Source: Phascolarctobacterium sp. (GTDB lineage Bacteria; Bacillota; Negativicutes; Acidaminococcales; Acidaminococcaceae). From it: a stretch of 63,942 nucleotides of DNA. The position numbers and the translations under genes were made by a program. The DNA lies in NCBI RefSeq assembly GCF_030531065.1, contig NZ_JAUNOQ010000002.1, positions 1 to 63,942 on the forward strand, read 5' to 3'. Positions within the stretch are counted from its first letter, which is position 1. Every line of letters starts with the position of its first letter. The notes under the pieces were generated by a model. It did no database searches and had not been told where the DNA came from. It was given only the letters and a program-made list of their open reading frames with translations. Positions 1 to 63,942 of this stretch are shown here, one piece after another.

Positions 1-656
1 ATTTTGAGATTAAAAACTTATGAAAATTTTACTTGACTTTTATTAGCAGGTCTTTCGCCCCCGAAAGAAGTTGCAAGAAAGGGGCAAACTTTTGAAAAGT
101 TTGACAAACGACGCTTTTTTGCCCGCACAAAAAAGCTTAGCAAAAAATGCTGGTTAAGAGAAAAAATTCTTTATTTGTAAGCGGACAATGCAATACTGTC
201 GGAAGAACGCAGCCCAATATCATTTGGGGTGCAGAAGGTTAGCGAGTGATAGTAGTTCACGCATTTCTGTAATGCAGAATTTATTTTTCCTATCCTAGTT
301 AATTCTTTTTACCTACGGCAGTACGCGCCGCGCAGACCGGAACGCACGCCGGCTGCGCAAGCAAGCTTTGTTTGCACAGTCTATGGTAGTACTACGCGAC
401 TTACTTCGTCTGCGAGGAGCGGCGAGCTGCCTTTCCCTGGTTGTGCGAACTTTAAGCGTCCGTCTCCCTATGCGGACGAAACTGCTAGGCGGCGGAATCC
501 GGCAAGCGGCTCAAGGCCCTTTTTGCATACTTTTTACCCTAAAGGGCACCGAGTCGTGCCTTTACGAAAAAGTATGATTACAAGCAGCTGCCACACGGCA
601 GCACGCCACAGTAAATCCCACACTAAAACTAAAACAAAACGAAAGGAAGATTACTC
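1..656. other. Left-edge non-coding region
   Basis: I see no convincing gene here. The stretch has AT-rich runs on the left and several short inverted repeats. A 69-codon open frame at 368-577 has arginine/leucine-rich, low-complexity composition, no ribosome binding site and no recognisable family, so I do not call it. The right end leads into the plus-strand small-gene operon that starts at 657, which has an AAGGAAG Shine-Dalgarno just upstream. The promoter of that operon probably lies here but I cannot assign it confidently. Confidence 0.5.
526..576. repeat. Long hairpin with CATACTTTTT arms
   Basis: The outer arms CATACTTTTT (526-535) and AAAAAGTATG (567-576) are perfect complements. 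Inside them GGGCAC and GTGCC form a second paired segment. It lies about 80 bp upstream of the small operon at 657. It could be a terminator of an upstream unit or part of a leader; nothing in the sequence decides between these. Confidence 0.4.
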
Positions 657-884
657 ATGCCCATCACCAAAACCATCGAAAAACGCTCTTTAATCTTAAA
701 CGTGGAGGACGGTACCAATGACGACGGCTCCATCAAAACCAAAGCCCGCACCTACAACAAAATCAAAGCGGCAGCTTCTGACGAAGCTATTGTCGCGGTT
801 GCTAACGCGCTGGGCGGCCTCATGGCTGCGCAGGTTCACAGCGTCAACGTCAGCGAAAAAGTAAAATTGGAAGACGTACAATAA
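657..884 (+). CDS. DUF1659 family protein
   Basis: A 75-residue protein beginning MPITKTIEKRSL. Its pattern of a short beta-rich N-terminus, a YNKIKAAASDEAIVAVANAL-like helix and a final VSEKVKLED strand matches the DUF1659 family of small Firmicute proteins. The function of the family is unknown. It is the first gene of a three-gene plus-strand operon: 17 bp separate it from the DUF2922 gene, which is followed by a YvrJ-type peptide. These three families commonly travel together in Firmicutes. A clear GAAAGGAAG ribosome binding site precedes the ATG. Confidence 0.8.
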   Translation: MPITKTIEKRSLILNVEDGTNDDGSIKTKARTYNKIKAAASDEAIVAVANALGGLMAAQVHSVNVSEKVKLEDVQ

Positions 885-901
885 TCAGGAGGTAACTACC
901 C

Positions 902-1114
902 ATGGAAAAAGAACTGCAATTAGTATTCACCACCGACCAAAATAAGAAGAAAATCATCACCGTGGCTAATCCCCGCGAGGACGTTACTCTGGATGAGGCT
1001 CAGGCCGCTATGCAGGTGCTTATCGAACAGGCTGTTTTTGAAAACGCCTCCGGCGAGCTGCCCGAAATTGCGGAAACGCGCATGCACACCTGCAACATGA
1101 CCGAGCTGCTGTAA
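902..1114 (+). CDS. DUF2922 family protein
   Basis: A 70-residue protein recognisable as DUF2922 by the N-terminal strand LQLVFTTDQNKKKIITVANP, followed by a helix with VTLDEAQAAMQVLIEQAVF. No enzymatic function is known. It is the middle gene of the DUF1659-DUF2922-YvrJ operon, preceded by AGGAGG with good spacing. The next gene starts 13 bp after its stop codon. Confidence 0.8.
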   Translation: MEKELQLVFTTDQNKKKIITVANPREDVTLDEAQAAMQVLIEQAVFENASGELPEIAETRMHTCNMTELL

Positions 1115-1127
1115 GGAGCTGATTTTC

Positions 1128-1274
1128 ATGGAGCTGGACAAGCTGCTGACCGCGGCCGCCGATTACGGCTTCCCCATGCTGGTGAGCTGTTACCTGCTCG
1201 TGCGCATGGAAAGCAAAATCGATAAGCTGAGCGCCAACATCGACGCCCTGACCCGCGTAATCGCCGCTAAATAG
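1128..1274 (+). CDS. YvrJ family small protein
   Basis: A 48-residue protein starting MELDKLLTAAADYGFPMLVS. One hydrophobic segment (about residues 13-26, YGFPMLVSCYLLVR) is followed by a charged helix (ESKIDKLSANIDALTRVI). This is the layout of YvrJ-family membrane peptides. GGAGCTGATTTTC precedes the ATG. It is the last gene of the three-gene operon and a terminator follows at 1310-1354. Function unknown. Confidence 0.75.
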   Translation: MELDKLLTAAADYGFPMLVSCYLLVRMESKIDKLSANIDALTRVIAAK

Positions 1275-1309
1275 TTATGCGTAAACACAGCCTGCGCCTC
1301 GCCTAACAC

Positions 1310-1354
1310 AAAACCGGAGCAATCGCAACTCTATGCTGTGACTGCTCCGGTTTT
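1310..1354. terminator. Bidirectional intrinsic terminator
   Basis: AAAACCGGAGCA and TGCTCCGGTTTT form a perfect 12-bp stem around a 21-nt loop. T-runs appear in either reading direction. It sits between the plus-strand small operon and the convergent minus-strand CorC gene, and could serve both. Confidence 0.85.
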
Positions 1355-1367
1355 AATTTATGCTATA

Positions 1368-2699
1368 TCAGCTTGATACAAGGTCTGCTTTGCTTACTAA
1401 AATTTTATCGATACGGTTGCCGTCCATATCCACTATTTCCAAATTCCAGGACGCCAGCGTTACGCTTTCGCCCTCTTGCGGGATATGCCCCAGAAGGGCA
1501 ACCATCAGGCCGCCCACAGTATTATAGCTTTTGCTCACCTGCTCCGCCGCCGTTTCCTCCAGCTCAAAATGCTCTATAAACTGGTTCAGGGGCAGCAGGC
1601 CGTCCACCAGCCAGCTATCCTTGCTGCGCTGGACAATTTTCTGCTCGATTACCTCGTCAAAGGACGGCACGTCACCCAGCAGATGCTCCACCACGTCGCG
1701 CAGCGTTACCATACCGGCTATGGAGCCAAATTCATCCACTACTAAAGCAATTTTTATGCGCTCCTGCTGAAACATTTTCAGCAGCGTATCGATACGCATA
1801 TTTTCGGGTACGTATAAGGGCTGGCGAATATGCTGCTCCAAATCGAAGCGCTGCTGCTCCAGACCGCCCAGCAAAAAGCGCTTGGTATAAACGATACCCA
1901 GCACATGGTCCAAGTCCTCGTCGGCTACTACAAAAGCCGAATAACGCTTTTCGCTCATCTGCGCCAAATGCTCCGCGTCACCGTCCCGCACATCCAGCCA
2001 ACTGATTTTGGTGCGCGGCGTCATAATAGCGCTCACCCGCAGGCTGTCCAGCTCTAAAGCGCTGATCATAATCCGCTTTTCCTCCGTATTAAACACGCCG
2101 TGGGAGGCTCCCTGCTCAATCAGCAATCGCAGCTCCTCCTCGCTGACCGGCTGTTCCTCCTGCCGTTCCAGATGCAGCAGCTGCAAAAGATAGCGCGTAG
2201 ACAGGCTCAACAAAAAAGTAAAGGGCTTAAACGCCGTTACCAACAGCTTAACCAAAGCCGAACAGCGCACAATCAGCGTTTCCGGATTGTTAATAGCGCA
2301 GCGTTTGGGAATCAGCTCGCCAAAGATAATGCTCAAATAGGTTACTGACGCTACCACCAAACCGTAGGCCAAAGGACGGGCGTAGGCCTCCATGCCCGGC
2401 ACATACTGCAGCATAGCCGCCAAAGGCGCGGCAAAGGCCGCGCCGCTGTATACGCCCGTGCCGATGCCAACCAGCGTAATGCCAATCTGCACCGTGGATA
2501 AAAATTCCGTAGGGTCCTGGGCCAGCTGCAAAATGTAGGCCGCGCCCTTGCTGCTTTCCGCTATTTGCTCCATACGGCTCCTGCGTGCCGATACCAAAGC
2601 CATTTCCATCATGGCCAGAATACCGTTAGCGCCAATCAATAAGAGAACGATTACCAGCTCCTGTAGATACCCAAAGGGGTCCATAAAATTCACACTCAC
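1368..2699 (-). CDS. HlyC/CorC-type membrane protein (CNNM, CBS pair, CorC_HlyC)
   Basis: A 443-residue protein with the usual three-part architecture. An N-terminal CNNM membrane domain (about residues 10-200, four hydrophobic stretches, MEMALVSARRSRM near residue 31) is followed by a CBS pair (about 210-335, opening with MTPRTKISWLDV). A C-terminal CorC_HlyC domain ends the protein (about 350-435, including DGLLPLNQF). Family members are proposed Mg2+/Co2+ efflux or divalent-cation homeostasis proteins; the older haemolysin label is not mechanistic. It starts 25 bp after the P-type cation ATPase stop codon, so the two are probably one ion-homeostasis operon. Confidence 0.85.
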   Translation of the reverse strand: MSVNFMDPFGYLQELVIVLLLIGANGILAMMEMALVSARRSRMEQIAESSKGAAYILQLAQDPTEFLSTVQIGITLVGIGTGVYSGAAFAAPLAAMLQYVPGMEAYARPLAYGLVVASVTYLSIIFGELIPKRCAINNPETLIVRCSALVKLLVTAFKPFTFLLSLSTRYLLQLLHLERQEEQPVSEEELRLLIEQGASHGVFNTEEKRIMISALELDSLRVSAIMTPRTKISWLDVRDGDAEHLAQMSEKRYSAFVVADEDLDHVLGIVYTKRFLLGGLEQQRFDLEQHIRQPLYVPENMRIDTLLKMFQQERIKIALVVDEFGSIAGMVTLRDVVEHLLGDVPSFDEVIEQKIVQRSKDSWLVDGLLPLNQFIEHFELEETAAEQVSKSYNTVGGLMVALLGHIPQEGESVTLASWNLEIVDMDGNRIDKILVSKADLVSS

Positions 2700-2724
2700 T
2701 TCCTTAAACTTAAATTTAAAATTT

Positions 2725-5352
2725 TTATTCAGCGTTACGCTTTGCCAGCAGCTTACGCAGCAGGTCCACCGCTATTATGGACACGCCGCAGAAAATCACT
2801 GCCAGCCATTCCTGCGCATTCAGCGGCGCTGTACGCAGTATGCTGCCGCCCACATAGGTAAGCAGCACCTGAATGGCCACAATCAGCGCCATAACCTGCA
2901 AAAAACCTTTATTAAGCTCCAGATTTTTCAGCAGCTGCAAATCCTTCGTGCGCACGTTAAAGCCGTTGGCCACCGCCATAAAAATGTAGGCGCAGAAAAA
3001 GCCCGTATAGGTGTAAATATGATCCGCCGCGTCGCGGAACAGATGGTCCACCCAGGCGCTTTTAAAAAAGGCAATGGCTACCAAGGTCATGTACGCGCCG
3101 CCCATAGCGATGCTGGCGAACATTGCACGGCTGACGAGAGGCGCGCTGCGGCGTTTAGGCCGTTCCTGCAAATATTCGGCCAAAGCCGGCTCGCCGCCAA
3201 AGGCCAAAGCCGCCAGCGTATCCATGACCAGATTGATCCACAAAATCTGCGTAATCGTCAACGGCTTATCGATACCGATAAAAGGAGCGATAAAGCTGAT
3301 GGCGACCGCCGAAAGGTTTATCGTCAGCTGAAAGACAATAAATTTGCAGATAGAATTATAAATGGTACGGCCATAGAGTATCGCTTTCTTGATACTCAGG
3401 AAATTATCGTCCAAGATAACGATATCGCCCGCTTCCTTGGCGACCTCCGTACCGCTGCCCATGGCAAAGCCAACGTCCGCCTTTTTCAGCGCCGGGGAAT
3501 CGTTCACGCCGTCGCCGGTCATGCCCACCACCAGATTCAGCTCCTGGGACAAGCGCACCAAACGCGATTTATCCATGGGCAAGGCCCGCGCTACCACCCG
3601 CAAACGCGGCAGCAGCAGCTTAACCTCCTCGTCGCTCAGCGCGGCTAGCTCCGCCGACGACCACACAATTTCCTCCGGACGGCGCAAAAGCCCCGCGTCT
3701 TTGGCAATGGCTACGGCAGTTTCCTTGCGGTCGCCCGTAATCATCACCACCTGCACCCCCGCCGCCTGCACTGCGGCGATAGCTTCCGCCGCCTCCGGGC
3801 GCACATCGTCGCGGATAGCGACTACGCCCACCAGCGTCAAGCCCTCCTGCGGCGCGTCGTCCTCCGGCGTTCCCTCGTAAGTACACAGCGCCAGCATACG
3901 AATAGCCTGACCGGCCAGCTCCAGCATCCGTTTCTCCAACCGCTGCTGCATAGCCGCGGTAAAGGGCTGCCTGCTACCGTCCTGCGCCCAATAGTAAGCG
4001 GTGCGCAGCAGCAGCTTTTCCGGCGCTCCCTTGACTAAGCAGTAAGAACCGCCGCTGCCCTTGACCTGCGCCCAGGAATATTTGCTGGCGCTGTTGAAAG
4101 GCACAAAGCGTATCCGTTCCGGCGTCCGCTCCATGCGGTAATCAGCCAGATACTTGTTCAGCGCGGCCTCGGTCATATTGCCGCCCACAATACTGCCCGC
4201 CGTTACCGCCGCCGACGTGTTTAAAACCACCTGCTGATAGGTCAGTTCCTTAATTTTTTCCGGCAGCTCGCCAAACCCGACATACTCCTGCATATCGCCG
4301 GTCAAAAAGCGCACTACCTCCAGCTTTCCTTTAGTTATTGTACCCGTCTTATCCGTAAAAAGCAAATTTAAACTGCCGGCCGTTTCAATGCCCACCAATT
4401 TGCGCACCAAAACATTATCGTTCAGCATTTTGCGCATATTCAGCGAAGAAACAATGGCTATCATCAGCGGCAGCCCTTCGGGCACTGCCATAACGATAAT
4501 AATAATGCCCAAAATAACAGCCTGCAGCAAATCGCCCGCCACCTGCGTCATATTGGCAGTATAAGCGGCAAAGCCGCCTGCCAGCAGCATCTTATGCAGC
4601 ATCACCGCCACGGCAATCAGCACGCCGCCGGCGTAACCGAATTTACTTATCTGCCGCGCCAGCCCTTTCAGCTTCAGCTTCAGCGGGCTGTCGCGCTCAT
4701 CGTCCTGCAGCTCCCTGGTCAGCTGCCCATAGACCGATGCGTCGCCTACCTTGACAGCCTGCATTACGCCTGTGCCCTCTACCACTACGCTGCCGCGGTA
4801 CAAGCGGTGCTCGTCCAAAAAATCCGTCCCGCCTGCTTCCCAAACAAAGCCCTGGGGCGCTACGCTTTTGGCGGCTTCCTCGCTTTCGCCGTTCAACGCC
4901 GCCTGGTCCAGCTTTAGCGAACCCTCCAGCAGCACGCCGTCCACGGGCACCTTATCGCCGGCCTGCAAAATAACGGCGTCCCCCGCCACTAAATCGTCAA
5001 TGGCGATTTCCCGCGGTTCGCCGTCGCGCCAAACGCGGCAGCGAATGCGAGCCGCTTCCTCCTGCAATTTTTGAAAAGCATTTTCATTGCTGTATTCCGA
5101 CCAGGTCGAAACAAATGTAGCTAAAATGATGGCCATAAAAATGCCCGCAGTTTCCAGCCAATCGCCATGCCCTAGATAAGCAAAGGCCGCGTTGACCAGC
5201 AAAGCCAGCAGCAAAATCTTAATCATCGGGTCCCGAAAATTTTCCCACAGCTTATCCCAAAAGGTAGCGCGCGGCGGCGCGGACAGCGCGTTGCCGCCAT
5301 ACTTTTTGCGGGCTTCAGCAGCCTGAGCCGCAGTTAAACCATACTTTTGCAT
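2725..5352 (-). CDS. P2-type Ca2+-transporting ATPase
   Basis: An 875-residue P-type ATPase. It shows the N-terminal cation-ATPase segment (KYGLTAAQAAEARKKYGGN), an A-domain motif LNGES in place of the usual TGES, and the membrane motif VPEGLP. It also has the phosphorylation motif DKTGT (Asp about residue 334), MITGDRKETA, the hinge MTGDGVNDSPALKKADVG and a C-terminal multi-helix domain. VPEGLP and overall order point to the P2A/P2B calcium pumps, which extrude Ca2+ from the cytoplasm. I choose the ATG at 5352 because GGAGGTAGGAAA precedes it; the frame can be opened further upstream only with an unsupported TTG. Confidence 0.9.
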   Translation of the reverse strand: MQKYGLTAAQAAEARKKYGGNALSAPPRATFWDKLWENFRDPMIKILLLALLVNAAFAYLGHGDWLETAGIFMAIILATFVSTWSEYSNENAFQKLQEEAARIRCRVWRDGEPREIAIDDLVAGDAVILQAGDKVPVDGVLLEGSLKLDQAALNGESEEAAKSVAPQGFVWEAGGTDFLDEHRLYRGSVVVEGTGVMQAVKVGDASVYGQLTRELQDDERDSPLKLKLKGLARQISKFGYAGGVLIAVAVMLHKMLLAGGFAAYTANMTQVAGDLLQAVILGIIIIVMAVPEGLPLMIAIVSSLNMRKMLNDNVLVRKLVGIETAGSLNLLFTDKTGTITKGKLEVVRFLTGDMQEYVGFGELPEKIKELTYQQVVLNTSAAVTAGSIVGGNMTEAALNKYLADYRMERTPERIRFVPFNSASKYSWAQVKGSGGSYCLVKGAPEKLLLRTAYYWAQDGSRQPFTAAMQQRLEKRMLELAGQAIRMLALCTYEGTPEDDAPQEGLTLVGVVAIRDDVRPEAAEAIAAVQAAGVQVVMITGDRKETAVAIAKDAGLLRRPEEIVWSSAELAALSDEEVKLLLPRLRVVARALPMDKSRLVRLSQELNLVVGMTGDGVNDSPALKKADVGFAMGSGTEVAKEAGDIVILDDNFLSIKKAILYGRTIYNSICKFIVFQLTINLSAVAISFIAPFIGIDKPLTITQILWINLVMDTLAALAFGGEPALAEYLQERPKRRSAPLVSRAMFASIAMGGAYMTLVAIAFFKSAWVDHLFRDAADHIYTYTGFFCAYIFMAVANGFNVRTKDLQLLKNLELNKGFLQVMALIVAIQVLLTYVGGSILRTAPLNAQEWLAVIFCGVSIIAVDLLRKLLAKRNAE

Positions 5353-5471
5353 TTTCCTACCTCCAATAATCCGCAAAATTTATCGCTGAATATCTATCTC
5401 AAGAAAGCTCCGCTTCTTGCCGGTTTGACCGCAAACCGCGGCATGGCGGCGGCAGCCTTCGTCCAATAATA

Positions 5472-5520
5472 TAAAAAAGCGAGACGATGCCATAGTAAAT
5501 CTACTATAACAAAGTCTCGC
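5472..5520 (-). terminator. Intrinsic terminator of the YbjN-like gene
   Basis: On the minus strand GCGAGAC and GTCTCGC form a stem closed by an inner ATAGTAGATTTACTAT palindrome, and TTTTTTAT follows. It lies downstream of the minus-strand gene at 5627-6058. Confidence 0.8.
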
Positions 5521-5626
5521 CATTTACTCGCAAGCCGGATTTAAAAAATCGTACTGACGGCTGTGCAAACACGGGCGGCAGGCCCATGCCAGCTACTCCC
5601 CTTATTACAAAACGGGATTTATGAAA

Positions 5627-6058
5627 TTAGTTGGACCAAACGGTCTTCATCAGCTTGGAATACTCTTCCATGAGGTGCTTCAGCACTACGTCGATAACAG
5701 CGTGTACCATTTCGGGTACGAACTGCTCGTCCGTAGAAGGAATGCAGCTTTCGATAACCACGTCGCCATTGGGAGCGGCATAATATTTGAAAACCTTGTA
5801 ATTTTCATTCAGCTTGTTGAGGTGCTCCATAACGGCAGCCTTATTACCCTCTTTTACCAGACCGGCGCCAACGCGAACCTGCAGCATGACATAAATGCTG
5901 TCGTCGATAACCAGCATGGTGGGCAGGTTTTGGCCTTCAACCTCCATAGCGGAACGATAAACTACAGGATGCAGATCGCCTTCCACCTCTTGCACCTGAA
6001 ATACTTTAATGCCTTTTTCATCCAAAAATTTATTAAACTTTTCAGCTTTAGTATTCAT
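5627..6058 (-). CDS. YbjN domain-like protein
   Basis: A 143-residue soluble protein. The order of a short helix (KFNKFLDEKGI), beta strands, a helix (KAAVMEHLNKLNENYKVFKYY), strands (GDVVIESCI) and a long C-terminal helix (VHAVIDVVLKHLMEEYSKLM) matches the YbjN fold, which resembles type III secretion chaperones. No catalytic residues are evident. I place the start at the ATG at 6058, seven bases after GAGG; the GTG one codon upstream lies too close to that site. It is a monocistronic gene with its own terminator. The family call rests on pattern, not a profile search. Confidence 0.55.
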   Translation of the reverse strand: MNTKAEKFNKFLDEKGIKVFQVQEVEGDLHPVVYRSAMEVEGQNLPTMLVIDDSIYVMLQVRVGAGLVKEGNKAAVMEHLNKLNENYKVFKYYAAPNGDVVIESCIPSTDEQFVPEMVHAVIDVVLKHLMEEYSKLMKTVWSN

Positions 6059-6186
6059 CACACAACCTCGCTTTACTACTTAGTTATTTATATTATACAC
6101 TAAAAAAGCTTTTTATGATATTAGTTTTTGACTCAAATACGCTTTTCATAAAAATTTTACAAACGACTTTTCTCTGCACGCAGGCG

Positions 6187-7392
6187 TCAGCATTGGCAGT
6201 CTGCGCTATTCTGATTTTTTTCCAACAGCTCCTGGGCAAAATCATAACCAAATTGCTCGGCCGCGTCTAAATTTACGGTCTGCGGCGTCCATTTGCATTG
6301 ATAGCCCGGCAGCACCTCCGGCACAAATTTACCCAGCATTTCTTCCATATCCTTCTGCGCGCCTCCGGCCCAGCCAAAGGTACCGAAGGAAGCTGCTTTT
6401 TTGCCGACCGGAGCCAAGCCCTTAATATAGGTCAGGAAGGACCCCATGGAGGGCATCATGCCGCTGTTCAGGGTAGGCGAGCCCACCAGCAGGCCGGACG
6501 CCGTAAACAGCTCGGCAGCAACGGTGCTGTTAGGCGTCTGACTGAGCTTGAACACCTTAACCACTATGCCTGCGCGCTGCGCGCCTCTGGCGATAGCGCG
6601 GGCCAGCTTTTCCGTGCCGCCCCACATACTGTCGTAGGCGATAACCAGGCTGCCGTCGCACACGCCCTGCCCCCACTTGCCGTAGCAGGCCAAAATATCG
6701 GCAATGCCGCTGCGCCAGATAACGCCGTGAGAGGGCGCAATCAGCTTAATATCCAAACCGCCCAGCTTTGCCAAAGCCTTGCCAATCAGCTTGGCGTAGG
6801 GCCACAGAATATTGGCGAAATATTTCTGCGCTTCATAAAACAGCTCGCCCTGGTCCACCTCGTCGTCAAAACGCTTGCTGGTAGCGTAATGCTGGCCGAA
6901 AGCGTCGTTGGAAAACAAAATTTTTTCTTCCGCGCAGTAAGTAGCCATATTATCGGGCCAGTGCAGCATCGTCATCATAGCGAAGGTCAAATTGCGCTTG
7001 CCGATATTCAGCGTCGCGCCGTCCTTCACTACCGTAAAATCAAATATATCGCCGTAATGCTGGATGGCCTCGTTCTTGCCCGCCATGGAAATAATAAATT
7101 TAGCGTTAGGGCAGGCCTTAGCCAGCGCGGGCATTGCGCCCGAATGATCCGGCTCCACATGATTGATAACTATATAATCCACGCTTTCCAGCGGCGTTAC
7201 CTGGCTGATATTGCGCAACAGCTCCTCGGCAAAGGGAGCTTTAACCGTATCGATCAGCGTAATCTTCTCATCCATAAGCAAATAAGAATTATAGGTTGCG
7301 CCGCGCTCCGTCTTGTAGCCGTGAAAATCGCGCACAGCCCAATCCTGTACGCCAACGTCGTAAATATCCGGTTTTATTTGCAAAGGTAACAT
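6187..7392 (-). CDS. Flavodiiron protein (FprA-type A-type flavoprotein)
   Basis: A 401-residue protein with two domains. The N-terminal metallo-beta-lactamase-like domain (about 1-245) carries the diiron ligands: H78, E80, D82 and H83 in NHVEPDHSG, then His in MLHWPDN, Asp in SNDAFG and His in APSHGVIWR. The C-terminal flavodoxin domain (about 255-395) opens with VIAYDSMWGGTEKLA, the FMN phosphate loop. Flavodiiron proteins reduce O2 to water and/or NO to N2O and protect anaerobes. No rubredoxin domain is fused, so an external electron donor is needed. It is preceded by a strong sigma-70-type promoter and seems monocistronic. Confidence 0.92.
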   Translation of the reverse strand: MLPLQIKPDIYDVGVQDWAVRDFHGYKTERGATYNSYLLMDEKITLIDTVKAPFAEELLRNISQVTPLESVDYIVINHVEPDHSGAMPALAKACPNAKFIISMAGKNEAIQHYGDIFDFTVVKDGATLNIGKRNLTFAMMTMLHWPDNMATYCAEEKILFSNDAFGQHYATSKRFDDEVDQGELFYEAQKYFANILWPYAKLIGKALAKLGGLDIKLIAPSHGVIWRSGIADILACYGKWGQGVCDGSLVIAYDSMWGGTEKLARAIARGAQRAGIVVKVFKLSQTPNSTVAAELFTASGLLVGSPTLNSGMMPSMGSFLTYIKGLAPVGKKAASFGTFGWAGGAQKDMEEMLGKFVPEVLPGYQCKWTPQTVNLDAAEQFGYDFAQELLEKNQNSADCQC

Positions 7393-7467
7393 TTGCGTTC
7401 TCTCCTTTTGCTTGATATTTAGTGTGCCAAAGCACAGCTTATGCTGGTTTACACTATTTACGGCTTA

Positions 7468-7497
7468 ATTATACAATATTTATAGGTTAGTTGTCAA
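7468..7497 (-). promoter_or_regulatory. Promoter of the flavodiiron gene
   Basis: Consensus -35 TTGACA (7492-7497) and -10 TATAAT (7468-7473) are separated by 18 bp, 75 bp upstream of the start codon. Confidence 0.8.
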
Positions 7498-7609
7498 ATA
7501 TTGCGAAATGCAAATTAAAAATTCTGCATGAGCAACACAAAAGCAAATCCATAATCCGTCTGCTTTCATGCATAGCGGTAAGCAATCCTTTAACTGACGT
7601 CCATATTCT

Positions 7610-9349
7610 TCAACGACCCGTCTCGTGCAGCTCGCCTAAACGCGCGCTGCGCGCATTTTTGTCCAAATATAATTGTAGTTGATGGAATTTATTCAAAGTG
7701 CTGCGATGGCCGACGCTGACCACCGTAGTCTGCGGCAGACGTTCCGCCAGCAGCCGGTACATTGCCGCCTCCGTCTCCTCATCCAGCGCCGAAGTCGCCT
7801 CATCTAGAAACAGCCAGATAGGCTGCTGGATGTGGGCGCGTACAAACGCCAGTCGCTGCTGTTCGCCGACGGATAAAACATGGCTCCAATCGGCCGCCAT
7901 GTCCAGCTTATCCTGCAAATAACCAATCTGGCAGGTTTCCATCAACCGCTTCAGCGCTTCGTCGCTCACCGGCTTAGTCCCCGGATACAGCAAAGCCTCG
8001 CGCAGCGTGCCCAAAGGCAGGTAAGGCTTCTGCGGAATAAACATCAGCTCGTCGGTCTTGGGCAGATTTATCTTGCCTTCAACAAAGGGCCAGATACCTG
8101 CCACCGCGCGCAGCAAGGTACTCTTGCCGCTGCCGCTGACGCCTTTAATCAGCACGTTCTTCCCCGGCTCCAGCTTAAAGCAAATATTCTGCAGCAGCGG
8201 CGAGCCGTCAGGCAAATTCACCTGCATGTTTTCCGCGCTAACAGCCGCCGAGGTAGCGAAACGCTCCAGGTGGAAACGCTCCGCGTCGGCGGAAACCTCC
8301 TGCATATGCCTGCCGAAATAAGTCAAACGCATTACCACCGCCTGCCATTGCGCAATGCTGGTGTACATATCCACAAAATACGACAGCGCACCCTGCACAT
8401 TGCCAAAGGCGCTGGATACCTGCATCAAGCCGCCTAAAGTAAATTCCTTGCTCAAATAACGGTTCATGGCCGCCACAAACGGAAAAATAATGGCGATCTG
8501 CGAATAGCCGGAGTTCAGCCACACCAGCTGCTTCTGCTTATTAACCAGCTTCCAGAAATTCTCCAGCAGCAGCTTGAAGCGGTCCTTAAAAACCACGCCC
8601 TCCTGGCCCTCGCCCCGGTAGAAGGCGACGCTTTCGGCGCTCTCGCGCAGGCGAATCATGCTGAAACGAAAATCAGCCTCGTAGCGCTGTTGAATAAAAT
8701 TCAACTGTACCAGCTTGCGGCCCACAATATGCGTAATATAAGTGCCGATGATGGAATAAATCAGCGCCGCCCAGAACAGATAGCCTTCAATAGTCCAGCT
8801 ATGCCCTAAGAGCTGCATAGTAAAGGGGCCGGACATCTTATACAAAATAACTACAAAGGAAGCAAAGGTGCAGAAGGCCTTGAGCAGGCCCACGCTGAAG
8901 CTCAGCGTCATTTCCACAAACAGGCGCACGTCCTCGCTGATACGCTGGTCGGGGTTATCCGTGTCCTTGCCGAACATCTGCAAATGGTAGTAGGTTTTAT
9001 TTTTCAGCCAGATATCGATAAAACGATTAGTCAGCCAACGGCGCCAGTGCAAAATCAGCGTCTGCTGCAAATAGTAGGAATACACGGCCAAAATAATGTA
9101 GATGGCCGCCAGCCAGGAAAAATGCAGCAGCTCGTCAAAAATCTTTTCCGTTTCGTAATTCTGTAAAGCGCTGTAAAAGCTGTTGTTCCATTGATTGAGC
9201 AGCACCAGCATATAAACTATGCCCAGCGTCAGGGAAATGATGCAGCCCAAAAGGAAGAAAGCCTTCTTCTTTTCCTCGGACTGCCAATAGCTTTTAGTCA
9301 AATACCATACGTCTCTAAAAAACTGCCGCGATAAAGCGAATTTATACAC
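7610..9349 (-). CDS. ABC transporter, fused membrane and ATPase domains (SbmA/BacA/YddA type)
   Basis: A 579-residue half-transporter. Residues about 1-330 form an ABC_membrane_2 domain (several helices; YWQSEEKKKAFFLLGCI near the start, DNPDQRISEDVRLFVE cytoplasmic motif). Residues about 370-575 are the ATPase with Walker A GVSGSGKST, signature LSVGEQQR and Walker B WLFLDEATSALD. The DNPDQRI motif and the degenerate signature are typical of the SbmA/BacA/YddA group, which includes peptide and vitamin B12 importers. The substrate is unknown. I start at GTG 9349, preceded by GAGAGGGGCGTTGGC; the frame is open for 39 more codons upstream but without a ribosome binding site. Confidence 0.82.
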   Translation of the reverse strand: MYKFALSRQFFRDVWYLTKSYWQSEEKKKAFFLLGCIISLTLGIVYMLVLLNQWNNSFYSALQNYETEKIFDELLHFSWLAAIYIILAVYSYYLQQTLILHWRRWLTNRFIDIWLKNKTYYHLQMFGKDTDNPDQRISEDVRLFVEMTLSFSVGLLKAFCTFASFVVILYKMSGPFTMQLLGHSWTIEGYLFWAALIYSIIGTYITHIVGRKLVQLNFIQQRYEADFRFSMIRLRESAESVAFYRGEGQEGVVFKDRFKLLLENFWKLVNKQKQLVWLNSGYSQIAIIFPFVAAMNRYLSKEFTLGGLMQVSSAFGNVQGALSYFVDMYTSIAQWQAVVMRLTYFGRHMQEVSADAERFHLERFATSAAVSAENMQVNLPDGSPLLQNICFKLEPGKNVLIKGVSGSGKSTLLRAVAGIWPFVEGKINLPKTDELMFIPQKPYLPLGTLREALLYPGTKPVSDEALKRLMETCQIGYLQDKLDMAADWSHVLSVGEQQRLAFVRAHIQQPIWLFLDEATSALDEETEAAMYRLLAERLPQTTVVSVGHRSTLNKFHQLQLYLDKNARSARLGELHETGR

Positions 9350-9465
9350 GCCAACGCCCCTCTCTAAAGCAAAATAAATATTGAAGCTAACGATATTATA
9401 GCATACTTTACGGCAGCATATTTTATATTTTTGTGACACGCGCGGCGGCAAAGCAATCTTTATCA

Positions 9466-9505
9466 CAAAAAAGCCAAAAGGACGGCCTGCGCGCGCAAGC
9501 CGTCC
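9466..9505 (-). terminator. Intrinsic terminator after the alcohol dehydrogenase
   Basis: On the minus strand GGACGGC (from 9505) and GCCGTCC (to 9480) flank a GC-rich loop and are followed by TTTTGGCTTTTTT. It ends the RibD-like - alcohol dehydrogenase operon. Confidence 0.85.
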
Positions 9506-9566
9506 TGATAACTAGTCTGTATATCTTTTTTACTACGCGGCGCTGTGCGGACAAGCGCCGTTATTT

Positions 9567-18827: not shown

Positions 18828-18992
18828 AACGACGATGTATCTTACAGGCAGTTCTTCTGGCTTCGCTTCCTCGCATATCTTACCTTCCCAGATGGATTTC
18901 CAGTGGCATCAACAAGATACGCTCCACGTTACAGCGGCGGGACCGTGCCGGACTTACACCGGCTTCTCTATTAAGCTCGCGCACCTGTAATC
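18828..18992 (-). promoter_or_regulatory. Cobalamin riboswitch 2 (full-length form)
   Basis: On the minus strand it reads GCCGGTGTAAGTCCGGCAC, then GGTCCCGCCGCTGTAAC, a large variable arm and the B12 box AGCCAGAAGAACTGCCTGT. These are the hallmarks of a class I cobalamin riboswitch. It is followed by the hairpin CCTG-CGAGAGA-CGGG and AGAGATGT, nearly the same as in riboswitch 1. It has its own promoter (19015-19043). A 400-base leader with further hairpins, including a 12-bp GCGGCG/CGCCGC stem near 18510-18540, leads to the terminator at 18457-18488 and then the MsrA-like - mutA - mutB - meaB operon. Confidence 0.92.
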
Positions 18993-19014
18993 TCAATATC
19001 AACTTGTTAAGTTA

Positions 19015-19043
19015 ATTATACTCATTACTATTTGTTTTGTCAA
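19015..19043 (-). promoter_or_regulatory. Promoter of cobalamin riboswitch 2 / mut operon
   Basis: -35 TTGACA (19038-19043), 17-bp spacer ending TAATGAG, -10 TATAAT (19015-19020). The transcript would start about 15 bases before the aptamer. Confidence 0.88.
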
Positions 19044-19137
19044 CCATTTTTGAGAAAAATTTTTACTTTTCTATTTTTACTGCTTGCGACTGTATATGGA
19101 TAGGCGTTTTATAGGCGGCGCTGCGTGCAACGCATAA

Positions 19138-19174
19138 CAAAAAAGCGCCCAGCCACAACAGCCAGCGCTTTTAA
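19138..19174 (-). terminator. Terminator of the two-peptide unit
   Basis: Minus strand: AAAAGCGC and GCGCTTTT enclose a 16-nt loop and run into T6. It closes the short transcript that carries the two micro-ORFs. Confidence 0.82.
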
Positions 19175-19209
19175 AGTATACCTATATGCATTTTGTTAAA
19201 TACCGCCTA

Positions 19210-19266
19210 TTAGTGAATGTAGTAGAAGTTCAATTCATATAATGCTTTAACGAAGCTTTCCAGCAT
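19210..19266 (-). CDS. Micro-peptide B (18 aa), sibling of peptide A
   Basis: ATG with an excellent GGGAGG site 8 bases upstream encodes MLESFVKALYELNFYYIH. It aligns with the 19-residue peptide encoded just upstream: both have F-V-x-x-L near the middle and end in aromatic-x-Ile-His followed by TAA. The two lie on a short transcript with its own promoter and terminator. The peptide is amphipathic and aromatic-rich, too short for a standard membrane toxin. No family is recognised. Confidence 0.6.
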   Translation of the reverse strand: MLESFVKALYELNFYYIH

Positions 19267-19285
19267 AATACTCAACCTCCCTTAA

Positions 19286-19345
19286 TTAGTGAATCATGTA
19301 CCATTTAAAGCTGCACAGGGTTTCTACGAATTTATCAAAAGACAT
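19286..19345 (-). CDS. Micro-peptide A (19 aa), sibling of peptide B
   Basis: ATG preceded by AAAGGAAGTAAGG encodes MSFDKFVETLCSFKWYMIH. It resembles peptide B (F-V-x-x-L core and Y-x-I-H end), suggesting a tandem duplication kept under selection. The mRNA begins with a tight GTTAAG-GAAG-CTTAAC hairpin (19389-19374), as in many stable small mRNAs. Candidate roles are signalling peptide, small membrane-active peptide or translation-coupled regulator; nothing in the sequence decides. Confidence 0.55.
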   Translation of the reverse strand: MSFDKFVETLCSFKWYMIH

Positions 19346-19397
19346 GAGCCTTACTTCCTTTCGTACCTTATTTGTTAAGCTTCCTTAACATGGTTAT

Positions 19398-19426
19398 AGT
19401 ATAACACGCTGGCGCAATTTTGTCCA
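19398..19426 (-). promoter_or_regulatory. Promoter of the two-peptide unit
   Basis: -35 TGGACA (19421-19426), 17-bp spacer, -10 TATACT (19398-19403). The predicted start is next to the 5' hairpin at 19374-19389. Confidence 0.75.
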
Positions 19427-19520
19427 GCAGGGTCTTTTTATGTCCCGATATTTGCAGCGTAGCCTGCAAAGCCTGCAACCATGCGGCTTTACATAGATTT
19501 TACATCAGCGCATAGCCAAA

Positions 19521-19554
19521 GGCGCAGAAAAATTTTTTTAAAATTTTCTGCGCC
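19521..19554 (-). terminator. Hairpin after the trimeric autotransporter gene
   Basis: GGCGCAGAAAAAT and ATTTTCTGCGCC form a long perfect stem 13 bases past the stop codon. The T-run afterwards is only three bases, so termination may depend on the A/T-rich top of the stem. Confidence 0.6.
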
Positions 19555-19566
19555 CTGAGTGTTGCG

Positions 19567-20741
19567 TTATTGTTTTGCTTCCTGTTGCTGCATCAGCAAA
19601 GCCAGCTGCGCCTTAACCTCGGCCAGCTCGCCGCTCATATTTTCTAATTTTGCTTCCAGCTTAGCTCTGCTTTCCTTAGCTTTAGCACGCCTGCCGTCCA
19701 GCGCGAAGGACACGCCTAAATTTACCATATTGTCGTTATTACCCATGGTTCCGCCCACGCTGAGCATAATCGTTTCGTCAGGACGGTAAAATGCGCCTAA
19801 GGCCGCCGCCTGCTCGCCACGGTAATTGCCTAAGCCGACTGCAAAATTAAGCTTATCGTCCGGGTCGTAATCTAAAGGATGCAGTGCGGCTAACGCGGCC
19901 GCTCCCGCGCCCACCTTATCTATCTTGCTATCCAGCTTGTCAAAACGTCCGTCAATGCCGCGCTCCATATCGTCCACTCTTTGCTCTAAACGCGCGTCAG
20001 CGGTCTCGCGCGCAGTCGCTTCTGCGTTTATCGCTGCTATACGTTCTGTTTTTTCGTTTGCAACCGCTGTGTTAAGCTGCCCCACGTTCACCGCATCGGT
20101 ATCCGACGTTCCCGCCGCTACGTTGACCAAACGACGTTTAGTATTGTTGTTGCCAAACGATACAGTATCGCTCTCCGTCGCTTCGCTCCTAAAGCCAATC
20201 GCCACGCTACTACTAGCAGTTACGCTAGTACCAGCGCCTAGCGCCAAACCATAATTAGCCGTTACTTTTGTACCCTCGCCTAACGCTACAGCCAGCATAT
20301 TATGGGCCTTACTGTTTGCGCCGAAAGCTAAACTTGACGCTCCTCTAGCTTCAGAAAAATTACCCATAGCAACAGAATGATTACCAATAGACTTACTTCC
20401 TTGCCCTAAAGCTAAACTCCAATTTCCTTTAGATTCAGCTGTCATGCCGATGGCAACAGACCTATTCCCATTTGAAGTTGCACTATTACCTATAGCTATC
20501 GAATTATTGCCCTCAGCAGTAGGGGAGCCATTGCCACTTCCAGTAGCAATTACAGTTTGGCCTCCATCATCTTTTACTACACCGGCGAACGCCAACCCAT
20601 TGGCAAAACCTGTCGCCAAGAGCAAGCCCAAAGTTACGGAAAGCGCCAAGCCTTTTAAGCCTGCGCAGGCGCTTGTCCCCCCCTGTTACGTTTATGGTTC
20701 TTTTGAGAGTACAGCAAGTGTTGCTTATTAATGGATTTCAT
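19567..20741 (-). CDS. YadA-type trimeric autotransporter adhesin, out of frame at a G7 tract
   Basis: The main frame (19567-20649) has a hydrophobic export segment (LALSVTLGLLLATGFANGLAFA), Hep_Hag-type 14-residue repeats such as SIAIGNSATSNGNRSVAIG, a neck helix and a YadA C-terminal beta-barrel anchor (GVGNYRGEQAAALGAFYRP-like). A coiled coil follows the anchor (RAKLEAKLENMSGELAEVKAQ). This frame has only a TTG start with no ribosome binding site. The true ATG, with AAAGGAGGCGATAGA, is at 20741 and encodes MKSINKQHLLYSQKNHKRNR before running into a run of seven G and stopping at 20655. Eight G would join both parts into one ~390-residue adhesin with an extended signal peptide. So it is either phase-off or a sequencing-length error. 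Confidence 0.8.
20677..20683 (-). repeat. G7 homopolymer, candidate phase-variation tract
   Basis: Seven G on the coding (minus) strand, 58 bases inside the adhesin gene. Seven G place the start codon out of frame with the passenger; eight (or five) restore it. Confidence 0.7.
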
Positions 20742-20807
20742 TCTATCGCCTCCTTTAGTGTCTCGTTTATAATTTCTACGCTCTCGGCCAATCTCCTGCC
20801 GCTAAGG

Positions 20808-20854
20808 CAAAAAATAATAAGAGCCTTCGGTTCCCCAAAGACTCTTATTTATTA
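20808..20854 (-). terminator. Terminator of the MNT/HEPN pair
   Basis: Minus strand: AATAAGAG and CTCTTATT flank a loop with CTTTGGGGAACCGAAGG, followed by ATTTTTT. It ends the toxin-antitoxin operon. Confidence 0.82.
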
Positions 20855-20865
20855 TTCACGCTTCC

Positions 20866-21261
20866 TTACCAGCGTTCGCATAGATATGTCTCAATCCAGC
20901 CCAGTAGTGTTTCTACACTGTCGAGCAAACTTCTAATTTCTTCTTCAGTAACTTCATAATAATCGTCGTAGTCGCTATCACTACGAATATCAAAAGCGTC
21001 ACCTATGATAACAGAAGCTTCTACAGGAAAAATCCCGCTTTTTATATACTCTCTTCTAAAATAGGATATAACTCCTGCATGCTTACTGAAATCTTTTTTA
21101 TCTAAGGCCAGTACGCTACGCAAAGCATGAAAAACAGCATAGTAAGTCCTATTAGCCGCTCCTTCAAAATCGCCGTTCGCTATAAGTAGCTTAGCGGAAG
21201 CAAGCGAACGTTCCGCTTGCGCAAACCTATGCTTTGATAACGCCCTATGCTGCTCGTCCAT
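20866..21261 (-). CDS. HEPN-domain protein (toxin of MNT/HEPN pair)
   Basis: A 131-residue all-helical HEPN protein. The second helix carries NRTYYAVFHALRS with R38 and H45, the R-x(4-6)-H ribonuclease signature of HEPN toxins. FAQAERSLASAKLLIANGDFEGAA before it is the standard first helix. It overlaps the nucleotidyltransferase gene by 17 bp. In characterised MNT/HEPN systems the HEPN protein cleaves RNA and the MNT partner neutralises it by adding AMP to a tyrosine near the active site; tyrosines at 40 and 41 are available. The gene pair lies in an AT-richer accessory stretch. Confidence 0.82.
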   Translation of the reverse strand: MDEQHRALSKHRFAQAERSLASAKLLIANGDFEGAANRTYYAVFHALRSVLALDKKDFSKHAGVISYFRREYIKSGIFPVEASVIIGDAFDIRSDSDYDDYYEVTEEEIRSLLDSVETLLGWIETYLCERW

Positions 21262-21592
21262 ACCACTCTATCCCTTCTTTAATAACATTTTGATAGAATG
21301 GCATATACTTGGCCTTCTCTTCAAAATTCGTTTTATCCCTGAATAACACAGAAAGCAAAACATCATACTTCATCCCAACAGAAGCGGCAATTACGCTAAA
21401 CTGTTTACGATATTTTTTGACATTTTCTTGCGTATCGTTTATAACGATCATAATATCCATATCGGAATCAAAAGTATTATCGCCGCGAGCATAAGACCCG
21501 TACAAGATAATTTTTTCTATATCTGGACACATCTTTAATGCTTCTTGCTTAATTTCTTCAGCGATATTGAATAAATCCTGTCCCGTACACAT
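21245..21592 (-). CDS. Minimal nucleotidyltransferase (antitoxin of MNT/HEPN pair)
   Basis: A 115-residue MNT-type nucleotidyltransferase. GSYARG (32-37) and SDMD (43-46) form the GSxxxG...DxD active site for NTP and metal. The DNA overlap with the HEPN gene and the shared terminator make a two-gene operon. Expected role: nucleotidylation and silencing of the HEPN toxin. Confidence 0.82.
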   Translation of the reverse strand: MCTGQDLFNIAEEIKQEALKMCPDIEKIILYGSYARGDNTFDSDMDIMIVINDTQENVKKYRKQFSVIAASVGMKYDVLLSVLFRDKTNFEEKAKYMPFYQNVIKEGIEWYGRAA

Positions 21593-21674
21593 TGCCTTCG
21601 CCCCCTTTTTATAATTATATCATCGAACTCAACTTCTTCCAAGACATATCAAGGACAATAAAAACTTTAACGTC

Positions 21675-21713
21675 AAAAACCGCCGCGCCCGCAAAACTGC
21701 GACCGCGGCGGTC
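21675..21713 (-). terminator. Terminator after the AbrB-like membrane protein gene
   Basis: Minus strand: ACCGCCGCG and CGCGGCGGT pair and run into T5, right after the stop codon at 21720. Confidence 0.85.
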
Positions 21714-21719
21714 CAATCT

Positions 21720-22772
21720 TTAACCTGCTACTTCTTTATGCGGAAACATCCAACCCAAAAGCGGCGGCACGCAGATATTGATGACCAGCACGCGCACAAG
21801 CTGGTACGTCAAAATAATGGAAACGTTTTCGCCCATGCTCATGCCCGCCAGCGACATTTCGGCAATGCCGCCGGGAGCCATGGCCAGGAAAGCCGTAATT
21901 AAGCTAAAGCCGTAACGCTCGCTCAACACGTTAGCCATACCGATGCTGACGACGATTAAAAGCGCCGTACCCACCAGCACCAGCGGCACCACGCCCTTGG
22001 TTTTGGCAATGCGCCCGGCGTCCAGCTGCATGCCCATGAACAAACCGATGCTGACCTGCGCCGGGGCCATGAGCCAGAACGGCACGGGCTGCACGCCGTC
22101 GGCATAAACGGCGAACGCCGCCGTCGCCAAAATCGGGCCTAAAAGGCGCGGCGTCGGCAAATGCGTTTTGACGGCCACAAAGCTGCCCAGTATAACCAAG
22201 GGCACAAAAACCAGCCAATGCACGCCGCCCCTGTTAGGCAGGGCGACGCTGCTGCCCACCACCTGCGCGTCCAACAGCCAGATTACCAAAAACGGCACCG
22301 TAATAACCACGCCCAGCAGGCGGATAACCTGCATGACCATCACAGCGTTGGGGTTAATTTCTTTATCTTCCTCCGCCATCAGCATGGAAAGCGTCATGCC
22401 GCCGGGCAGCATGCCCATAATGCAGCTTTTAAGGTTTTCGTGAGAAATGCGCGACGCCGCCCACGCCAACGCCATACTGGCGGCTAAAATCACTACCGTC
22501 GCTTCGACGACGCCGCTCAATTCGTCTAAAAAGCTGCGCCACGTATCCGCCGTGAACACCGAGCCTATGCCGTACCCGGCGACCATTAAAGCGTATTCGC
22601 GCCACTGCTTCGGCCAGCTGACGCTCACGCGCTGCGCCAGGGTTTTACAAGCAACCGCTGTCAGCAAGCCTCCCAACAAAAAAGGGATGGGCAGGTGCGC
22701 GCTTTGCAGCAGCCGCCCAAGGCACAGGGCGGTAACGAATAACAGCAAACGATTCACAAGCATTTTCGCCAA
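21720..22772 (-). CDS. AbrB family membrane protein
   Basis: A 350-residue protein of about ten transmembrane helices in two repeats, the AbrB_dup architecture often labelled ammonia monooxygenase-like by mistake. Recognisable segments are PIPFLLGGLLTAVACK near the start, MGMLPGGMTLSMLMAEE in repeat one and MAPGGIAEMSLAGMSMGENVSI in repeat two; the paired PGG motifs are the family signature. Function is not established; a transporter is likely. It is last in the ysxC-side operon, 42 bp after the GTPase gene. Confidence 0.8.
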   Translation of the reverse strand: MAKMLVNRLLLFVTALCLGRLLQSAHLPIPFLLGGLLTAVACKTLAQRVSVSWPKQWREYALMVAGYGIGSVFTADTWRSFLDELSGVVEATVVILAASMALAWAASRISHENLKSCIMGMLPGGMTLSMLMAEEDKEINPNAVMVMQVIRLLGVVITVPFLVIWLLDAQVVGSSVALPNRGGVHWLVFVPLVILGSFVAVKTHLPTPRLLGPILATAAFAVYADGVQPVPFWLMAPAQVSIGLFMGMQLDAGRIAKTKGVVPLVLVGTALLIVVSIGMANVLSERYGFSLITAFLAMAPGGIAEMSLAGMSMGENVSIILTYQLVRVLVINICVPPLLGWMFPHKEVAG

Positions 22773-22814
22773 CTCCTCAGGATAAAACTTACGGTCTACA
22801 AGCGGATACGCCGT

Positions 22815-23465
22815 CTATTCTTCCACCGTTACGTCCGATGCGAGCACGTCCATAATACGGCCGATGAGCTCGCCGCGGGCAGTGTGCTGCGTGGAGGAAT
22901 AGGCGATGATATCCTGATTGCCCAGCCCCATTTCCCGCATGAACAAAGCCCGCTGCGCCATAGCCGCGCTTTTGGAAAGCTTATCGGCCTTGGTCAGCAC
23001 TATCTGCACCTTCAGGCCGCAGCTTTTGAGCCAATGGTAGCATTCCAGATCGCTGTCCATGGGTTTATGGCGAATATCGATAAGCTGGCACACCAGCCCT
23101 AGGTTTTCGCTTTCAGAAAGATATTTGCTGATGAAACCGGACCATTGCTCCTTATTATTGCGGTTGGTGCGGGCGAAGCCGTACCCGGGCAGATCTACCA
23201 GATAAAATCTGGCGCGTTCGTCCATGCCCTCGCTGACGCGCTTAGCCTCCAGCTCGTAAAAATTTATAGTCTGCGTCTTGCCCGGCGTAGCGCTGACACG
23301 CGCCAGGCCGTTGCGGCGGCACAGCGAATTGATTAAAGACGACTTGCCAACATTACTGCGGCCGATAAACGCCGCCTCGATCATTTTATCGCGGGGGTAC
23401 TGGTCGGCACGAACGGCGGAAGCCACATATTTAGAGCGAATAATATCCCAGGTTCCTTTACTCAT
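22815..23465 (-). CDS. ysxC: Ribosome biogenesis GTPase YsxC/EngB
   Basis: A 216-residue TrmE-Era-EngA-type GTPase needed for 50S subunit assembly. G1 is GRSNVGKSS, G3 DLPGYG and G4 TKAD. The order lon-ysxC is conserved in many Firmicutes, and the ATG lies one base after the lon stop codon. Confidence 0.95.
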   Translation of the reverse strand: MSKGTWDIIRSKYVASAVRADQYPRDKMIEAAFIGRSNVGKSSLINSLCRRNGLARVSATPGKTQTINFYELEAKRVSEGMDERARFYLVDLPGYGFARTNRNNKEQWSGFISKYLSESENLGLVCQLIDIRHKPMDSDLECYHWLKSCGLKVQIVLTKADKLSKSAAMAQRALFMREMGLGNQDIIAYSSTQHTARGELIGRIMDVLASDVTVEE

Positions 23466-23466
23466 G

Positions 23467-25791
23467 TCATTCCTCCAATGCTATTTGCAAAACGTCATCC
23501 AAATGTTCCACAGGAATAAACTGCATTTCTTTGCGCACATTATCCGGCAGCTCGTCCAAATCCTGCATATTGCGTTTGGGCAGCAGCACCGTTTTCACGC
23601 CGTAGCGGTAAGCGGCCAGCATTTTTTCCTTAATGCCGCCTACAGGCCACACCTTACCTGACAAAGTGATTTCGCCCGTCATAGCCAGCTTGCCCTTCAC
23701 GGGCTTGCCGGTTAAAGCGGACACCATAGCCGTAACCATGGTAACGCCGGCGGAGGGGCCGTCCTTAGGTACTGCGCCCTCCGGCAAATGGATATGCAGG
23801 TCTGTGTTCTCGCCGAAGGTGTCGGGCAAGCCCAAGGTTTTAGCGCGGCTGCGGATGTAAGTATAGCCGGCCTGCGCCGATTCCTTCATCACGTCGCCCA
23901 GCTGTCCCGTCAGCGTCAAGTTGCCCTTGCCCTTAAAGGCCAGCACTTCTACCTTCAGCAGCTCGCCGCCAACGCTGGTCCAGGCCAGGCCGTTGCACAC
24001 GCCCACGGAAGACTCCAGGCTGATGTCGTCGTCCATGAACAAAACCTTGCCCAAATACTTCTCCAGATTCTTTTCCGTTACCTGCGCCGCTTGCCCCTTG
24101 CCCTTAACGATACGGTAAGCTATCTTACGGCATACCGCCGCCAGCTTGCGCTCCAGATTGCGCACGCCCGCTTCGCGCGTATAGTCGTGAATCACGCGGC
24201 GGATAGCCTTCTCGCTGACAGCAACCTTATATTTATCCAGACCGTTGAGCTTTATTTCCTTCGGCAGCAGATGCAGCTGGGCAATCTTCACCTTTTCCTC
24301 ATCCGTATAGCTGCTCAGCTGGATAATTTCCATGCGGTCCAGCAGCGCCGGCGGGATGGTTTCCACCGTATTGGCGGTTACAATCCAGAAAACATGTGAT
24401 AAATCGAAGGGAAACTCGATAAAATGGTCGCTGAAAGCGTTGTTCTGCTCCGGGTCCAGCACCTCCAAAAGAGCGGACGCCGGGTCGCCGCGGAAGTCAG
24501 CGGCCATTTTGTCCACCTCGTCCAGCAAAAAGACGGGGTTCATGCAGCCCGCAGTCTGCATACCGTGAATAATACGTCCCGGCATGGAACCGATATAGGT
24601 ACGGCGATGACCGCGGATTTCGGCCTCGTCGCGAATACCGCCCAAGGACACGCGGGTAAATTTGCGGTCGATAGCGCGGGCGACGCTGTAGGCCAGGCTG
24701 GTCTTGCCCACGCCCGGCGGCCCCACCAAGCACAGGATGGGTCCACGGGAAGCAGGCGCAAGCGCGCGCACCGCCAGATATTCCATGATACGCTCCTTGA
24801 CCTTCTTCAAGCCGTAATGGTCGCTGTCCAATATTTTTTGCGCCCGCTGCAAATCGAAATTATCCTCGGTAAACTTGCCCCAGGGCAGCGACAGCAGCGC
24901 GTCAATATAGCTGCGGATAACCGCGCCGTCGGGAGTCATGGGCGGCATCTTAATCAAGCGGTTGAACTCCTTATCCAGCTTGGCCGCCACGTCCTGCGGC
25001 AGCGCCAGTTCCGCTACGCGCTTGCGGTATTCGGCTATTTCGCTCTGCACGTCCTCGGCCTCGCCCAGCTCCTTGCTAATGGCTTTAATCTGCTCCCGCA
25101 GATAATATTCCTTCTGGTTCTGCTCCACCTGAGCGTGTACCTGCTGCGAAATAGACTTGGCGACGTCGGCGATTTCCTGCTCGCGCGTCAGCAATTCGTA
25201 CAGATAACGCAGGCGTTCGTTGACTGCCGCCGTCTCCAGCACCCGCTCCTTTTCTTGCAAAGAAACGGGCAAATAGCCTGTTATCATATCGGCCACGCGC
25301 CCAGTATCCGGCTGCGCTTTAAAGGCCTGCACCACCTCGGCGTTAATCTTTTTCGTCAGCAGCACCCAATTTTCAAAGGCTTCCAAGAGCAAACGGCGCA
25401 ACGCTTCCGCTTCCGCCGCGTCGCCTGCGACGCTGGGCGCTATTTCGCCCTGTCCGACAAAGTAATCTTCGTTATCGCGGCTTACTTCCGTAACGTCGGT
25501 TAAACGCACGCGCTCCAAGCCTTCTACTAACAAACGCATAGCGCCGCTGGGCAGTGTCAGCTGCTGCTTAATTTCCGCCAGCACGCCCCAATTATATAAA
25601 TCGCTGACATTGATATCGGCGCGCGCGGCGTCTTTTTGCGCGGCCAGCAAAATGCGTTTATCTTCGTCCAAAGCGGCTTTTACGGCCGCCATGGATTTAT
25701 CGCGGCCCACGTCCACATTAACCAGCATTCCCGGCAGGATGACCAACCCGCGCAACGGCAAAAGCGGCTTAGTCAATAAAGTTCCAGCCAT
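23467..25791 (-). CDS. lon: ATP-dependent protease Lon
   Basis: A 774-residue LonA. It has an N-terminal substrate-binding domain (PLLPLRGLVILPGMLVNVDVGR), a coiled middle region, an AAA+ domain with Walker A GPPGVGKTS and Walker B FLLDEVDK, and a C-terminal serine-lysine protease domain with PKDGPSAGVTM (catalytic Ser) and the later Lys in GGIKEKMLAA. Degrades misfolded and regulatory proteins. Part of the tig-clpP-clpX-lon-ysxC run. Confidence 0.96.
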   Translation of the reverse strand: MAGTLLTKPLLPLRGLVILPGMLVNVDVGRDKSMAAVKAALDEDKRILLAAQKDAARADINVSDLYNWGVLAEIKQQLTLPSGAMRLLVEGLERVRLTDVTEVSRDNEDYFVGQGEIAPSVAGDAAEAEALRRLLLEAFENWVLLTKKINAEVVQAFKAQPDTGRVADMITGYLPVSLQEKERVLETAAVNERLRYLYELLTREQEIADVAKSISQQVHAQVEQNQKEYYLREQIKAISKELGEAEDVQSEIAEYRKRVAELALPQDVAAKLDKEFNRLIKMPPMTPDGAVIRSYIDALLSLPWGKFTEDNFDLQRAQKILDSDHYGLKKVKERIMEYLAVRALAPASRGPILCLVGPPGVGKTSLAYSVARAIDRKFTRVSLGGIRDEAEIRGHRRTYIGSMPGRIIHGMQTAGCMNPVFLLDEVDKMAADFRGDPASALLEVLDPEQNNAFSDHFIEFPFDLSHVFWIVTANTVETIPPALLDRMEIIQLSSYTDEEKVKIAQLHLLPKEIKLNGLDKYKVAVSEKAIRRVIHDYTREAGVRNLERKLAAVCRKIAYRIVKGKGQAAQVTEKNLEKYLGKVLFMDDDISLESSVGVCNGLAWTSVGGELLKVEVLAFKGKGNLTLTGQLGDVMKESAQAGYTYIRSRAKTLGLPDTFGENTDLHIHLPEGAVPKDGPSAGVTMVTAMVSALTGKPVKGKLAMTGEITLSGKVWPVGGIKEKMLAAYRYGVKTVLLPKRNMQDLDELPDNVRKEMQFIPVEHLDDVLQIALEE

Positions 25792-25856
25792 CTTATCACT
25801 CCTCGTATCTTCGTCGGCCGTCGCCGACGCTTTTCTTCCAAATATAACATCTTATA

Positions 25857-25889
25857 GAAAATAAGGGAGAAGGCGCTTACCTTCCCCCT
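25857..25889 (-). terminator. Weak terminator between clpX and lon
   Basis: Minus strand: GGGGGAAGG and CCTTCTCCC pair with one G-U and are followed by TTATTTTC. It may reduce readthrough from clpX into lon. Confidence 0.6.
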
Positions 25890-25904
25890 ACATTTTTTAA
25901 TTGC

Positions 25905-27155
25905 TTACTCCACAAGCATTTGCGGGTCGCAATGCTCACGCACAGTGGCTTCGGTAACGACGCATTTTTTCACGTCGTCACGGGAAGGTACGTCGTACAT
26001 TACGTTGCGCATAATGGATTCTATAATGGCGCGTAAGCCGCGGGCGCCGGCGCTGCGCTTTAACGCTTCTTCAGCGATAGCCTCCAAAGCCGCAGGCTCA
26101 AACTCCAGCTCTACGCCGTCCATAGCCAGAAAGCGTTGGTATTGCTTAACCAAGGCATTGCGCGGCTCGGTCAGAATCTTCACCAAAGCGGCCTTATCCA
26201 GGGAATTCAGCGTCACCACCACGGGCAAACGCCCGGCAAATTCCGGGATAATGCCAAACTTCATAATATCCTCCGGCAAAACCTTGCTGAAGGCTTCGTT
26301 GGTATTGATTTCTTCTTTTTTGCGGATGTCCGCCCCAAACCCCAAATTCTTCTTGCCGATGCGGGCGTTCACAATATGCTCCAGCCCGGCGAAAGCGCCG
26401 CCGCAAATAAACAGGATATTGGTGGTATCGATATTGATAAATTCCTGATGCGGATGCTTGCGCCCGCCCTTGGGCGGCACGCTGGCCACAGTACCCTCTA
26501 AAATTTTCAGCAAAGCCTGCTGCACACCTTCGCCGGAAACGTCGCGCGTAATCGAAACGTTTTCGGACTTGCGGGAAATCTTATCTATCTCGTCGATATA
26601 CACGATGCCGCGCTGCGCGGCTTCCACGTCGTAATCAGCGTTGCTGATGAGCTTCAGCAGAATATTTTCCACGTCCTCGCCCACATAACCGGCCTCGGTT
26701 AAGGTAGTAGCGTCGGCCATGGCGAAGGGCACCTGCAAAATCTTAGCCAAGGTCTGCGCCAAGAGCGTTTTGCCGCTGCCCGTGGGGCCCAGCATCAGGA
26801 TATTGGACTTTTGCAGCTCTACGTCCCGCTCTGCCTGCGGGTTCTGCATTTCGTAATTGATGCGCTTATAGTGATTGTAAACGGCTACGGACAAAGTCTT
26901 TTTGGCCTCGTCCTGACCGATTACATATTCGTCTAAAATAGCTTTTATCTCTTTCGGTTTAGGCAAATCGCCTACTTCGGCCACGCTGGCGGGAGCAGCC
27001 TGCTGGTTATCCTCGTCAAGCATATCTTTGCAGAATTCGATACACTCGTCGCAGATATACACACCGCGACCGGCAATCAGCCTGCGCACCTGTCCCTCGC
27101 GCTTGCCGCAGAAGGAACAGCACAGCTCATTGTCGTGATCATCGTCAAAACTCAT
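25905..27155 (-). CDS. clpX: ClpXP unfoldase ClpX
   Basis: A 416-residue AAA+ unfoldase. The N-terminal C4 zinc finger (CSFCGK ... [10 protein letters not shown]) recruits substrates. Walker A is GPTGSGKT and Walker [20 protein letters not shown] is the IGF-loop region contacting ClpP in LGF form. It lies 21 bp downstream of clpP. Confidence 0.96.
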
Positions 27156-27176
27156 TTTGCAAATCTCCTTGGTATC

Positions 27177-27770
27177 TTATTCAGCCGACCTGCTGCGGGT
27201 AACGACCTCGTCAATCAAGCCATATTCCTTGGCTTCTCCGCTGGTTAAATAATGATCGCGTTCAGTATCGGCGGCGATCTTTTCCACAGTCTGACCGGTA
27301 TGCTTGGCCAGCACCTGGTTCATTTCCTCGCGGATACGCAGAATCTCGCGGGCATGGATTTCGATTTCCGTCGCCTGGCCCTGAGCGCCGCCCAAGGGCT
27401 GGTGAATCATTACTCTGGAATAGGGCAGAGCGAAACGCTTGCCGGGCGCTCCGGCAGCCAGCAGCACGGAAGCCATGCTGGCGGCCATGCCCATGCAGAT
27501 AGTGGAAACGTCGGGCTTGATGTACTGCATCGTATCGTAAATAGCCATACCGGCGCTGACGCTGCCGCCAGGACTATTGATATACAAATGAATATCCTTA
27601 TCAGGATCTTCCGACTCCAGGAACAATAACTGAGCGATGACAACATTGGCCATATTGTCATCAATAGGGCCAGTCACGAAAACGATTCTATCCTTCAAGA
27701 GACGGGAATATATATCGTAGGACCGTTCGCCACGGCTGGATTGTTCAACAACGATAGGCACGTAATTCAT
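27177..27770 (-). CDS. clpP: ATP-dependent Clp protease proteolytic subunit
   Basis: A 197-residue serine protease that assembles as a tetradecamer with ClpX. Catalytic Ser98 is in GMAASMAS, His123 in VMIHQPLGG, and Asp follows in the TERDHYLT region. The oxyanion and handle segments [16 protein letters not shown] are intact. Lies between tig and clpX. Confidence 0.96.
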
Positions 27771-27808
27771 TTTGTCACACCCCTTTACTGTACAACTCTA
27801 ATGGCAGC

Positions 27809-29092
27809 TTATTTCGCGCTGTCGATAACTACGCGGGCTGCTTTGCGGCGCAAAATGTTGGCCAGCAGCAGGCCCATAGTGCCGTTGCTCTTAATAATTT
27901 TCTTAACTTCGTCCACGGAAGCGCCGTGCTGTGCGGAAATAGCGGCGATTTCTGCGTCCACGTCGGCCATGTCAACCTGAATGTTTTCAGCCTTAGCGAT
28001 AGCGTCCAGAACCAAATCGGTCTTTACGTTTTCTTCAGCAACAGGACGTTGGTTTTCGCGGATCTTGTCCATATCCAGACCGGTGTACTGCATGTACATA
28101 TCCATGGTCATTTTACGGCTTTCCAGGCTCATTTTCATTTCTTCAACCATTTGGCTGATGCGGTCCTCGATCATGACAGGAGGAACGGTGAATTTAGCGT
28201 TAGCCACAGCCAGATCAATCAAAGCATGCTCGTAGGCAACCTTAGCATTTTCCTCAGCGGCCTTCTGCATGCGCTCTTTATAGTTGGCGCGCAGCTCTTC
28301 TACAGTTTTGAAATCGCTGTTAGCGGCAACGTATTCGTCGTTCAGCTCAGGCAGCTCTTTGATTTTTACGTCCTGAATATTTACTTTGAACACAGCTTCC
28401 TTGCCGGCCAGCTCTTTTACGAAGTATTCTTCGGGGAAGGTTACCTCTACGTCGGTGGAATCGCCCTTGGACAGGCCTACCAGCTGATCCTCAAAGCCGG
28501 GGATGAAGGAGTTGGAACCAACCTCCAGAGGATAGCCCTTGCCCTCGCCGCCGCTGAAGGGTTCGCCGCCAACGGTACCGGCAAAGTCGATGATAGCGAA
28601 GTCGCCTTTCTCGATAACATGGCCTTCCTCGGCAACTACCATTTTAGCGTTGCGGTTGCGCAGATCGTTCATTTGCGCTTCTACCTGCTCGTCGGTAACG
28701 GCTGCTTCTTCTTTATCTACATGCAGGCCCTTGTATTCGCCCAGTTCAGGCTCCGGTTTCAGAGTAACTTTAATGGTCAGCTCCATGTCCTTGCCTTCTT
28801 CAAAGGTGGAAGCTTCTACCTTGGGGTCTTCAACGGGAATCAGGTGTTCTTGCTCCAAAGCTTCGCTGTAAGCCTTGTTAGCTACGATTTCAAAAGCTTC
28901 CTGCTTAACGGCTTCCTTGCCGTAATGCATTTCGATAATGGCGCGGGGCGCTTTGCCTTTACGGAAGCCGGGGATATTTACGCTGTTGGCAATTTTTTGC
29001 ACAGCTTTTTTGAAGCCTGCGTTAACGTCAGCCGCAGGAGCGGTAATTTTTAAGGTTGCCTCGTTTTCTACTCTTTCAACAGTAACATTCAT
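27809..29092 (-). CDS. tig: Trigger factor
   Basis: A 427-residue ribosome-associated chaperone and peptidyl-prolyl isomerase. The N-terminal ribosome-binding domain has GFRKGKAPR. The FKBP-type domain (about 155-245) has GDFAIIDFAGTVGGEPFSGGEGKGYPLEVGS-type strands. The C-terminal helical domain ends ANILRRKAARVVIDSAK. First gene of the proteostasis run. Confidence 0.96.
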   Translation of the reverse strand: MNVTVERVENEATLKITAPAADVNAGFKKAVQKIANSVNIPGFRKGKAPRAIIEMHYGKEAVKQEAFEIVANKAYSEALEQEHLIPVEDPKVEASTFEEGKDMELTIKVTLKPEPELGEYKGLHVDKEEAAVTDEQVEAQMNDLRNRNAKMVVAEEGHVIEKGDFAIIDFAGTVGGEPFSGGEGKGYPLEVGSNSFIPGFEDQLVGLSKGDSTDVEVTFPEEYFVKELAGKEAVFKVNIQDVKIKELPELNDEYVAANSDFKTVEELRANYKERMQKAAEENAKVAYEHALIDLAVANAKFTVPPVMIEDRISQMVEEMKMSLESRKMTMDMYMQYTGLDMDKIRENQRPVAEENVKTDLVLDAIAKAENIQVDMADVDAEIAAISAQHGASVDEVKKIIKSNGTMGLLLANILRRKAARVVIDSAK

Positions 29093-29231
29093 TGAATAAA
29101 ATCCTCCCTTAAATTTATGTGGGTAAAAAATATTATAATCGGATTAAGCTGCCAGCTTTCCTAACGCATAAAATTTGCTGACACAAATCGCTCATAATAT
29201 CATATCACAACAGGCGCATCTTGACAATACT

Positions 29232-29269
29232 AAAAAGCCCGGCAGACGCTGTCTGTCGGGCAAATTTTT
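29232..29269 (-). terminator. Terminator after tRNA-Gly
   Basis: Minus strand: GCCCGACAGAC and GTCTGCCGGGC pair and run into T5. Confidence 0.85.
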
Positions 29270-29272
29270 AAA

Positions 29273-29347
<75 letters not shown>

Positions 29348-29432
29348 ATCAGCAACGAATATAAGTATAAAGCATCGCTGCACGTTTGTCAACACTTTTT
29401 TATAATTTTTTTTGGCGAATCACAAACAACGC

Positions 29433-30665
29433 TTACGCCTTCTGATAATATTCCTGAATAATCTCCAGCAAAAAGTCTGCGCCGCGCTCGCCCATGAACG
29501 GCAGGTGACTGGCGATTAACGCTCCCTCCAGGAAAGGCGCGCTGATGCGCAGCTTAGTATTGCTGCCGTCGCACTGCAGCAGAGCGATATCGTCGCCCAT
29601 TACCAGCGTACGCTGCAAGGGCCGCAGCTGCGCCAGCCAGTCCTTCTCGTTTTCATAATGCACAACGCCCTCTGCCGGATCAGCCACATTTTTCAGCGAA
29701 TGAGCGCAAATCTTTTGCTCCACAGCTATGCCTGCTTCCTCAAGGAAGCTGCTAACGCCAACTACCGTATCGTACTCGCCCTTGACTGCCGCGCGCGGCT
29801 GCAGATTGCCGCCGCGCATCATACGCAGCATGCCCAGCATCCCTAGGCCTTTTTCCTTCATGTTAATACGCATCATTACCATGGGGTCGGGCGCAGCGCC
29901 GACGGCCTCGCCAACCTGCCGCAAAAAGCGCAGTGTTCCCTGATAGCCGTAGGGTGCGGCGTAAACATAGGGCGTACCGAACTGCTCCTGCAAAAGCTGC
30001 GCCGCAGCCAGACCTTCGCAGCTGATAACGATATTCACGGACGCAGCTCCCATCTCCGCAATTTCATCTACGGAGGTATTGCAGCACAGGCAGGCAATCC
30101 GCGACAGGCCAAAGCTTTCCTTGAGCAGGCTGTCAATTTCCCAGATATCGGAGGAAATACGGTAATGCCAGGCGGAAGCGCCGATAATATTATAGGTCAG
30201 CGGATGCTTGGACACGTCCTGCTTCGGCAGATTGCGCACCAGCAGCTTATAAGCCTCGCTGGTACCAACGCTGTAATCGCCCAGGAAGCCGCCCTGCTCG
30301 AAGGCTACCAGCTTCGCCTTCACCTCCTGCTGCATATAGCGGCAGACGCCCTTAATATCCGTGCCGATAACAGCAGTTACCGAGGAGGCTACCACGAAAA
30401 TCACCTGGGGCCCGTAATTTTTATCCAGCTCGATTAAGGATTCCTCTAAGCGCGTAACGTCGCCCATAACCACGTCGTCCTCGCTCATATGCGTGGTAAA
30501 TAAACGGTTCTGGAAGCGAATGCCCAAGCCGCCGTACAGGCCCATGCTATAGTGAGTAGTTCCGGCCGGACCGTATTCCAAAACAATGCTGCCCTGTACG
30601 TTGAGCAGGCTCCAAATAATGCCCATTCTGTCGGAAGGGACAGGTAAATATCTTACTAAGCTCAC
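29433..30665 (-). CDS. Nitrogenase-like component 1, beta (NifK/BchB-type) subunit
   Basis: A 410-residue nitrogenase component-1 family protein. Markers are EYGPAGTTHYSMG (residues 30-42), where NifK has its second P-cluster Cys, and VASSVTAVIGTDI (92-104), where NifK has SxTCxxExIGDD. In both places the Cys is missing (Thr and Ser), and no cysteine is found near the first position either. A separate CLCC group occurs near residues 192-195. So this subunit can contribute no standard Cys cluster ligands. It overlaps the alpha gene by four bases (ATGA-type coupling) and ends the 12-kb import/reductase operon. It is not nitrogenase: no nifB, nifE or nifN genes are present. Confidence 0.85.
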   Translation of the reverse strand: MSLVRYLPVPSDRMGIIWSLLNVQGSIVLEYGPAGTTHYSMGLYGGLGIRFQNRLFTTHMSEDDVVMGDVTRLEESLIELDKNYGPQVIFVVASSVTAVIGTDIKGVCRYMQQEVKAKLVAFEQGGFLGDYSVGTSEAYKLLVRNLPKQDVSKHPLTYNIIGASAWHYRISSDIWEIDSLLKESFGLSRIACLCCNTSVDEIAEMGAASVNIVISCEGLAAAQLLQEQFGTPYVYAAPYGYQGTLRFLRQVGEAVGAAPDPMVMMRINMKEKGLGMLGMLRMMRGGNLQPRAAVKGEYDTVVGVSSFLEEAGIAVEQKICAHSLKNVADPAEGVVHYENEKDWLAQLRPLQRTLVMGDDIALLQCDGSNTKLRISAPFLEGALIASHLPFMGERGADFLLEIIQEYYQKA

Positions 30666-32158
30666 AATCCTGCCTCCTTTCTGTACTGCTTGGCTTTAGC
30701 CAAAGTCGCTTGCATTACCCTGAGCAAATAGCTTTGCACTTCAAAGCCAAGCATAGCGCCTGCGCCGTCGCTGTGAACTACGGCGATGCCCTTTGCCCGC
30801 AGACGGTCGTCAAATTCATGTCCCAAATACAGATAAGGATGCAGTACGTCGTAAACATATTGCAGCGGCGCGATATTGGCAGCCTTGCAGACATAAGGGT
30901 CGGTAAAACGCAGAATATCGGCCACATCAGGGTTATCCTCAGTAAAATGATTGCTTTGCACCAGCTGAGGCTCCATACCCAGCAGGCACAAATAACGGTT
31001 CAGCTCGAAGCAGTCGTAGGGAGTATTGCCGTAAATATAGGGAACGCCCTGCAGCTCGCCCTTAGCGGCGGCTTCCAGCTCCTTGCTCTTACTGTATAAT
31101 TCCTGCACCTCCTGGGGCAGAGGCAGCTCCAGATAAGCAAACAGCTTTTGGTAGCTTTCCCTGATTCTTTCCGGGTCGGCAAATTTATTAAAGTACACAT
31201 AGGGCGTACCGAAGCGCTTTTCCATAGCCTTGGCCAGAGGCAAGGCAATATCGTGCACTACGATATTAACCTTGGCTGCGGCAGCCTGCTTAATTTCTTC
31301 AACGGTGCAGCCGCTGGGCAGCTGCATACCAATCTTCACGCCGGATTTTTGCAGCATGGCGTAAAGCTCGGTGGACGAAAAATTGCCCATGCGCTGACCC
31401 ATAACATTGACGGAACCGTTGCCGGGAACCTCCTCCATCAAATCAAGGCAGGCGCTGATAGCTCGCTCCAGCCCGGGGAAATGGTCCTCGCATTTGAAAT
31501 GCTCCGTATGCACCGCCATCACGGGAAGATGATACTGGGCGCTTAATTCTTCGGCAATGGAGTCGTAATCATCGCCGATAACCTCGATAACGCAGGTCGT
31601 AACCAGCATAACGCATTCCGGCTTGTATTCCTCCATCATTTCCTTGAAGGCACGGTGCATCATCTCACTGCTGCCGAAGGTAACGTCGTGGCTGTCCAAA
31701 ACTACGGAAACACAACGCCCGCCTACGCCGCCGAAATTATCGTTAATGGTCAGGCTCTTAGTATAATAGCTGCATTCGTCGGTGCCCACGATAACCAGCA
31801 GGCAGTCCTTAATGCCGCCGGCAGCCATCGCCGCGCCCATCAGCGGGCAGTGAGTGCCGGGAAAGAGCGCTTTCGTCAGCTGGGGCACGTCCTTAATTGT
31901 AGCCACCTGGCTCAAACGCTTGAGCCTGCCCAAAAGCTCTTTGCCGTCCATACCCTTAGCCAAAGGTGGCATGCCCATCTTCTGCGCCATCTTCAGCATT
32001 TCGTTCTTGCCGCCGGCCTTGGTCATCATTTTCATTATGGACGCCGTATCCGGCATGGGCTCGCCCTTAGCGCGCTTAGCCTTTACTGCTGCAATAGCGC
32101 TTTCGGGCATACCCATTTTACGCGCCATCGCCCACATTGCATCTTCTTTTAAACCCAT
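30662..32158 (-). CDS. Nitrogenase-like component 1, alpha (NifD/BchN-type) subunit
   Basis: A 498-residue nitrogenase component-1 family protein. All three cluster cysteines are retained: C104 in HCPLMGA, C129 in TDECSYY and C189 in TTCVIEVIGDD. These correspond to the P-cluster/[4Fe-4S] cysteines of NifD and BchN. The N-terminal ~85 residues are an extra helical domain with two KMGMP repeats (MARKMGMPES, MAQKMGMPPL). The C-terminal domain lacks an obvious FeMo-co Cys/His pair. Expected to form a heterodimer or heterotetramer with the beta subunit and receive electrons from the NifH-like protein. Substrate unknown. Confidence 0.87.
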   Translation of the reverse strand: MGLKEDAMWAMARKMGMPESAIAAVKAKRAKGEPMPDTASIMKMMTKAGGKNEMLKMAQKMGMPPLAKGMDGKELLGRLKRLSQVATIKDVPQLTKALFPGTHCPLMGAAMAAGGIKDCLLVIVGTDECSYYTKSLTINDNFGGVGGRCVSVVLDSHDVTFGSSEMMHRAFKEMMEEYKPECVMLVTTCVIEVIGDDYDSIAEELSAQYHLPVMAVHTEHFKCEDHFPGLERAISACLDLMEEVPGNGSVNVMGQRMGNFSSTELYAMLQKSGVKIGMQLPSGCTVEEIKQAAAAKVNIVVHDIALPLAKAMEKRFGTPYVYFNKFADPERIRESYQKLFAYLELPLPQEVQELYSKSKELEAAAKGELQGVPYIYGNTPYDCFELNRYLCLLGMEPQLVQSNHFTEDNPDVADILRFTDPYVCKAANIAPLQYVYDVLHPYLYLGHEFDDRLRAKGIAVVHSDGAGAMLGFEVQSYLLRVMQATLAKAKQYRKEAGL

Positions 32159-32170
32159 TGCTTCCTCCTT

Positions 32171-32932
32171 TTATTCTACATCCTCGCTTAAAGCCAGCAC
32201 CTTGTCCGCCAGCTCCCGGTACACCTTTACCATGTGGGAATCGGGGACAAACTGGCTCACGGTGCCGCCCTGATTTTCCGCCAGCTGAATATCGCCGCTG
32301 CGGGGCACATACTGCACCACTTCCGTTTCAATTTCAGCGGCAGCCTTATCCACCAGCGCTCTTTCGTCCTCGATATTTTTCGCGTTCAGAATAATACCGC
32401 GCAGGCGCGCATAGCCGCGGCGGCCAAAATTCTTAATAGCCTGAGCGATATTGCTGGCGGCATACAGCGCCATCATTTCGCCGGAGGACACGATAAATAC
32501 CTCGCGGGCATAGCCGCCGCGAATAGGCATAGCGAAGCCGCCGCAAACCACGTCGCCCAATACGTCGTAAATAACTACATCCGGCTTATAAACCTCAAAA
32601 GCGCGCAGCTCCTCCAGCTTTTCAAAAGCGGAAATAATACCGCGCCCGGCGCAGCCGATACCGGGAGTAGGGCCTCCTGCTTCCACGCACAGCACGCCGC
32701 CGAAGCCGGTAAAGACGATATCCTCCAGCTTCAGCTCCTCGCCCTTGGCCTTCAGCTGCTCCAGCACAGTGGGAATACGCTTGCCCTCCATCAGGTTTTT
32801 GGTGCTGTCGGACTTGGGGTCGCAGCCTATCTGCATAACCTTATAGCCCTTCAAAGCCAGCGCCGCCGACAGATTGGACGTAGTTGTGGATTTACCAATG
32901 CCACCCTTACCATAGATTGCAATTTTTCTCAT
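32171..32932 (-). CDS. Nitrogenase iron protein-like reductase (NifH/BchL type)
   Basis: A 253-residue homodimeric ATPase/electron donor. The P-loop is GKGGIGKST (8-16). The two [4Fe-4S] ligands are C94 (GIGCAGRG) and C130 (DVVCGGF), with the switch residues around CDPKSDST. It should deliver electrons in ATP-coupled steps to the adjacent component 1. Twelve bases separate it from the alpha gene. It is preceded by AAGGAG. Upstream a palindromic element (32985-33112) separates it from the ABC gene. Confidence 0.92.
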
Positions 32933-32951
32933 GTGTTTTTCTCCTTGATTT

Positions 32952-32967
32952 TAATTTATATTTTATT
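32952..32967. repeat. 16-bp direct repeat, left copy
   Basis: TAATTTATATTTTATT is identical to 33121-33136 on the other side of the palindromic element. It is a candidate target-site duplication. Confidence 0.75.
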
Positions 32968-32984
32968 TATATAACATCAGCGAT

Positions 32985-33112
32985 AAACTCCCCCAGTCAC
33001 CTTCGGTGACAGCCCCCTCAATGAGGGGACAAAACTAATTTTTAAGTTTTTATTTTGCTCCCTCTTTGAGGGAGCTGGCATTTTGCGCAGCAAAATGTCT
33101 GAGGGAGTGTTT
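32985..33112. mobile_element. MITE-like palindromic element
   Basis: A 128-bp element with terminal inverted repeats (AAACTCCCCCAG on the left, CTGAGGGAGTGTTT on the right). Internal hairpins include CACC-TTC-GGTG, CCCCTCAATGAGGGG, TCCCTCTTTGAGGGA and CATTTTGCGCAGCAAAATG. This build matches the short non-coding palindromic elements widespread in Firmicute genomes. The flanking 16-bp repeats argue for insertion. It contains no ORF and would be mobilised in trans. Confidence 0.75.
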
Positions 33113-33120
33113 CTTGACTG

Positions 33121-33136
33121 TAATTTATATTTTATT
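33121..33136. repeat. 16-bp direct repeat, right copy
   Basis: Second copy of TAATTTATATTTTATT. It includes the stop codon of the ABC transporter gene (33132-33134), so the original sequence must have ended that gene here. Confidence 0.75.
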
Positions 33137-34835
33137 GATGATATAGCTCATAATAAGCGCCCTGCTTAGCCAACAGCTCCGCCTGCGTGCCGCATTCCAC
33201 CATGCGCCCGTTCTTGAGCACCACGATTTTATCGGCGCGGCTGACGGTGGAAAGGCGGTGGGCGATAATCAGCGTCGTCCTGCCTGCGGCCAGCTTATCC
33301 AGCTCCCGCTGAATCTGCTTTTCCGTTTTATTGTCCAAAGCCGAGGTAGCCTCGTCCAGAACGACGATGGGCGGATTTTTCAAAAAGACTCTGGCGATAG
33401 CGATGCGCTGCTTTTGGCCGCCGCTTAATTTTACGCCGCGCTCGCCAATTTCCGTCATGTACTTATCCGGCAGGCTTTCAATAAATTCGTCCGCAGCGGC
33501 AGACTTAGCCGCCGCTTCTATCTGCGCGTCGCCGGCGTCCGGATCGGCGTAAGCGATATTATATTTTACGGAATCAGAAAACAAAAAGACGTCCTGCTGC
33601 ACCAGGCCGATTTGTCGGCGCAAGGATTTTTGCGTATAATCGGCAATATCCACATCGTCCAACAGCACCCGTCCCTGCCGTGGCTCGTAAAAACGCAGCA
33701 AAAGATTAGCAAGCGTCGTTTTGCCCGCTCCCGTAGCGCCTACAAAGGCCACGGTTTCTCCAGGCTCAATAGTCAGATTAAGGTTTTTGATAACCTCCCG
33801 GCCCTCGCCGTAGCCAAAGGTGAGGTTTTCAAAAGCTATGCGTCCGCGAATATTTTTACACTCTATCGCGTTGGGACGGTCGGTAATTTCCTCCGGCTGA
33901 CGCATAATCTCGTAAAAGCGCTGAAAGCCCGCCATGCCGCGCTGGTACAATTCTGTAAAGGCCAGCAAGCGCATCAACGGCTTAATGAAGATACCAACGT
34001 ATAAGAAGAAAGCCACCAAATCGCTGAACAGCATTTCTCCCCGGCTGATGAGCAGCGTGCCGCCTACCAAAATAGCCACGTTGATAAAATTTGTAAAAAA
34101 GCCCATGCTGCTGATGAAATAAGCGCGTACTTTAAACGAAGCTTTGCGCACGGCCACGTAGGCGTCGGCCTTCCGCATAAAGCCGGACAGGTTTTCCTCC
34201 TCCGCCGCAAAGGCCTTTACCAAACGAATACCGCTCAAGCTTTCCTCCGCCCGCGCCGTCATTTCGCCCTGCTTCACCCTGTTGGCGAAATACGCGGCCT
34301 TCATTCTGCCGTTCAGGTAAATGGTGTGTACCGTCTTGCCTAACAATAAAACCGTTACCAAAACGCCCAAATACAAATTCATCCACATCATTATGGCCAT
34401 AGTGCCCAGCATGCTTAAAAGGCAAACGATAACGTCCGCCGGGGCGCGGAACGCCAGCTCGCCAATTTCTCCCAAGTCGCCCGTGATGCGGGAAAGCAGT
34501 TGTCCCGTTTTCACGCTGTCAAAAAAGCGGAAGGACATATTCTGAATGTGACTGAATAAATCGCGACGCATATCGTTTTCTATGCGCGCGCTCATCAGAT
34601 AACCCCAATAGGAAAAAACATATTGCAGCAGTAAATTGCCAAGATATAAGCCGCACAGCAATGCAGCCAGACGCATTACCTGCGCCACATTGTTCTGCGG
34701 CAGCTCCACATTCAGTATCTGACGCACCAAAGCGGGAAACAGCAGCTCCATTGCCGCAGCTGCCAGCGAGCCAAAGACAATGCCTGCCACAGCTAATTTA
34801 TAGGGCTTGTAGTATTTAAAAAATGTTTTGAGCAT
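33132..34835 (-). CDS. ABC transporter, fused membrane/ATPase (MsbA/multidrug type)
   Basis: A 567-residue half-transporter acting as a homodimer. Six transmembrane helices in residues about 15-300 (ABC_membrane type 1) are followed by the ATPase with Walker A GATGAGKTT, Q-loop, signature LSGGQKQR and Walker B VVLDEATSALD. Exporters of this type move lipids, drugs or peptides outward. In this operon it sits between the FecE-type ATPase (67 bp) and the NifH-like gene. It could export a metallophore or a product; it could equally be an importer of the siderophore YbtPQ type, since those share this fold. Confidence 0.87.
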   Translation of the reverse strand: MLKTFFKYYKPYKLAVAGIVFGSLAAAAMELLFPALVRQILNVELPQNNVAQVMRLAALLCGLYLGNLLLQYVFSYWGYLMSARIENDMRRDLFSHIQNMSFRFFDSVKTGQLLSRITGDLGEIGELAFRAPADVIVCLLSMLGTMAIMMWMNLYLGVLVTVLLLGKTVHTIYLNGRMKAAYFANRVKQGEMTARAEESLSGIRLVKAFAAEEENLSGFMRKADAYVAVRKASFKVRAYFISSMGFFTNFINVAILVGGTLLISRGEMLFSDLVAFFLYVGIFIKPLMRLLAFTELYQRGMAGFQRFYEIMRQPEEITDRPNAIECKNIRGRIAFENLTFGYGEGREVIKNLNLTIEPGETVAFVGATGAGKTTLANLLLRFYEPRQGRVLLDDVDIADYTQKSLRRQIGLVQQDVFLFSDSVKYNIAYADPDAGDAQIEAAAKSAAADEFIESLPDKYMTEIGERGVKLSGGQKQRIAIARVFLKNPPIVVLDEATSALDNKTEKQIQRELDKLAAGRTTLIIAHRLSTVSRADKIVVLKNGRMVECGTQAELLAKQGAYYELYHQ

Positions 34836-34902
34836 ACCTGACCGCCTTTTACCTCCAAAATTTTGCCCGCCTTAGAAAGCAAAGCAGAGCCGCGCGCCGA
34901 CG

Positions 34903-35679
34903 CTACAGCTCCTTAAATGCCAGCACAGGCTTGCTGCGTCCCGGAACACGGATAATATCGCATTCTACATTATAGACCTCCCGCAGCATTTTAGAGGTAA
35001 TAACCTCGTCGGGAGCGCCTTCGCTGTATTTGCGTCCATTCTTAATAACGATAATTTTATCGCTGACCTCCAGGGCCTGGCTTAAATCGTGCAGCACCAT
35101 CACTACGCCGATACCGGCCTCCTGGTTCAGCTTTTTCACTAAGCGCATGGTTTCCTGCTGATGAGCTATATCCAAATAGGTAGTAGGCTCGTCCAAAAAT
35201 AAAATTTCCGGCTGCTGCGCCAGCACCGTGGCAATCCACACTCTTTGCGCTTCGCCGCCGCTGCAGCCGTTGATGGATTTATTGCGCAGCTCCCAGGTAC
35301 CCGTAGCCTTTAAAGCCCATTCCACTATTTTATCGTCCGCGGCCTTGTTTTTTTCGTACCATTTTTGGTAAGGCACGCGGCCGTAGCCCACTAAATCCTT
35401 AACCTTAAAATCCGGAGGAGCGCTGTGCTTTTGCGGCAGCACGCCAATATAACGGGCCAGGGTTTTAGCCTCAATCTTTTTGATTTCTTCGCCGTTAAGA
35501 TAAACTGCGCCCTTAGTATATTTCAGCAGGCGCGTCAAAGCCTTCAGCACCGTGGATTTGCCGCTGCCGTTAGGGCCGATGATAGTGGTGATTTCACCCT
35601 TGCAGACGGTTATATCAAATTCGGGGACGATGACGCAGCCTTCATAGCCTATTTCCAGCTTCGTTCCTTTAACTTCCAC
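34903..35679 (-). CDS. Iron/cobalamin-type ABC transporter ATPase (FecE-like)
   Basis: A 258-residue ATPase. Walker A is GPNGSGKST (35-43), signature CSGGEAQRVWIATVLAQ, Walker B ILFLDEPTTYLDI, and the following HQQETMRLVKKL is typical of FecE/BtuD-type importers. Its start overlaps the permease stop by 11 bp. Works with the permease and lipoprotein encoded just upstream. Confidence 0.93.
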   Translation of the reverse strand: MEVKGTKLEIGYEGCVIVPEFDITVCKGEITTIIGPNGSGKSTVLKALTRLLKYTKGAVYLNGEEIKKIEAKTLARYIGVLPQKHSAPPDFKVKDLVGYGRVPYQKWYEKNKAADDKIVEWALKATGTWELRNKSINGCSGGEAQRVWIATVLAQQPEILFLDEPTTYLDIAHQQETMRLVKKLNQEAGIGVVMVLHDLSQALEVSDKIIVIKNGRKYSEGAPDEVITSKMLREVYNVECDIIRVPGRSKPVLAFKEL

Positions 35680-36673
35680 TTACTCTGCCCTTCTTTCTCA
35701 GCATATACAGGAAAAACGGTCCGCCGGTAGCCGCCATAACGATACCGACAGGAATTTCCATGCCGCTGATCAGCGTGCGTCCCAGGGTGTCGGCCGCCAG
35801 CAGCAGCACCGCGCCCAGCAGCGTGCTGACAGGCAGCAGCGCTTTATAGTCCGAACCCACCAGCATGCGGGCGATATGGGGCACTACCAAGCCGATAAAG
35901 CCTATCATACCGGCCACGGCCACAGTAGAAGCCGCTAAAAAAGCGCCCACTGCCGATAAAAACACCCGCACCCAGCTGACGTTAACGCCCAGACTGGTAG
36001 CCATTTCGTCGCCCAGCTGCAAAATATTGGCGCTTTTAATGCAGCACAGGCCTAAAATAATGCCCACGCTGGAATAAGCGGTAATAACGTAAATCTGCTG
36101 CCAGTTGCAGCCGGACAGGCTGCCGTTCATAAAGGCCAGCACATTAGCCAGATTATCGGAATTAAGCATCTGCAAAAAAGCGTTATAAGCGCCCAATACC
36201 GTGTTGATGGCCACGCCGGATAAAATTATTCTGACCGGGTCCACGCCGTCATGCCAGGCCATAACGTAAATCAGCACGCAAGCCAGCGCCGCGCCGCCAA
36301 AAGCAAACAAGGGCACTGCCGCCAGCATGGACGGAAACAGCAGCAGCACCGTAGTGGCCGCCGTAGCCGCACCGGCAGACACGCCGATAATGCCGGGATC
36401 CGCCAGCGGATTGCGCATAACTGCCTGCAGCAGCGCGCCGGCAACCGCTAAACAGGCGCCCACCTCGATAGCCATAATGAGCCGCGGCAGGCGCAGATTA
36501 TATACTACTACATGAATTGGCCCGCGCTCCTCGTACAGCAAGGCGTTGATAATCTGCGGCACGCTGTAATCGGCGCTGCCAATGCTCAATGCCAGCAGCG
36601 ATAAAGCCGCCAGTACGGCCAGCAGCGCCATGCAGACGGCGCTGACCTTTAATACATTTATATCACGTTTCAT
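35669..36673 (-). CDS. Iron/cobalamin-type ABC permease (FecCD family)
   Basis: A 334-residue, ten-helix FecCD permease. Conserved segments are RLPRLIMAIEVGACLAVAGALLQAVMRNPLADPGIIGVSAGAA and GFIGLVVPHIARMLVGSDY. This family imports siderophores, haem and cobalamin. It is three bases from the binding-protein gene. Confidence 0.95.
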   Translation of the reverse strand: MKRDINVLKVSAVCMALLAVLAALSLLALSIGSADYSVPQIINALLYEERGPIHVVVYNLRLPRLIMAIEVGACLAVAGALLQAVMRNPLADPGIIGVSAGAATAATTVLLLFPSMLAAVPLFAFGGAALACVLIYVMAWHDGVDPVRIILSGVAINTVLGAYNAFLQMLNSDNLANVLAFMNGSLSGCNWQQIYVITAYSSVGIILGLCCIKSANILQLGDEMATSLGVNVSWVRVFLSAVGAFLAASTVAVAGMIGFIGLVVPHIARMLVGSDYKALLPVSTLLGAVLLLAADTLGRTLISGMEIPVGIVMAATGGPFFLYMLRKKGRVSGS

Positions 36674-36676
36674 AGC

Positions 36677-37651
36677 TTACAGCTTTCTTTGCTCCAGCGT
36701 ATCGATCAAATGATTGATATCGTCGATAACGTCGATGCCGGTGCTGACAACATATTTAGAGGACAGATAAACCACGTTGCCCTCGCGGATAGCCTTAATC
36801 TGCTGCCAGTATTCCAGGCTGGCGGCAAAATCTGCTTCCATAGCCTTCTGGTGGTCCGCAGGGTTGGGCGCTGCGCCGACGCATACCAGCAGGTCGGGCT
36901 CGTAACTGATGGCCTGCTCCTTATCCAACATAACCATGCGGCTCTTATCGTTGCTGTAAACATTCTTATAGCCCAGCATCGTCAACATACTTCCCAAATT
37001 GGCGTCCTTGGTCTGGATGAAATGACGCGGAGGCGCAGATTGCAACACCATCACGGTTTTATCCTTATTGGCCTCGCGTTTAGCGGCCATGCGCTCGTCC
37101 AGCTTTTTAAAACGCTCGCTGATAGCCTGCGCACCCTTGCTGTCCTTGCCGAAAGCGTCGATAAGGGCGTTGGTCAAATTCTTAACGGATTGATAGTCCA
37201 CCATCGGGCCTGCGTCCACATAATAAACGGGAATATTTTGCTTTTCCAGCAGCTGGCCGTATTTATCCTTAGCGTAATAGCCCACCATAACTAAATCAGG
37301 CTCCAAGGCTACTACTTTTTCAATATCAAAATTATCCTGCATCGCTACGGTAAACTGCTGGGCGTTTTTCGCCAAATCCTCCGGCCATTTCATAATGCCG
37401 GTTTTAGGAACTCCCACCTGCGTCACGCCGATTTCATGCAGCGCCAACACGGGAGTAATGGTCAAAGAAACCACGCACTGCGGGCGCTGCTTCAGCACCA
37501 GCGGTTCCTTAAAGCCCTTGGCCTGCATGGAAGCCGGATAGTTAAGCGTTACCTTGCCGCCGCTTTCCTTAGCCTTATTATCGCTGCCGCAGCCTGCCGC
37601 CAGCATCAGCGCCATAAGCAGGCAGCCCATAAGCATAAATATTTTTTTCAT
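36677..37651 (-). CDS. Iron/cobalamin-type periplasmic binding lipoprotein (FepB/BtuF-like)
   Basis: A 324-residue type III binding protein. It starts with a lipoprotein signal (MALMLAAGC, lipobox Cys20). The first lobe has VVSLTITPVLALHEIG and LEPDLVMVGYYAKDKYGQLLEK. The long bridging helix includes AQAISERFKKLDERMAAKREA. The second lobe ends VSTGIDVIDDINHLI. It would bind the substrate delivered by the TonB receptor and pass it to the FecCD permease. Confidence 0.92.
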   Translation of the reverse strand: MKKIFMLMGCLLMALMLAAGCGSDNKAKESGGKVTLNYPASMQAKGFKEPLVLKQRPQCVVSLTITPVLALHEIGVTQVGVPKTGIMKWPEDLAKNAQQFTVAMQDNFDIEKVVALEPDLVMVGYYAKDKYGQLLEKQNIPVYYVDAGPMVDYQSVKNLTNALIDAFGKDSKGAQAISERFKKLDERMAAKREANKDKTVMVLQSAPPRHFIQTKDANLGSMLTMLGYKNVYSNDKSRMVMLDKEQAISYEPDLLVCVGAAPNPADHQKAMEADFAASLEYWQQIKAIREGNVVYLSSKYVVSTGIDVIDDINHLIDTLEQRKL

Positions 37652-37683
37652 CTTACGCCTCCTTCTATTCTCTATGATCGCCG

Positions 37684-38496
37684 TTACCGGTCAAGTCTGA
37701 ACCTGATAGGAATATCCCAGTAGCAGCGCACCTTCTGGCCGCTGCCGTTTTTAGCGCTGGTAAAGCGCCACTGCCTGCACGCGCGGATAGCCGAATTATC
37801 CAAAGCGCTGCTGCCGGAGGATTTCATCAGGGTAACCTCCTCCACCTTGCCGTCGGTGCCAATCAGCAGGCGCAGTACGGAAACGCCGTCAATATTAGCC
37901 TGCCGCTGATATTCCGGATACACCGGACTCACGCTGTAAACCACCCGCGGCGGCACCGCCGGTTGGCGCACAATGCCGCTGCCCGGCCCGACGCCGCTGC
38001 CAATGCCCGTACCGTGGCCGCTGCCATGACCGCCGCCGCTACCGCTGCCGCTTCCGGGGCCGGTGCCGCTGCCCGTGCCCGTACCGTGCCCGCTGCCATG
38101 GCCGCCGCCCGTGCCAGTGCCGCTGCCGCCCTTAACCTTGGCCGCCGCGCCCTCCTTAGGCATGGCCGCAGGCTTAGGCGTAGCTTTCCTAGGCCTTTCA
38201 GCAGCAAGCTCCCGTCGGCTTTCCGCGTAGCTGATTTCATCGCCAGTGAGGGAAGCAGCTTCTTTCTCCAACGCCGCAGCCTCTTCAACCTCGACGTCAG
38301 TTTCCTGTCCGCCGCCACCGCCGCCTCCTCCGCCGCCGGAGAAAAACATAACCTCGGTAACGTCGCTGGCATGATGCTGCTGCATAAACACGCCCGACAG
38401 GCTCAGCACAATAAACAATATAAAATGAATGACCAGCGAGCTGAAAAAGCCAAACCGCTCCCTAGCCTTGGCTTGCAAAAGATTGGCCTTTTTCAT
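37684..38496 (-). CDS. TonB energy transducer with Gly/Ser/His-rich linker
   Basis: A 270-residue TonB-family protein. It has one N-terminal transmembrane helix (FFSSLVIHFILFIVLSLSGVF), a G10 tract, a Glu-rich helix and a C-terminal TonB domain (PPRVVYSVSPVYPEYQRQANIDGVSVLRLLIGTDGKV ... ALDNSAIRACRQWRF). The periplasm-spanning linker, usually Pro-Lys/Pro-Glu rich, is here a Gly/Ser/Thr stretch at about 120-180 with two copies of GGGHGSGHGTG. Transmits proton-motive force to the receptor encoded in the same operon. It follows exbD by one base. Confidence 0.88.
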   Translation of the reverse strand: MKKANLLQAKARERFGFFSSLVIHFILFIVLSLSGVFMQQHHASDVTEVMFFSGGGGGGGGGGQETDVEVEEAAALEKEAASLTGDEISYAESRRELAAERPRKATPKPAAMPKEGAAAKVKGGSGTGTGGGHGSGHGTGTGSGTGPGSGSGSGGGHGSGHGTGIGSGVGPGSGIVRQPAVPPRVVYSVSPVYPEYQRQANIDGVSVLRLLIGTDGKVEEVTLMKSSGSSALDNSAIRACRQWRFTSAKNGSGQKVRCYWDIPIRFRLDR

Positions 38497-38497
38497 C

Positions 38498-38905
38498 TTA
38501 TTTACCGCCGTCCGTAGCTAAGCCAAATCGGCTCACGCCCGCGCCTTTCAGCTTATCTACCAATTCGATCACCCTGCCGTATTCCAGCCCCTTTTCTGCC
38601 CGGATAACCACAGCAAAGGACGGATTGTTTTTCTGCTCCATACGCGCCTGCATCACCAGCGAATTGATATCCGTCTGCGCGTCGCCCAAATAAACGCTGC
38701 CGTCGGCCTTCATGGTCACGGCAAAGGTGGTCGATGTATCGGTCGACGCATTCTGCGCCTGCGGCAGCTTAACCGGGATGGTTTTCAAATCCACCATGTA
38801 CATAGTGCTGAGCATAAAGAAAACCAGCAGGAAGAACATAATGTCGATCATGGGAATGATATTTAATTCCGGAACCTTGTGCGACCGCACATCACGCAAC
38901 TTCAT
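38498..38905 (-). CDS. exbD: Biopolymer transport protein ExbD
   Basis: A 135-residue single-helix protein. ELNIIPMIDIMFFLLVFFML includes the membrane Asp (about residue 22) essential for proton coupling. The periplasmic domain has VTMKADGSVYLGD and the final VIELVDKLKGAGVSRFGLAT. Partner of ExbB and TonB. Its start overlaps exbB by 14 bp. Confidence 0.94.
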   Translation of the reverse strand: MKLRDVRSHKVPELNIIPMIDIMFFLLVFFMLSTMYMVDLKTIPVKLPQAQNASTDTSTTFAVTMKADGSVYLGDAQTDINSLVMQARMEQKNNPSFAVVIRAEKGLEYGRVIELVDKLKGAGVSRFGLATDGGK

Positions 38906-39521
38906 GCTGCTCGCTCCTTGCTTCCGCCTCCAGCAATGCGCTGAAGCACTGCTCCATATCTGTAATCATATTGTCCAGCCAGTGATTGAAATAGGAATGG
39001 GCGCACAACGACAAAATCGCCACGCACAAGCCCGTCGCCGTAGCGATCAGCGCTTCGCCGATACCGCCGGTAATCGCCAGCGGCGCGCCTGCTTCCAGAT
39101 TAAAAATACTGAAAGCGCCTATCATGCCCACGATGGTGCCCAAAAGGCCCAGCAGCGGCGACATGGTAACGATAATGCTCAAATAGTCCAGCTTATTGCG
39201 CAGCTGCGCCAGTAAAATGCCTGCCTGACCTTCCAGGTAAGCGCTCTTGACGGCCCGACCGCCTTCCATCTGTGCGGCGGCGCACAAAATTCTGGCGCAC
39301 TCGCCGTCGGCATTCTTGGCAAAGGCCGTAGCCTCGTGTACGCCCTTAGTCAGCACCGTGCTGCAATAGGAGCGGACAAAAGCGCTGCCGCTGTCGCTGG
39401 CCTTATAGAACAAAAACCGCTCGACCGCAATGCTGATTACAGCTATGGAGCAGGCTAATAACGGCCACATGACCAGCCCGCCCTTATGAAAATACATGAT
39501 TGTCGCTTGAATTGCTTCCAT
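38892..39521 (-). CDS. exbB: Proton channel protein ExbB (MotA/TolQ/ExbB family)
   Basis: A 209-residue membrane protein with three helices. GGLVMWPLLACSIAVISIAVERFLF is first. LDYLSIIVTMSPLLGLLGTIVGMIGAF and GIGEALIATATGLCVAILSLCAHSYF form the conserved channel part. Drives the TonB system. A gap of 102 bp with a hairpin (39557-39583) separates it from the receptor gene. Confidence 0.94.
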   Translation of the reverse strand: MEAIQATIMYFHKGGLVMWPLLACSIAVISIAVERFLFYKASDSGSAFVRSYCSTVLTKGVHEATAFAKNADGECARILCAAAQMEGGRAVKSAYLEGQAGILLAQLRNKLDYLSIIVTMSPLLGLLGTIVGMIGAFSIFNLEAGAPLAITGGIGEALIATATGLCVAILSLCAHSYFNHWLDNMITDMEQCFSALLEAEARSEQHEVA

Positions 39522-39556
39522 AATTTGTTACCTTTCTCCCGCCAATTTTAAAGGAC

Positions 39557-39583
39557 GCCGCAACCGGCAGCACCGGCTGCGGC
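39557..39583 (-). terminator. Hairpin between receptor and exbB genes
   Basis: GCCGCAGCCGG and CCGGTTGCGGC pair almost perfectly on the minus strand, followed by GTCCTTTAAAA. The weak T-run suggests partial termination or 3'-end protection, which would make receptor mRNA more abundant than the rest of the operon. Confidence 0.6.
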
Positions 39584-39623
39584 ATTTGAGTTTGAAAATC
39601 TTAATTGCTTGCGCACTTCCGAA

Positions 39624-41723
39624 TTAGAAAGTCATTTCTGCGCCCACACGCCAGGTACGACCATAAATATCATAAGAATGAGTATCGTCCACAGTGAACG
39701 TCTTATCAAAGATATTATCGAGCGCTGCAAAAATGCGTAAATTCTTATTGATTTGCTTATTAACCGCAAAATTCAACGTGCCGTAGGTGTAATTATTATT
39801 GTAAACAGTGCTGCTCATACCGCTGGTACCGCCGCCCTGATACAAATAATCGATGTACCACTTAGCCCACAAAGTCATTGTCAAAGGATTTTCTTTAGCG
39901 TCGCTATAAGTCAGCTGCAACGTAGCGGTTTCTTTTGCTTTGTTATTCAAACGGCTATCGTCGCTCTTATCCTTAGCATCTAAATATTCAAAAGTACCTT
40001 TGAGACCCCAATGCTTATCAAACTGACGTCCGAGCATAAATTCAACGCCGTTAATCTGCGCTTCGTCCACATTGACATATTGCGAAACTGTCTGACCACC
40101 GCCCGAAGAAAGGATTTGCGAATCAATCAAATTCGTTACTTTATTATTGAAGTAAGTAATTTTGCCGTAGGTATTATCTTTCTCAGCTTCGTAACTGATA
40201 TCCCAGCTGGTTGCTTCTTCCGGCTCCAAATCCGGGTTGCCGTATACGTTGACGATACCGCCGCCCATAGAGCGATGCATTGCCATATACAATTCGCTAA
40301 TGGTGGGAGCTTTAAAGCTCTTACCCCAGTTAGCCTTCACGCGGCTATTATTGTTCAGCATATATGTCGCGCCGATTTTAGGAGTAGTTTCTCCTCCAAA
40401 GGAGCTATCGTGGTCATAGCGCAAAGCAGGAATAATATATAGTTTATCGTTGACCTGCCATTGGTCTTGAACGTATAAGGAATAAGTGTCAACATCTTTT
40501 TCAGAGTAATACTTGCTTACGCCGTTTTGGCTTACGCTATGGACTTTATCGCCGCCGTCGCCCAAACGAGTACCCTCGCCCGTAGTGCTGCGATATTCTG
40601 CGCCGTAAGTCAAAGTGTGTTTGTCGTCCAGCTTTTGGCTATTACGTCCTTCAATACCGTAAATAGTATATTTGGAATTATCCCAATCGTATTTAGGATA
40701 AGCCGACCCCATCATGTTTTCTAAAGAGACCATGCCCATTACGGGTCCCATAAATAATGTAGGGAACGTTTCTCGATTATTGTACTGCCTGTTCTCTTTC
40801 TCTAAGCGACTATAAAAAGCTCGCAACATATAATCGTTCTTTTCATCTCTCCCATTAAAGCCAAGACTGTAATCATATCTTTTATAATCATACCACTCTA
40901 CATTATCTTTTTTTGTATCAAGTGTAATTCCTCGATATGTGTATGAAGCATCTGCATACTTTGCTTTAGAATGTTCATTGTAATAACCTAAATCTAAAGT
41001 AATTTCTTTATCTTTCCCTACTTCATATGCGCCCTTAAAATTAAACTCCTGACGTGGGCCGTATAAATTGCTACCGCCGCTGCCGTTATTATATTCGCGC
41101 ACATTATTAAAACGCATATCAAAGTTGCCTTTGAATTTGCCTTGCTTGCCTAAATTGAAATTATACCAGTTGTCTATTTCCGTCGTACCGGTAGAAACGC
41201 CAACAGTAGTGCTTGGCGTATCTGAATTTTTAGTGATAATATTGATAACGCCGCCCAAAGCGTCGGAACCGTACATAGCGGAAGCCGCGCCACGGATAAT
41301 TTCAATGCGTTCAATATTACTCAAACTCATACGGGATAAAGCGTATACGTTTTGCGTAACGCTGGTATCTTCGCCAGCCATACGCTTACCGTCTACCAAA
41401 ATCAAAGTGTGGTTAGTGCTCATACCGCGAATCTGCACTTGATTGCCGGCCATACCGCTATTGGAAAGGTTCAAACTGTCGGACAAACTCAAAGCGTTAA
41501 GTACATTAGTAGCGCCCAAGGCTTGCATTTTTTCTTCGGTAACAACCTGCACTGCCATAGGCACTTTCTTTTCTTCCAGCGGCGTCTTTGTCGCCGTTAC
41601 CACGAACTCCTCGCCGCCGTAAATATCGAGGTCTCCTGCTTCAGCGGCAAAGCCGCTGTTGGCAATGGCGCTGCAAACGCACAGTGCCAGCAATGCCGCT
41701 TTCTTCTTACTCAATCTTTTCAC
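39624..41723 (-). CDS. TonB-dependent outer-membrane receptor
   Basis: A 699-residue receptor. It has a signal peptide (ALLALCVCSAIANSGFAAEA), a TonB box-like segment EEFVVTATKTP, a plug domain (about 45-155; IRGMSTNHTLILVDGKRM, IEIIRGAASAMYGSDALGGVINIITK) and a 22-strand barrel ending in aromatic Phe (WRVGAEMTF). Between strands lies NWGKSFKAPTISELYMAMHRSMGG...YGNPDLEPE, resembling the FRAP and NPDL boxes with an intervening His seen in haem and some siderophore/colicin receptors. So a haem, catechol or corrinoid-like ligand is possible. First gene of the operon, under a strong promoter with two palindromic boxes. Confidence 0.93.
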   Translation of the reverse strand: MKRLSKKKAALLALCVCSAIANSGFAAEAGDLDIYGGEEFVVTATKTPLEEKKVPMAVQVVTEEKMQALGATNVLNALSLSDSLNLSNSGMAGNQVQIRGMSTNHTLILVDGKRMAGEDTSVTQNVYALSRMSLSNIERIEIIRGAASAMYGSDALGGVINIITKNSDTPSTTVGVSTGTTEIDNWYNFNLGKQGKFKGNFDMRFNNVREYNNGSGGSNLYGPRQEFNFKGAYEVGKDKEITLDLGYYNEHSKAKYADASYTYRGITLDTKKDNVEWYDYKRYDYSLGFNGRDEKNDYMLRAFYSRLEKENRQYNNRETFPTLFMGPVMGMVSLENMMGSAYPKYDWDNSKYTIYGIEGRNSQKLDDKHTLTYGAEYRSTTGEGTRLGDGGDKVHSVSQNGVSKYYSEKDVDTYSLYVQDQWQVNDKLYIIPALRYDHDSSFGGETTPKIGATYMLNNNSRVKANWGKSFKAPTISELYMAMHRSMGGGIVNVYGNPDLEPEEATSWDISYEAEKDNTYGKITYFNNKVTNLIDSQILSSGGGQTVSQYVNVDEAQINGVEFMLGRQFDKHWGLKGTFEYLDAKDKSDDSRLNNKAKETATLQLTYSDAKENPLTMTLWAKWYIDYLYQGGGTSGMSSTVYNNNYTYGTLNFAVNKQINKNLRIFAALDNIFDKTFTVDDTHSYDIYGRTWRVGAEMTF

Positions 41724-41776
41724 AAAAACATCTCCTTACGCAAAGTAATTTTTGGTATATTAGGAACCGCCGCAAA

Positions 41777-41792
41777 GTTAGTTTTAACTAAC
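41777..41792. promoter_or_regulatory. Palindromic box GTTAG-N6-CTAAC, copy 1
   Basis: GTTAGTTTTAACTAAC is a perfect 16-bp palindrome in the receptor leader, 54 bp before the start codon. Same half-sites and spacing as copy 2. The half-site resembles DtxR/IdeR-type iron-repressor operators, but no Fur-type box is seen. Confidence 0.5.
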
Positions 41793-41901
41793 CCTACCAC
41801 AGCACGAAATATCAATTTTGCATTTGCAGCCCCCTCCACAAAGCTTCTGGCGGAAGAATGCCTATTTCCCTCTATTATCCCTTTGCTATCCTTGTATTTA
41901 T

Positions 41902-41917
41902 GTTAGATGCAGCTAAC
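41902..41917. promoter_or_regulatory. Palindromic box GTTAG-N6-CTAAC, copy 2
   Basis: GTTAGATGCAGCTAAC lies just past the predicted transcription start of the receptor operon. A repressor here would block initiation or early elongation. Confidence 0.5.
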
Positions 41918-41928
41918 TTCATAGAGTA

Positions 41929-41957
41929 ATTATCCTACACTAACATCATTTTGTCAA
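41929..41957 (-). promoter_or_regulatory. Promoter of the import/nitrogenase-like operon
   Basis: -35 TTGACA (41952-41957), 17-bp spacer, -10 GATAAT (41929-41934). It gives a leader of about 200 bases before the receptor gene. No other strong promoter is obvious until the NifK-like gene ends. Confidence 0.8.
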
Positions 41958-42000
41958 TATTTTTTCACACGAGCGACAAAAGGATGAGAGCAAATGGGCA

Positions 42001-42035
42001 AAAAAAATCCGGGAGCAGCAACTCCCGGATTTTCA
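42001..42035 (-). terminator. Terminator after the nitroreductase gene
   Basis: Minus strand: AAAATCCGGGAG and CTCCCGGATTTT pair around TTGCTG and run into a T-tract. It separates the nitroreductase unit from the receptor promoter. Confidence 0.85.
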
Positions 42036-42152
42036 GACTGTGAAAAAGCCTGTTTTTCTCTTTGATATAACCCTAAAAAATCAGACTTTAGTATACATAG
42101 CAATCAGTAGGTTTCTACGTATAGACAGCCTTTTAGCTAACTATATCAATAG

Positions 42153-42674
42153 CTACTTCACATAGTAAACATAATCGGCCTTACGCGGATGCGCCTTAGG
42201 CTGCGGCCCGGCAGGATAACCGATTATGCAGTGGCCGATGCCCTCGTATTCGCCCTCTACGCCCCATTTGCGCAGCAGCTCCTTGCCCTCCGGCGATTCA
42301 AACTCCTGCTTAGCGCGGTGTATCCAGCAGCTGCCCAAGCCCAAGGCATGAGCGGCCAGCATTAAATTACCCATTACCAGGCTGCCGTCGTAAACGCGGT
42401 GCGGACTATCCAAACGGGCCAGCACTACCAAAACCACCGGCGCGCCGTAAAAAGTATCGGACTTGACGCCCATAATCTCACGGTTCATACGAGCCAGCTG
42501 GTCGCGGGTTGCTTTATCCGTTACCGCTACAATAATAGCCGACTGCTTGCCATGCCCGCTGGCGGCGAAAGTGCCCGCCTCCACAATCTGCTCGATTAAC
42601 TCCGGCGGCACCATGTCCGGCTTATACTGCCGCACGCTGCGGCGCTCCTTAATAGCCTGCAAAACCTCATTCAT
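42153..42674 (-). CDS. Nitroreductase family protein
   Basis: A 173-residue FMN-dependent oxidoreductase. ERRSVRQYKPDMVPPELIEQIVEAG is the N-terminal FMN-phosphate motif (RRSxRxY). AASGHGKQSAIIVAV, GNLMLAAHALGLGSCWIHR and GHCIIGYPAGPQPKAHPRK complete the family pattern. Substrate unknown. Thirteen bases downstream of the Spx/ArsC-like gene. Confidence 0.9.
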   Translation of the reverse strand: MNEVLQAIKERRSVRQYKPDMVPPELIEQIVEAGTFAASGHGKQSAIIVAVTDKATRDQLARMNREIMGVKSDTFYGAPVVLVVLARLDSPHRVYDGSLVMGNLMLAAHALGLGSCWIHRAKQEFESPEGKELLRKWGVEGEYEGIGHCIIGYPAGPQPKAHPRKADYVYYVK

Positions 42675-42687
42675 AAGTAAGACCTCC

Positions 42688-43047
42688 TTATAATCCTTTG
42701 GCTTCGTATTCCGCCTGCTTAAAGCCTACCAGCACCGAGCCGTCGTTCTGCACTACGATAGGCCGCTTGACCAGCATACCGTCGGTAGCCAACAGCTGCA
42801 GCTGCTCGTCCTCGCTCATAGCTGCCAGCTTATCCTTCAAGCCCAGCACCTTGTACAAATTGCCGCTGGTATTAAAGAAACGCTTCAAGGGCAAGCCGCT
42901 GGCCTTGTACCACGCCTGCAATTCCGCCAGCGTCGGCTTATTCTCTTTAATATCGCGTTTAGTAAAAGCTGCGCCTTTACCGATTAAATATTGCTCGGCC
43001 TTTTTGCAGGTTCCGCATTTAGGATAACAAATAAACAGCATCTTCAC
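42688..43047 (-). CDS. ArsC/Spx-family thioredoxin-fold protein
   Basis: A 119-residue protein with CxxC in YPKCGTCKKAEQYL, the KRDIKENKPTLAELQAWYKASGL helix and the VKRPIVV segment typical of the ArsC/Spx/MgsR family. The Spx C-terminal regulatory features are absent, so it is better called arsenate-reductase-like. First gene of a pair with the nitroreductase. Confidence 0.87.
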   Translation of the reverse strand: MKMLFICYPKCGTCKKAEQYLIGKGAAFTKRDIKENKPTLAELQAWYKASGLPLKRFFNTSGNLYKVLGLKDKLAAMSEDEQLQLLATDGMLVKRPIVVQNDGSVLVGFKQAEYEAKGL

Positions 43048-43081
43048 ACCTCGTTTCTTACATCAAGCGCTGACGGCAGCA

Positions 43082-44245
43082 TCACTCCTGCTCCCGCAGC
43101 GTCTTTTTTAAATAGTCCACAGCCGCCTCCAGCTGTACGTCCTTAACGGCGTTTTCCGGCAGCTCCACTACCTCGTCCGGCTCGATGCCCACGTTATGAA
43201 TGGACACTCCGGAAGGCGTATAATATTTAGCTACGGTAATCTTCACCGCCGTGCCGCTGTCCAGCCGGTACACGGACTGCACGCTGCCCTTGCCAAAGGT
43301 CTTGACGCCGAACAGCCTGCCGGACCTGGTATCCTTAATCGCTCCGGCCACAATCTCGGAAGCGCTGGCGCTGCCGTGATCCACCAGCACCGCCAGTGGA
43401 TACTTAACCTTGTCCAGGGAAGATTTTTCCACGTATTTATTACCGGCCTTATCCACTACGGACACGATGGGACCCTTAGGCACCAGCATGCCTGCTACCG
43501 CCACGCCGGCGTCCAGAATACCGCCGGGATTGCCGCGCAAATCCAGCACCAAAGCCTGCATCCCCTGCTGCTCCAGCTTTTGGTATTCCTTGGCAAAATC
43601 TGCGCCCGTATTTTCGTTAAACACCGCCACGCGGATATAGCCGATTTTGGTATCGGGTACAAATTGTCCGCCCACCGACGGATTTTTGATTTCCTTACGC
43701 ATTACGCGCACCTTGCGCAGCCGGCCCTCCTTATCCTTCAGCTCCAGCAGCACCTCCGTGCCCTGCTGGCCGCGGATGCTGTTGGCCACCTGCTCCATAT
43801 TCATGCTGCGCGTAGGCTGCTCGTCCACCGCCGTAATGATATCGCCGCTCTTAATGCCAGCCAGCGCGCCGGGGTTATCCGGCAACGCCGAAATGACGAT
43901 ATAATCGTCGCCGCGCTTGCCAAAAACGATGCCGATGCCGCCGAAGGTACCGTCGGTTATTTCGTTGAGCTGCTGAAAATCCTTGCGGTTAAGATATACC
44001 GTATAGGGATCGCCTACGCCCTCAACCATGCCCTTAATGGCTCCTTCAAACAGCGTATGGTTATCCACGTCGCCGTTATAATGATTTTTCAGCAATTGCA
44101 TCGTCCGCAAAAAGCGCACCGATTCAGAAGCGCTGCCAGTTATTCTTTCCAGCAGCACGCCCTCCGCGCAGAGCAGCGACGCCGCCGTCAGCACCGCCGT
44201 AGCCGCGCAGCAGGCAGCCAGCTGCCATGTTCTTTTACTTAACAA
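43082..44245 (-). CDS. ctpA: S41 carboxy-terminal processing protease
   Basis: A 387-residue secreted protease. It has an N-terminal signal/anchor, a PDZ domain (about 85-180; GGIGIVFGKRGDDYIVISALPDNPGALAGIKSGDII) and an S41 domain with GHGSASASE-type motif (VDHGSASASEIVAGAI, catalytic Ser) and GKGSVQSVYRL (catalytic Lys). It often processes cell-envelope proteins. Directly follows the M23 hydrolase activator and ftsX-ftsE in the same direction. Confidence 0.93.
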   Translation of the reverse strand: MLSKRTWQLAACCAATAVLTAASLLCAEGVLLERITGSASESVRFLRTMQLLKNHYNGDVDNHTLFEGAIKGMVEGVGDPYTVYLNRKDFQQLNEITDGTFGGIGIVFGKRGDDYIVISALPDNPGALAGIKSGDIITAVDEQPTRSMNMEQVANSIRGQQGTEVLLELKDKEGRLRKVRVMRKEIKNPSVGGQFVPDTKIGYIRVAVFNENTGADFAKEYQKLEQQGMQALVLDLRGNPGGILDAGVAVAGMLVPKGPIVSVVDKAGNKYVEKSSLDKVKYPLAVLVDHGSASASEIVAGAIKDTRSGRLFGVKTFGKGSVQSVYRLDSGTAVKITVAKYYTPSGVSIHNVGIEPDEVVELPENAVKDVQLEAAVDYLKKTLREQE

Positions 44246-44264
44246 TTTTGCGCCTCCACTTTTA

Positions 44265-45410
44265 TTAAGGTAAGTAATCCAAGGGCTCCGTCACCTCGCC
44301 GTGCAGGCGCACCTCAAAGTGGCAATGGGGTCCGGTGGAATAGCCAGTACTGCCCGCATAGGCAATAACTGTGCCCTTGTTTACATACTGGCCTTCGTTG
44401 ACATTCAAGCCCTGATTATGACCATACAGCGTTACCAGACCGCCGCCATGATCAATCATGACGCAGTAGCCGTAACCGCCCAGCCAGCCGCTGTACACTA
44501 CGGTACCGGAATCGGCGGCATAAATCGGCGTGCCGTAATCCACGGCAATATCCATACCGCTGTGATATTTAGTCGTGCCAAAAATAGGATGGGTGCGCCA
44601 GCCGTAATACGAAGTAATTTCGCCGCGGCAGGGCCACATAAAGCGTCCGGTGCCACCGCTGTCGGCAGCCGCTCCGCCGCCGCTGGCTTCCATATTACGC
44701 AGCATAGCCGCGATATTTTCGCTGATCGCCAATAAACGATCGTATTCGTACTGGCTTTGCTGCTCTTCCTCCTGCGCCGCATACAAAATATGCGCGCGCT
44801 GTTCTTTCAGCTTATTGACCCTGGCGGTTTTATTTTCCAGCTCCGCCTCGGCGGCCTTAATCTCCTTCATGGAAGCTTCCAGCTGCGTCTGACGGGTATT
44901 GATTTCTTCTTCATCCTTTTTCAGCTGCTCCAAAAGCTCTATATCGCTGCTGATAATTTTTTGCAGCAAATACATGCGTGAGGAAAAATCGCTGAAGTCC
45001 TTCGCGCCTAAAAGCACGTCCAGATAATTTATCTGACCGTTGATATAAATAGCCCGCAAGCGTTTGCGGTAAACCTCCAGACGCCGCTCTTGCTCCTGTT
45101 TCTTTTTCGCCAGCTGCGCCTGATTTTCGTCGATAATTTGCTGCAGCCCGTCGCGCTTTTTCCGCAGCTCGTTAGTGCGTCCCTGCAAATCGTTAAGGTC
45201 GCCCATAATATTCTGCAATTCGGCGTTAGCAGCCTCCGCGCGCTGGCGCGCCGCCTCCTTGCGCACCTGCATTTCCTGCATCTGCGCCTGCACCGAGCTC
45301 AGCTCCGCCCGCTTATCGTCCGCCGCGTCAGCCAGGCACCAGGCCCCGTAAACAGGCAGCAGCGCCAGAAGCAAGGCCAGCGCAGCATGCGCCAAGTATT
45401 TTTTACGCAT
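44265..45410 (-). CDS. Murein hydrolase activator / M23 peptidase with coiled coil (EnvC type)
   Basis: A 381-residue exported protein. A signal peptide is followed by two long coiled-coil segments (about 25-115 and 150-235) and a C-terminal LytM/M23 domain (about 270-378). HSGMDIAVDYGTPIYAADSGTVVYSG and GPHCHFEVRLHG give the expected zinc ligands, so it may be active. Next to ftsEX, where such proteins are activated at the septum. Confidence 0.92.
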   Translation of the reverse strand: MRKKYLAHAALALLLALLPVYGAWCLADAADDKRAELSSVQAQMQEMQVRKEAARQRAEAANAELQNIMGDLNDLQGRTNELRKKRDGLQQIIDENQAQLAKKKQEQERRLEVYRKRLRAIYINGQINYLDVLLGAKDFSDFSSRMYLLQKIISSDIELLEQLKKDEEEINTRQTQLEASMKEIKAAEAELENKTARVNKLKEQRAHILYAAQEEEQQSQYEYDRLLAISENIAAMLRNMEASGGGAAADSGGTGRFMWPCRGEITSYYGWRTHPIFGTTKYHSGMDIAVDYGTPIYAADSGTVVYSGWLGGYGYCVMIDHGGGLVTLYGHNQGLNVNEGQYVNKGTVIAYAGSTGYSTGPHCHFEVRLHGEVTEPLDYLP

Positions 45411-45425
45411 ATACCCGGCCTCCCT

Positions 45426-46313
45426 TTAAACGCGCAAAAACTTGCGCAGGGAAATATAGCTGCCCAGCGCGCCGATGCCCGTGCCTGCCGCCAGCAAAAA
45501 CAGCGTCACATAACCCAGCAGCGGGGAAGGCGGCAGCAGCGGCAGAAAGGCCAGCGTAGCGTGAATGCGGTCCAGCAGCGCCGAATAAATACTGTTGATA
45601 AAGAACGACGCCAGAACAGCGCCGAAAAAGCCCAGCGTCATGCCCTCCAGCAAAAAGGGCCAGCGAATGAACCAGTCCGTTGCGCCCACATATTTCATAA
45701 TTACTACTTCCTTGCGCCGGGCAAAAACCGTCAGGCGAATGGTATTACTGATAATGAACAGCGTGGCCATGGCCAAAAAGATAATCAGCACCACGCCGCC
45801 AAAGCGCAGAATTCTCGTCAGCTGGAACAAATGCTCCACTACCTCCTGCCCGAACTTAGCCGTCTCCACCTTGGGCAGCTGGCCTATCAGCGGCGTAATC
45901 GTCTTAATCCGCTCCGGGCTATCCACCTGTACGTCAAAGGAATTGGGAAAAGGGTTGTCCTTGCCCAAACTGTTGAGCAGCTGCTCCTGGTCGCCCAGGC
46001 GCTCCTTAAAGCGCTCTAAGGCCTGCTCCTTGCTGATGGGCGTTACCTTAACCACACCGGGCATTTTCTGCAGCTGCTCTCTGACGCTCGTCAGCTCGTC
46101 GGCGGCAGCGTCGTCCTGCATATACACGGATACCTGCACCTGGCTTTCCAGATATTTCGCCAGATTATTAGTATTCAAAAAAATCAGCAGGAACATTCCC
46201 AAAACCAGCAGGGACACGGCCACAGTGGAAATGGAAGCGAAGCTCATAAAACCGTTGCGACGAATGGATTTATACGTCTCCTTGATAAAATATTCCTTCG
46301 TACTAAAGCTCAT
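45426..46313 (-). CDS. ftsX: Cell division protein FtsX
   Basis: A 295-residue four-helix FtsX. RRNGFMSFASISTVAVSLLVLGMFLLIF forms helix 1. A periplasmic loop (SQVQVSVYMQDDAAADEL...) is followed by the C-terminal permease part (IIFLAMATLFIISNTIRLTVFARRKEVVIMKYVGATDWF). I choose the ATG at 46313 because AAGGAGTTTACGGCT precedes it; it overlaps the ftsE end by 11 bp. Confidence 0.94.
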   Translation of the reverse strand: MSFSTKEYFIKETYKSIRRNGFMSFASISTVAVSLLVLGMFLLIFLNTNNLAKYLESQVQVSVYMQDDAAADELTSVREQLQKMPGVVKVTPISKEQALERFKERLGDQEQLLNSLGKDNPFPNSFDVQVDSPERIKTITPLIGQLPKVETAKFGQEVVEHLFQLTRILRFGGVVLIIFLAMATLFIISNTIRLTVFARRKEVVIMKYVGATDWFIRWPFLLEGMTLGFFGAVLASFFINSIYSALLDRIHATLAFLPLLPPSPLLGYVTLFLLAAGTGIGALGSYISLRKFLRV

Positions 46314-46989
46314 AGCCGTAAACTCCTTCGTGTTCGTCGCGCACAATACGTCCCTTTTCGATAGCGATAACCCGCTTGCCCATAGCGTCCACTACCTCCT
46401 TATCATGGGTAGCCATGACGATGGTCGTGCCGGTAGCGTTGATTTCCTTAAAGATTTCCATAATATCCCAGCTGGTTTCCGGGTCCAGATTCCCCGTCGG
46501 CTCGTCGGCAATAACCAGCAGCGGGTCGTTGACTATAGCCCTGGCAATAGCGATGCGCTGCTGCTCGCCGCCGCTCAGCTCGTTGGGATAGGCGTCGGAG
46601 CGATGGCGCAGGCCTACTAAATCCAGCACGTTTAAAACCTGCCGCTTTATTTTGCGGTGCGGCGCTTCGATTACCTGCATGGCGAAAGCCACGTTTTCAT
46701 AAACCGTGCGGTCGGGCAGCAGGCGGTAATCCTGAAAGATAATGCCCAGCTGACGCCGCATATAGGGAATTTCCTTAGGCGTCAGCGCCATAATATCCGT
46801 GCCATTGACAAAAATGCTGCCCGTAGTAGGCAAAACCTCACGGAACAGCATTTTGATAAAGGTAGATTTACCGGCGCCGCTGGGCCCGACAACAAAAACA
46901 AATTCGCCTGGTTCTATATGTACATTGACATCCTGCAAGGCTACGGACCCGCTGGGGTACACCTTGCTCACATCCGTCATTATCAGCAT
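46303..46989 (-). CDS. ftsE: Cell division ATP-binding protein FtsE
   Basis: A 228-residue ATPase. Walker A is GPSGAGKST, signature LSGGEQQR and Walker B LVIADEPTGNLDPE. Together with FtsX it activates septal peptidoglycan hydrolases such as the adjacent M23 protein. Starts 4 bases after csaB. Confidence 0.96.
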   Translation of the reverse strand: MLIMTDVSKVYPSGSVALQDVNVHIEPGEFVFVVGPSGAGKSTFIKMLFREVLPTTGSIFVNGTDIMALTPKEIPYMRRQLGIIFQDYRLLPDRTVYENVAFAMQVIEAPHRKIKRQVLNVLDLVGLRHRSDAYPNELSGGEQQRIAIARAIVNDPLLVIADEPTGNLDPETSWDIMEIFKEINATGTTIVMATHDKEVVDAMGKRVIAIEKGRIVRDEHEGVYGYEL

Positions 46990-46993
46990 GCCT

Positions 46994-48082
46994 TCAATCT
47001 CCTTTCGTCAGCAAAGCCAGCGCCTGCTTGGCGTTGAGCATAGCCTTTGCCCGCAGCTTTTGCAGCGTGTCGCCGCAGTACCCGCGGCTCAGCGCCTGTT
47101 TAGCCGCCGCGACCACCTGCGCCGCCTGCAGGCTTTCTACCCTGCCTGCCGTCAGCCCATTGATATCCTTCACAAAGCCGTCGATTTTGGGGTCATAAGA
47201 CACCGCCGCAAAGGGCAGCTCCATTACGGCAGCAAAAATCAGCGCATGCAGCCGCATCCCTATCAGCAAATCAAAATTGCCCATCAAGGACAAAAATTGC
47301 TCCGTATCGCAATCGGCCGTCAACACCGTACTATTATCCTTATGCACCATAAAATGCTGCAAACGGGTGCAGGCCTCCACATCCACGGGATACTGCAGGG
47401 GCAGCAGCACCACATGCGCGCCGAATTCCTCGCTTAAAGAGTCCGCCGCCTTGGCCAGCTCCAAAAGATAGCGGTCGTCGTCCTGCCATTTGCGCACGGA
47501 AATGGCAAGCAACATTTTATCCTGCGGCACCTTAAATTCCTGCAAAAGACGCTTGCCCTGCTCCGGGCCCTCCGGCGGCAGCGTCAGCACGGCGTCGGCA
47601 GTCAGCTGCACCTTTTCGGCAGGAATACCGATACGCCGCAGCTCGTACAGCGAATCCTGGTCCCGTACCGTAATCAAATCCACACGGCTGCACACAGCCT
47701 GCGTCAGCTTGCGCAGCAAACGGCTGTGAATGGGGCCGATGCCCTGGGCAAAGAGCATCACCCGCTTGCCCAACAGCAGTCCTAAAGCCAAAATAGATAA
47801 ATAGTACAATAAGCTGCGCTTACTGGTAACGTCCTGCAGTAGGCTGCCGCCGCCGCTCAAAAGCAGGTCGCAGCTCCGCAGGGCCGTTAAAATTTCCCAG
47901 GGATTAAAACGATGAATGGAATTCACTTTATATCTGGCTGCCGTAACCTGGGGATTGCCCGATATAACCGTCAGCCCGACAGAATTTTCCGTACTGCGCA
48001 AAGCTTTAATGATCGCGGTCAGCATAGCCTCGTCTCCGGCGTTAGCAAATCCGTAGTATCCGGAAATCACGATCTTACTCAT
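46994..48082 (-). CDS. csaB: Polysaccharide pyruvyl transferase CsaB
   Basis: A 362-residue pyruvyltransferase. It shows KIVISGYYGFANAGDEAML, LLSGGGSLLQD, AQGIGPI and the late GMRLHALIFAA motif. CsaB pyruvylates the secondary cell-wall polymer bound by SLH domains, which in Negativicutes anchors the outer membrane. I start at the ATG at 48082, which overlaps the preceding stop codon (ATGA). Confidence 0.92.
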   Translation of the reverse strand: MSKIVISGYYGFANAGDEAMLTAIIKALRSTENSVGLTVISGNPQVTAARYKVNSIHRFNPWEILTALRSCDLLLSGGGSLLQDVTSKRSLLYYLSILALGLLLGKRVMLFAQGIGPIHSRLLRKLTQAVCSRVDLITVRDQDSLYELRRIGIPAEKVQLTADAVLTLPPEGPEQGKRLLQEFKVPQDKMLLAISVRKWQDDDRYLLELAKAADSLSEEFGAHVVLLPLQYPVDVEACTRLQHFMVHKDNSTVLTADCDTEQFLSLMGNFDLLIGMRLHALIFAAVMELPFAAVSYDPKIDGFVKDINGLTAGRVESLQAAQVVAAAKQALSRGYCGDTLQKLRAKAMLNAKQALALLTKGD

Positions 48083-50193
48083 TGCTTCAGACAGCTCCTT
48101 TGCCAATTCTTCCAAACAGACCACAGCAGGCTGATAATCAGTACGCCGGCAATGCCAAAGGCCACGCCCACAGCGTAACCGTCAACGGCGCGCATCAAGC
48201 TCATGAACACAGGAGTACGCATATGGCAGAAGGTCTGCACCAGACTTCCCTGGCCAATAACGGCGCCGCACGCCAGAACAAACTGCCACCAGCGCGGCGC
48301 GCAGCGGTACACAGCCAGCACCGTCAGGAAGAAAGCCGGATGGCCGATCATAAATTCCTTTTCGCGGGGACGCGCATACATAACCTGTTCTAAAAAGGCG
48401 CGCATTTTCAGCTCGATGGCAGGCACGGGCACGCCGCCCGTATGGCCGCTGCGACCCACGAAATAAAAGGCCACGAACAGTAAAACAAATAATACGGCCA
48501 CATGCTTAAAGGTCAGGTCCGTATCCAGCAGGCCGTTGAGCCGCGCCAGCAAGAGCTTCAGGCCCTTGCCCACCACCTGCAGCAAATCGTAACGGGCAAT
48601 GAACAGAATGGCCGTCAACAGCACCGGCAGAATAAAGGTCAGCTTAACGCCGCGATAAATATCGATTTCCAGCAAGAAGCGGCTGTCGGCCAAAATAGCG
48701 GATAAAAATGCCGCTCCCACCAAGGAAAGTACGACGGCCAAAGCCAGCTGCCATACCGCCTTCCAAATAATCGCCAGCAAACTGCTGACTTTATTTTTAT
48801 TGGCTTCCCAAATGCCAAAGATAACGCTCATGGACAGCACAGGGAATACGCTGGCCGCCGCCAAGCCCAACAGCTGCCGCAAAAGCAGGCCTCGTCCCAG
48901 CAGCAGCACTCCGGTACAGGCCAGGGACAACGCGCCCCACAGAGCCAGCTGCTTGGTGCCGCTCATGCCGAACAGCAGCGCCAAATACAGCGTTACGCCG
49001 GCAATAATAGCCGCAGCTATGGGAATAAAATCGCTTTTAGCGGGGAAATAAGGCGTATAGCCGTCCTGTCCGGCAGCAGCAAAAACGCCTGCCTCGCCAA
49101 TAGCAAAGCCGCGGGCTTCTACGCTTTCCTTGATACCCCTTACATAATGCAGGTTAACCTGCATTATATCCTCGCCCTTCACCGGCAGCAGGAAGGGGCG
49201 GATATAGTTGACGCGGATATTGCGCTCCTCGTCGGTCAGCGCCCAACGGCGCAAAGCCGTATCAACGCCGATTTTCTTTTGCTCCAAAGCGTCGATCACA
49301 TAGGACCGCGCCGCATAATATTTATTAAATTCGGACAGTGGAATCAGTCCGTCAATTTGAGCAAAGCGCAACTGGGTATAGTGCTCCAGCATCACCAGCT
49401 TCATCTTATTATCCTGCATTTTCTGTCCTAAATATTCCAGCTTATCAGGATAACCTACGGTTTCCTTACCGCAGGGCATATAGGCGTGTACCTTGACGCC
49501 TGCTTTTTGAATACGCGCAAAAATGCTGTCGATTTGAGCTTCATTCACGCCCACATAATTCTGCGGACGCACGATAACCTTAAAGCCCAGGGCAGACACC
49601 TTTTGCATATCGCGCACCGGCAGGCCCAAAGGAGCCTGCAGCAGCCCTAAAGGCTCGTCGTACTTGTCCTCAGGCAAAAGCTCCGTACTGCCCAAAACGC
49701 GGATAATGCGCGGCTGGGCGCTGACCGCAGACACGCGCTCCTTACCGTAACGCAGCAGGAGATCCTCCTCCACATCGGACAGCACAGCCGGATTATTACC
49801 TGCGGCCACATAAGCGGCGTTCTCCTGCAGAGCCTGCGGCGCAATATGAGCGAACACGCCCTTATCGGCGCCCAGGCTGGCTGCCTGCCGCAGCTCGCCG
49901 CCCGTCGCCGTCTGAATTTCGCCCTTCTTTGTCAGACGCTCCAGCGTAGTATCAAAAATCATCAGGGAATTGATGCCTGCCTCCTTAAACTGCAGCAGCA
50001 CCTCTTCCTCCGGCAAACCCTCCAACGCGGCTACCTTGCGCAGCCCTTCGTATTCCATGGCCATTTCCACCGTATTATTTGCCTGCTCCACCTGATGGCG
50101 GTTCCAGTTGAGCCACAAAGCCCACGCTAAACCGATGACAATCACGGCCAGCAGCACAGGATTATAGCGGTTTTTCATTAAATTCACCTGCAC
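48079..50193 (-). CDS. DUF5693 family membrane protein
   Basis: A 704-residue protein. An N-terminal signal/anchor is followed by an extracytoplasmic domain of about 360 residues (GLRKVAALEGLPEEEVLLQFKEAGINSLMIFDTTLERL) and then about nine transmembrane helices to the C-terminus. This matches the DUF5693 family, which neighbours csaB in many Firmicutes and is probably involved in envelope polymer handling, although no activity is established. Coupled to csaB by stop/start overlap. Confidence 0.82.
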   Translation of the reverse strand: MQVNLMKNRYNPVLLAVIVIGLAWALWLNWNRHQVEQANNTVEMAMEYEGLRKVAALEGLPEEEVLLQFKEAGINSLMIFDTTLERLTKKGEIQTATGGELRQAASLGADKGVFAHIAPQALQENAAYVAAGNNPAVLSDVEEDLLLRYGKERVSAVSAQPRIIRVLGSTELLPEDKYDEPLGLLQAPLGLPVRDMQKVSALGFKVIVRPQNYVGVNEAQIDSIFARIQKAGVKVHAYMPCGKETVGYPDKLEYLGQKMQDNKMKLVMLEHYTQLRFAQIDGLIPLSEFNKYYAARSYVIDALEQKKIGVDTALRRWALTDEERNIRVNYIRPFLLPVKGEDIMQVNLHYVRGIKESVEARGFAIGEAGVFAAAGQDGYTPYFPAKSDFIPIAAAIIAGVTLYLALLFGMSGTKQLALWGALSLACTGVLLLGRGLLLRQLLGLAAASVFPVLSMSVIFGIWEANKNKVSSLLAIIWKAVWQLALAVVLSLVGAAFLSAILADSRFLLEIDIYRGVKLTFILPVLLTAILFIARYDLLQVVGKGLKLLLARLNGLLDTDLTFKHVAVLFVLLFVAFYFVGRSGHTGGVPVPAIELKMRAFLEQVMYARPREKEFMIGHPAFFLTVLAVYRCAPRWWQFVLACGAVIGQGSLVQTFCHMRTPVFMSLMRAVDGYAVGVAFGIAGVLIISLLWSVWKNWQRSCLKQ

Positions 50194-50207
50194 TCATTTC
50201 TTGCCTG

Positions 50208-51312
50208 TCAAATCTTCTTCTGCTTGCTGCGCAGATAGGCTTCCACAAAGGGCATCAAATCGCCGTCCATCACAGCCTGAATATTACCGGTTTCACAGCC
50301 GGTACGATGATCCTTAACCATGGTATAGGGCTGGAACACATAGGAACGAATCTGGCTGCCCCATTCGATATTCTGATAATCGCCCGCCAGATCGCTGACT
50401 AAAGCGTCCTGCTTAGCTTTTTCATATTCGTACAGTTTAGCGCGTAGCATCTGCAGGCAGCGCTCGCGGTTCTGAATCTGGGAACGCTCGTTCTGGCACT
50501 GCACCACAATGCCCGTAGGTTCGTGGGTCATGCGCACTGCGGAGGACGTTTTATTAACGTGCTGGCCGCCGGCGCCGCTGGCGCGGTAGGTATCCACACG
50601 CACCTCGTCCATATTGATATTAACCTCTACCGTATCGTCCAGCTCCGGCATAACGTCCACAGCGGCGAAGGAGGTGTGACGGCGCGCGTTGGCGTCAAAC
50701 GGAGAAATGCGCACTAAACGGTGTACGCCCTTTTCCGACTTCAAAAAGCCGTAGGCATTATGCCCGTTAACCTGAATCGTAGCGCTCTTAACGCCGGCCT
50801 CGTCGCCCGGCTGATAGTCCAGCATTTCCAGTGCAAAGCCGTTCTGCTCGGCAAAGCGGGTGAACATGCGCAGCAGCATACTGGTCCAGTCCTGCGCTTC
50901 GGTGCCGCCTGCGCCTGCGTGCAGCGTTAAAATAGCGTTGTTGCCGTCGTACTCGCCGCTCAGCAGCATGCCCAGCTCCAAATGCTCCAGCTCGGCGCGG
51001 CATTGCTCCAGCAGCTCGTCCATTTCCGGCAGCAGGCTTTCGTCATGCTCCTCGGCGGCCATCTCCTGCAAAGCCTCCAAATCGTCGATGCTGGCGCTCA
51101 ACTTGTGAAAGCCGTCGACCTCTTCTTTTAAAGCGTTAACGTCCTGCGCAGTTTTCTGCGCCTTTTCCGGGTCGTCCCAAAAAGTTGGGTCGCCCATTTT
51201 ATGCTCTAATTCGGCAATGCGGTCCTCCTTGACAGCGATGTCAAAGAGATCCCCTCATTTCCTCTAATTTTGCTTGTAAGTTGACGATTTCGGGTTTGTA
51301 TTCTTCAATCAA
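50208..51312 (-). CDS. prfB: Peptide chain release factor 2 with programmed +1 frameshift
   Basis: The gene begins with a TTG at 51312 (IEEYKPEIVNLQAKLEEMRGSL) and meets an in-frame TGA at 51243-51241 in the context AGGGGA-TCT-CTT-TGA-C. A +1 slip at CTT joins it to DIAVKEDRIAELEHKMGDP and the rest. The full product is about 367 residues. SPF in RISPFDA reads UGA/UAA stops, and the GGQ motif is in GAGGQHVNK. RF2 levels thus self-regulate through this frameshift. Lies between secA and the DUF5693 gene. Confidence 0.94.
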
Positions 51313-51492
51313 CAAAATTCTTCACAACCTTTCGTTAGCAAATTTAGTTATTTTAAAAGTGTAATGTAAACTCTCAATATATCTCAAAGCCGTCAAGAAA
51401 TGGTGCAGATACGAGAAGCGGCGACGACGGCGTATAATTAGTACTTCTAGGAGCCATGACGAAGTAGATGCCTGCTTATGGGCGACATAAAC

Positions 51493-53910
51493 TTAAACTT
51501 CAGGGGCGCCCTGCTCCTTAGCCCCTTCAAGCCTATCATCAACCTGAGGCTGGGTAATTACGTTCACATGATAAATGTAACGCACCACATCGTCCTGAAT
51601 AGCGTCGATCATAGCCTCGAACATATCGTAGGCTTCAAATTTATATTCCACCAGCGGGTCCTTCTGACCGTAAGCGCGCAGGCCCACGCCCTCGCGCAGC
51701 ATATCCATAGCGTCCAGATGCTCCATCCAGTGATTGTCCACAACCTTGAGCATAACCAGATTCTCCAGCTCGCGCATCAGTTCAGGCCCAATGGCGTCCT
51801 CACGCTCCTGATAGTAGTCTGCCGCTACCTTATGCAGGTATTCGTCCAGCTCTTCGCGGCTCAAATTCTGCAAATATTCCACGGTCAAGAGGCCGCGGGG
51901 AGCGTAAAATTCCTCCGCGTAAGCTATTAACGCCTTCAAATCCCAATCCTCGGAATAAACCTCCGGCGGCGCGTACATAGCCATGGTACGGTCCACAACC
52001 TTTTCCACCATCTCTTTGATGTTGCCGCTCAAATCCTCCTGATGCAGAATCTTCTTGCGCTGGGCGTAAATAACCTCGCGCTGCTGATTCATAACGTCAT
52101 CGTATTCCAGTACATGCTTACGAATGCTGAAGTTACGCGCTTCCACCTTCTTCTGCGCATTCTCGATGGACTTAGTTACCAGGCTGTGTTCGATAGGCTC
52201 GTCGTCCTCCATGCCCAGCTTATCCATAATACCGGCAATGCTGTCGCTACCGAACAAACGCATCAAATCGTCCTCCAGGCTCAGGAAGAACTTAGAGGAA
52301 CCAGGATCGCCCTGACGGGCGCAGCGACCGCGCAGTTGGTTATCTATACGGCGGCTTTCATGGCGCTCCGTACCGATAATATGCAGGCCGCCCAGCTCGG
52401 GCACGCCTTCGCCCAGCACAATATCCGTACCGCGCCCCGCCATATTGGTGGCAATGGTAACGGCGCCGTACTGACCGGCCAAAGCGATAATTTCCGCTTC
52501 CTTTTCATGGTATTTAGCGTTCAGCACATTATGAGGAATGCCGCGGCGCTTGAGCATAGCGCTCAGCTCCTCGGACTGCGCGATAGAAGTAGTGCCTACC
52601 AGAACCGGACGGCCGGACTTATGACATTCCTCGATTTCGTTGGCCGCAGCTTTATATTTAGCCAAACGGGTTTTATAAATAACGTCGGGATAGTCGACAC
52701 GAATCATGGGTTTGTTAGTCGGCACCACCACAACGCTCAGATTGTAAATTTTCTGGAACTCCTGCTCCTCGGTTTTCGCCGTACCGGTCATACCGGCCAG
52801 CTTTTTATACATACGGAAGTAATTCTGGAAAGTAATAGTAGCCAAAGTCTGGCTTTCGCGTTCTACCTTTACGCCCTCCTTAGCTTCGATAGCCTGATGC
52901 AGGCCCTCGGAAAAGCGGCGGCCAAACATCAAACGGCCGGTGAATTCGTCGACGATAATAACCTGCCCGTCCTTCACCACATAATCGCGGTCGCGGTGCA
53001 TCAAAGCCTTGGCCTTCAAAGCGCACATAATCTGGTGGGAATAGTCCACGCCGTGCTCGTTGTCGTACAGGTTGGCGATACCCAGCATTTTTTCGGCTTT
53101 TGCGATACCAACCTCCGTCGGCGCAACCTGCTTCTGCTTTTCGTCCACGGTATAGTCCTCGCCCTCGTTCATCTGCGCGACTACCTTAGCCAGCACCTGA
53201 TACAGGTCGGTGGATTTTTCGCCGGGGCCGGAAATAATCAGCGGCGTACGGGCCTCGTCGATCAAAATGCTGTCCACCTCGTCGACGATGCAGTAATTCA
53301 GCTCCCGCTGTACCATTTGGTTCTCGTCGACTACCATATTATCGCGCAGATAGTCGAAGCCGAATTCGTTATTCGTACCATAGGTAACGTCCGCAGCGTA
53401 AGCGGCCTTGCGGTCAGGGAAATCCATATCGTGAACTATCAGGCCCACGGACAAACCCAAAAACTTATAGATGCGGCCCATATCCTGGCTGTCGCGGCGA
53501 GCCAGATAATCGTTGACGGTTACAACATGCACGCCCTTGCCGGTCAAAGCGTTCAAATATACGGGCAGCGTAGCTACCAGCGTTTTGCCTTCGCCGGTGC
53601 GCATCTCGGAAATTTTGCCGCGGTGCAGCACCACGCCGCCAATCAGCTGCACGTCGAAATGGCGCATACCGGTAACGCGCTTGGACGCCTCGCGGACAAC
53701 GGCAAAAGCCTCCGGCAGAATATCGTCCAAAGTTTCGCCCTTTTGCAGACGAACTTTAAATTCAGCAGTCTTAGCCGCCAGATTAGCGGAGCTTAACGAG
53801 GACATTTCCTTTTCCAAACTATTGATCTTATCTACGATAACGCGAATATTTTTTAATTCCTTCTCGTTGGGATCACCAAAAATTTTCTTCAAAATACCTT
53901 CGAGCAACAC
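51493..53910 (-). CDS. secA: Preprotein translocase ATPase SecA
   Basis: A 805-residue motor of Sec export. Walker A is MRTGEGKTL, the DEAD-like box is [12 protein letters not shown], and the second nucleotide-binding domain has [14 protein letters not shown]. The C-terminus ends [16 protein letters not shown] without the usual Cys-rich zinc domain that binds SecB. I start at GTG 53910, after AAGGAGTGATC. Confidence 0.95.
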
Positions 53911-53987
53911 GATCACTCCTTAAATTTATGTGCAAAGAAAATATTATACACCTAATTTTAAATTATAGCAGAAAGAGTCCTAAAAAG

Positions 53988-54022
53988 CAAAAAAGCTAAG
54001 GGCTTTTCCTTAGCTTTTTTTG
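53988..54022 (-). terminator. Terminator upstream of secA
   Basis: AAAAAAGCTAAGG and CCTTAGCTTTTTT pair and are flanked by A and T runs on both sides, so it works in either direction. It separates hpf from secA. Confidence 0.85.
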
Positions 54023-54118
54023 TGAAGTTTACGTCAAATTATTCTGCGCTTTGCCTATTCTGTTTTAAGGAAAAACATATATCCTGCATCGTTAATTCGC
54101 ATATTTTCCTACGCACAT

Positions 54119-54152
54119 AAAAGCGGCAGACGCTCGCAAGCGCCTGCCGCTA
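54119..54152 (-). terminator. Terminator of hpf
   Basis: Minus strand: GCGGCAGGCGCTT and AGCGTCTGCCGC pair and run into TTTT, 20 bp past the hpf stop codon. Confidence 0.82.
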
Positions 54153-54170
54153 AATTCAGCTGTCAGAAAC

Positions 54171-54704
54171 TTATTTTAATTCTGGGCTCAGCAAGCCGTA
54201 CTTGCCATCCTTGCGGCGATAAACTACGCAAGCGCTGCCCAGATCGGGATCGAAGAATACGAAGAAATCATGATTCAACAGGTTCATCTGCAAAATTGCT
54301 TCTTCCGGGGTCATAGGGTGCATCGTGAAATGCTTGTTTTTAATAATCTGGAATTCACCGTCGTCCGCCTCAGCTGCGGAAACTGCTGCCGGAGCAGGAT
54401 CTGCAAAGTTGGAATATTTTCTCTTCATCAGACGAGTTTTATATTTATGGATTTGACGCTCAATCTTTTCCACTACCAAATCGATGGAGGAATACATGTC
54501 CTTCGTAGTTTCCTGCGCTCTCAGCAAGATACCGCTGGCAGGAACGGTAATTTCCACAATATGATTGCCTTTCTCAACCTTCAGTACCGCAGAAATATCA
54601 CCAACGGTCTTAAATTGCCGCGTAACCTTCGTAATTTTTTTCTCCACATATTCTCTCAATGCCGGAGTTACGTCAATGTTTCTGCCTTTTACGTTTACGC
54701 TCAT
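54171..54704 (-). CDS. hpf: Long-form ribosome hibernation promoting factor
   Basis: A 177-residue protein. The N-terminal RaiA/HPF domain (1-~100; NVKGRNIDVTPALREYVEKKITK) blocks the decoding centre. The C-terminal dimerisation domain (about 120-177; PMTPEEAILQMNLLNHDFFVFFDPDLGSACVVYRRKDGKYGLL) links two ribosomes into 100S particles. Long form is typical of Firmicutes. Confidence 0.95.
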   Translation of the reverse strand: MSVNVKGRNIDVTPALREYVEKKITKVTRQFKTVGDISAVLKVEKGNHIVEITVPASGILLRAQETTKDMYSSIDLVVEKIERQIHKYKTRLMKRKYSNFADPAPAAVSAAEADDGEFQIIKNKHFTMHPMTPEEAILQMNLLNHDFFVFFDPDLGSACVVYRRKDGKYGLLSPELK

Positions 54705-54888
54705 AATTCATGCCTCCTTTGGTATGTCACAGCCAGCCGCTGCCGTCTGCGCTACCATTTTCTATCAAGGGTTAGGCTTTATCCCTTTGCTTATATATTT
54801 CGCTATTCAGGGCAAAACTCCTGCTGCATTTATCATTCTTGCGTGACTTTTTCGTGAAATGTCGAGAAAGTGTTACATAACTGGCAGT

Positions 54889-55620
54889 TTATAAAATTTT
54901 GGACAGGAAGCTCTTGGTGCGCTCGCATTTGGCATGCTGGAAGATTTCCTCCGGCGTGCCCTCCTCCTGGATAACGCCGCCGTCCACAAAGACCACCCTG
55001 TCGCCTACCTCGCGGGCAAAGCCCATTTCGTGGGTCACTACGGCCATGGTCATGCCTTCGTTAGCCAGCTCCTTCATAACGTCCAATACTTCGTTAACCA
55101 TTTCCGGGTCCAAAGCGCTGGTAGGCTCGTCGAAGAGCAGGGCCTTAGGCTTCATGCACAAGGCGCGGGCGATGGCTACGCGCTGCTGCTGGCCGCCGCT
55201 GAGCTGTTCGGGATAGCTGTTGGCCTTATCCTCCAGCCCGACCTTTTTCAGATAGGTACGCGCAGTTTGTTCAGCCTCGTCCTTAGCTATGCCGCGCACC
55301 TTCATGGGCGCCAGCATCAGGTTCTGCAGCACCGTCATATGCGGGAACAGATTAAAGCGCTGGAACACCATGCCTACTTCCTTGCGGATTTCGTTAATAT
55401 TGGCTTCGCCGGTCAGCGGAATGCCGTCGATGACGATGCTGCCGCCAGTAGGCTCCTCCAGATAATTGATGCAGCGCAAAAGCGTACTCTTGCCGCTGCC
55501 CGACGGCCCGATGATAACAACTACTTCCTTTTCGGCGATATTCAGGTTGACGCCGCGCAGTACCTCCAGGTCGCCGAAACTTTTATGCAAATCGGTAATT
55601 TGAATCATAGTCTTGCTCAT
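54889..55620 (-). CDS. Polar amino-acid ABC transporter ATPase (GlnQ-like)
   Basis: A 243-residue ATPase. Walker A is GPSGSGKST, signature LSGGQQQR and Walker [14 protein letters not shown], and the [19 protein letters not shown] block is typical of polar amino-acid importers. Its start overlaps the permease gene by 4 bases. Confidence 0.94.
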
Positions 55621-56273
55621 TTCGTATCATACCTCCGCTCCAAAACGCCTACCAATCTTGCAACCGCAAAGGTCATAATCAGGTAGATGATCGCTACTGC
55701 CATCCAAATTTCAAAGGAAGCGTAGGTACGCGCGATAATCAGCTGGCCGCGGCGGGTCAGCTCCTCAAAGCCAATGACGGATACCAGGGACGAATCCTTC
55801 AGCATGGCGATAAACTCATTGCCCAGCGGCGGAATGATACGCTTGAATGCCTGGGGCATAATAATGTAGCGCATGGTCTGGGACCAGCTCATGCCCAGAC
55901 TGCGGCCCGCTTCCATCTGACCCTTGTCGATGGATTGAATGCCGGCGCGGAAGATTTCGGCAATATAAGCGCCGCTGTTGATGGAGCAGGCGGAAATGGC
56001 CGCAAAATATGGGTCCACACGGCTGCCGGTAAGGCCCGGCAAAGCGAAGTACACCAAAAAGATTTGCACCAAAAGCGGCGTGCCGCGGATAAAATCAACA
56101 TAAACATTCGCAAGATAACGCAACGGCTTAACGGAACACAAACGGGCGATGCCCACAAGACAGCCAATGCACAGGCCCAGCGTTACGCTCATGGCCGTAA
56201 TTTCCACCGTAATACCGGCGCCGGCCAGCAGCAGCGGGAAGGAACGCGCCATTAAATCAAAATTCAAATCCAT
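55617..56273 (-). CDS. Polar amino-acid ABC transporter permease
   Basis: A 218-residue permease with five helices. The HisM/GlnP family signature [17 protein letters not shown] and the EAA loop [29 protein letters not shown] are present. One permease serves the two binding proteins encoded just upstream. Confidence 0.94.
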
Positions 56274-56345
56274 AATTCTCCCAATCCCTTCTTTGACAGG
56301 GTTCTAACAGCTTTTAATTTGCTCAAGCCCCAAAATATGGCAGGC

Positions 56346-57116
56346 TTATTTTTTAGCCTCCCCAAACCATTTCTTATACAGCTTATCGAATTCGCCGCTT
56401 TTCTTCAGCTCATCCATACCCTTGTTCAGCTCGGCGGCCAGCTTGCTGTCCTTCTTCACAGCGATGCCGTACTGCTCGGCTTCCATTTTTTCGCCCACGG
56501 TCATAGCGAATTTATCGCCGCCCTTAGCCAGATAATATTCCATTACCGGCAAATCGCCGATAACGGCGTCCACGCCGCCGTTTTTCAGCTCCAACGCAGC
56601 CTCGTCCTGAGTATTAAAGGTAGTAACGGTTGCGCCTTCCACACTTCTGGCCTTCATTTCGCCGGTGGTACCGATTTGCGCCGCAATGCGCTTACCCTTC
56701 AAATCGTCGATGGATTTAACGTCGGCGTTATCCTTTTTCACCATCACGATAAGTCCGGAGGTGTAATAAGGGTCGCTGAAGGTTACGGCTTTTTTACGCT
56801 CGTCGGTAATGGTCATACCGGCGATAGCCGCGTCGATATTGCCTGCGTTCAGCGCCGGAATTAAAGCGTCGAAGCCCATGCCGCTGATTTCTACTTTATA
56901 ACCCAGCTGTTTGCCAATGGCTTGAATCAGCTCTACGTCGAAGCCTGTCAGCTCGCTGCTGCCCTCTTTAGGAAATTCAAAGGGCGCAAAGGCAGGCTCC
57001 GTGCCTACGCGCAGCACCTTAGCCGGCTCAGCCTTCTTTTCTTCGCCGCCGCAGCCGGTCAAGAGCAGGCTGCAGGCCATAATTGCCGTCATTAAAAATA
57101 CCAATACCTTTTTCAT
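56346..57116 (-). CDS. Amino-acid ABC binding lipoprotein (second copy)
   Basis: A 256-residue cluster-3 binding protein. The lipobox is LLTGC, followed by LRVGTEPAFAPFEFP and GFDVELIQAIGKQLGYKVE. It is a clear sibling of the protein at 57237-58013, which suggests tandem duplication with different or overlapping ligand range. I start at the ATG at 57116 with GAGGGGG upstream; the frame is open for 25 more codons without support. Confidence 0.92.
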   Translation of the reverse strand: MKKVLVFLMTAIMACSLLLTGCGGEEKKAEPAKVLRVGTEPAFAPFEFPKEGSSELTGFDVELIQAIGKQLGYKVEISGMGFDALIPALNAGNIDAAIAGMTITDERKKAVTFSDPYYTSGLIVMVKKDNADVKSIDDLKGKRIAAQIGTTGEMKARSVEGATVTTFNTQDEAALELKNGGVDAVIGDLPVMEYYLAKGGDKFAMTVGEKMEAEQYGIAVKKDSKLAAELNKGMDELKKSGEFDKLYKKWFGEAKK

Positions 57117-57236
57117 GTGTGAGTCCCCCTCATTTTTTATATATTTTTTATTTACAGCATCCGCAGATGCTAAAAAACAGCAACGGAGCACATGCGATTC
57201 TCCACCACACTGTGCTCCGCTTGTGAACCGACATTA

Positions 57237-58013
57237 TTATTTCTTTACTTCGCCAAACCAGGTTTTGTAAATCTTGTCATATTCGCCGTTCTTCTTCAAC
57301 TCAGCCAAAGCCTTGTTGATATCTCCGGCCAGCTTGTCGTTGCCTTTTTTAACAGCCAGACCGTACTCTTCGGCTTCCATAACTTCGCCCACGGTCATAG
57401 CGGTAGCGTTGCCGCCCTGCGCCAGGTAGTAGCCGACAACCGGGCTGTCGTTAATTACGGCGTCCACGCCTTTATTTTTCAGCTCCATAGCGGCCTCAGT
57501 ATTGGTGTTGAAAGCCGTTACTTTAGCGCCTGCGACGCTTCTGGCTTTGTTTTCACCGGTCGTGCCGATTTGCGCGGCAATGCGTTTGCCTTCTAAATCT
57601 TTAATGCCCTTGACTTCGGTATTATCCTTGTTGACCATCACAATCAAACCGGAAGTATAATACGGGTCGGAGAAAGTCACGGCCTGCTTGCGCTCGTCGG
57701 TGATGCTCATACCTGCGGCAACCATATCGATGTTGCCTGCATTCAGAGCGGGAATCAAAGCGTCGAAGCCCATGTTCACAATCTCTACTTTGTAGCCCAT
57801 TTGCTTGCCGATAGCGCGGGCCAAATCCATATCAAAGCCGTCGTAATCCTTGCTGCCCTCTTTTTGGAATTCAAAAGGCGCGAAAGTCGGCTCGGTGCCT
57901 ACGCGCAGCACCTTGGCAGGCTCAGCCTTCTTTTCCGCGCTGCCGCCGCAGCCTGCGGCCAGCATAGCAACGGCAGCAATAACCGCCATCATTAAAATTA
58001 AAAGTTTTTTCAT
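57237..58013 (-). CDS. Amino-acid ABC binding lipoprotein (first copy)
   Basis: A 258-residue cluster-3 binding protein. The lipobox is MLAAGC, followed by LRVGTEPTFAPFEFQ and GFDMDLARAIGKQMGYKVE. It heads the importer operon, with the second copy, permease and ATPase downstream. Ends KTWFGEVKK; its sibling ends KKWFGEAKK. Confidence 0.92.
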   Translation of the reverse strand: MKKLLILMMAVIAAVAMLAAGCGGSAEKKAEPAKVLRVGTEPTFAPFEFQKEGSKDYDGFDMDLARAIGKQMGYKVEIVNMGFDALIPALNAGNIDMVAAGMSITDERKQAVTFSDPYYTSGLIVMVNKDNTEVKGIKDLEGKRIAAQIGTTGENKARSVAGAKVTAFNTNTEAAMELKNKGVDAVINDSPVVGYYLAQGGNATAMTVGEVMEAEEYGLAVKKGNDKLAGDINKALAELKKNGEYDKIYKTWFGEVKK

Positions 58014-58060
58014 CTTCCGTTTACCCCTTTCAGTATGTAACGCTTTAATTTGCTACACAC

Positions 58061-58089
58061 ATTATATAACGATTTGCCCCGCAGGTAAA
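58061..58089 (-). promoter_or_regulatory. Promoter of the amino-acid importer operon
   Basis: -35 TTTACC (58084-58089), 17-bp spacer, -10 TATAAT (58061-58066). About 45 bp before the first start codon. Confidence 0.6.
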
Positions 58090-58224
58090 GAATTTTTATT
58101 AAAATACCGGCATAAAAATAAATACAACTCAGCTGACCTGGTCTTCGCCCCCACACTCGCCTGCTGGAAGGTTCGCTCCTAAGCCTTGCGCTCCCCACTA
58201 CTGCTTCTCTCGCGTATAATTTTT

Positions 58225-58251
58225 CTGCGGCAGGACTTACTTCTAAGCTGC
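58225..58251. repeat. 27-bp direct repeat, copy 1
   Basis: Begins CTGCGGCAGGACTTAC and ends TCTAAGCTGC. Copy 2 lies 70 bp further and differs at one base. Confidence 0.75.
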
Positions 58252-58294
58252 TCGGAGTGCATCCGTAAAAGCTTGCAAGCAGTCGCTGATTCCG

Positions 58295-58321
58295 CTGCGG
58301 CAGGACTTACCTCTAAGCTGC
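58295..58321. repeat. 27-bp direct repeat, copy 2
   Basis: Matches copy 1 at all but one position (C for T in the middle). May be an operator pair or the footprint of a local duplication. Confidence 0.75.
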
Positions 58322-58547
58322 ACCGTGCTCGCAGCCATATTTCCGGCTGTTTACGTGGATCGTTTCGCCTGCAACTGGCATCGACTTGCAACCACAGACC
58401 TGAGTTGTACACCTAATTATATTCCGGCAGGTTTTTTTTTGCAAGATACGCGCAGCTTTTGCTTTAATATTTTTCTAAAAAGTGATATACTTACTATACC
58501 TAACCTGTTCGGATAAGCTATTTTAGATAAATTTTGAGGGAACCGTT

Positions 58548-59171
58548 ATGATTGCCATACCCCAATGCCTTGATTTCACAGATATTCGTCTGACACGAGA
58601 AATCTGCGACTTCTATTTAAAAATGCTGGAAATTAAAAATCGCGCTATCTACCTGCACAGCCAGCAGGTAGCCAATTATGCTGCCAGTACGGCGGCCAAG
58701 CTGGGCCTGCCTGCCTCCGAGGTATCGCAAATCAAAACGGCGGCGCTGCTCCATGATATCGGACAGCTTTCCGTCCCTAATATCATTTTGGCCAAGCTGC
58801 CCTTTTTATCCACCCGCGAGCTGTCTATTTACAAGCGCCACTGCATCGCCGGGGCCAGTATGCTGGAAAATATTCCGGAATTCACTTATATAACCGATAT
58901 CATCCGCTGCCATCACGAAAAATGGGACGGCACCGGTTATCCCAAACGGCTCAAGGGTCAGAACATTCCCATCGGCGCGCGCATCGTCGCCGTCGCCAAT
59001 TATTACGACCGCAATATTAACCCCTGCACGCAGCACTGGCAAAAGACACACACCGAAGCCATCATCGAGCTGCAGAACAAAGCGGGGCTGGACTTCGATC
59101 CGGCCATCGTCAAAGCGTTCATCGAATCGGTGATTCCCCAACCTGAAAAGAATATTACAAAGACAAAATAG
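58548..59171 (+). CDS. HD-GYP domain phosphohydrolase
   Basis: A 207-residue stand-alone HD-GYP protein. The metal motif LLHDIGQLSVP has HD at 69-70, RHCIAGASMLENI gives a further His, and the GYP motif is HHEKWDGTGYPKRLKG (122-137). IPIGARIVAVANYYD follows. Such domains hydrolyse cyclic di-GMP or related dinucleotides. No sensor or receiver domain is attached, which is short for the family. GAGGGAACCGTT precedes the ATG. Confidence 0.9.
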   Translation: MIAIPQCLDFTDIRLTREICDFYLKMLEIKNRAIYLHSQQVANYAASTAAKLGLPASEVSQIKTAALLHDIGQLSVPNIILAKLPFLSTRELSIYKRHCIAGASMLENIPEFTYITDIIRCHHEKWDGTGYPKRLKGQNIPIGARIVAVANYYDRNINPCTQHWQKTHTEAIIELQNKAGLDFDPAIVKAFIESVIPQPEKNITKTK

Positions 59172-59206
59172 GCTGCCGCCCAAATATTTGAGCGCGCAGC
59201 CTTTTT
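59170..59206 (+). terminator. Terminator of the HD-GYP gene
   Basis: AGGCTGC and GCAGCCT flank an AT-rich loop with inner GCGC pairing, followed by TTTTT. Confidence 0.82.
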
Positions 59207-59295
59207 GTTGATAACTATTATATTTCACGGCGCGCAGCGCCTGATGTGTTATGTAAATAAAAAGCACTCCGATTTCTCGAAGTGCTGAATTTGCG

Positions 59296-59371
59296 TGGTG
59301 GGCGCTAACGGGATCGAACCGCTGACATTCTGCTTGTAAGGCAGACGCTCTCCCAGCTGAGCTAAGCGCCC
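59296..59371 (-). tRNA. tRNA-Val (TAC)
   Basis: A 76-nt cloverleaf with encoded CCA. The acceptor stem is GGGCGCT, the anticodon loop CTTACAA (anticodon TAC) and the T-loop GTTCGATCC. Third of a three-tRNA minus-strand cluster. Confidence 0.96.
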
Positions 59372-59375
59372 GGAA

Positions 59376-59450
59376 TGGTGACCGGTGGGGGAATCGAACC
59401 CCCGATACCGCCGTGAAAGGGCGGTGTCTTAACCGCTTGACCAACCGGCC
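59376..59450 (-). tRNA. tRNA-Glu (TTC)
   Basis: A 75-nt cloverleaf with encoded CCA. The acceptor stem is GGCCGGT, the anticodon loop CTTTCAC (anticodon TTC) and the T-loop GTTCGATTC. Four bases from tRNA-Val. Confidence 0.96.
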
Positions 59451-59456
59451 AGGTGG

Positions 59457-59532
59457 TGGCTCCCCGAGTAGGACTCGAACCTACGACGCCCTGATTAACA
59501 GTCAGGTGTTCTACCGGCTGAACTATCGGGGA
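59457..59532 (-). tRNA. tRNA-Asn (GTT)
   Basis: A 76-nt cloverleaf with encoded CCA. The acceptor stem is TCCCCGA, the anticodon loop CTGTTAA (anticodon GTT) and the T-loop GTTCGAGTC. First of the cluster. Confidence 0.96.
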
Positions 59533-59680
59533 ATATAACTTGCTGACCAACATTTTAGTATTGCTCAACATCACGAATGTTATTATAATCTTTTGCGCAA
59601 CGTTTGTCAACACCTTTTTGCAAGTTTTTTATTATTTTTCTGCGTAAGTATTGGCTGCGCCAGCGCAAAGCTGCGCCGCG

Positions 59681-60160
59681 TTATTCCGCCTTCACCTTCA
59701 CCACAATCTTCTGCACCTGCTCCGGCGCGGCTTCGCCTGAGCAGCCGTTAGCGCAGTTGGGGCGATGCAGCTCCCAGGGAAAGAAAATCGCAAAATCACC
59801 GGCCTGCAATACGACGCAGTTGCGCTCCTCAGGGTCGGCGTAAAAAATAACGTCGTCGGTTTCAGCTTTATTTTCTATTTCCCGGCAAGCGCCGTCAAGC
59901 GGCGTGTACCAAATCGTTTCGCTGCCCTGCGCTACATATTGCACATCGATATACTCGTTATGCTTTTCCGGACGGCGCTGCGCCTTCGGCTCCGTCGCGT
60001 AGGTATTAACGCGGGCGAAAACCTTACGCCCGTCGATTTCATATTCGCCGTTGGCAACCTTGCTGAAATCCGTGGCGGCAATATATTTTAAGGCGGTCTG
60101 CAAATCGCCGCTCACATAGGGCAGCAGCTTAGCAATATCATTCTTATTTCCTTGCAGCAT
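59681..60160 (-). CDS. YhcH/YjgK/YiaL family cupin protein
   Basis: A 159-residue cupin-fold protein of the YhcH/EbgC family. LQTALKYIAATDFSKVANGEYEIDGRKVFARVNTY opens the fold, HNEYIDVQYVAQGSE is the metal-binding strand, and VLQAGDFAIFFPWELHRPNCA the second. Relatives act in sialic-acid or other sugar catabolism, but no sugar genes lie nearby. AAGGAG precedes the ATG. Confidence 0.88.
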   Translation of the reverse strand: MLQGNKNDIAKLLPYVSGDLQTALKYIAATDFSKVANGEYEIDGRKVFARVNTYATEPKAQRRPEKHNEYIDVQYVAQGSETIWYTPLDGACREIENKAETDDVIFYADPEERNCVVLQAGDFAIFFPWELHRPNCANGCSGEAAPEQVQKIVVKVKAE

Positions 60161-60180
60161 TTTTCATTTCTCCTTTGCAT

Positions 60181-60209
60181 TTGACTTATGGAAGCAAGCC
60201 TGCTATAAT
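60181..60209 (+). promoter_or_regulatory. Promoter of a plus-strand small RNA
   Basis: -35 TTGACT (60181-60186), 17-bp spacer, -10 TATAAT (60204-60209). It drives about 100 bases up to the terminator at 60288-60313. Confidence 0.82.
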
Positions 60210-60215
60210 ATTTTT

Positions 60216-60313
60216 AGAAGATGATCTGGCAAGTCGCACTGTCAGCTCTTCCCTTTTTGATACTTGTTTTTGAAGAAAAGGCTGACAAAAGACCTGTCGG
60301 TCTTTTTCTTTTT
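60216..60313 (+). ncRNA. Candidate antisense RNA of a type I toxin-antitoxin locus
   Basis: A ~98-nt transcript bounded by a strong promoter and an intrinsic terminator (AAAGACC-TGTC-GGTCTTT plus T-run). GTCAGC (60241) pairs with GCTGAC (60281) to make a long central hairpin. It converges on the minus-strand toxin-like gene and would overlap the 3' end of its mRNA, as RatA does with txpA in Bacillus. Its first bases GATGATCTGGC also begin the opposing transcript. A 32-codon frame inside (60221-60319) starts at the RNA 5' end and lacks a ribosome binding site. Confidence 0.6.
60288..60313 (+). terminator. Terminator of the small RNA
   Basis: AAAGACC and GGTCTTT pair around TGTC and are followed by TTTCTTTTT. 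The stem could also work for the opposing toxin mRNA. Confidence 0.78.
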
Positions 60314-60321
60314 ATGTAAGC

Positions 60322-60393
60322 TTACTTACATGCCAAGATAATGGTCGCTACTAAAATTCCAAAAGCAATCATCAAACTGAACGCTTCGTAAAT
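60322..60393 (-). CDS. Holin-like toxin peptide (type I toxin), start unclear
   Basis: Minus-strand frame encoding IYEAFSLMIAFGILVATIIL then ACK and a TAA stop. YEAFSLMIAFGxL is the signature of the small putative holin-like toxins of Firmicutes, single-helix membrane peptides of about 25-35 residues. A strong GGGGAGGTGG precedes it, but no ATG, GTG or TTG lies in frame at the expected place: the nearest GTG reads GTG-TAA. Initiation at AUU (60393) or a lost start codon are the options. It has its own promoter and opposing small RNA. Confidence 0.55.
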   Translation of the reverse strand: MYEAFSLMIAFGILVATIILACK

Positions 60394-60449
60394 ATTTACA
60401 CTTCCACCTCCCCGACGGGACAGCCGACACAAGCCAGATCATCATTAGC

Positions 60450-60478
60450 ATTATAGCAAATATCCGGCTGCTTGACAA
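60450..60478 (-). promoter_or_regulatory. Promoter of the holin-like toxin mRNA
   Basis: -35 TTGTCA (60473-60478), 17-bp spacer, -10 TATAAT (60450-60455). Transcription would start near 60443, at GATGATCTGGC. Confidence 0.78.
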
Positions 60479-60559
60479 TGCGCGGCGCTTCTCAACGCGG
60501 CTCATATCATGTATAATGTGTGCACACAGCGATTGCGGAGCCGCAGGCGAACGCAGAGC

Positions 60560-60589
60560 TTAGCAGAACATATGCCCTTGTGGTATAAT
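60560..60589 (+). promoter_or_regulatory. Likely promoter of the ABC-F gene
   Basis: -10 TATAAT (60584-60589) with a weaker -35 TTAGCA (60560-60565) and an 18-bp spacer, 30 bp before the start codon. Confidence 0.5.
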
Positions 60590-60621
60590 ATAGAAAAATA
60601 AATTTACGAAAGAGGTTATTC

Positions 60622-62178
60622 ATGAGCTATTTAAATGTCACTAACGTCTCCCACTCCTTTGGCGGCCGCCAAATTCTGGAAAACGTTTCCTTTAAATTAC
60701 TGCGCGGCGAGCATGTAGGCCTGGTTGGCGCCAACGGCGAAGGCAAATCCACCTTTTTAAACATCGTTACCGGTCACGTACTGCCGGACGAAGGCAAGGT
60801 GGAATGGCCTGGCAAGGTATCCGTAGGCTATCTGGACCAGCAAAGCACCTTGGAAAAGGGCATGACCATCCGCCAGGTACTGCGCACCGCCTTCGACAGC
60901 CTGTACGAAATGGAACAGCAAATGCTGGAGCTGTACGAAAAAATGGGCGATGCTGCTCCCGAAGAAATGGATAAAATGATGAACACCGTCGGCGAAATTC
61001 AAACGGAACTGGAGCATGCAGGCTTTTACTCCCTGGACAGCAAAATTGAAGAATTTGCCAACGGCTTAGGCTTGGGCAGCATCGGTCTGGATAAGGACGT
61101 CAGCGAGCTTTCCGGCGGCCAGCGCAGCAAGGTTTTATTAACCAAGCTGCTGCTGCAAAACTCTAAGATTCTGCTGCTGGACGAGCCCACCAACTATCTG
61201 GACGTGGAGCATATCGAATGGCTGACGAAATTTTTGCAGAACTACGAGCACGCCTTTATTCTTATTTCTCACGACGTCCCCTTCCTCAATAATGTAGTCA
61301 ACGTCATCTACCATTTGGAAAACTGCGAGCTGACCCGCTACAGCGGCAATTACGATAAATTCCAGGAAATGTACGCTATCTACAAGGCGCAGAAGGAAAG
61401 CGCCTACGAGCGCCAGCAGCAGGAGGTGGCCAAGCTGGAGGATTTTATCGCCCGCAATAAGGCCCGCGTCGCCACCACCAATATGGCTAAAAGCCGCCAA
61501 CGCAAGCTGGATAAGATGGAAATGATTGAAAAGCCACGCGAAAAAATTAAGCCTACCTTTAAATTCCGCGAGGCGCGCACACCCAGCCGCTTTATTGTGG
61601 AAGCCAAGGATTTGGTATTGGGCTACGATACGCCCTTGACCCGTCCCGTTACCTTCAATTTAGAGCGCGGGCAGAAAATTGCTATCCGCGGCGTCAACGG
61701 CTTGGGCAAAACCACGCTGCTGAAAACGATTTTAGGCATTATTCCGCCGGTCAACGGCAGCGTTGAATTAGGCGAATTTTTAGAGCCCGGTTATTTTGAA
61801 CAGGAGGAACGGGAAAAGAACGAAAACACCGCACTGGACGATGTGTGGAACGAATATCCCGGCCTGACCAACTACGAAGTGCGAGCGGCATTGGCAGGCT
61901 GCGGCCTGACCAACGAGCATATTACCAGCAAGGTATTCGTGCTGAGCGGCGGCGAAGCAGCCAAGGTGCGCCTGTGTAAGCTGATGCTCAAGGACGTTAA
62001 CTGGCTGGTACTGGACGAGCCCACCAACCATCTTGACGTAGACGCCAAAGAGGAATTGCAGCGCGCGCTGAAGGAATTCAAGGGCAGCGTACTGCTGGTA
62101 TCCCACGAGCCGGAATTTTACGAGGGCTGGGTGGATAAGGTTTGGAATATCGAGGATTGGACTACTAAAATTATATAA
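60622..62178 (+). CDS. ABC-F family ATPase
   Basis: A 518-residue soluble protein with two ABC domains and no membrane part. Domain 1 has Walker A GANGEGKST, signature LSGGQRSK and Walker B ILLLDEPTNYLDVEHIEWL. A charged linker (about 240-315; ARNKARVATTNMAKSRQRKLDKM) is the ribosome-contacting P-site tRNA-interaction motif. Domain 2 has GVNGLGKTT, LSGGEAAKV and LVLDEPTNHLD. ABC-F proteins act on ribosomes, as elongation helpers or antibiotic-protection factors; the subclass cannot be told here. GAAAGAGGTTATTC precedes the ATG. Confidence 0.92.
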   Translation: MSYLNVTNVSHSFGGRQILENVSFKLLRGEHVGLVGANGEGKSTFLNIVTGHVLPDEGKVEWPGKVSVGYLDQQSTLEKGMTIRQVLRTAFDSLYEMEQQMLELYEKMGDAAPEEMDKMMNTVGEIQTELEHAGFYSLDSKIEEFANGLGLGSIGLDKDVSELSGGQRSKVLLTKLLLQNSKILLLDEPTNYLDVEHIEWLTKFLQNYEHAFILISHDVPFLNNVVNVIYHLENCELTRYSGNYDKFQEMYAIYKAQKESAYERQQQEVAKLEDFIARNKARVATTNMAKSRQRKLDKMEMIEKPREKIKPTFKFREARTPSRFIVEAKDLVLGYDTPLTRPVTFNLERGQKIAIRGVNGLGKTTLLKTILGIIPPVNGSVELGEFLEPGYFEQEEREKNENTALDDVWNEYPGLTNYEVRAALAGCGLTNEHITSKVFVLSGGEAAKVRLCKLMLKDVNWLVLDEPTNHLDVDAKEELQRALKEFKGSVLLVSHEPEFYEGWVDKVWNIEDWTTKII

Positions 62179-62240
62179 CCAAAAGTATTATTTTCTTTTC
62201 AAGATAATCACAATCTAAAATACCTGATATGCAAAAATAG

Positions 62241-62280
62241 TAATGACGCCTGCATTAAAGCGCAGGCGTCATTATTTATT
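62241..62280 (+). terminator. Terminator of the ABC-F gene
   Basis: AATGACGCCTGC and GCAGGCGTCATT pair around a short loop and run into ATTTATT. Confidence 0.85.
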
Positions 62281-62377
62281 GAGCTAATCACTCAAGCATG
62301 GCTGATAGCAAAACTCCAAATCACGCTCAATGCGACCGGCCATAAAATCCTTTTATTTCTAAAGTTTTCAGTCAATC

Positions 62378-62410
62378 AAAAAAGAGCCCACTAAAAAGTG
62401 AGCTCTTAAT
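62378..62410 (-). terminator. Terminator of the decarboxylase beta gene
   Basis: Minus strand: AAGAGCTCACT and AGTGGGCTCTT pair with one mismatch and run into T6, 10 bp past the stop codon. Confidence 0.85.
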
Positions 62411-62420
62411 TTTGACTAAA

Positions 62421-63551
62421 TTATTTAGCAACAGGACCAATCATAGCCAGCATGGTACCAGCAGCAACTGCAGTACCGATAACGCCTGCAACGTTCGGGC
62501 CCATAGCGTGCATCAGCAGGAAGTTTGCCGGATTGCACTTTTGACCAACCTTTTGAGATACACGAGCAGCCATAGGTACTGCGGATACGCCTGCGGAACC
62601 GATCAACGGGTTAGTCTTGCCGCCGTCCAGTTTGCACATCAGAGTACCGAACAGAGCGCCCATAGCAGTACCTGCTACGAATGCAACCAAGCCTAAGCAA
62701 ATGATCAGGATGGTCTGGTAGTTCAGGAAAGACTCTGCGCTCATGGTCAAGCCAGTACCGGTAGCCAACATAATGGTTACGGTGTTCATCAAAGCGTTTT
62801 GTGCGGTATCGCTCAAACGATCCAAGCAGCCTGCTTCTTTGAACAAGTTACCCAACATCAGCATACCAATCAATGCGGTTACGGAAGGTAACAGCAAAGA
62901 AATTACGATGGTGCACATGATCGGGAATACGATCTTTTCGAACTTAGAAACAGGGCGCAATTGTTGCATAACAATCTTGCGGTCGTGCTCGGAGGTGCAA
63001 AGCATCATAATAGGAGGCTGAATCAGCGGAACCAGAGACATATAGGAGTATGCGGCAACGGCGATAGCGCCCAACAGTTGCGGAGCCATCTTAGCAGCCA
63101 AATAGATAGAAGTCGGGCCGTCTGCGCCGCCGATAATACCGATAGCGGCAGCTTCCTGTACGGAGAAGCCCAACAGCATAGCGCCCAGCAAAGCGATGAA
63201 TACGCCGCCCTGAGCAGCAGCACCCAACAGCAGGGTCTTAGGGTTAGCAATCAAGGGACCGAAGTCGGTCATTGCGCCTACGCCCAAGAAAATCAACGGC
63301 GGGAATACTTCGTGGTGAATACCGTACATGATAACGGACATTACGCCGGGAGCGTCAAAGCCATTTTTAGGAATGTTAGCCAAAACGCAGCCAAACGCGA
63401 TAGGGGAAAGCAGCAAAGGCTCAAAACCTTTGCCGATAGCCATATACAGCAGAATCAAGCCAACACAGATCATGATTACATGGCCGCCGGTCAATGCGGA
63501 GAAACCGGAATCTGCCCATACGGAAGACAAAGCAACGATAAATGCTTCCAT
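62421..63551 (-). CDS. Na+-translocating decarboxylase beta subunit (OadB/MmdB/GcdB)
   Basis: A 376-residue membrane protein with about nine to eleven helices. Family motifs are [49 protein letters not shown] (with the key Asp for Na+) and a final [20 protein letters not shown] and [23 protein letters not shown]. It decarboxylates the carboxybiotin on the carrier and couples this to Na+ export. With methylmalonyl-CoA mutase in the same window, methylmalonyl-CoA decarboxylase is the likely complex; oxaloacetate or glutaconyl-CoA decarboxylase share this subunit and cannot be excluded. Confidence 0.92.
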
Positions 63552-63661
63552 TTAATATCCTCCCAATTTTCAATTTGGGGAAGGCTCCTTGCGATGGGAG
63601 CCTTCCAAAGATCAGGGTTAATGACTAAAACTTAGAGATATTGCGACCTATCTACTAAGGA

Positions 63662-63942
63662 TTACATAACGATCATAACGTCGCCGGTACCAACGGTTTG
63701 GCCTGCGGAAACGCGAACGTCAGAAACGGTGCCGTCAGCCGGAGCCATGATTTCGTTTTGCATCTTCATAGCTTCCAGAATCATCAGAACGTCGCCAGCT
63801 TTAACAGCGTCGCCAACTTTTACGTTAACGGACAGAACTTTACCAGGCATCGGAGCGGAAACGGTGGTAGCGCCTGCAGCAACAGGAGCAGCAGCTTTCG
63901 GAGCCGGAGCGGGAGCCGGAGCGGCTTTCGGAGCCGGAGCGG
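63662..63942 (-). CDS. Biotin carboxyl carrier subunit of the decarboxylase (5' end outside window)
   Basis: Only the C-terminal 93 codons lie here. A Pro/Ala-rich linker (APAPAPKAAAAPVAAG-like) leads into a biotinyl domain with MPGKVLSVNVKVGDAVKAG and EAMKMQNEI, whose Lys carries biotin. This is the gamma/delta-linker style carrier (MmdC/GcdC type). It is 110 bp upstream of the beta subunit gene in the same direction, so one operon. The gene continues past the right edge. Confidence 0.93.
   Translation of the reverse strand, partial: APAPKAAPAPAPAPKAAAPVAAGATTVSAPMPGKVLSVNVKVGDAVKAGDVLMILEAMKMQNEIMAPADGTVSDVRVSAGQTVGTGDVMIVM

Follow-up and report, generated by a model that had tools for sequence, protein, structure and literature searches.

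A candidate iron-responsive heme acquisition operon with a DPOR-like reductase in Phascolarctobacterium

Heme oxygenases are unusable by strict anaerobes, and the route from heme to iron in many gut bacteria is an open question on which the operon described here bears. Anaerobic release of iron from heme is described for ChuW/HutW, of which ChuW uses flavodoxin (PMC12670364), and for the CobN-like BtuS of Bacteroides (PMC6460266). Nitrogenase-like enzymes form a second group of comparators: Cfb is described as being without a NifK homologue (PMC11423573), and according to PMC12552129 and PMC11423573 Isr is served by an ABC importer, SsuABC, Mar and Isr are accompanied by a B-type radical SAM gene and Mar retains the nitrogenase-like cluster cysteines. 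Among the matches listed for open PMC papers we found no description of a nitrogenase-like enzyme in heme uptake, a null result that is not proof of absence since subscription papers and bioRxiv lie outside that scope; the word nitrogenase is also absent from the main text of a paper on C. difficile iron regulation (PMC6311696).

The window analysed here is a 63,942-nucleotide stretch of Phascolarctobacterium sp. DNA (contig NZ_JAUNOQ010000002.1), in which the initial annotation had proposed a single operon of eleven minus-strand genes. All eleven open reading frames are present, from 41723 to 29433, and Pfam and NCBIfam agree with the proposed families. In transcription order, they encode a TonB-dependent receptor of 699 aa (39624..41723), ExbB (38892..39521; PF01618), ExbD (38498..38905; PF02472), TonB (37684..38496; PF03544), an IsdE-like substrate-binding lipoprotein (SBP; 36677..37651), a FecCD-type permease (35669..36673; PF01032), a FecE-type ATPase (34903..35679), an MsbA-type ABC exporter (33132..34835), a NifH-like ATP-dependent reductase (H; 32171..32932; PF00142), and NifD-like (D; 30662..32158) and NifK-like (K; 29433..30665) subunits, the last two identified by Pfam and family alignment. 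The receptor gene is followed after 102 bp by exbB, which overlaps exbD by 14 bp; gaps of 1, 32 and 3 bp then lead through tonB and the SBP gene to FecCD, which overlaps FecE by 11 bp, and FecE, MsbA, H and D are separated by 67, 199 and 12 bp, with a 4-bp overlap between D and K. The description of the genes as mostly overlapping or less than 105 bp apart thus fits every junction except MsbA–H, whose 199 bp contain small hairpins and in which no minus-strand terminator-like site was found. A strong promoter had also been proposed, and a motif scan located a sigma-70-type TTGACA-17-GATAAT site upstream of the receptor gene (41929..41957, minus strand) that agrees with the consensus at 11 of 12 positions; weaker promoter-like matches were also found within the operon. 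Another 11/12 site lies at 29392-29364, just ahead of a tRNA-Gly gene (29347-29273).

Comparison with 41 named loci from Negativicutes, Clostridia and Spirochaetia, many of them animal gut genomes by title and including the isolate Phascolarctobacterium faecium DSM 14760, reveals a recurring six-gene core, H-SBP-FecCD-FecE-D-K. The genes for H, FecCD and FecE lie near D in all 30 loci whose upstream sequence spans 4.5 kb or more, and an SBP gene is present in 28 of these; the two misses are L066, where the SBP lies about 9 kb off, and L068, where a weak SBP follows a flavodoxin. Since this core recurs among the 41 loci and the controls, nine clusters of true nif genes, contain no FecCD match, the association exceeds chance. 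Linkage is kept where the core genes are rearranged (L070, L066/L068 and the Treponema saccharophilum pTS1 plasmid, L080). As evidence to the contrary, on the short contigs L050, L051 and L061 the SBP gene directly precedes D, with FecCD/FecE not between. The linkage envisaged for the neighbours is therefore seen in related genomes, yet for the core and not for the whole 12-kb set: TonB receptor matches occur in 5 of 41 loci and MsbA-type matches in 9 of 41, and the TonB and exporter genes differ between lineages. These results support the earlier reading in which the import system brings in a macrocycle or chelate for the reductase, which would then act on the imported molecule, and the substrate side of it can be narrowed to iron acquisition of the heme type.

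Regulation was approached through an operator-like palindrome, GTTAG-N6-CTAAC. An exact-site search found two copies in the window (unstranded), both at the operon promoter (41902..41917 and, in the 5' leader, 41777..41792), and four in the genome, where the motif is not enriched (4 sites vs 3 in the reversed control). Of 33 loci, 20 carry the palindrome at an H or operon promoter (exact before H in 17; in L034-L036, ahead of ExbB or the receptor), with a chance expectation of 0.57 exact sites in all 653 kb, and 10 of the 33 have no copy near H even with one mismatch; this count leaves out L040, with 72 bp of upstream sequence only, and seven loci without an H match. One of the four genomic copies stands 38 bp before two feoA genes (Pfam), after which comes a gene of feoB type as judged by motif, and among relatives the palindrome precedes feoA (Pfam) in G008 and, in G024 and G011, open reading frames that resemble feoA in sequence. 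Because it is shared with feoA-type genes in the same genome and three relatives, the proposed eleven-gene operon looks iron-responsive, as judged from sequence; candidate regulators of both the Fur and the DtxR type are encoded. The same operator bears on the explanation that imported heme is a building block from which the reductase makes a modified tetrapyrrole cofactor, with no iron freed. No ferrochelatase (PF00762) match was found in any of the five family-carrying genomes searched, which may make heme import a necessity, and DPOR, COR and CfbCD are biosynthetic. However, the operator precedes feoA-type genes and, in G008, also superoxide dismutase (SOD) and AhpC genes, which points to iron supply, and the recurring core genes include none for cofactor synthesis, and we consider this explanation unlikely.

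On the import side, the curated model that fits best is IsdE, both for the window SBP (101.8 bits, under the cut-off of 298.65; next best 60.1) and for the SBP of L066 (239.3 bits, under the same cut-off). The IsdE model matches 13 of 13 SBPs scanned, as do the dicitrate, PGF-CTERM and BtuF models, more weakly, and among solved structures IsdE and Lmo2184 are narrowly the best relatives of the window SBP. In three other clusters of nitrogenase-like genes, the SBPs reach 38.8-47.5 bits with the IsdE model, and it is also the best model, at a weak 45.2 bits, for the SBP of a second cluster in the same genome. In an alignment of the window SBP with 12 of the 28 located SBPs, we read the positions of the axial heme ligands of IsdE (Met78 and His229) as retaining Met and replacing His in the window SBP, and as holding both residues in L066. 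A corrinoid or other non-heme macrocycle as the substrate appears very improbable. BtuC is one of the FecCD permeases, one P. faecium receptor has TonB-B12 as its best model (202.5 bits, cut-off 599.7) and cobalamin riboswitches are present elsewhere in the window, but none was found at the operon, the operator is of iron type and the window SBP scores 101.8 bits with IsdE vs 41.8 with BtuF. A corrinoid as first-choice substrate was dropped on the absent riboswitch and the SBP scores.

The receptor is less telling. Its best curated model is TonB-hemin (229.6 bits, under the cut-off of 316.85), among solved structures its closest relatives are Cir, PirA and FepA, and with the TonB-B12 match in P. 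faecium it may not firmly be called a heme receptor. This evidence touches the alternative that the imported substrate is an iron chelate, for instance a ferric siderophore, of which the nitrogenase-like enzyme would reduce either the Fe(III) or the chelator. Consistent with it, the solved relatives include siderophore receptors, siderophore-type receptors above the cut-off of 223.5 adjoin a Sporomusa plasmid cluster (339.6 bits) and the second nitrogenase-like cluster of the own genome (227.5 bits), the Sporomusa cluster contains a PF00756 esterase, and the operator is common to the operon and feoA-type genes. Against it stand the IsdE-like SBP and the neighbours of the window family: a NEAT domain together with a sortase in both L066 and L068 (NEAT in 2 of 41 loci), ChaN in L037 and L035 (2 of 41) and, in 19 of the 31 loci that have flank, a flavodoxin close to D, for which BilS is the best model in both copies scanned. 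BilS has a role with bilirubin. An ATP-driven two-component reductase also exceeds the usual needs of ferric siderophores, and we regard the chelate alternative as having a low probability. Together, the IsdE-type SBP and these neighbours point to heme, which by association is probably the imported molecule.

The reductase was compared with the curated models of characterised groups. In the genome, H alone matches PF00142 strongly (330 bits, as against 50.9 for a second protein). It scores best with CfbC (344.9 bits, cut-off 402), moderately under the CfbC and NifH cut-offs, and its scores with BchL and BchX are 221.6 (cut-off 345.15) and 199.4 (cut-off 331.2). D and K both score best with NifE (81.4 and 116.3 bits, cut-off 505.1); further scores are 74.5 for D with NifD (cut-off 653.55), 25.2 for K with NifK (427.3), 44.6 for D with BchN (419.95), 89.9 for K with BchB (490.35), 30.9 and 32.8 for D and K with CfbD (268.4), and 22.5 and 46.1 for D and K with BchZ (529). 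With D at no more than 81 and K at no more than 116 bits against cut-offs of at least 268, and H below its cut-offs too, the reductase falls outside these groups, an outcome that does not refute the initial annotation. Among the curated models matched, none bears the name Mar or Isr. A tree of D and K from 17 of the 41 loci, the window and references exclusive of Cfb and Mar places the D family with Sporomusa D in one fork (89, drawn open) and the K family with Sporomusa K in another (98), with Nif and Bch references outside both, although reference branches are long and deep support is weak; the H tree gives no resolution outside the family.

Residue conservation was read from alignments that leave out D sequences (L069, L073) and K sequences (L045, L051) shorter than 370 aa. 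C104, C129 and C189 of D align with C29, C54 and C115 of BchN in 39, 40 and 40 of 40 rows, and H220, C223, H226 and H447 are invariant in the family, H226 being common to the BchY reference. D also carries a 69-aa Met-rich N-terminal extension. An apparent N-terminal extension of D in L038-L040 was rejected as a tblastn alignment artefact running through a stop codon from FecE; the D alignments of L045 and L073 start similarly. K has Leu, Thr and Ser at the aligned P-cluster cysteine positions of NifK in 37-38 of 38 rows, and an invariant GPAGTTH motif (T36, T37, H38) in which, by our own alignment reading, Thr36 or Thr37 takes the place of the cluster-ligand Asp of BchB, beside the invariant His38. 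Structural comparison of the K model gives DPOR BchB as the top match, and that of D shows no preference within the superfamily. These features weigh on a further possibility, that the reductase is a Mar/Isr-type enzyme for a sulfur or carbon substrate and has nothing but iron regulation in common with the transporter. Its superfamily is the same, among solved structures H comes closest to the iron protein of 9fmg, an entry described as the methylthio-alkane reductase complex, and a NifB-like radical SAM gene adjoins the second cluster of the own genome; in G000 and G006, NifB-like genes (291-323 bits) adjoin other component-1 genes. Yet the core contains no NifB gene, in three genomes that carry the family NifB gives no match (G024) or only 23-24 bits (G008 and Alkaliphilus; cut-off 343.65), the K side is without P-cluster cysteines and D/K lie near the FecCD-type transporter in 30 of 30 loci, which makes such an enzyme improbable.

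We therefore favor, with a probability of roughly 0.55, an iron-responsive heme acquisition operon whose DPOR-like reductase would free iron from heme. Judging from the protein families, heme or a close tetrapyrrole would cross the outer membrane via the receptor and TonB-ExbB-ExbD, and the IsdE-like lipoprotein with FecCD-FecE would deliver it to the cytoplasm. The NifH-like protein, using ATP and low-potential electrons that in many clostridial versions may come from flavodoxin, would reduce an interface [4Fe-4S] cluster held by the three D cysteines and a non-cysteine ligand of K. This cluster would pass electrons to heme in a D/K cavity, possibly ligated by the invariant histidines or cysteine of D. 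The macrocycle would be reduced in a way comparable to the action of DPOR, COR and CfbCD on other tetrapyrroles, so that it binds iron less tightly and Fe2+ is set free; the leftover tetrapyrrole might be removed by the MsbA-type exporter. A broader proposal, held tentatively and at somewhat less than even odds, is that an ATP-dependent heme reductase constitutes a new catabolic branch of the nitrogenase superfamily, encoded within heme import operons under iron control in gut anaerobes, both Gram-negative and Gram-positive, and freeing iron without oxygen, radical SAM chemistry or CobN-type chelatases. If true, this would give an uncharacterised nitrogenase-like clade a function and anaerobes a possible new way to obtain iron, and the operator would make the heme-iron reading directly testable. 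We know of no earlier catabolic tetrapyrrole role for the superfamily.

Among known systems, DPOR (BchLNB) resembles the window enzyme in combining H with two component-1 subunits, in placing three BchN-aligned cysteines on a single subunit and in that BchB is the top structural match of K, and differs in that D and K score far under the BchN and BchB cut-offs, K has Thr at the BchB cluster Asp position, D has extra invariant His/Cys and the enzyme is linked to an importer rather than to chlorophyll synthesis. CfbCD shares the proposed tetrapyrrole chemistry and the best H model (CfbC), whereas the window enzyme has two component-1 subunits that score 30.9/32.8 with CfbD (cut-off 268.4). MarHDK/IsrBHDK (Group IV) share the H-D-K organisation and, for Isr, the use of an ABC importer; they are set apart by the B-type radical SAM gene, which the core lacks, and in the case of Mar by the cluster cysteines, which K lacks. 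The Isd heme transport systems are alike in the IsdE-type SBP and FecCD-type permease, and in the NEAT domain and sortase of the L066/L068 versions; unlike them, the window operon has no heme oxygenase among its eleven genes by Pfam/NCBIfam and carries the nitrogenase-like enzyme instead. Searches of the own genome gave no HutW above cut-off (best 199.6, cut-off 400) and no CobN. ChuW/HutW and BtuS share with the window operon the presumed task of obtaining iron from heme without oxygen, and ChuW also the use of flavodoxin put forward in our mechanism, while the window enzyme is of a different type.

The eleven minus-strand genes and their order (41723 to 29433), as proposed in the initial annotation, were borne out by open reading frame coordinates and Pfam/NCBIfam family matches, and the strong promoter placed upstream of them was recovered as a good promoter at 41957-41929. 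The tight gene spacing also held along the operon, except at the junction of the MsbA-type and NifH-like genes, where a gap of 199 bp (32933-33131) contains stacked small hairpins (GCTCCCTC/GAGGGAGC and CCCCTCA/TGAGGGG). No minus-strand terminator-like site was found in this gap, and its hairpin array looks like an inserted repeat element, but a single copy was found within the window, and its pattern was absent from the other loci examined except in copies of the same place. Downstream of the operon lies a tRNA-Gly gene with its own promoter-like site. Elsewhere in the window, two minus-strand cobalamin riboswitches (11854-11987 and 18830-19003) lie on either side of a segment (12138-17774) holding MeaB and a pair of methylmalonyl-CoA mutase genes, and a raiA RNA motif lies on the minus strand at 58124-58408 (184 bits).

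Two peptide patterns taken from the alignment of the NifD-like protein (D) were used to scan a collection of species genomes, which gave at least 41 named loci from Negativicutes, many Clostridia, Epulopiscium, Alkaliphilus transvaalensis and Spirochaetia, a set that includes near-copies (the NifH-like proteins, H, of L034 and L035 are identical) and whose members nearest to the window, from Phascolarctobacterium/Acidaminococcaceae, share 65-68% identity in D. All 41 loci were annotated by tblastn, and linkage was counted where the sequence extends 4.5 kb or more upstream of D (30 loci). The suggested coupling of the reductase to a Fec-type importer recurred throughout these relatives, with H, the FecCD permease and the FecE ATPase each present within 7 kb of D in 30/30 loci and the substrate-binding lipoprotein (SBP) in 28/30. 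Across all 41, many of which end at a contig edge, H was found in 34, SBP in 35, FecCD in 36, FecE in 37 and the NifK-like gene (K) in 39. The commonest gene order is H-SBP-FecCD-FecE-D-K; one locus (L070) reads H-D-K-flavodoxin-SBP-FecCD-FecE, and a more distant relative on Treponema saccharophilum plasmid pTS1 reads H-D-K-SBP-FecCD-FecE. As a counter-example, the short contigs L050, L051 and L061 place SBP immediately 5' of D, with no FecCD or FecE between. The TonB part, which had been tied to the same system, does not generally travel with the reductase, a TonB receptor match being found in 5/41 loci (four Negativicutes, one Spirochaetia); the MsbA-type gene was matched in 9/41. An AraC-family regulator match on the minus strand occurs in 20/41 loci (for example, L038:209-922), which are clostridial, and in most of them it is divergent from H.

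As a control, 40 stretches surrounding other nitrogenase-like genes of relatives were considered. No FecCD match was found in nine NifD+NifK+NifE stretches (L085, L092, L094, L099, L112, L114, L118, L120 and L123) or in three NifHDK+NifB stretches (L091, L098 and L100), the latter being, at a guess, Mar-like. Some further, different nitrogenase-like groups in the control stretches do have adjoining FecCD matches, and importer coupling is thus not limited to the window family. A second H-D-K group, in Acidaminococcaceae, comes with a CobN-like chelatase within the stretch (L101, L103, L105, L106, L108, L109, L110 and L111), seven copies of which are 62-76% identical to that of L103, together with a FecCD or SBP match; similar H-D-K genes in L113 and L119 have no CobN within the stretch. 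This CobN-associated group may be another tetrapyrrole-processing system, and CobN was matched in 0/41 window-family loci. The window's own genome also holds a second cluster (L007, C20:52000-70000) with a siderophore-type TonB receptor, two FecCD genes, an ATPase, an SBP, D, K and a NifB-like radical SAM gene, in which NifH is absent and K contains an in-frame TAG; adjoining ExbB/ExbD copies on the opposite strand are 76-78% identical to those of the window. A cluster on Sporomusa termitida plasmid pSPTER (L032), comprising SBP, two FecCD genes, an ATPase, H, D, K and an esterase (PF00756) near an AraC regulator and a siderophore receptor, is a siderophore-type relative.

Regarding the substrate, the top curated model was IsdE for both the window SBP (101.8 bits) and that of L066, another family member (239.3 bits), against a cut-off of 298.65. 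The IsdE model matched 13/13 scanned SBPs with a best E-value of 4.9e-71, and the dicitrate, PGF-CTERM and BtuF models likewise matched 13/13, with a best E-value of 2.2e-22; IsdE scores for SBPs of other clusters were 38.8 (Sporomusa), 45.2 (second own cluster) and 47.5 bits (Treponema). The best solved relatives of the window SBP were, by a small margin, IsdE (2e-8) and Lmo2184 (4.4e-8), with BtuF from 7.7e-7. Neighboring genes include a NEAT domain protein and sortase in L066 and L068 (Pfam, above cut-off), ChaN in L037 (the L035 copy is 61% identical) and, among the 31 loci whose sequence continues 2.3 kb or more past D, a flavodoxin near D in 19. The two flavodoxins scanned have BilS as top model (89.8 and 117.4 bits; cut-off 155). 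The TonB receptor evidence is equivocal: TonB-hemin is the top model, under cut-off, for the window receptor and for that of L029 (235.2 bits), TonB-B12 is that of one P. faecium receptor, and among solved structures the window receptor comes closest to Cir, PirA and FepA, BtuB and PhuR ranking lower. No cobalamin riboswitch was found at the operon.

A link to iron is suggested by the palindrome GTTAG-N6-CTAAC, which occurs twice upstream of the operon (41777-41792 and 41902-41917) and nowhere else in the window. Among 33 loci with enough sequence, the exact palindrome begins 76-206 bp 5' of H in 17, lies 5' of ExbB in L034 and L035 and 5' of the receptor in L036, and has one mismatch 5' of H in L038, L064 and L073; in the remaining 10, no site with at most one mismatch was found. 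Over the 653 kb of the 41 loci, chance predicts 0.57 exact sites, and 34 with full flanks are listed. The own genome has four exact sites, barely more than the three of the reversed control: two at the operon; a third 38 bp 5' of a pair of feoA genes (identified by Pfam), behind which comes a feoB-type gene recognized by motif; and a fourth 317 bp 5' of a gene of no assigned function. P. faecium has 15 versus 0 in the reversed control, adjoining feoA and a feoB-type gene, an SBP, a TonB receptor, Fe/Mn-SOD, AhpC and DUF3793, as well as several genes whose connection to iron is not obvious, and in two further genomes (G024 and G011) the palindrome precedes feoA-like ORFs (by sequence likeness). 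The palindrome is the putative operator of an apparent iron regulon common to Acidaminococcaceae and Clostridia.

Family matches place H, D and K with NifH and the component-1 proteins, and fifteen component-1 models match all 29 scanned D members. D and K score far under all curated Nif, Bch and Cfb cut-offs, and H scores moderately under those for CfbC (344.9 of 402) and NifH (337.6 of 394.35). In trees, which have long branches and weak deep support, the D and K families each form their own fork that excludes the Nif and Bch references. The D cysteines aligned with BchN C29/C54/C115 are kept in 39, 40 and 40 of 40 rows; K, where the cysteines of NifK align, has Leu, Thr and Ser instead (37-38 of 38 rows), and it carries an invariant GPAGTTH. 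H220, C223 and H447 of D are invariant and absent from Nif and Bch references, and the invariant H226 is common among references only to BchY. From the alignment, we take H220-H226 to correspond to the stretch lining the cofactor pocket in NifD, which makes it a candidate heme site. A NifB-derived cofactor seems unlikely, since no convincing NifB was found in the P. faecium, G024 and Alkaliphilus genomes. AlphaFold models of D and K are good (mean pLDDT 86.6 and 86.9); K best matches DPOR BchB (TM 0.83), D matches the superfamily at large, and H comes closest, among solved structures, to the iron protein of 9fmg, by its entry title a methylthio-alkane reductase complex. D (30662-32158) also carries a Met-rich N-terminal extension (codons 1-69) in which two similar MA(R/Q)KMGMP motifs occur, a feature evident only in the window and L033/L028.

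The simplest account, drawn from this context, is heme import followed by ATP-driven macrocycle reduction and iron release. The importer would take up heme and the reductase would reduce its macrocycle at the expense of ATP, freeing the iron; flavodoxin would be the electron donor in many clostridial versions, and in some versions the ABC exporter would remove the tetrapyrrole remnant. In the own genome (2.37 Mb; one strong NifH-type match), ferrochelatase and CobN had no match and HutW nothing above cut-off. Oxygen-free routes to heme iron are described for ChuW/HutW (PMC12670364) and for CobN-like proteins of Bacteroides (PMC6460266); the window cluster differs from both in having neither type among its genes.
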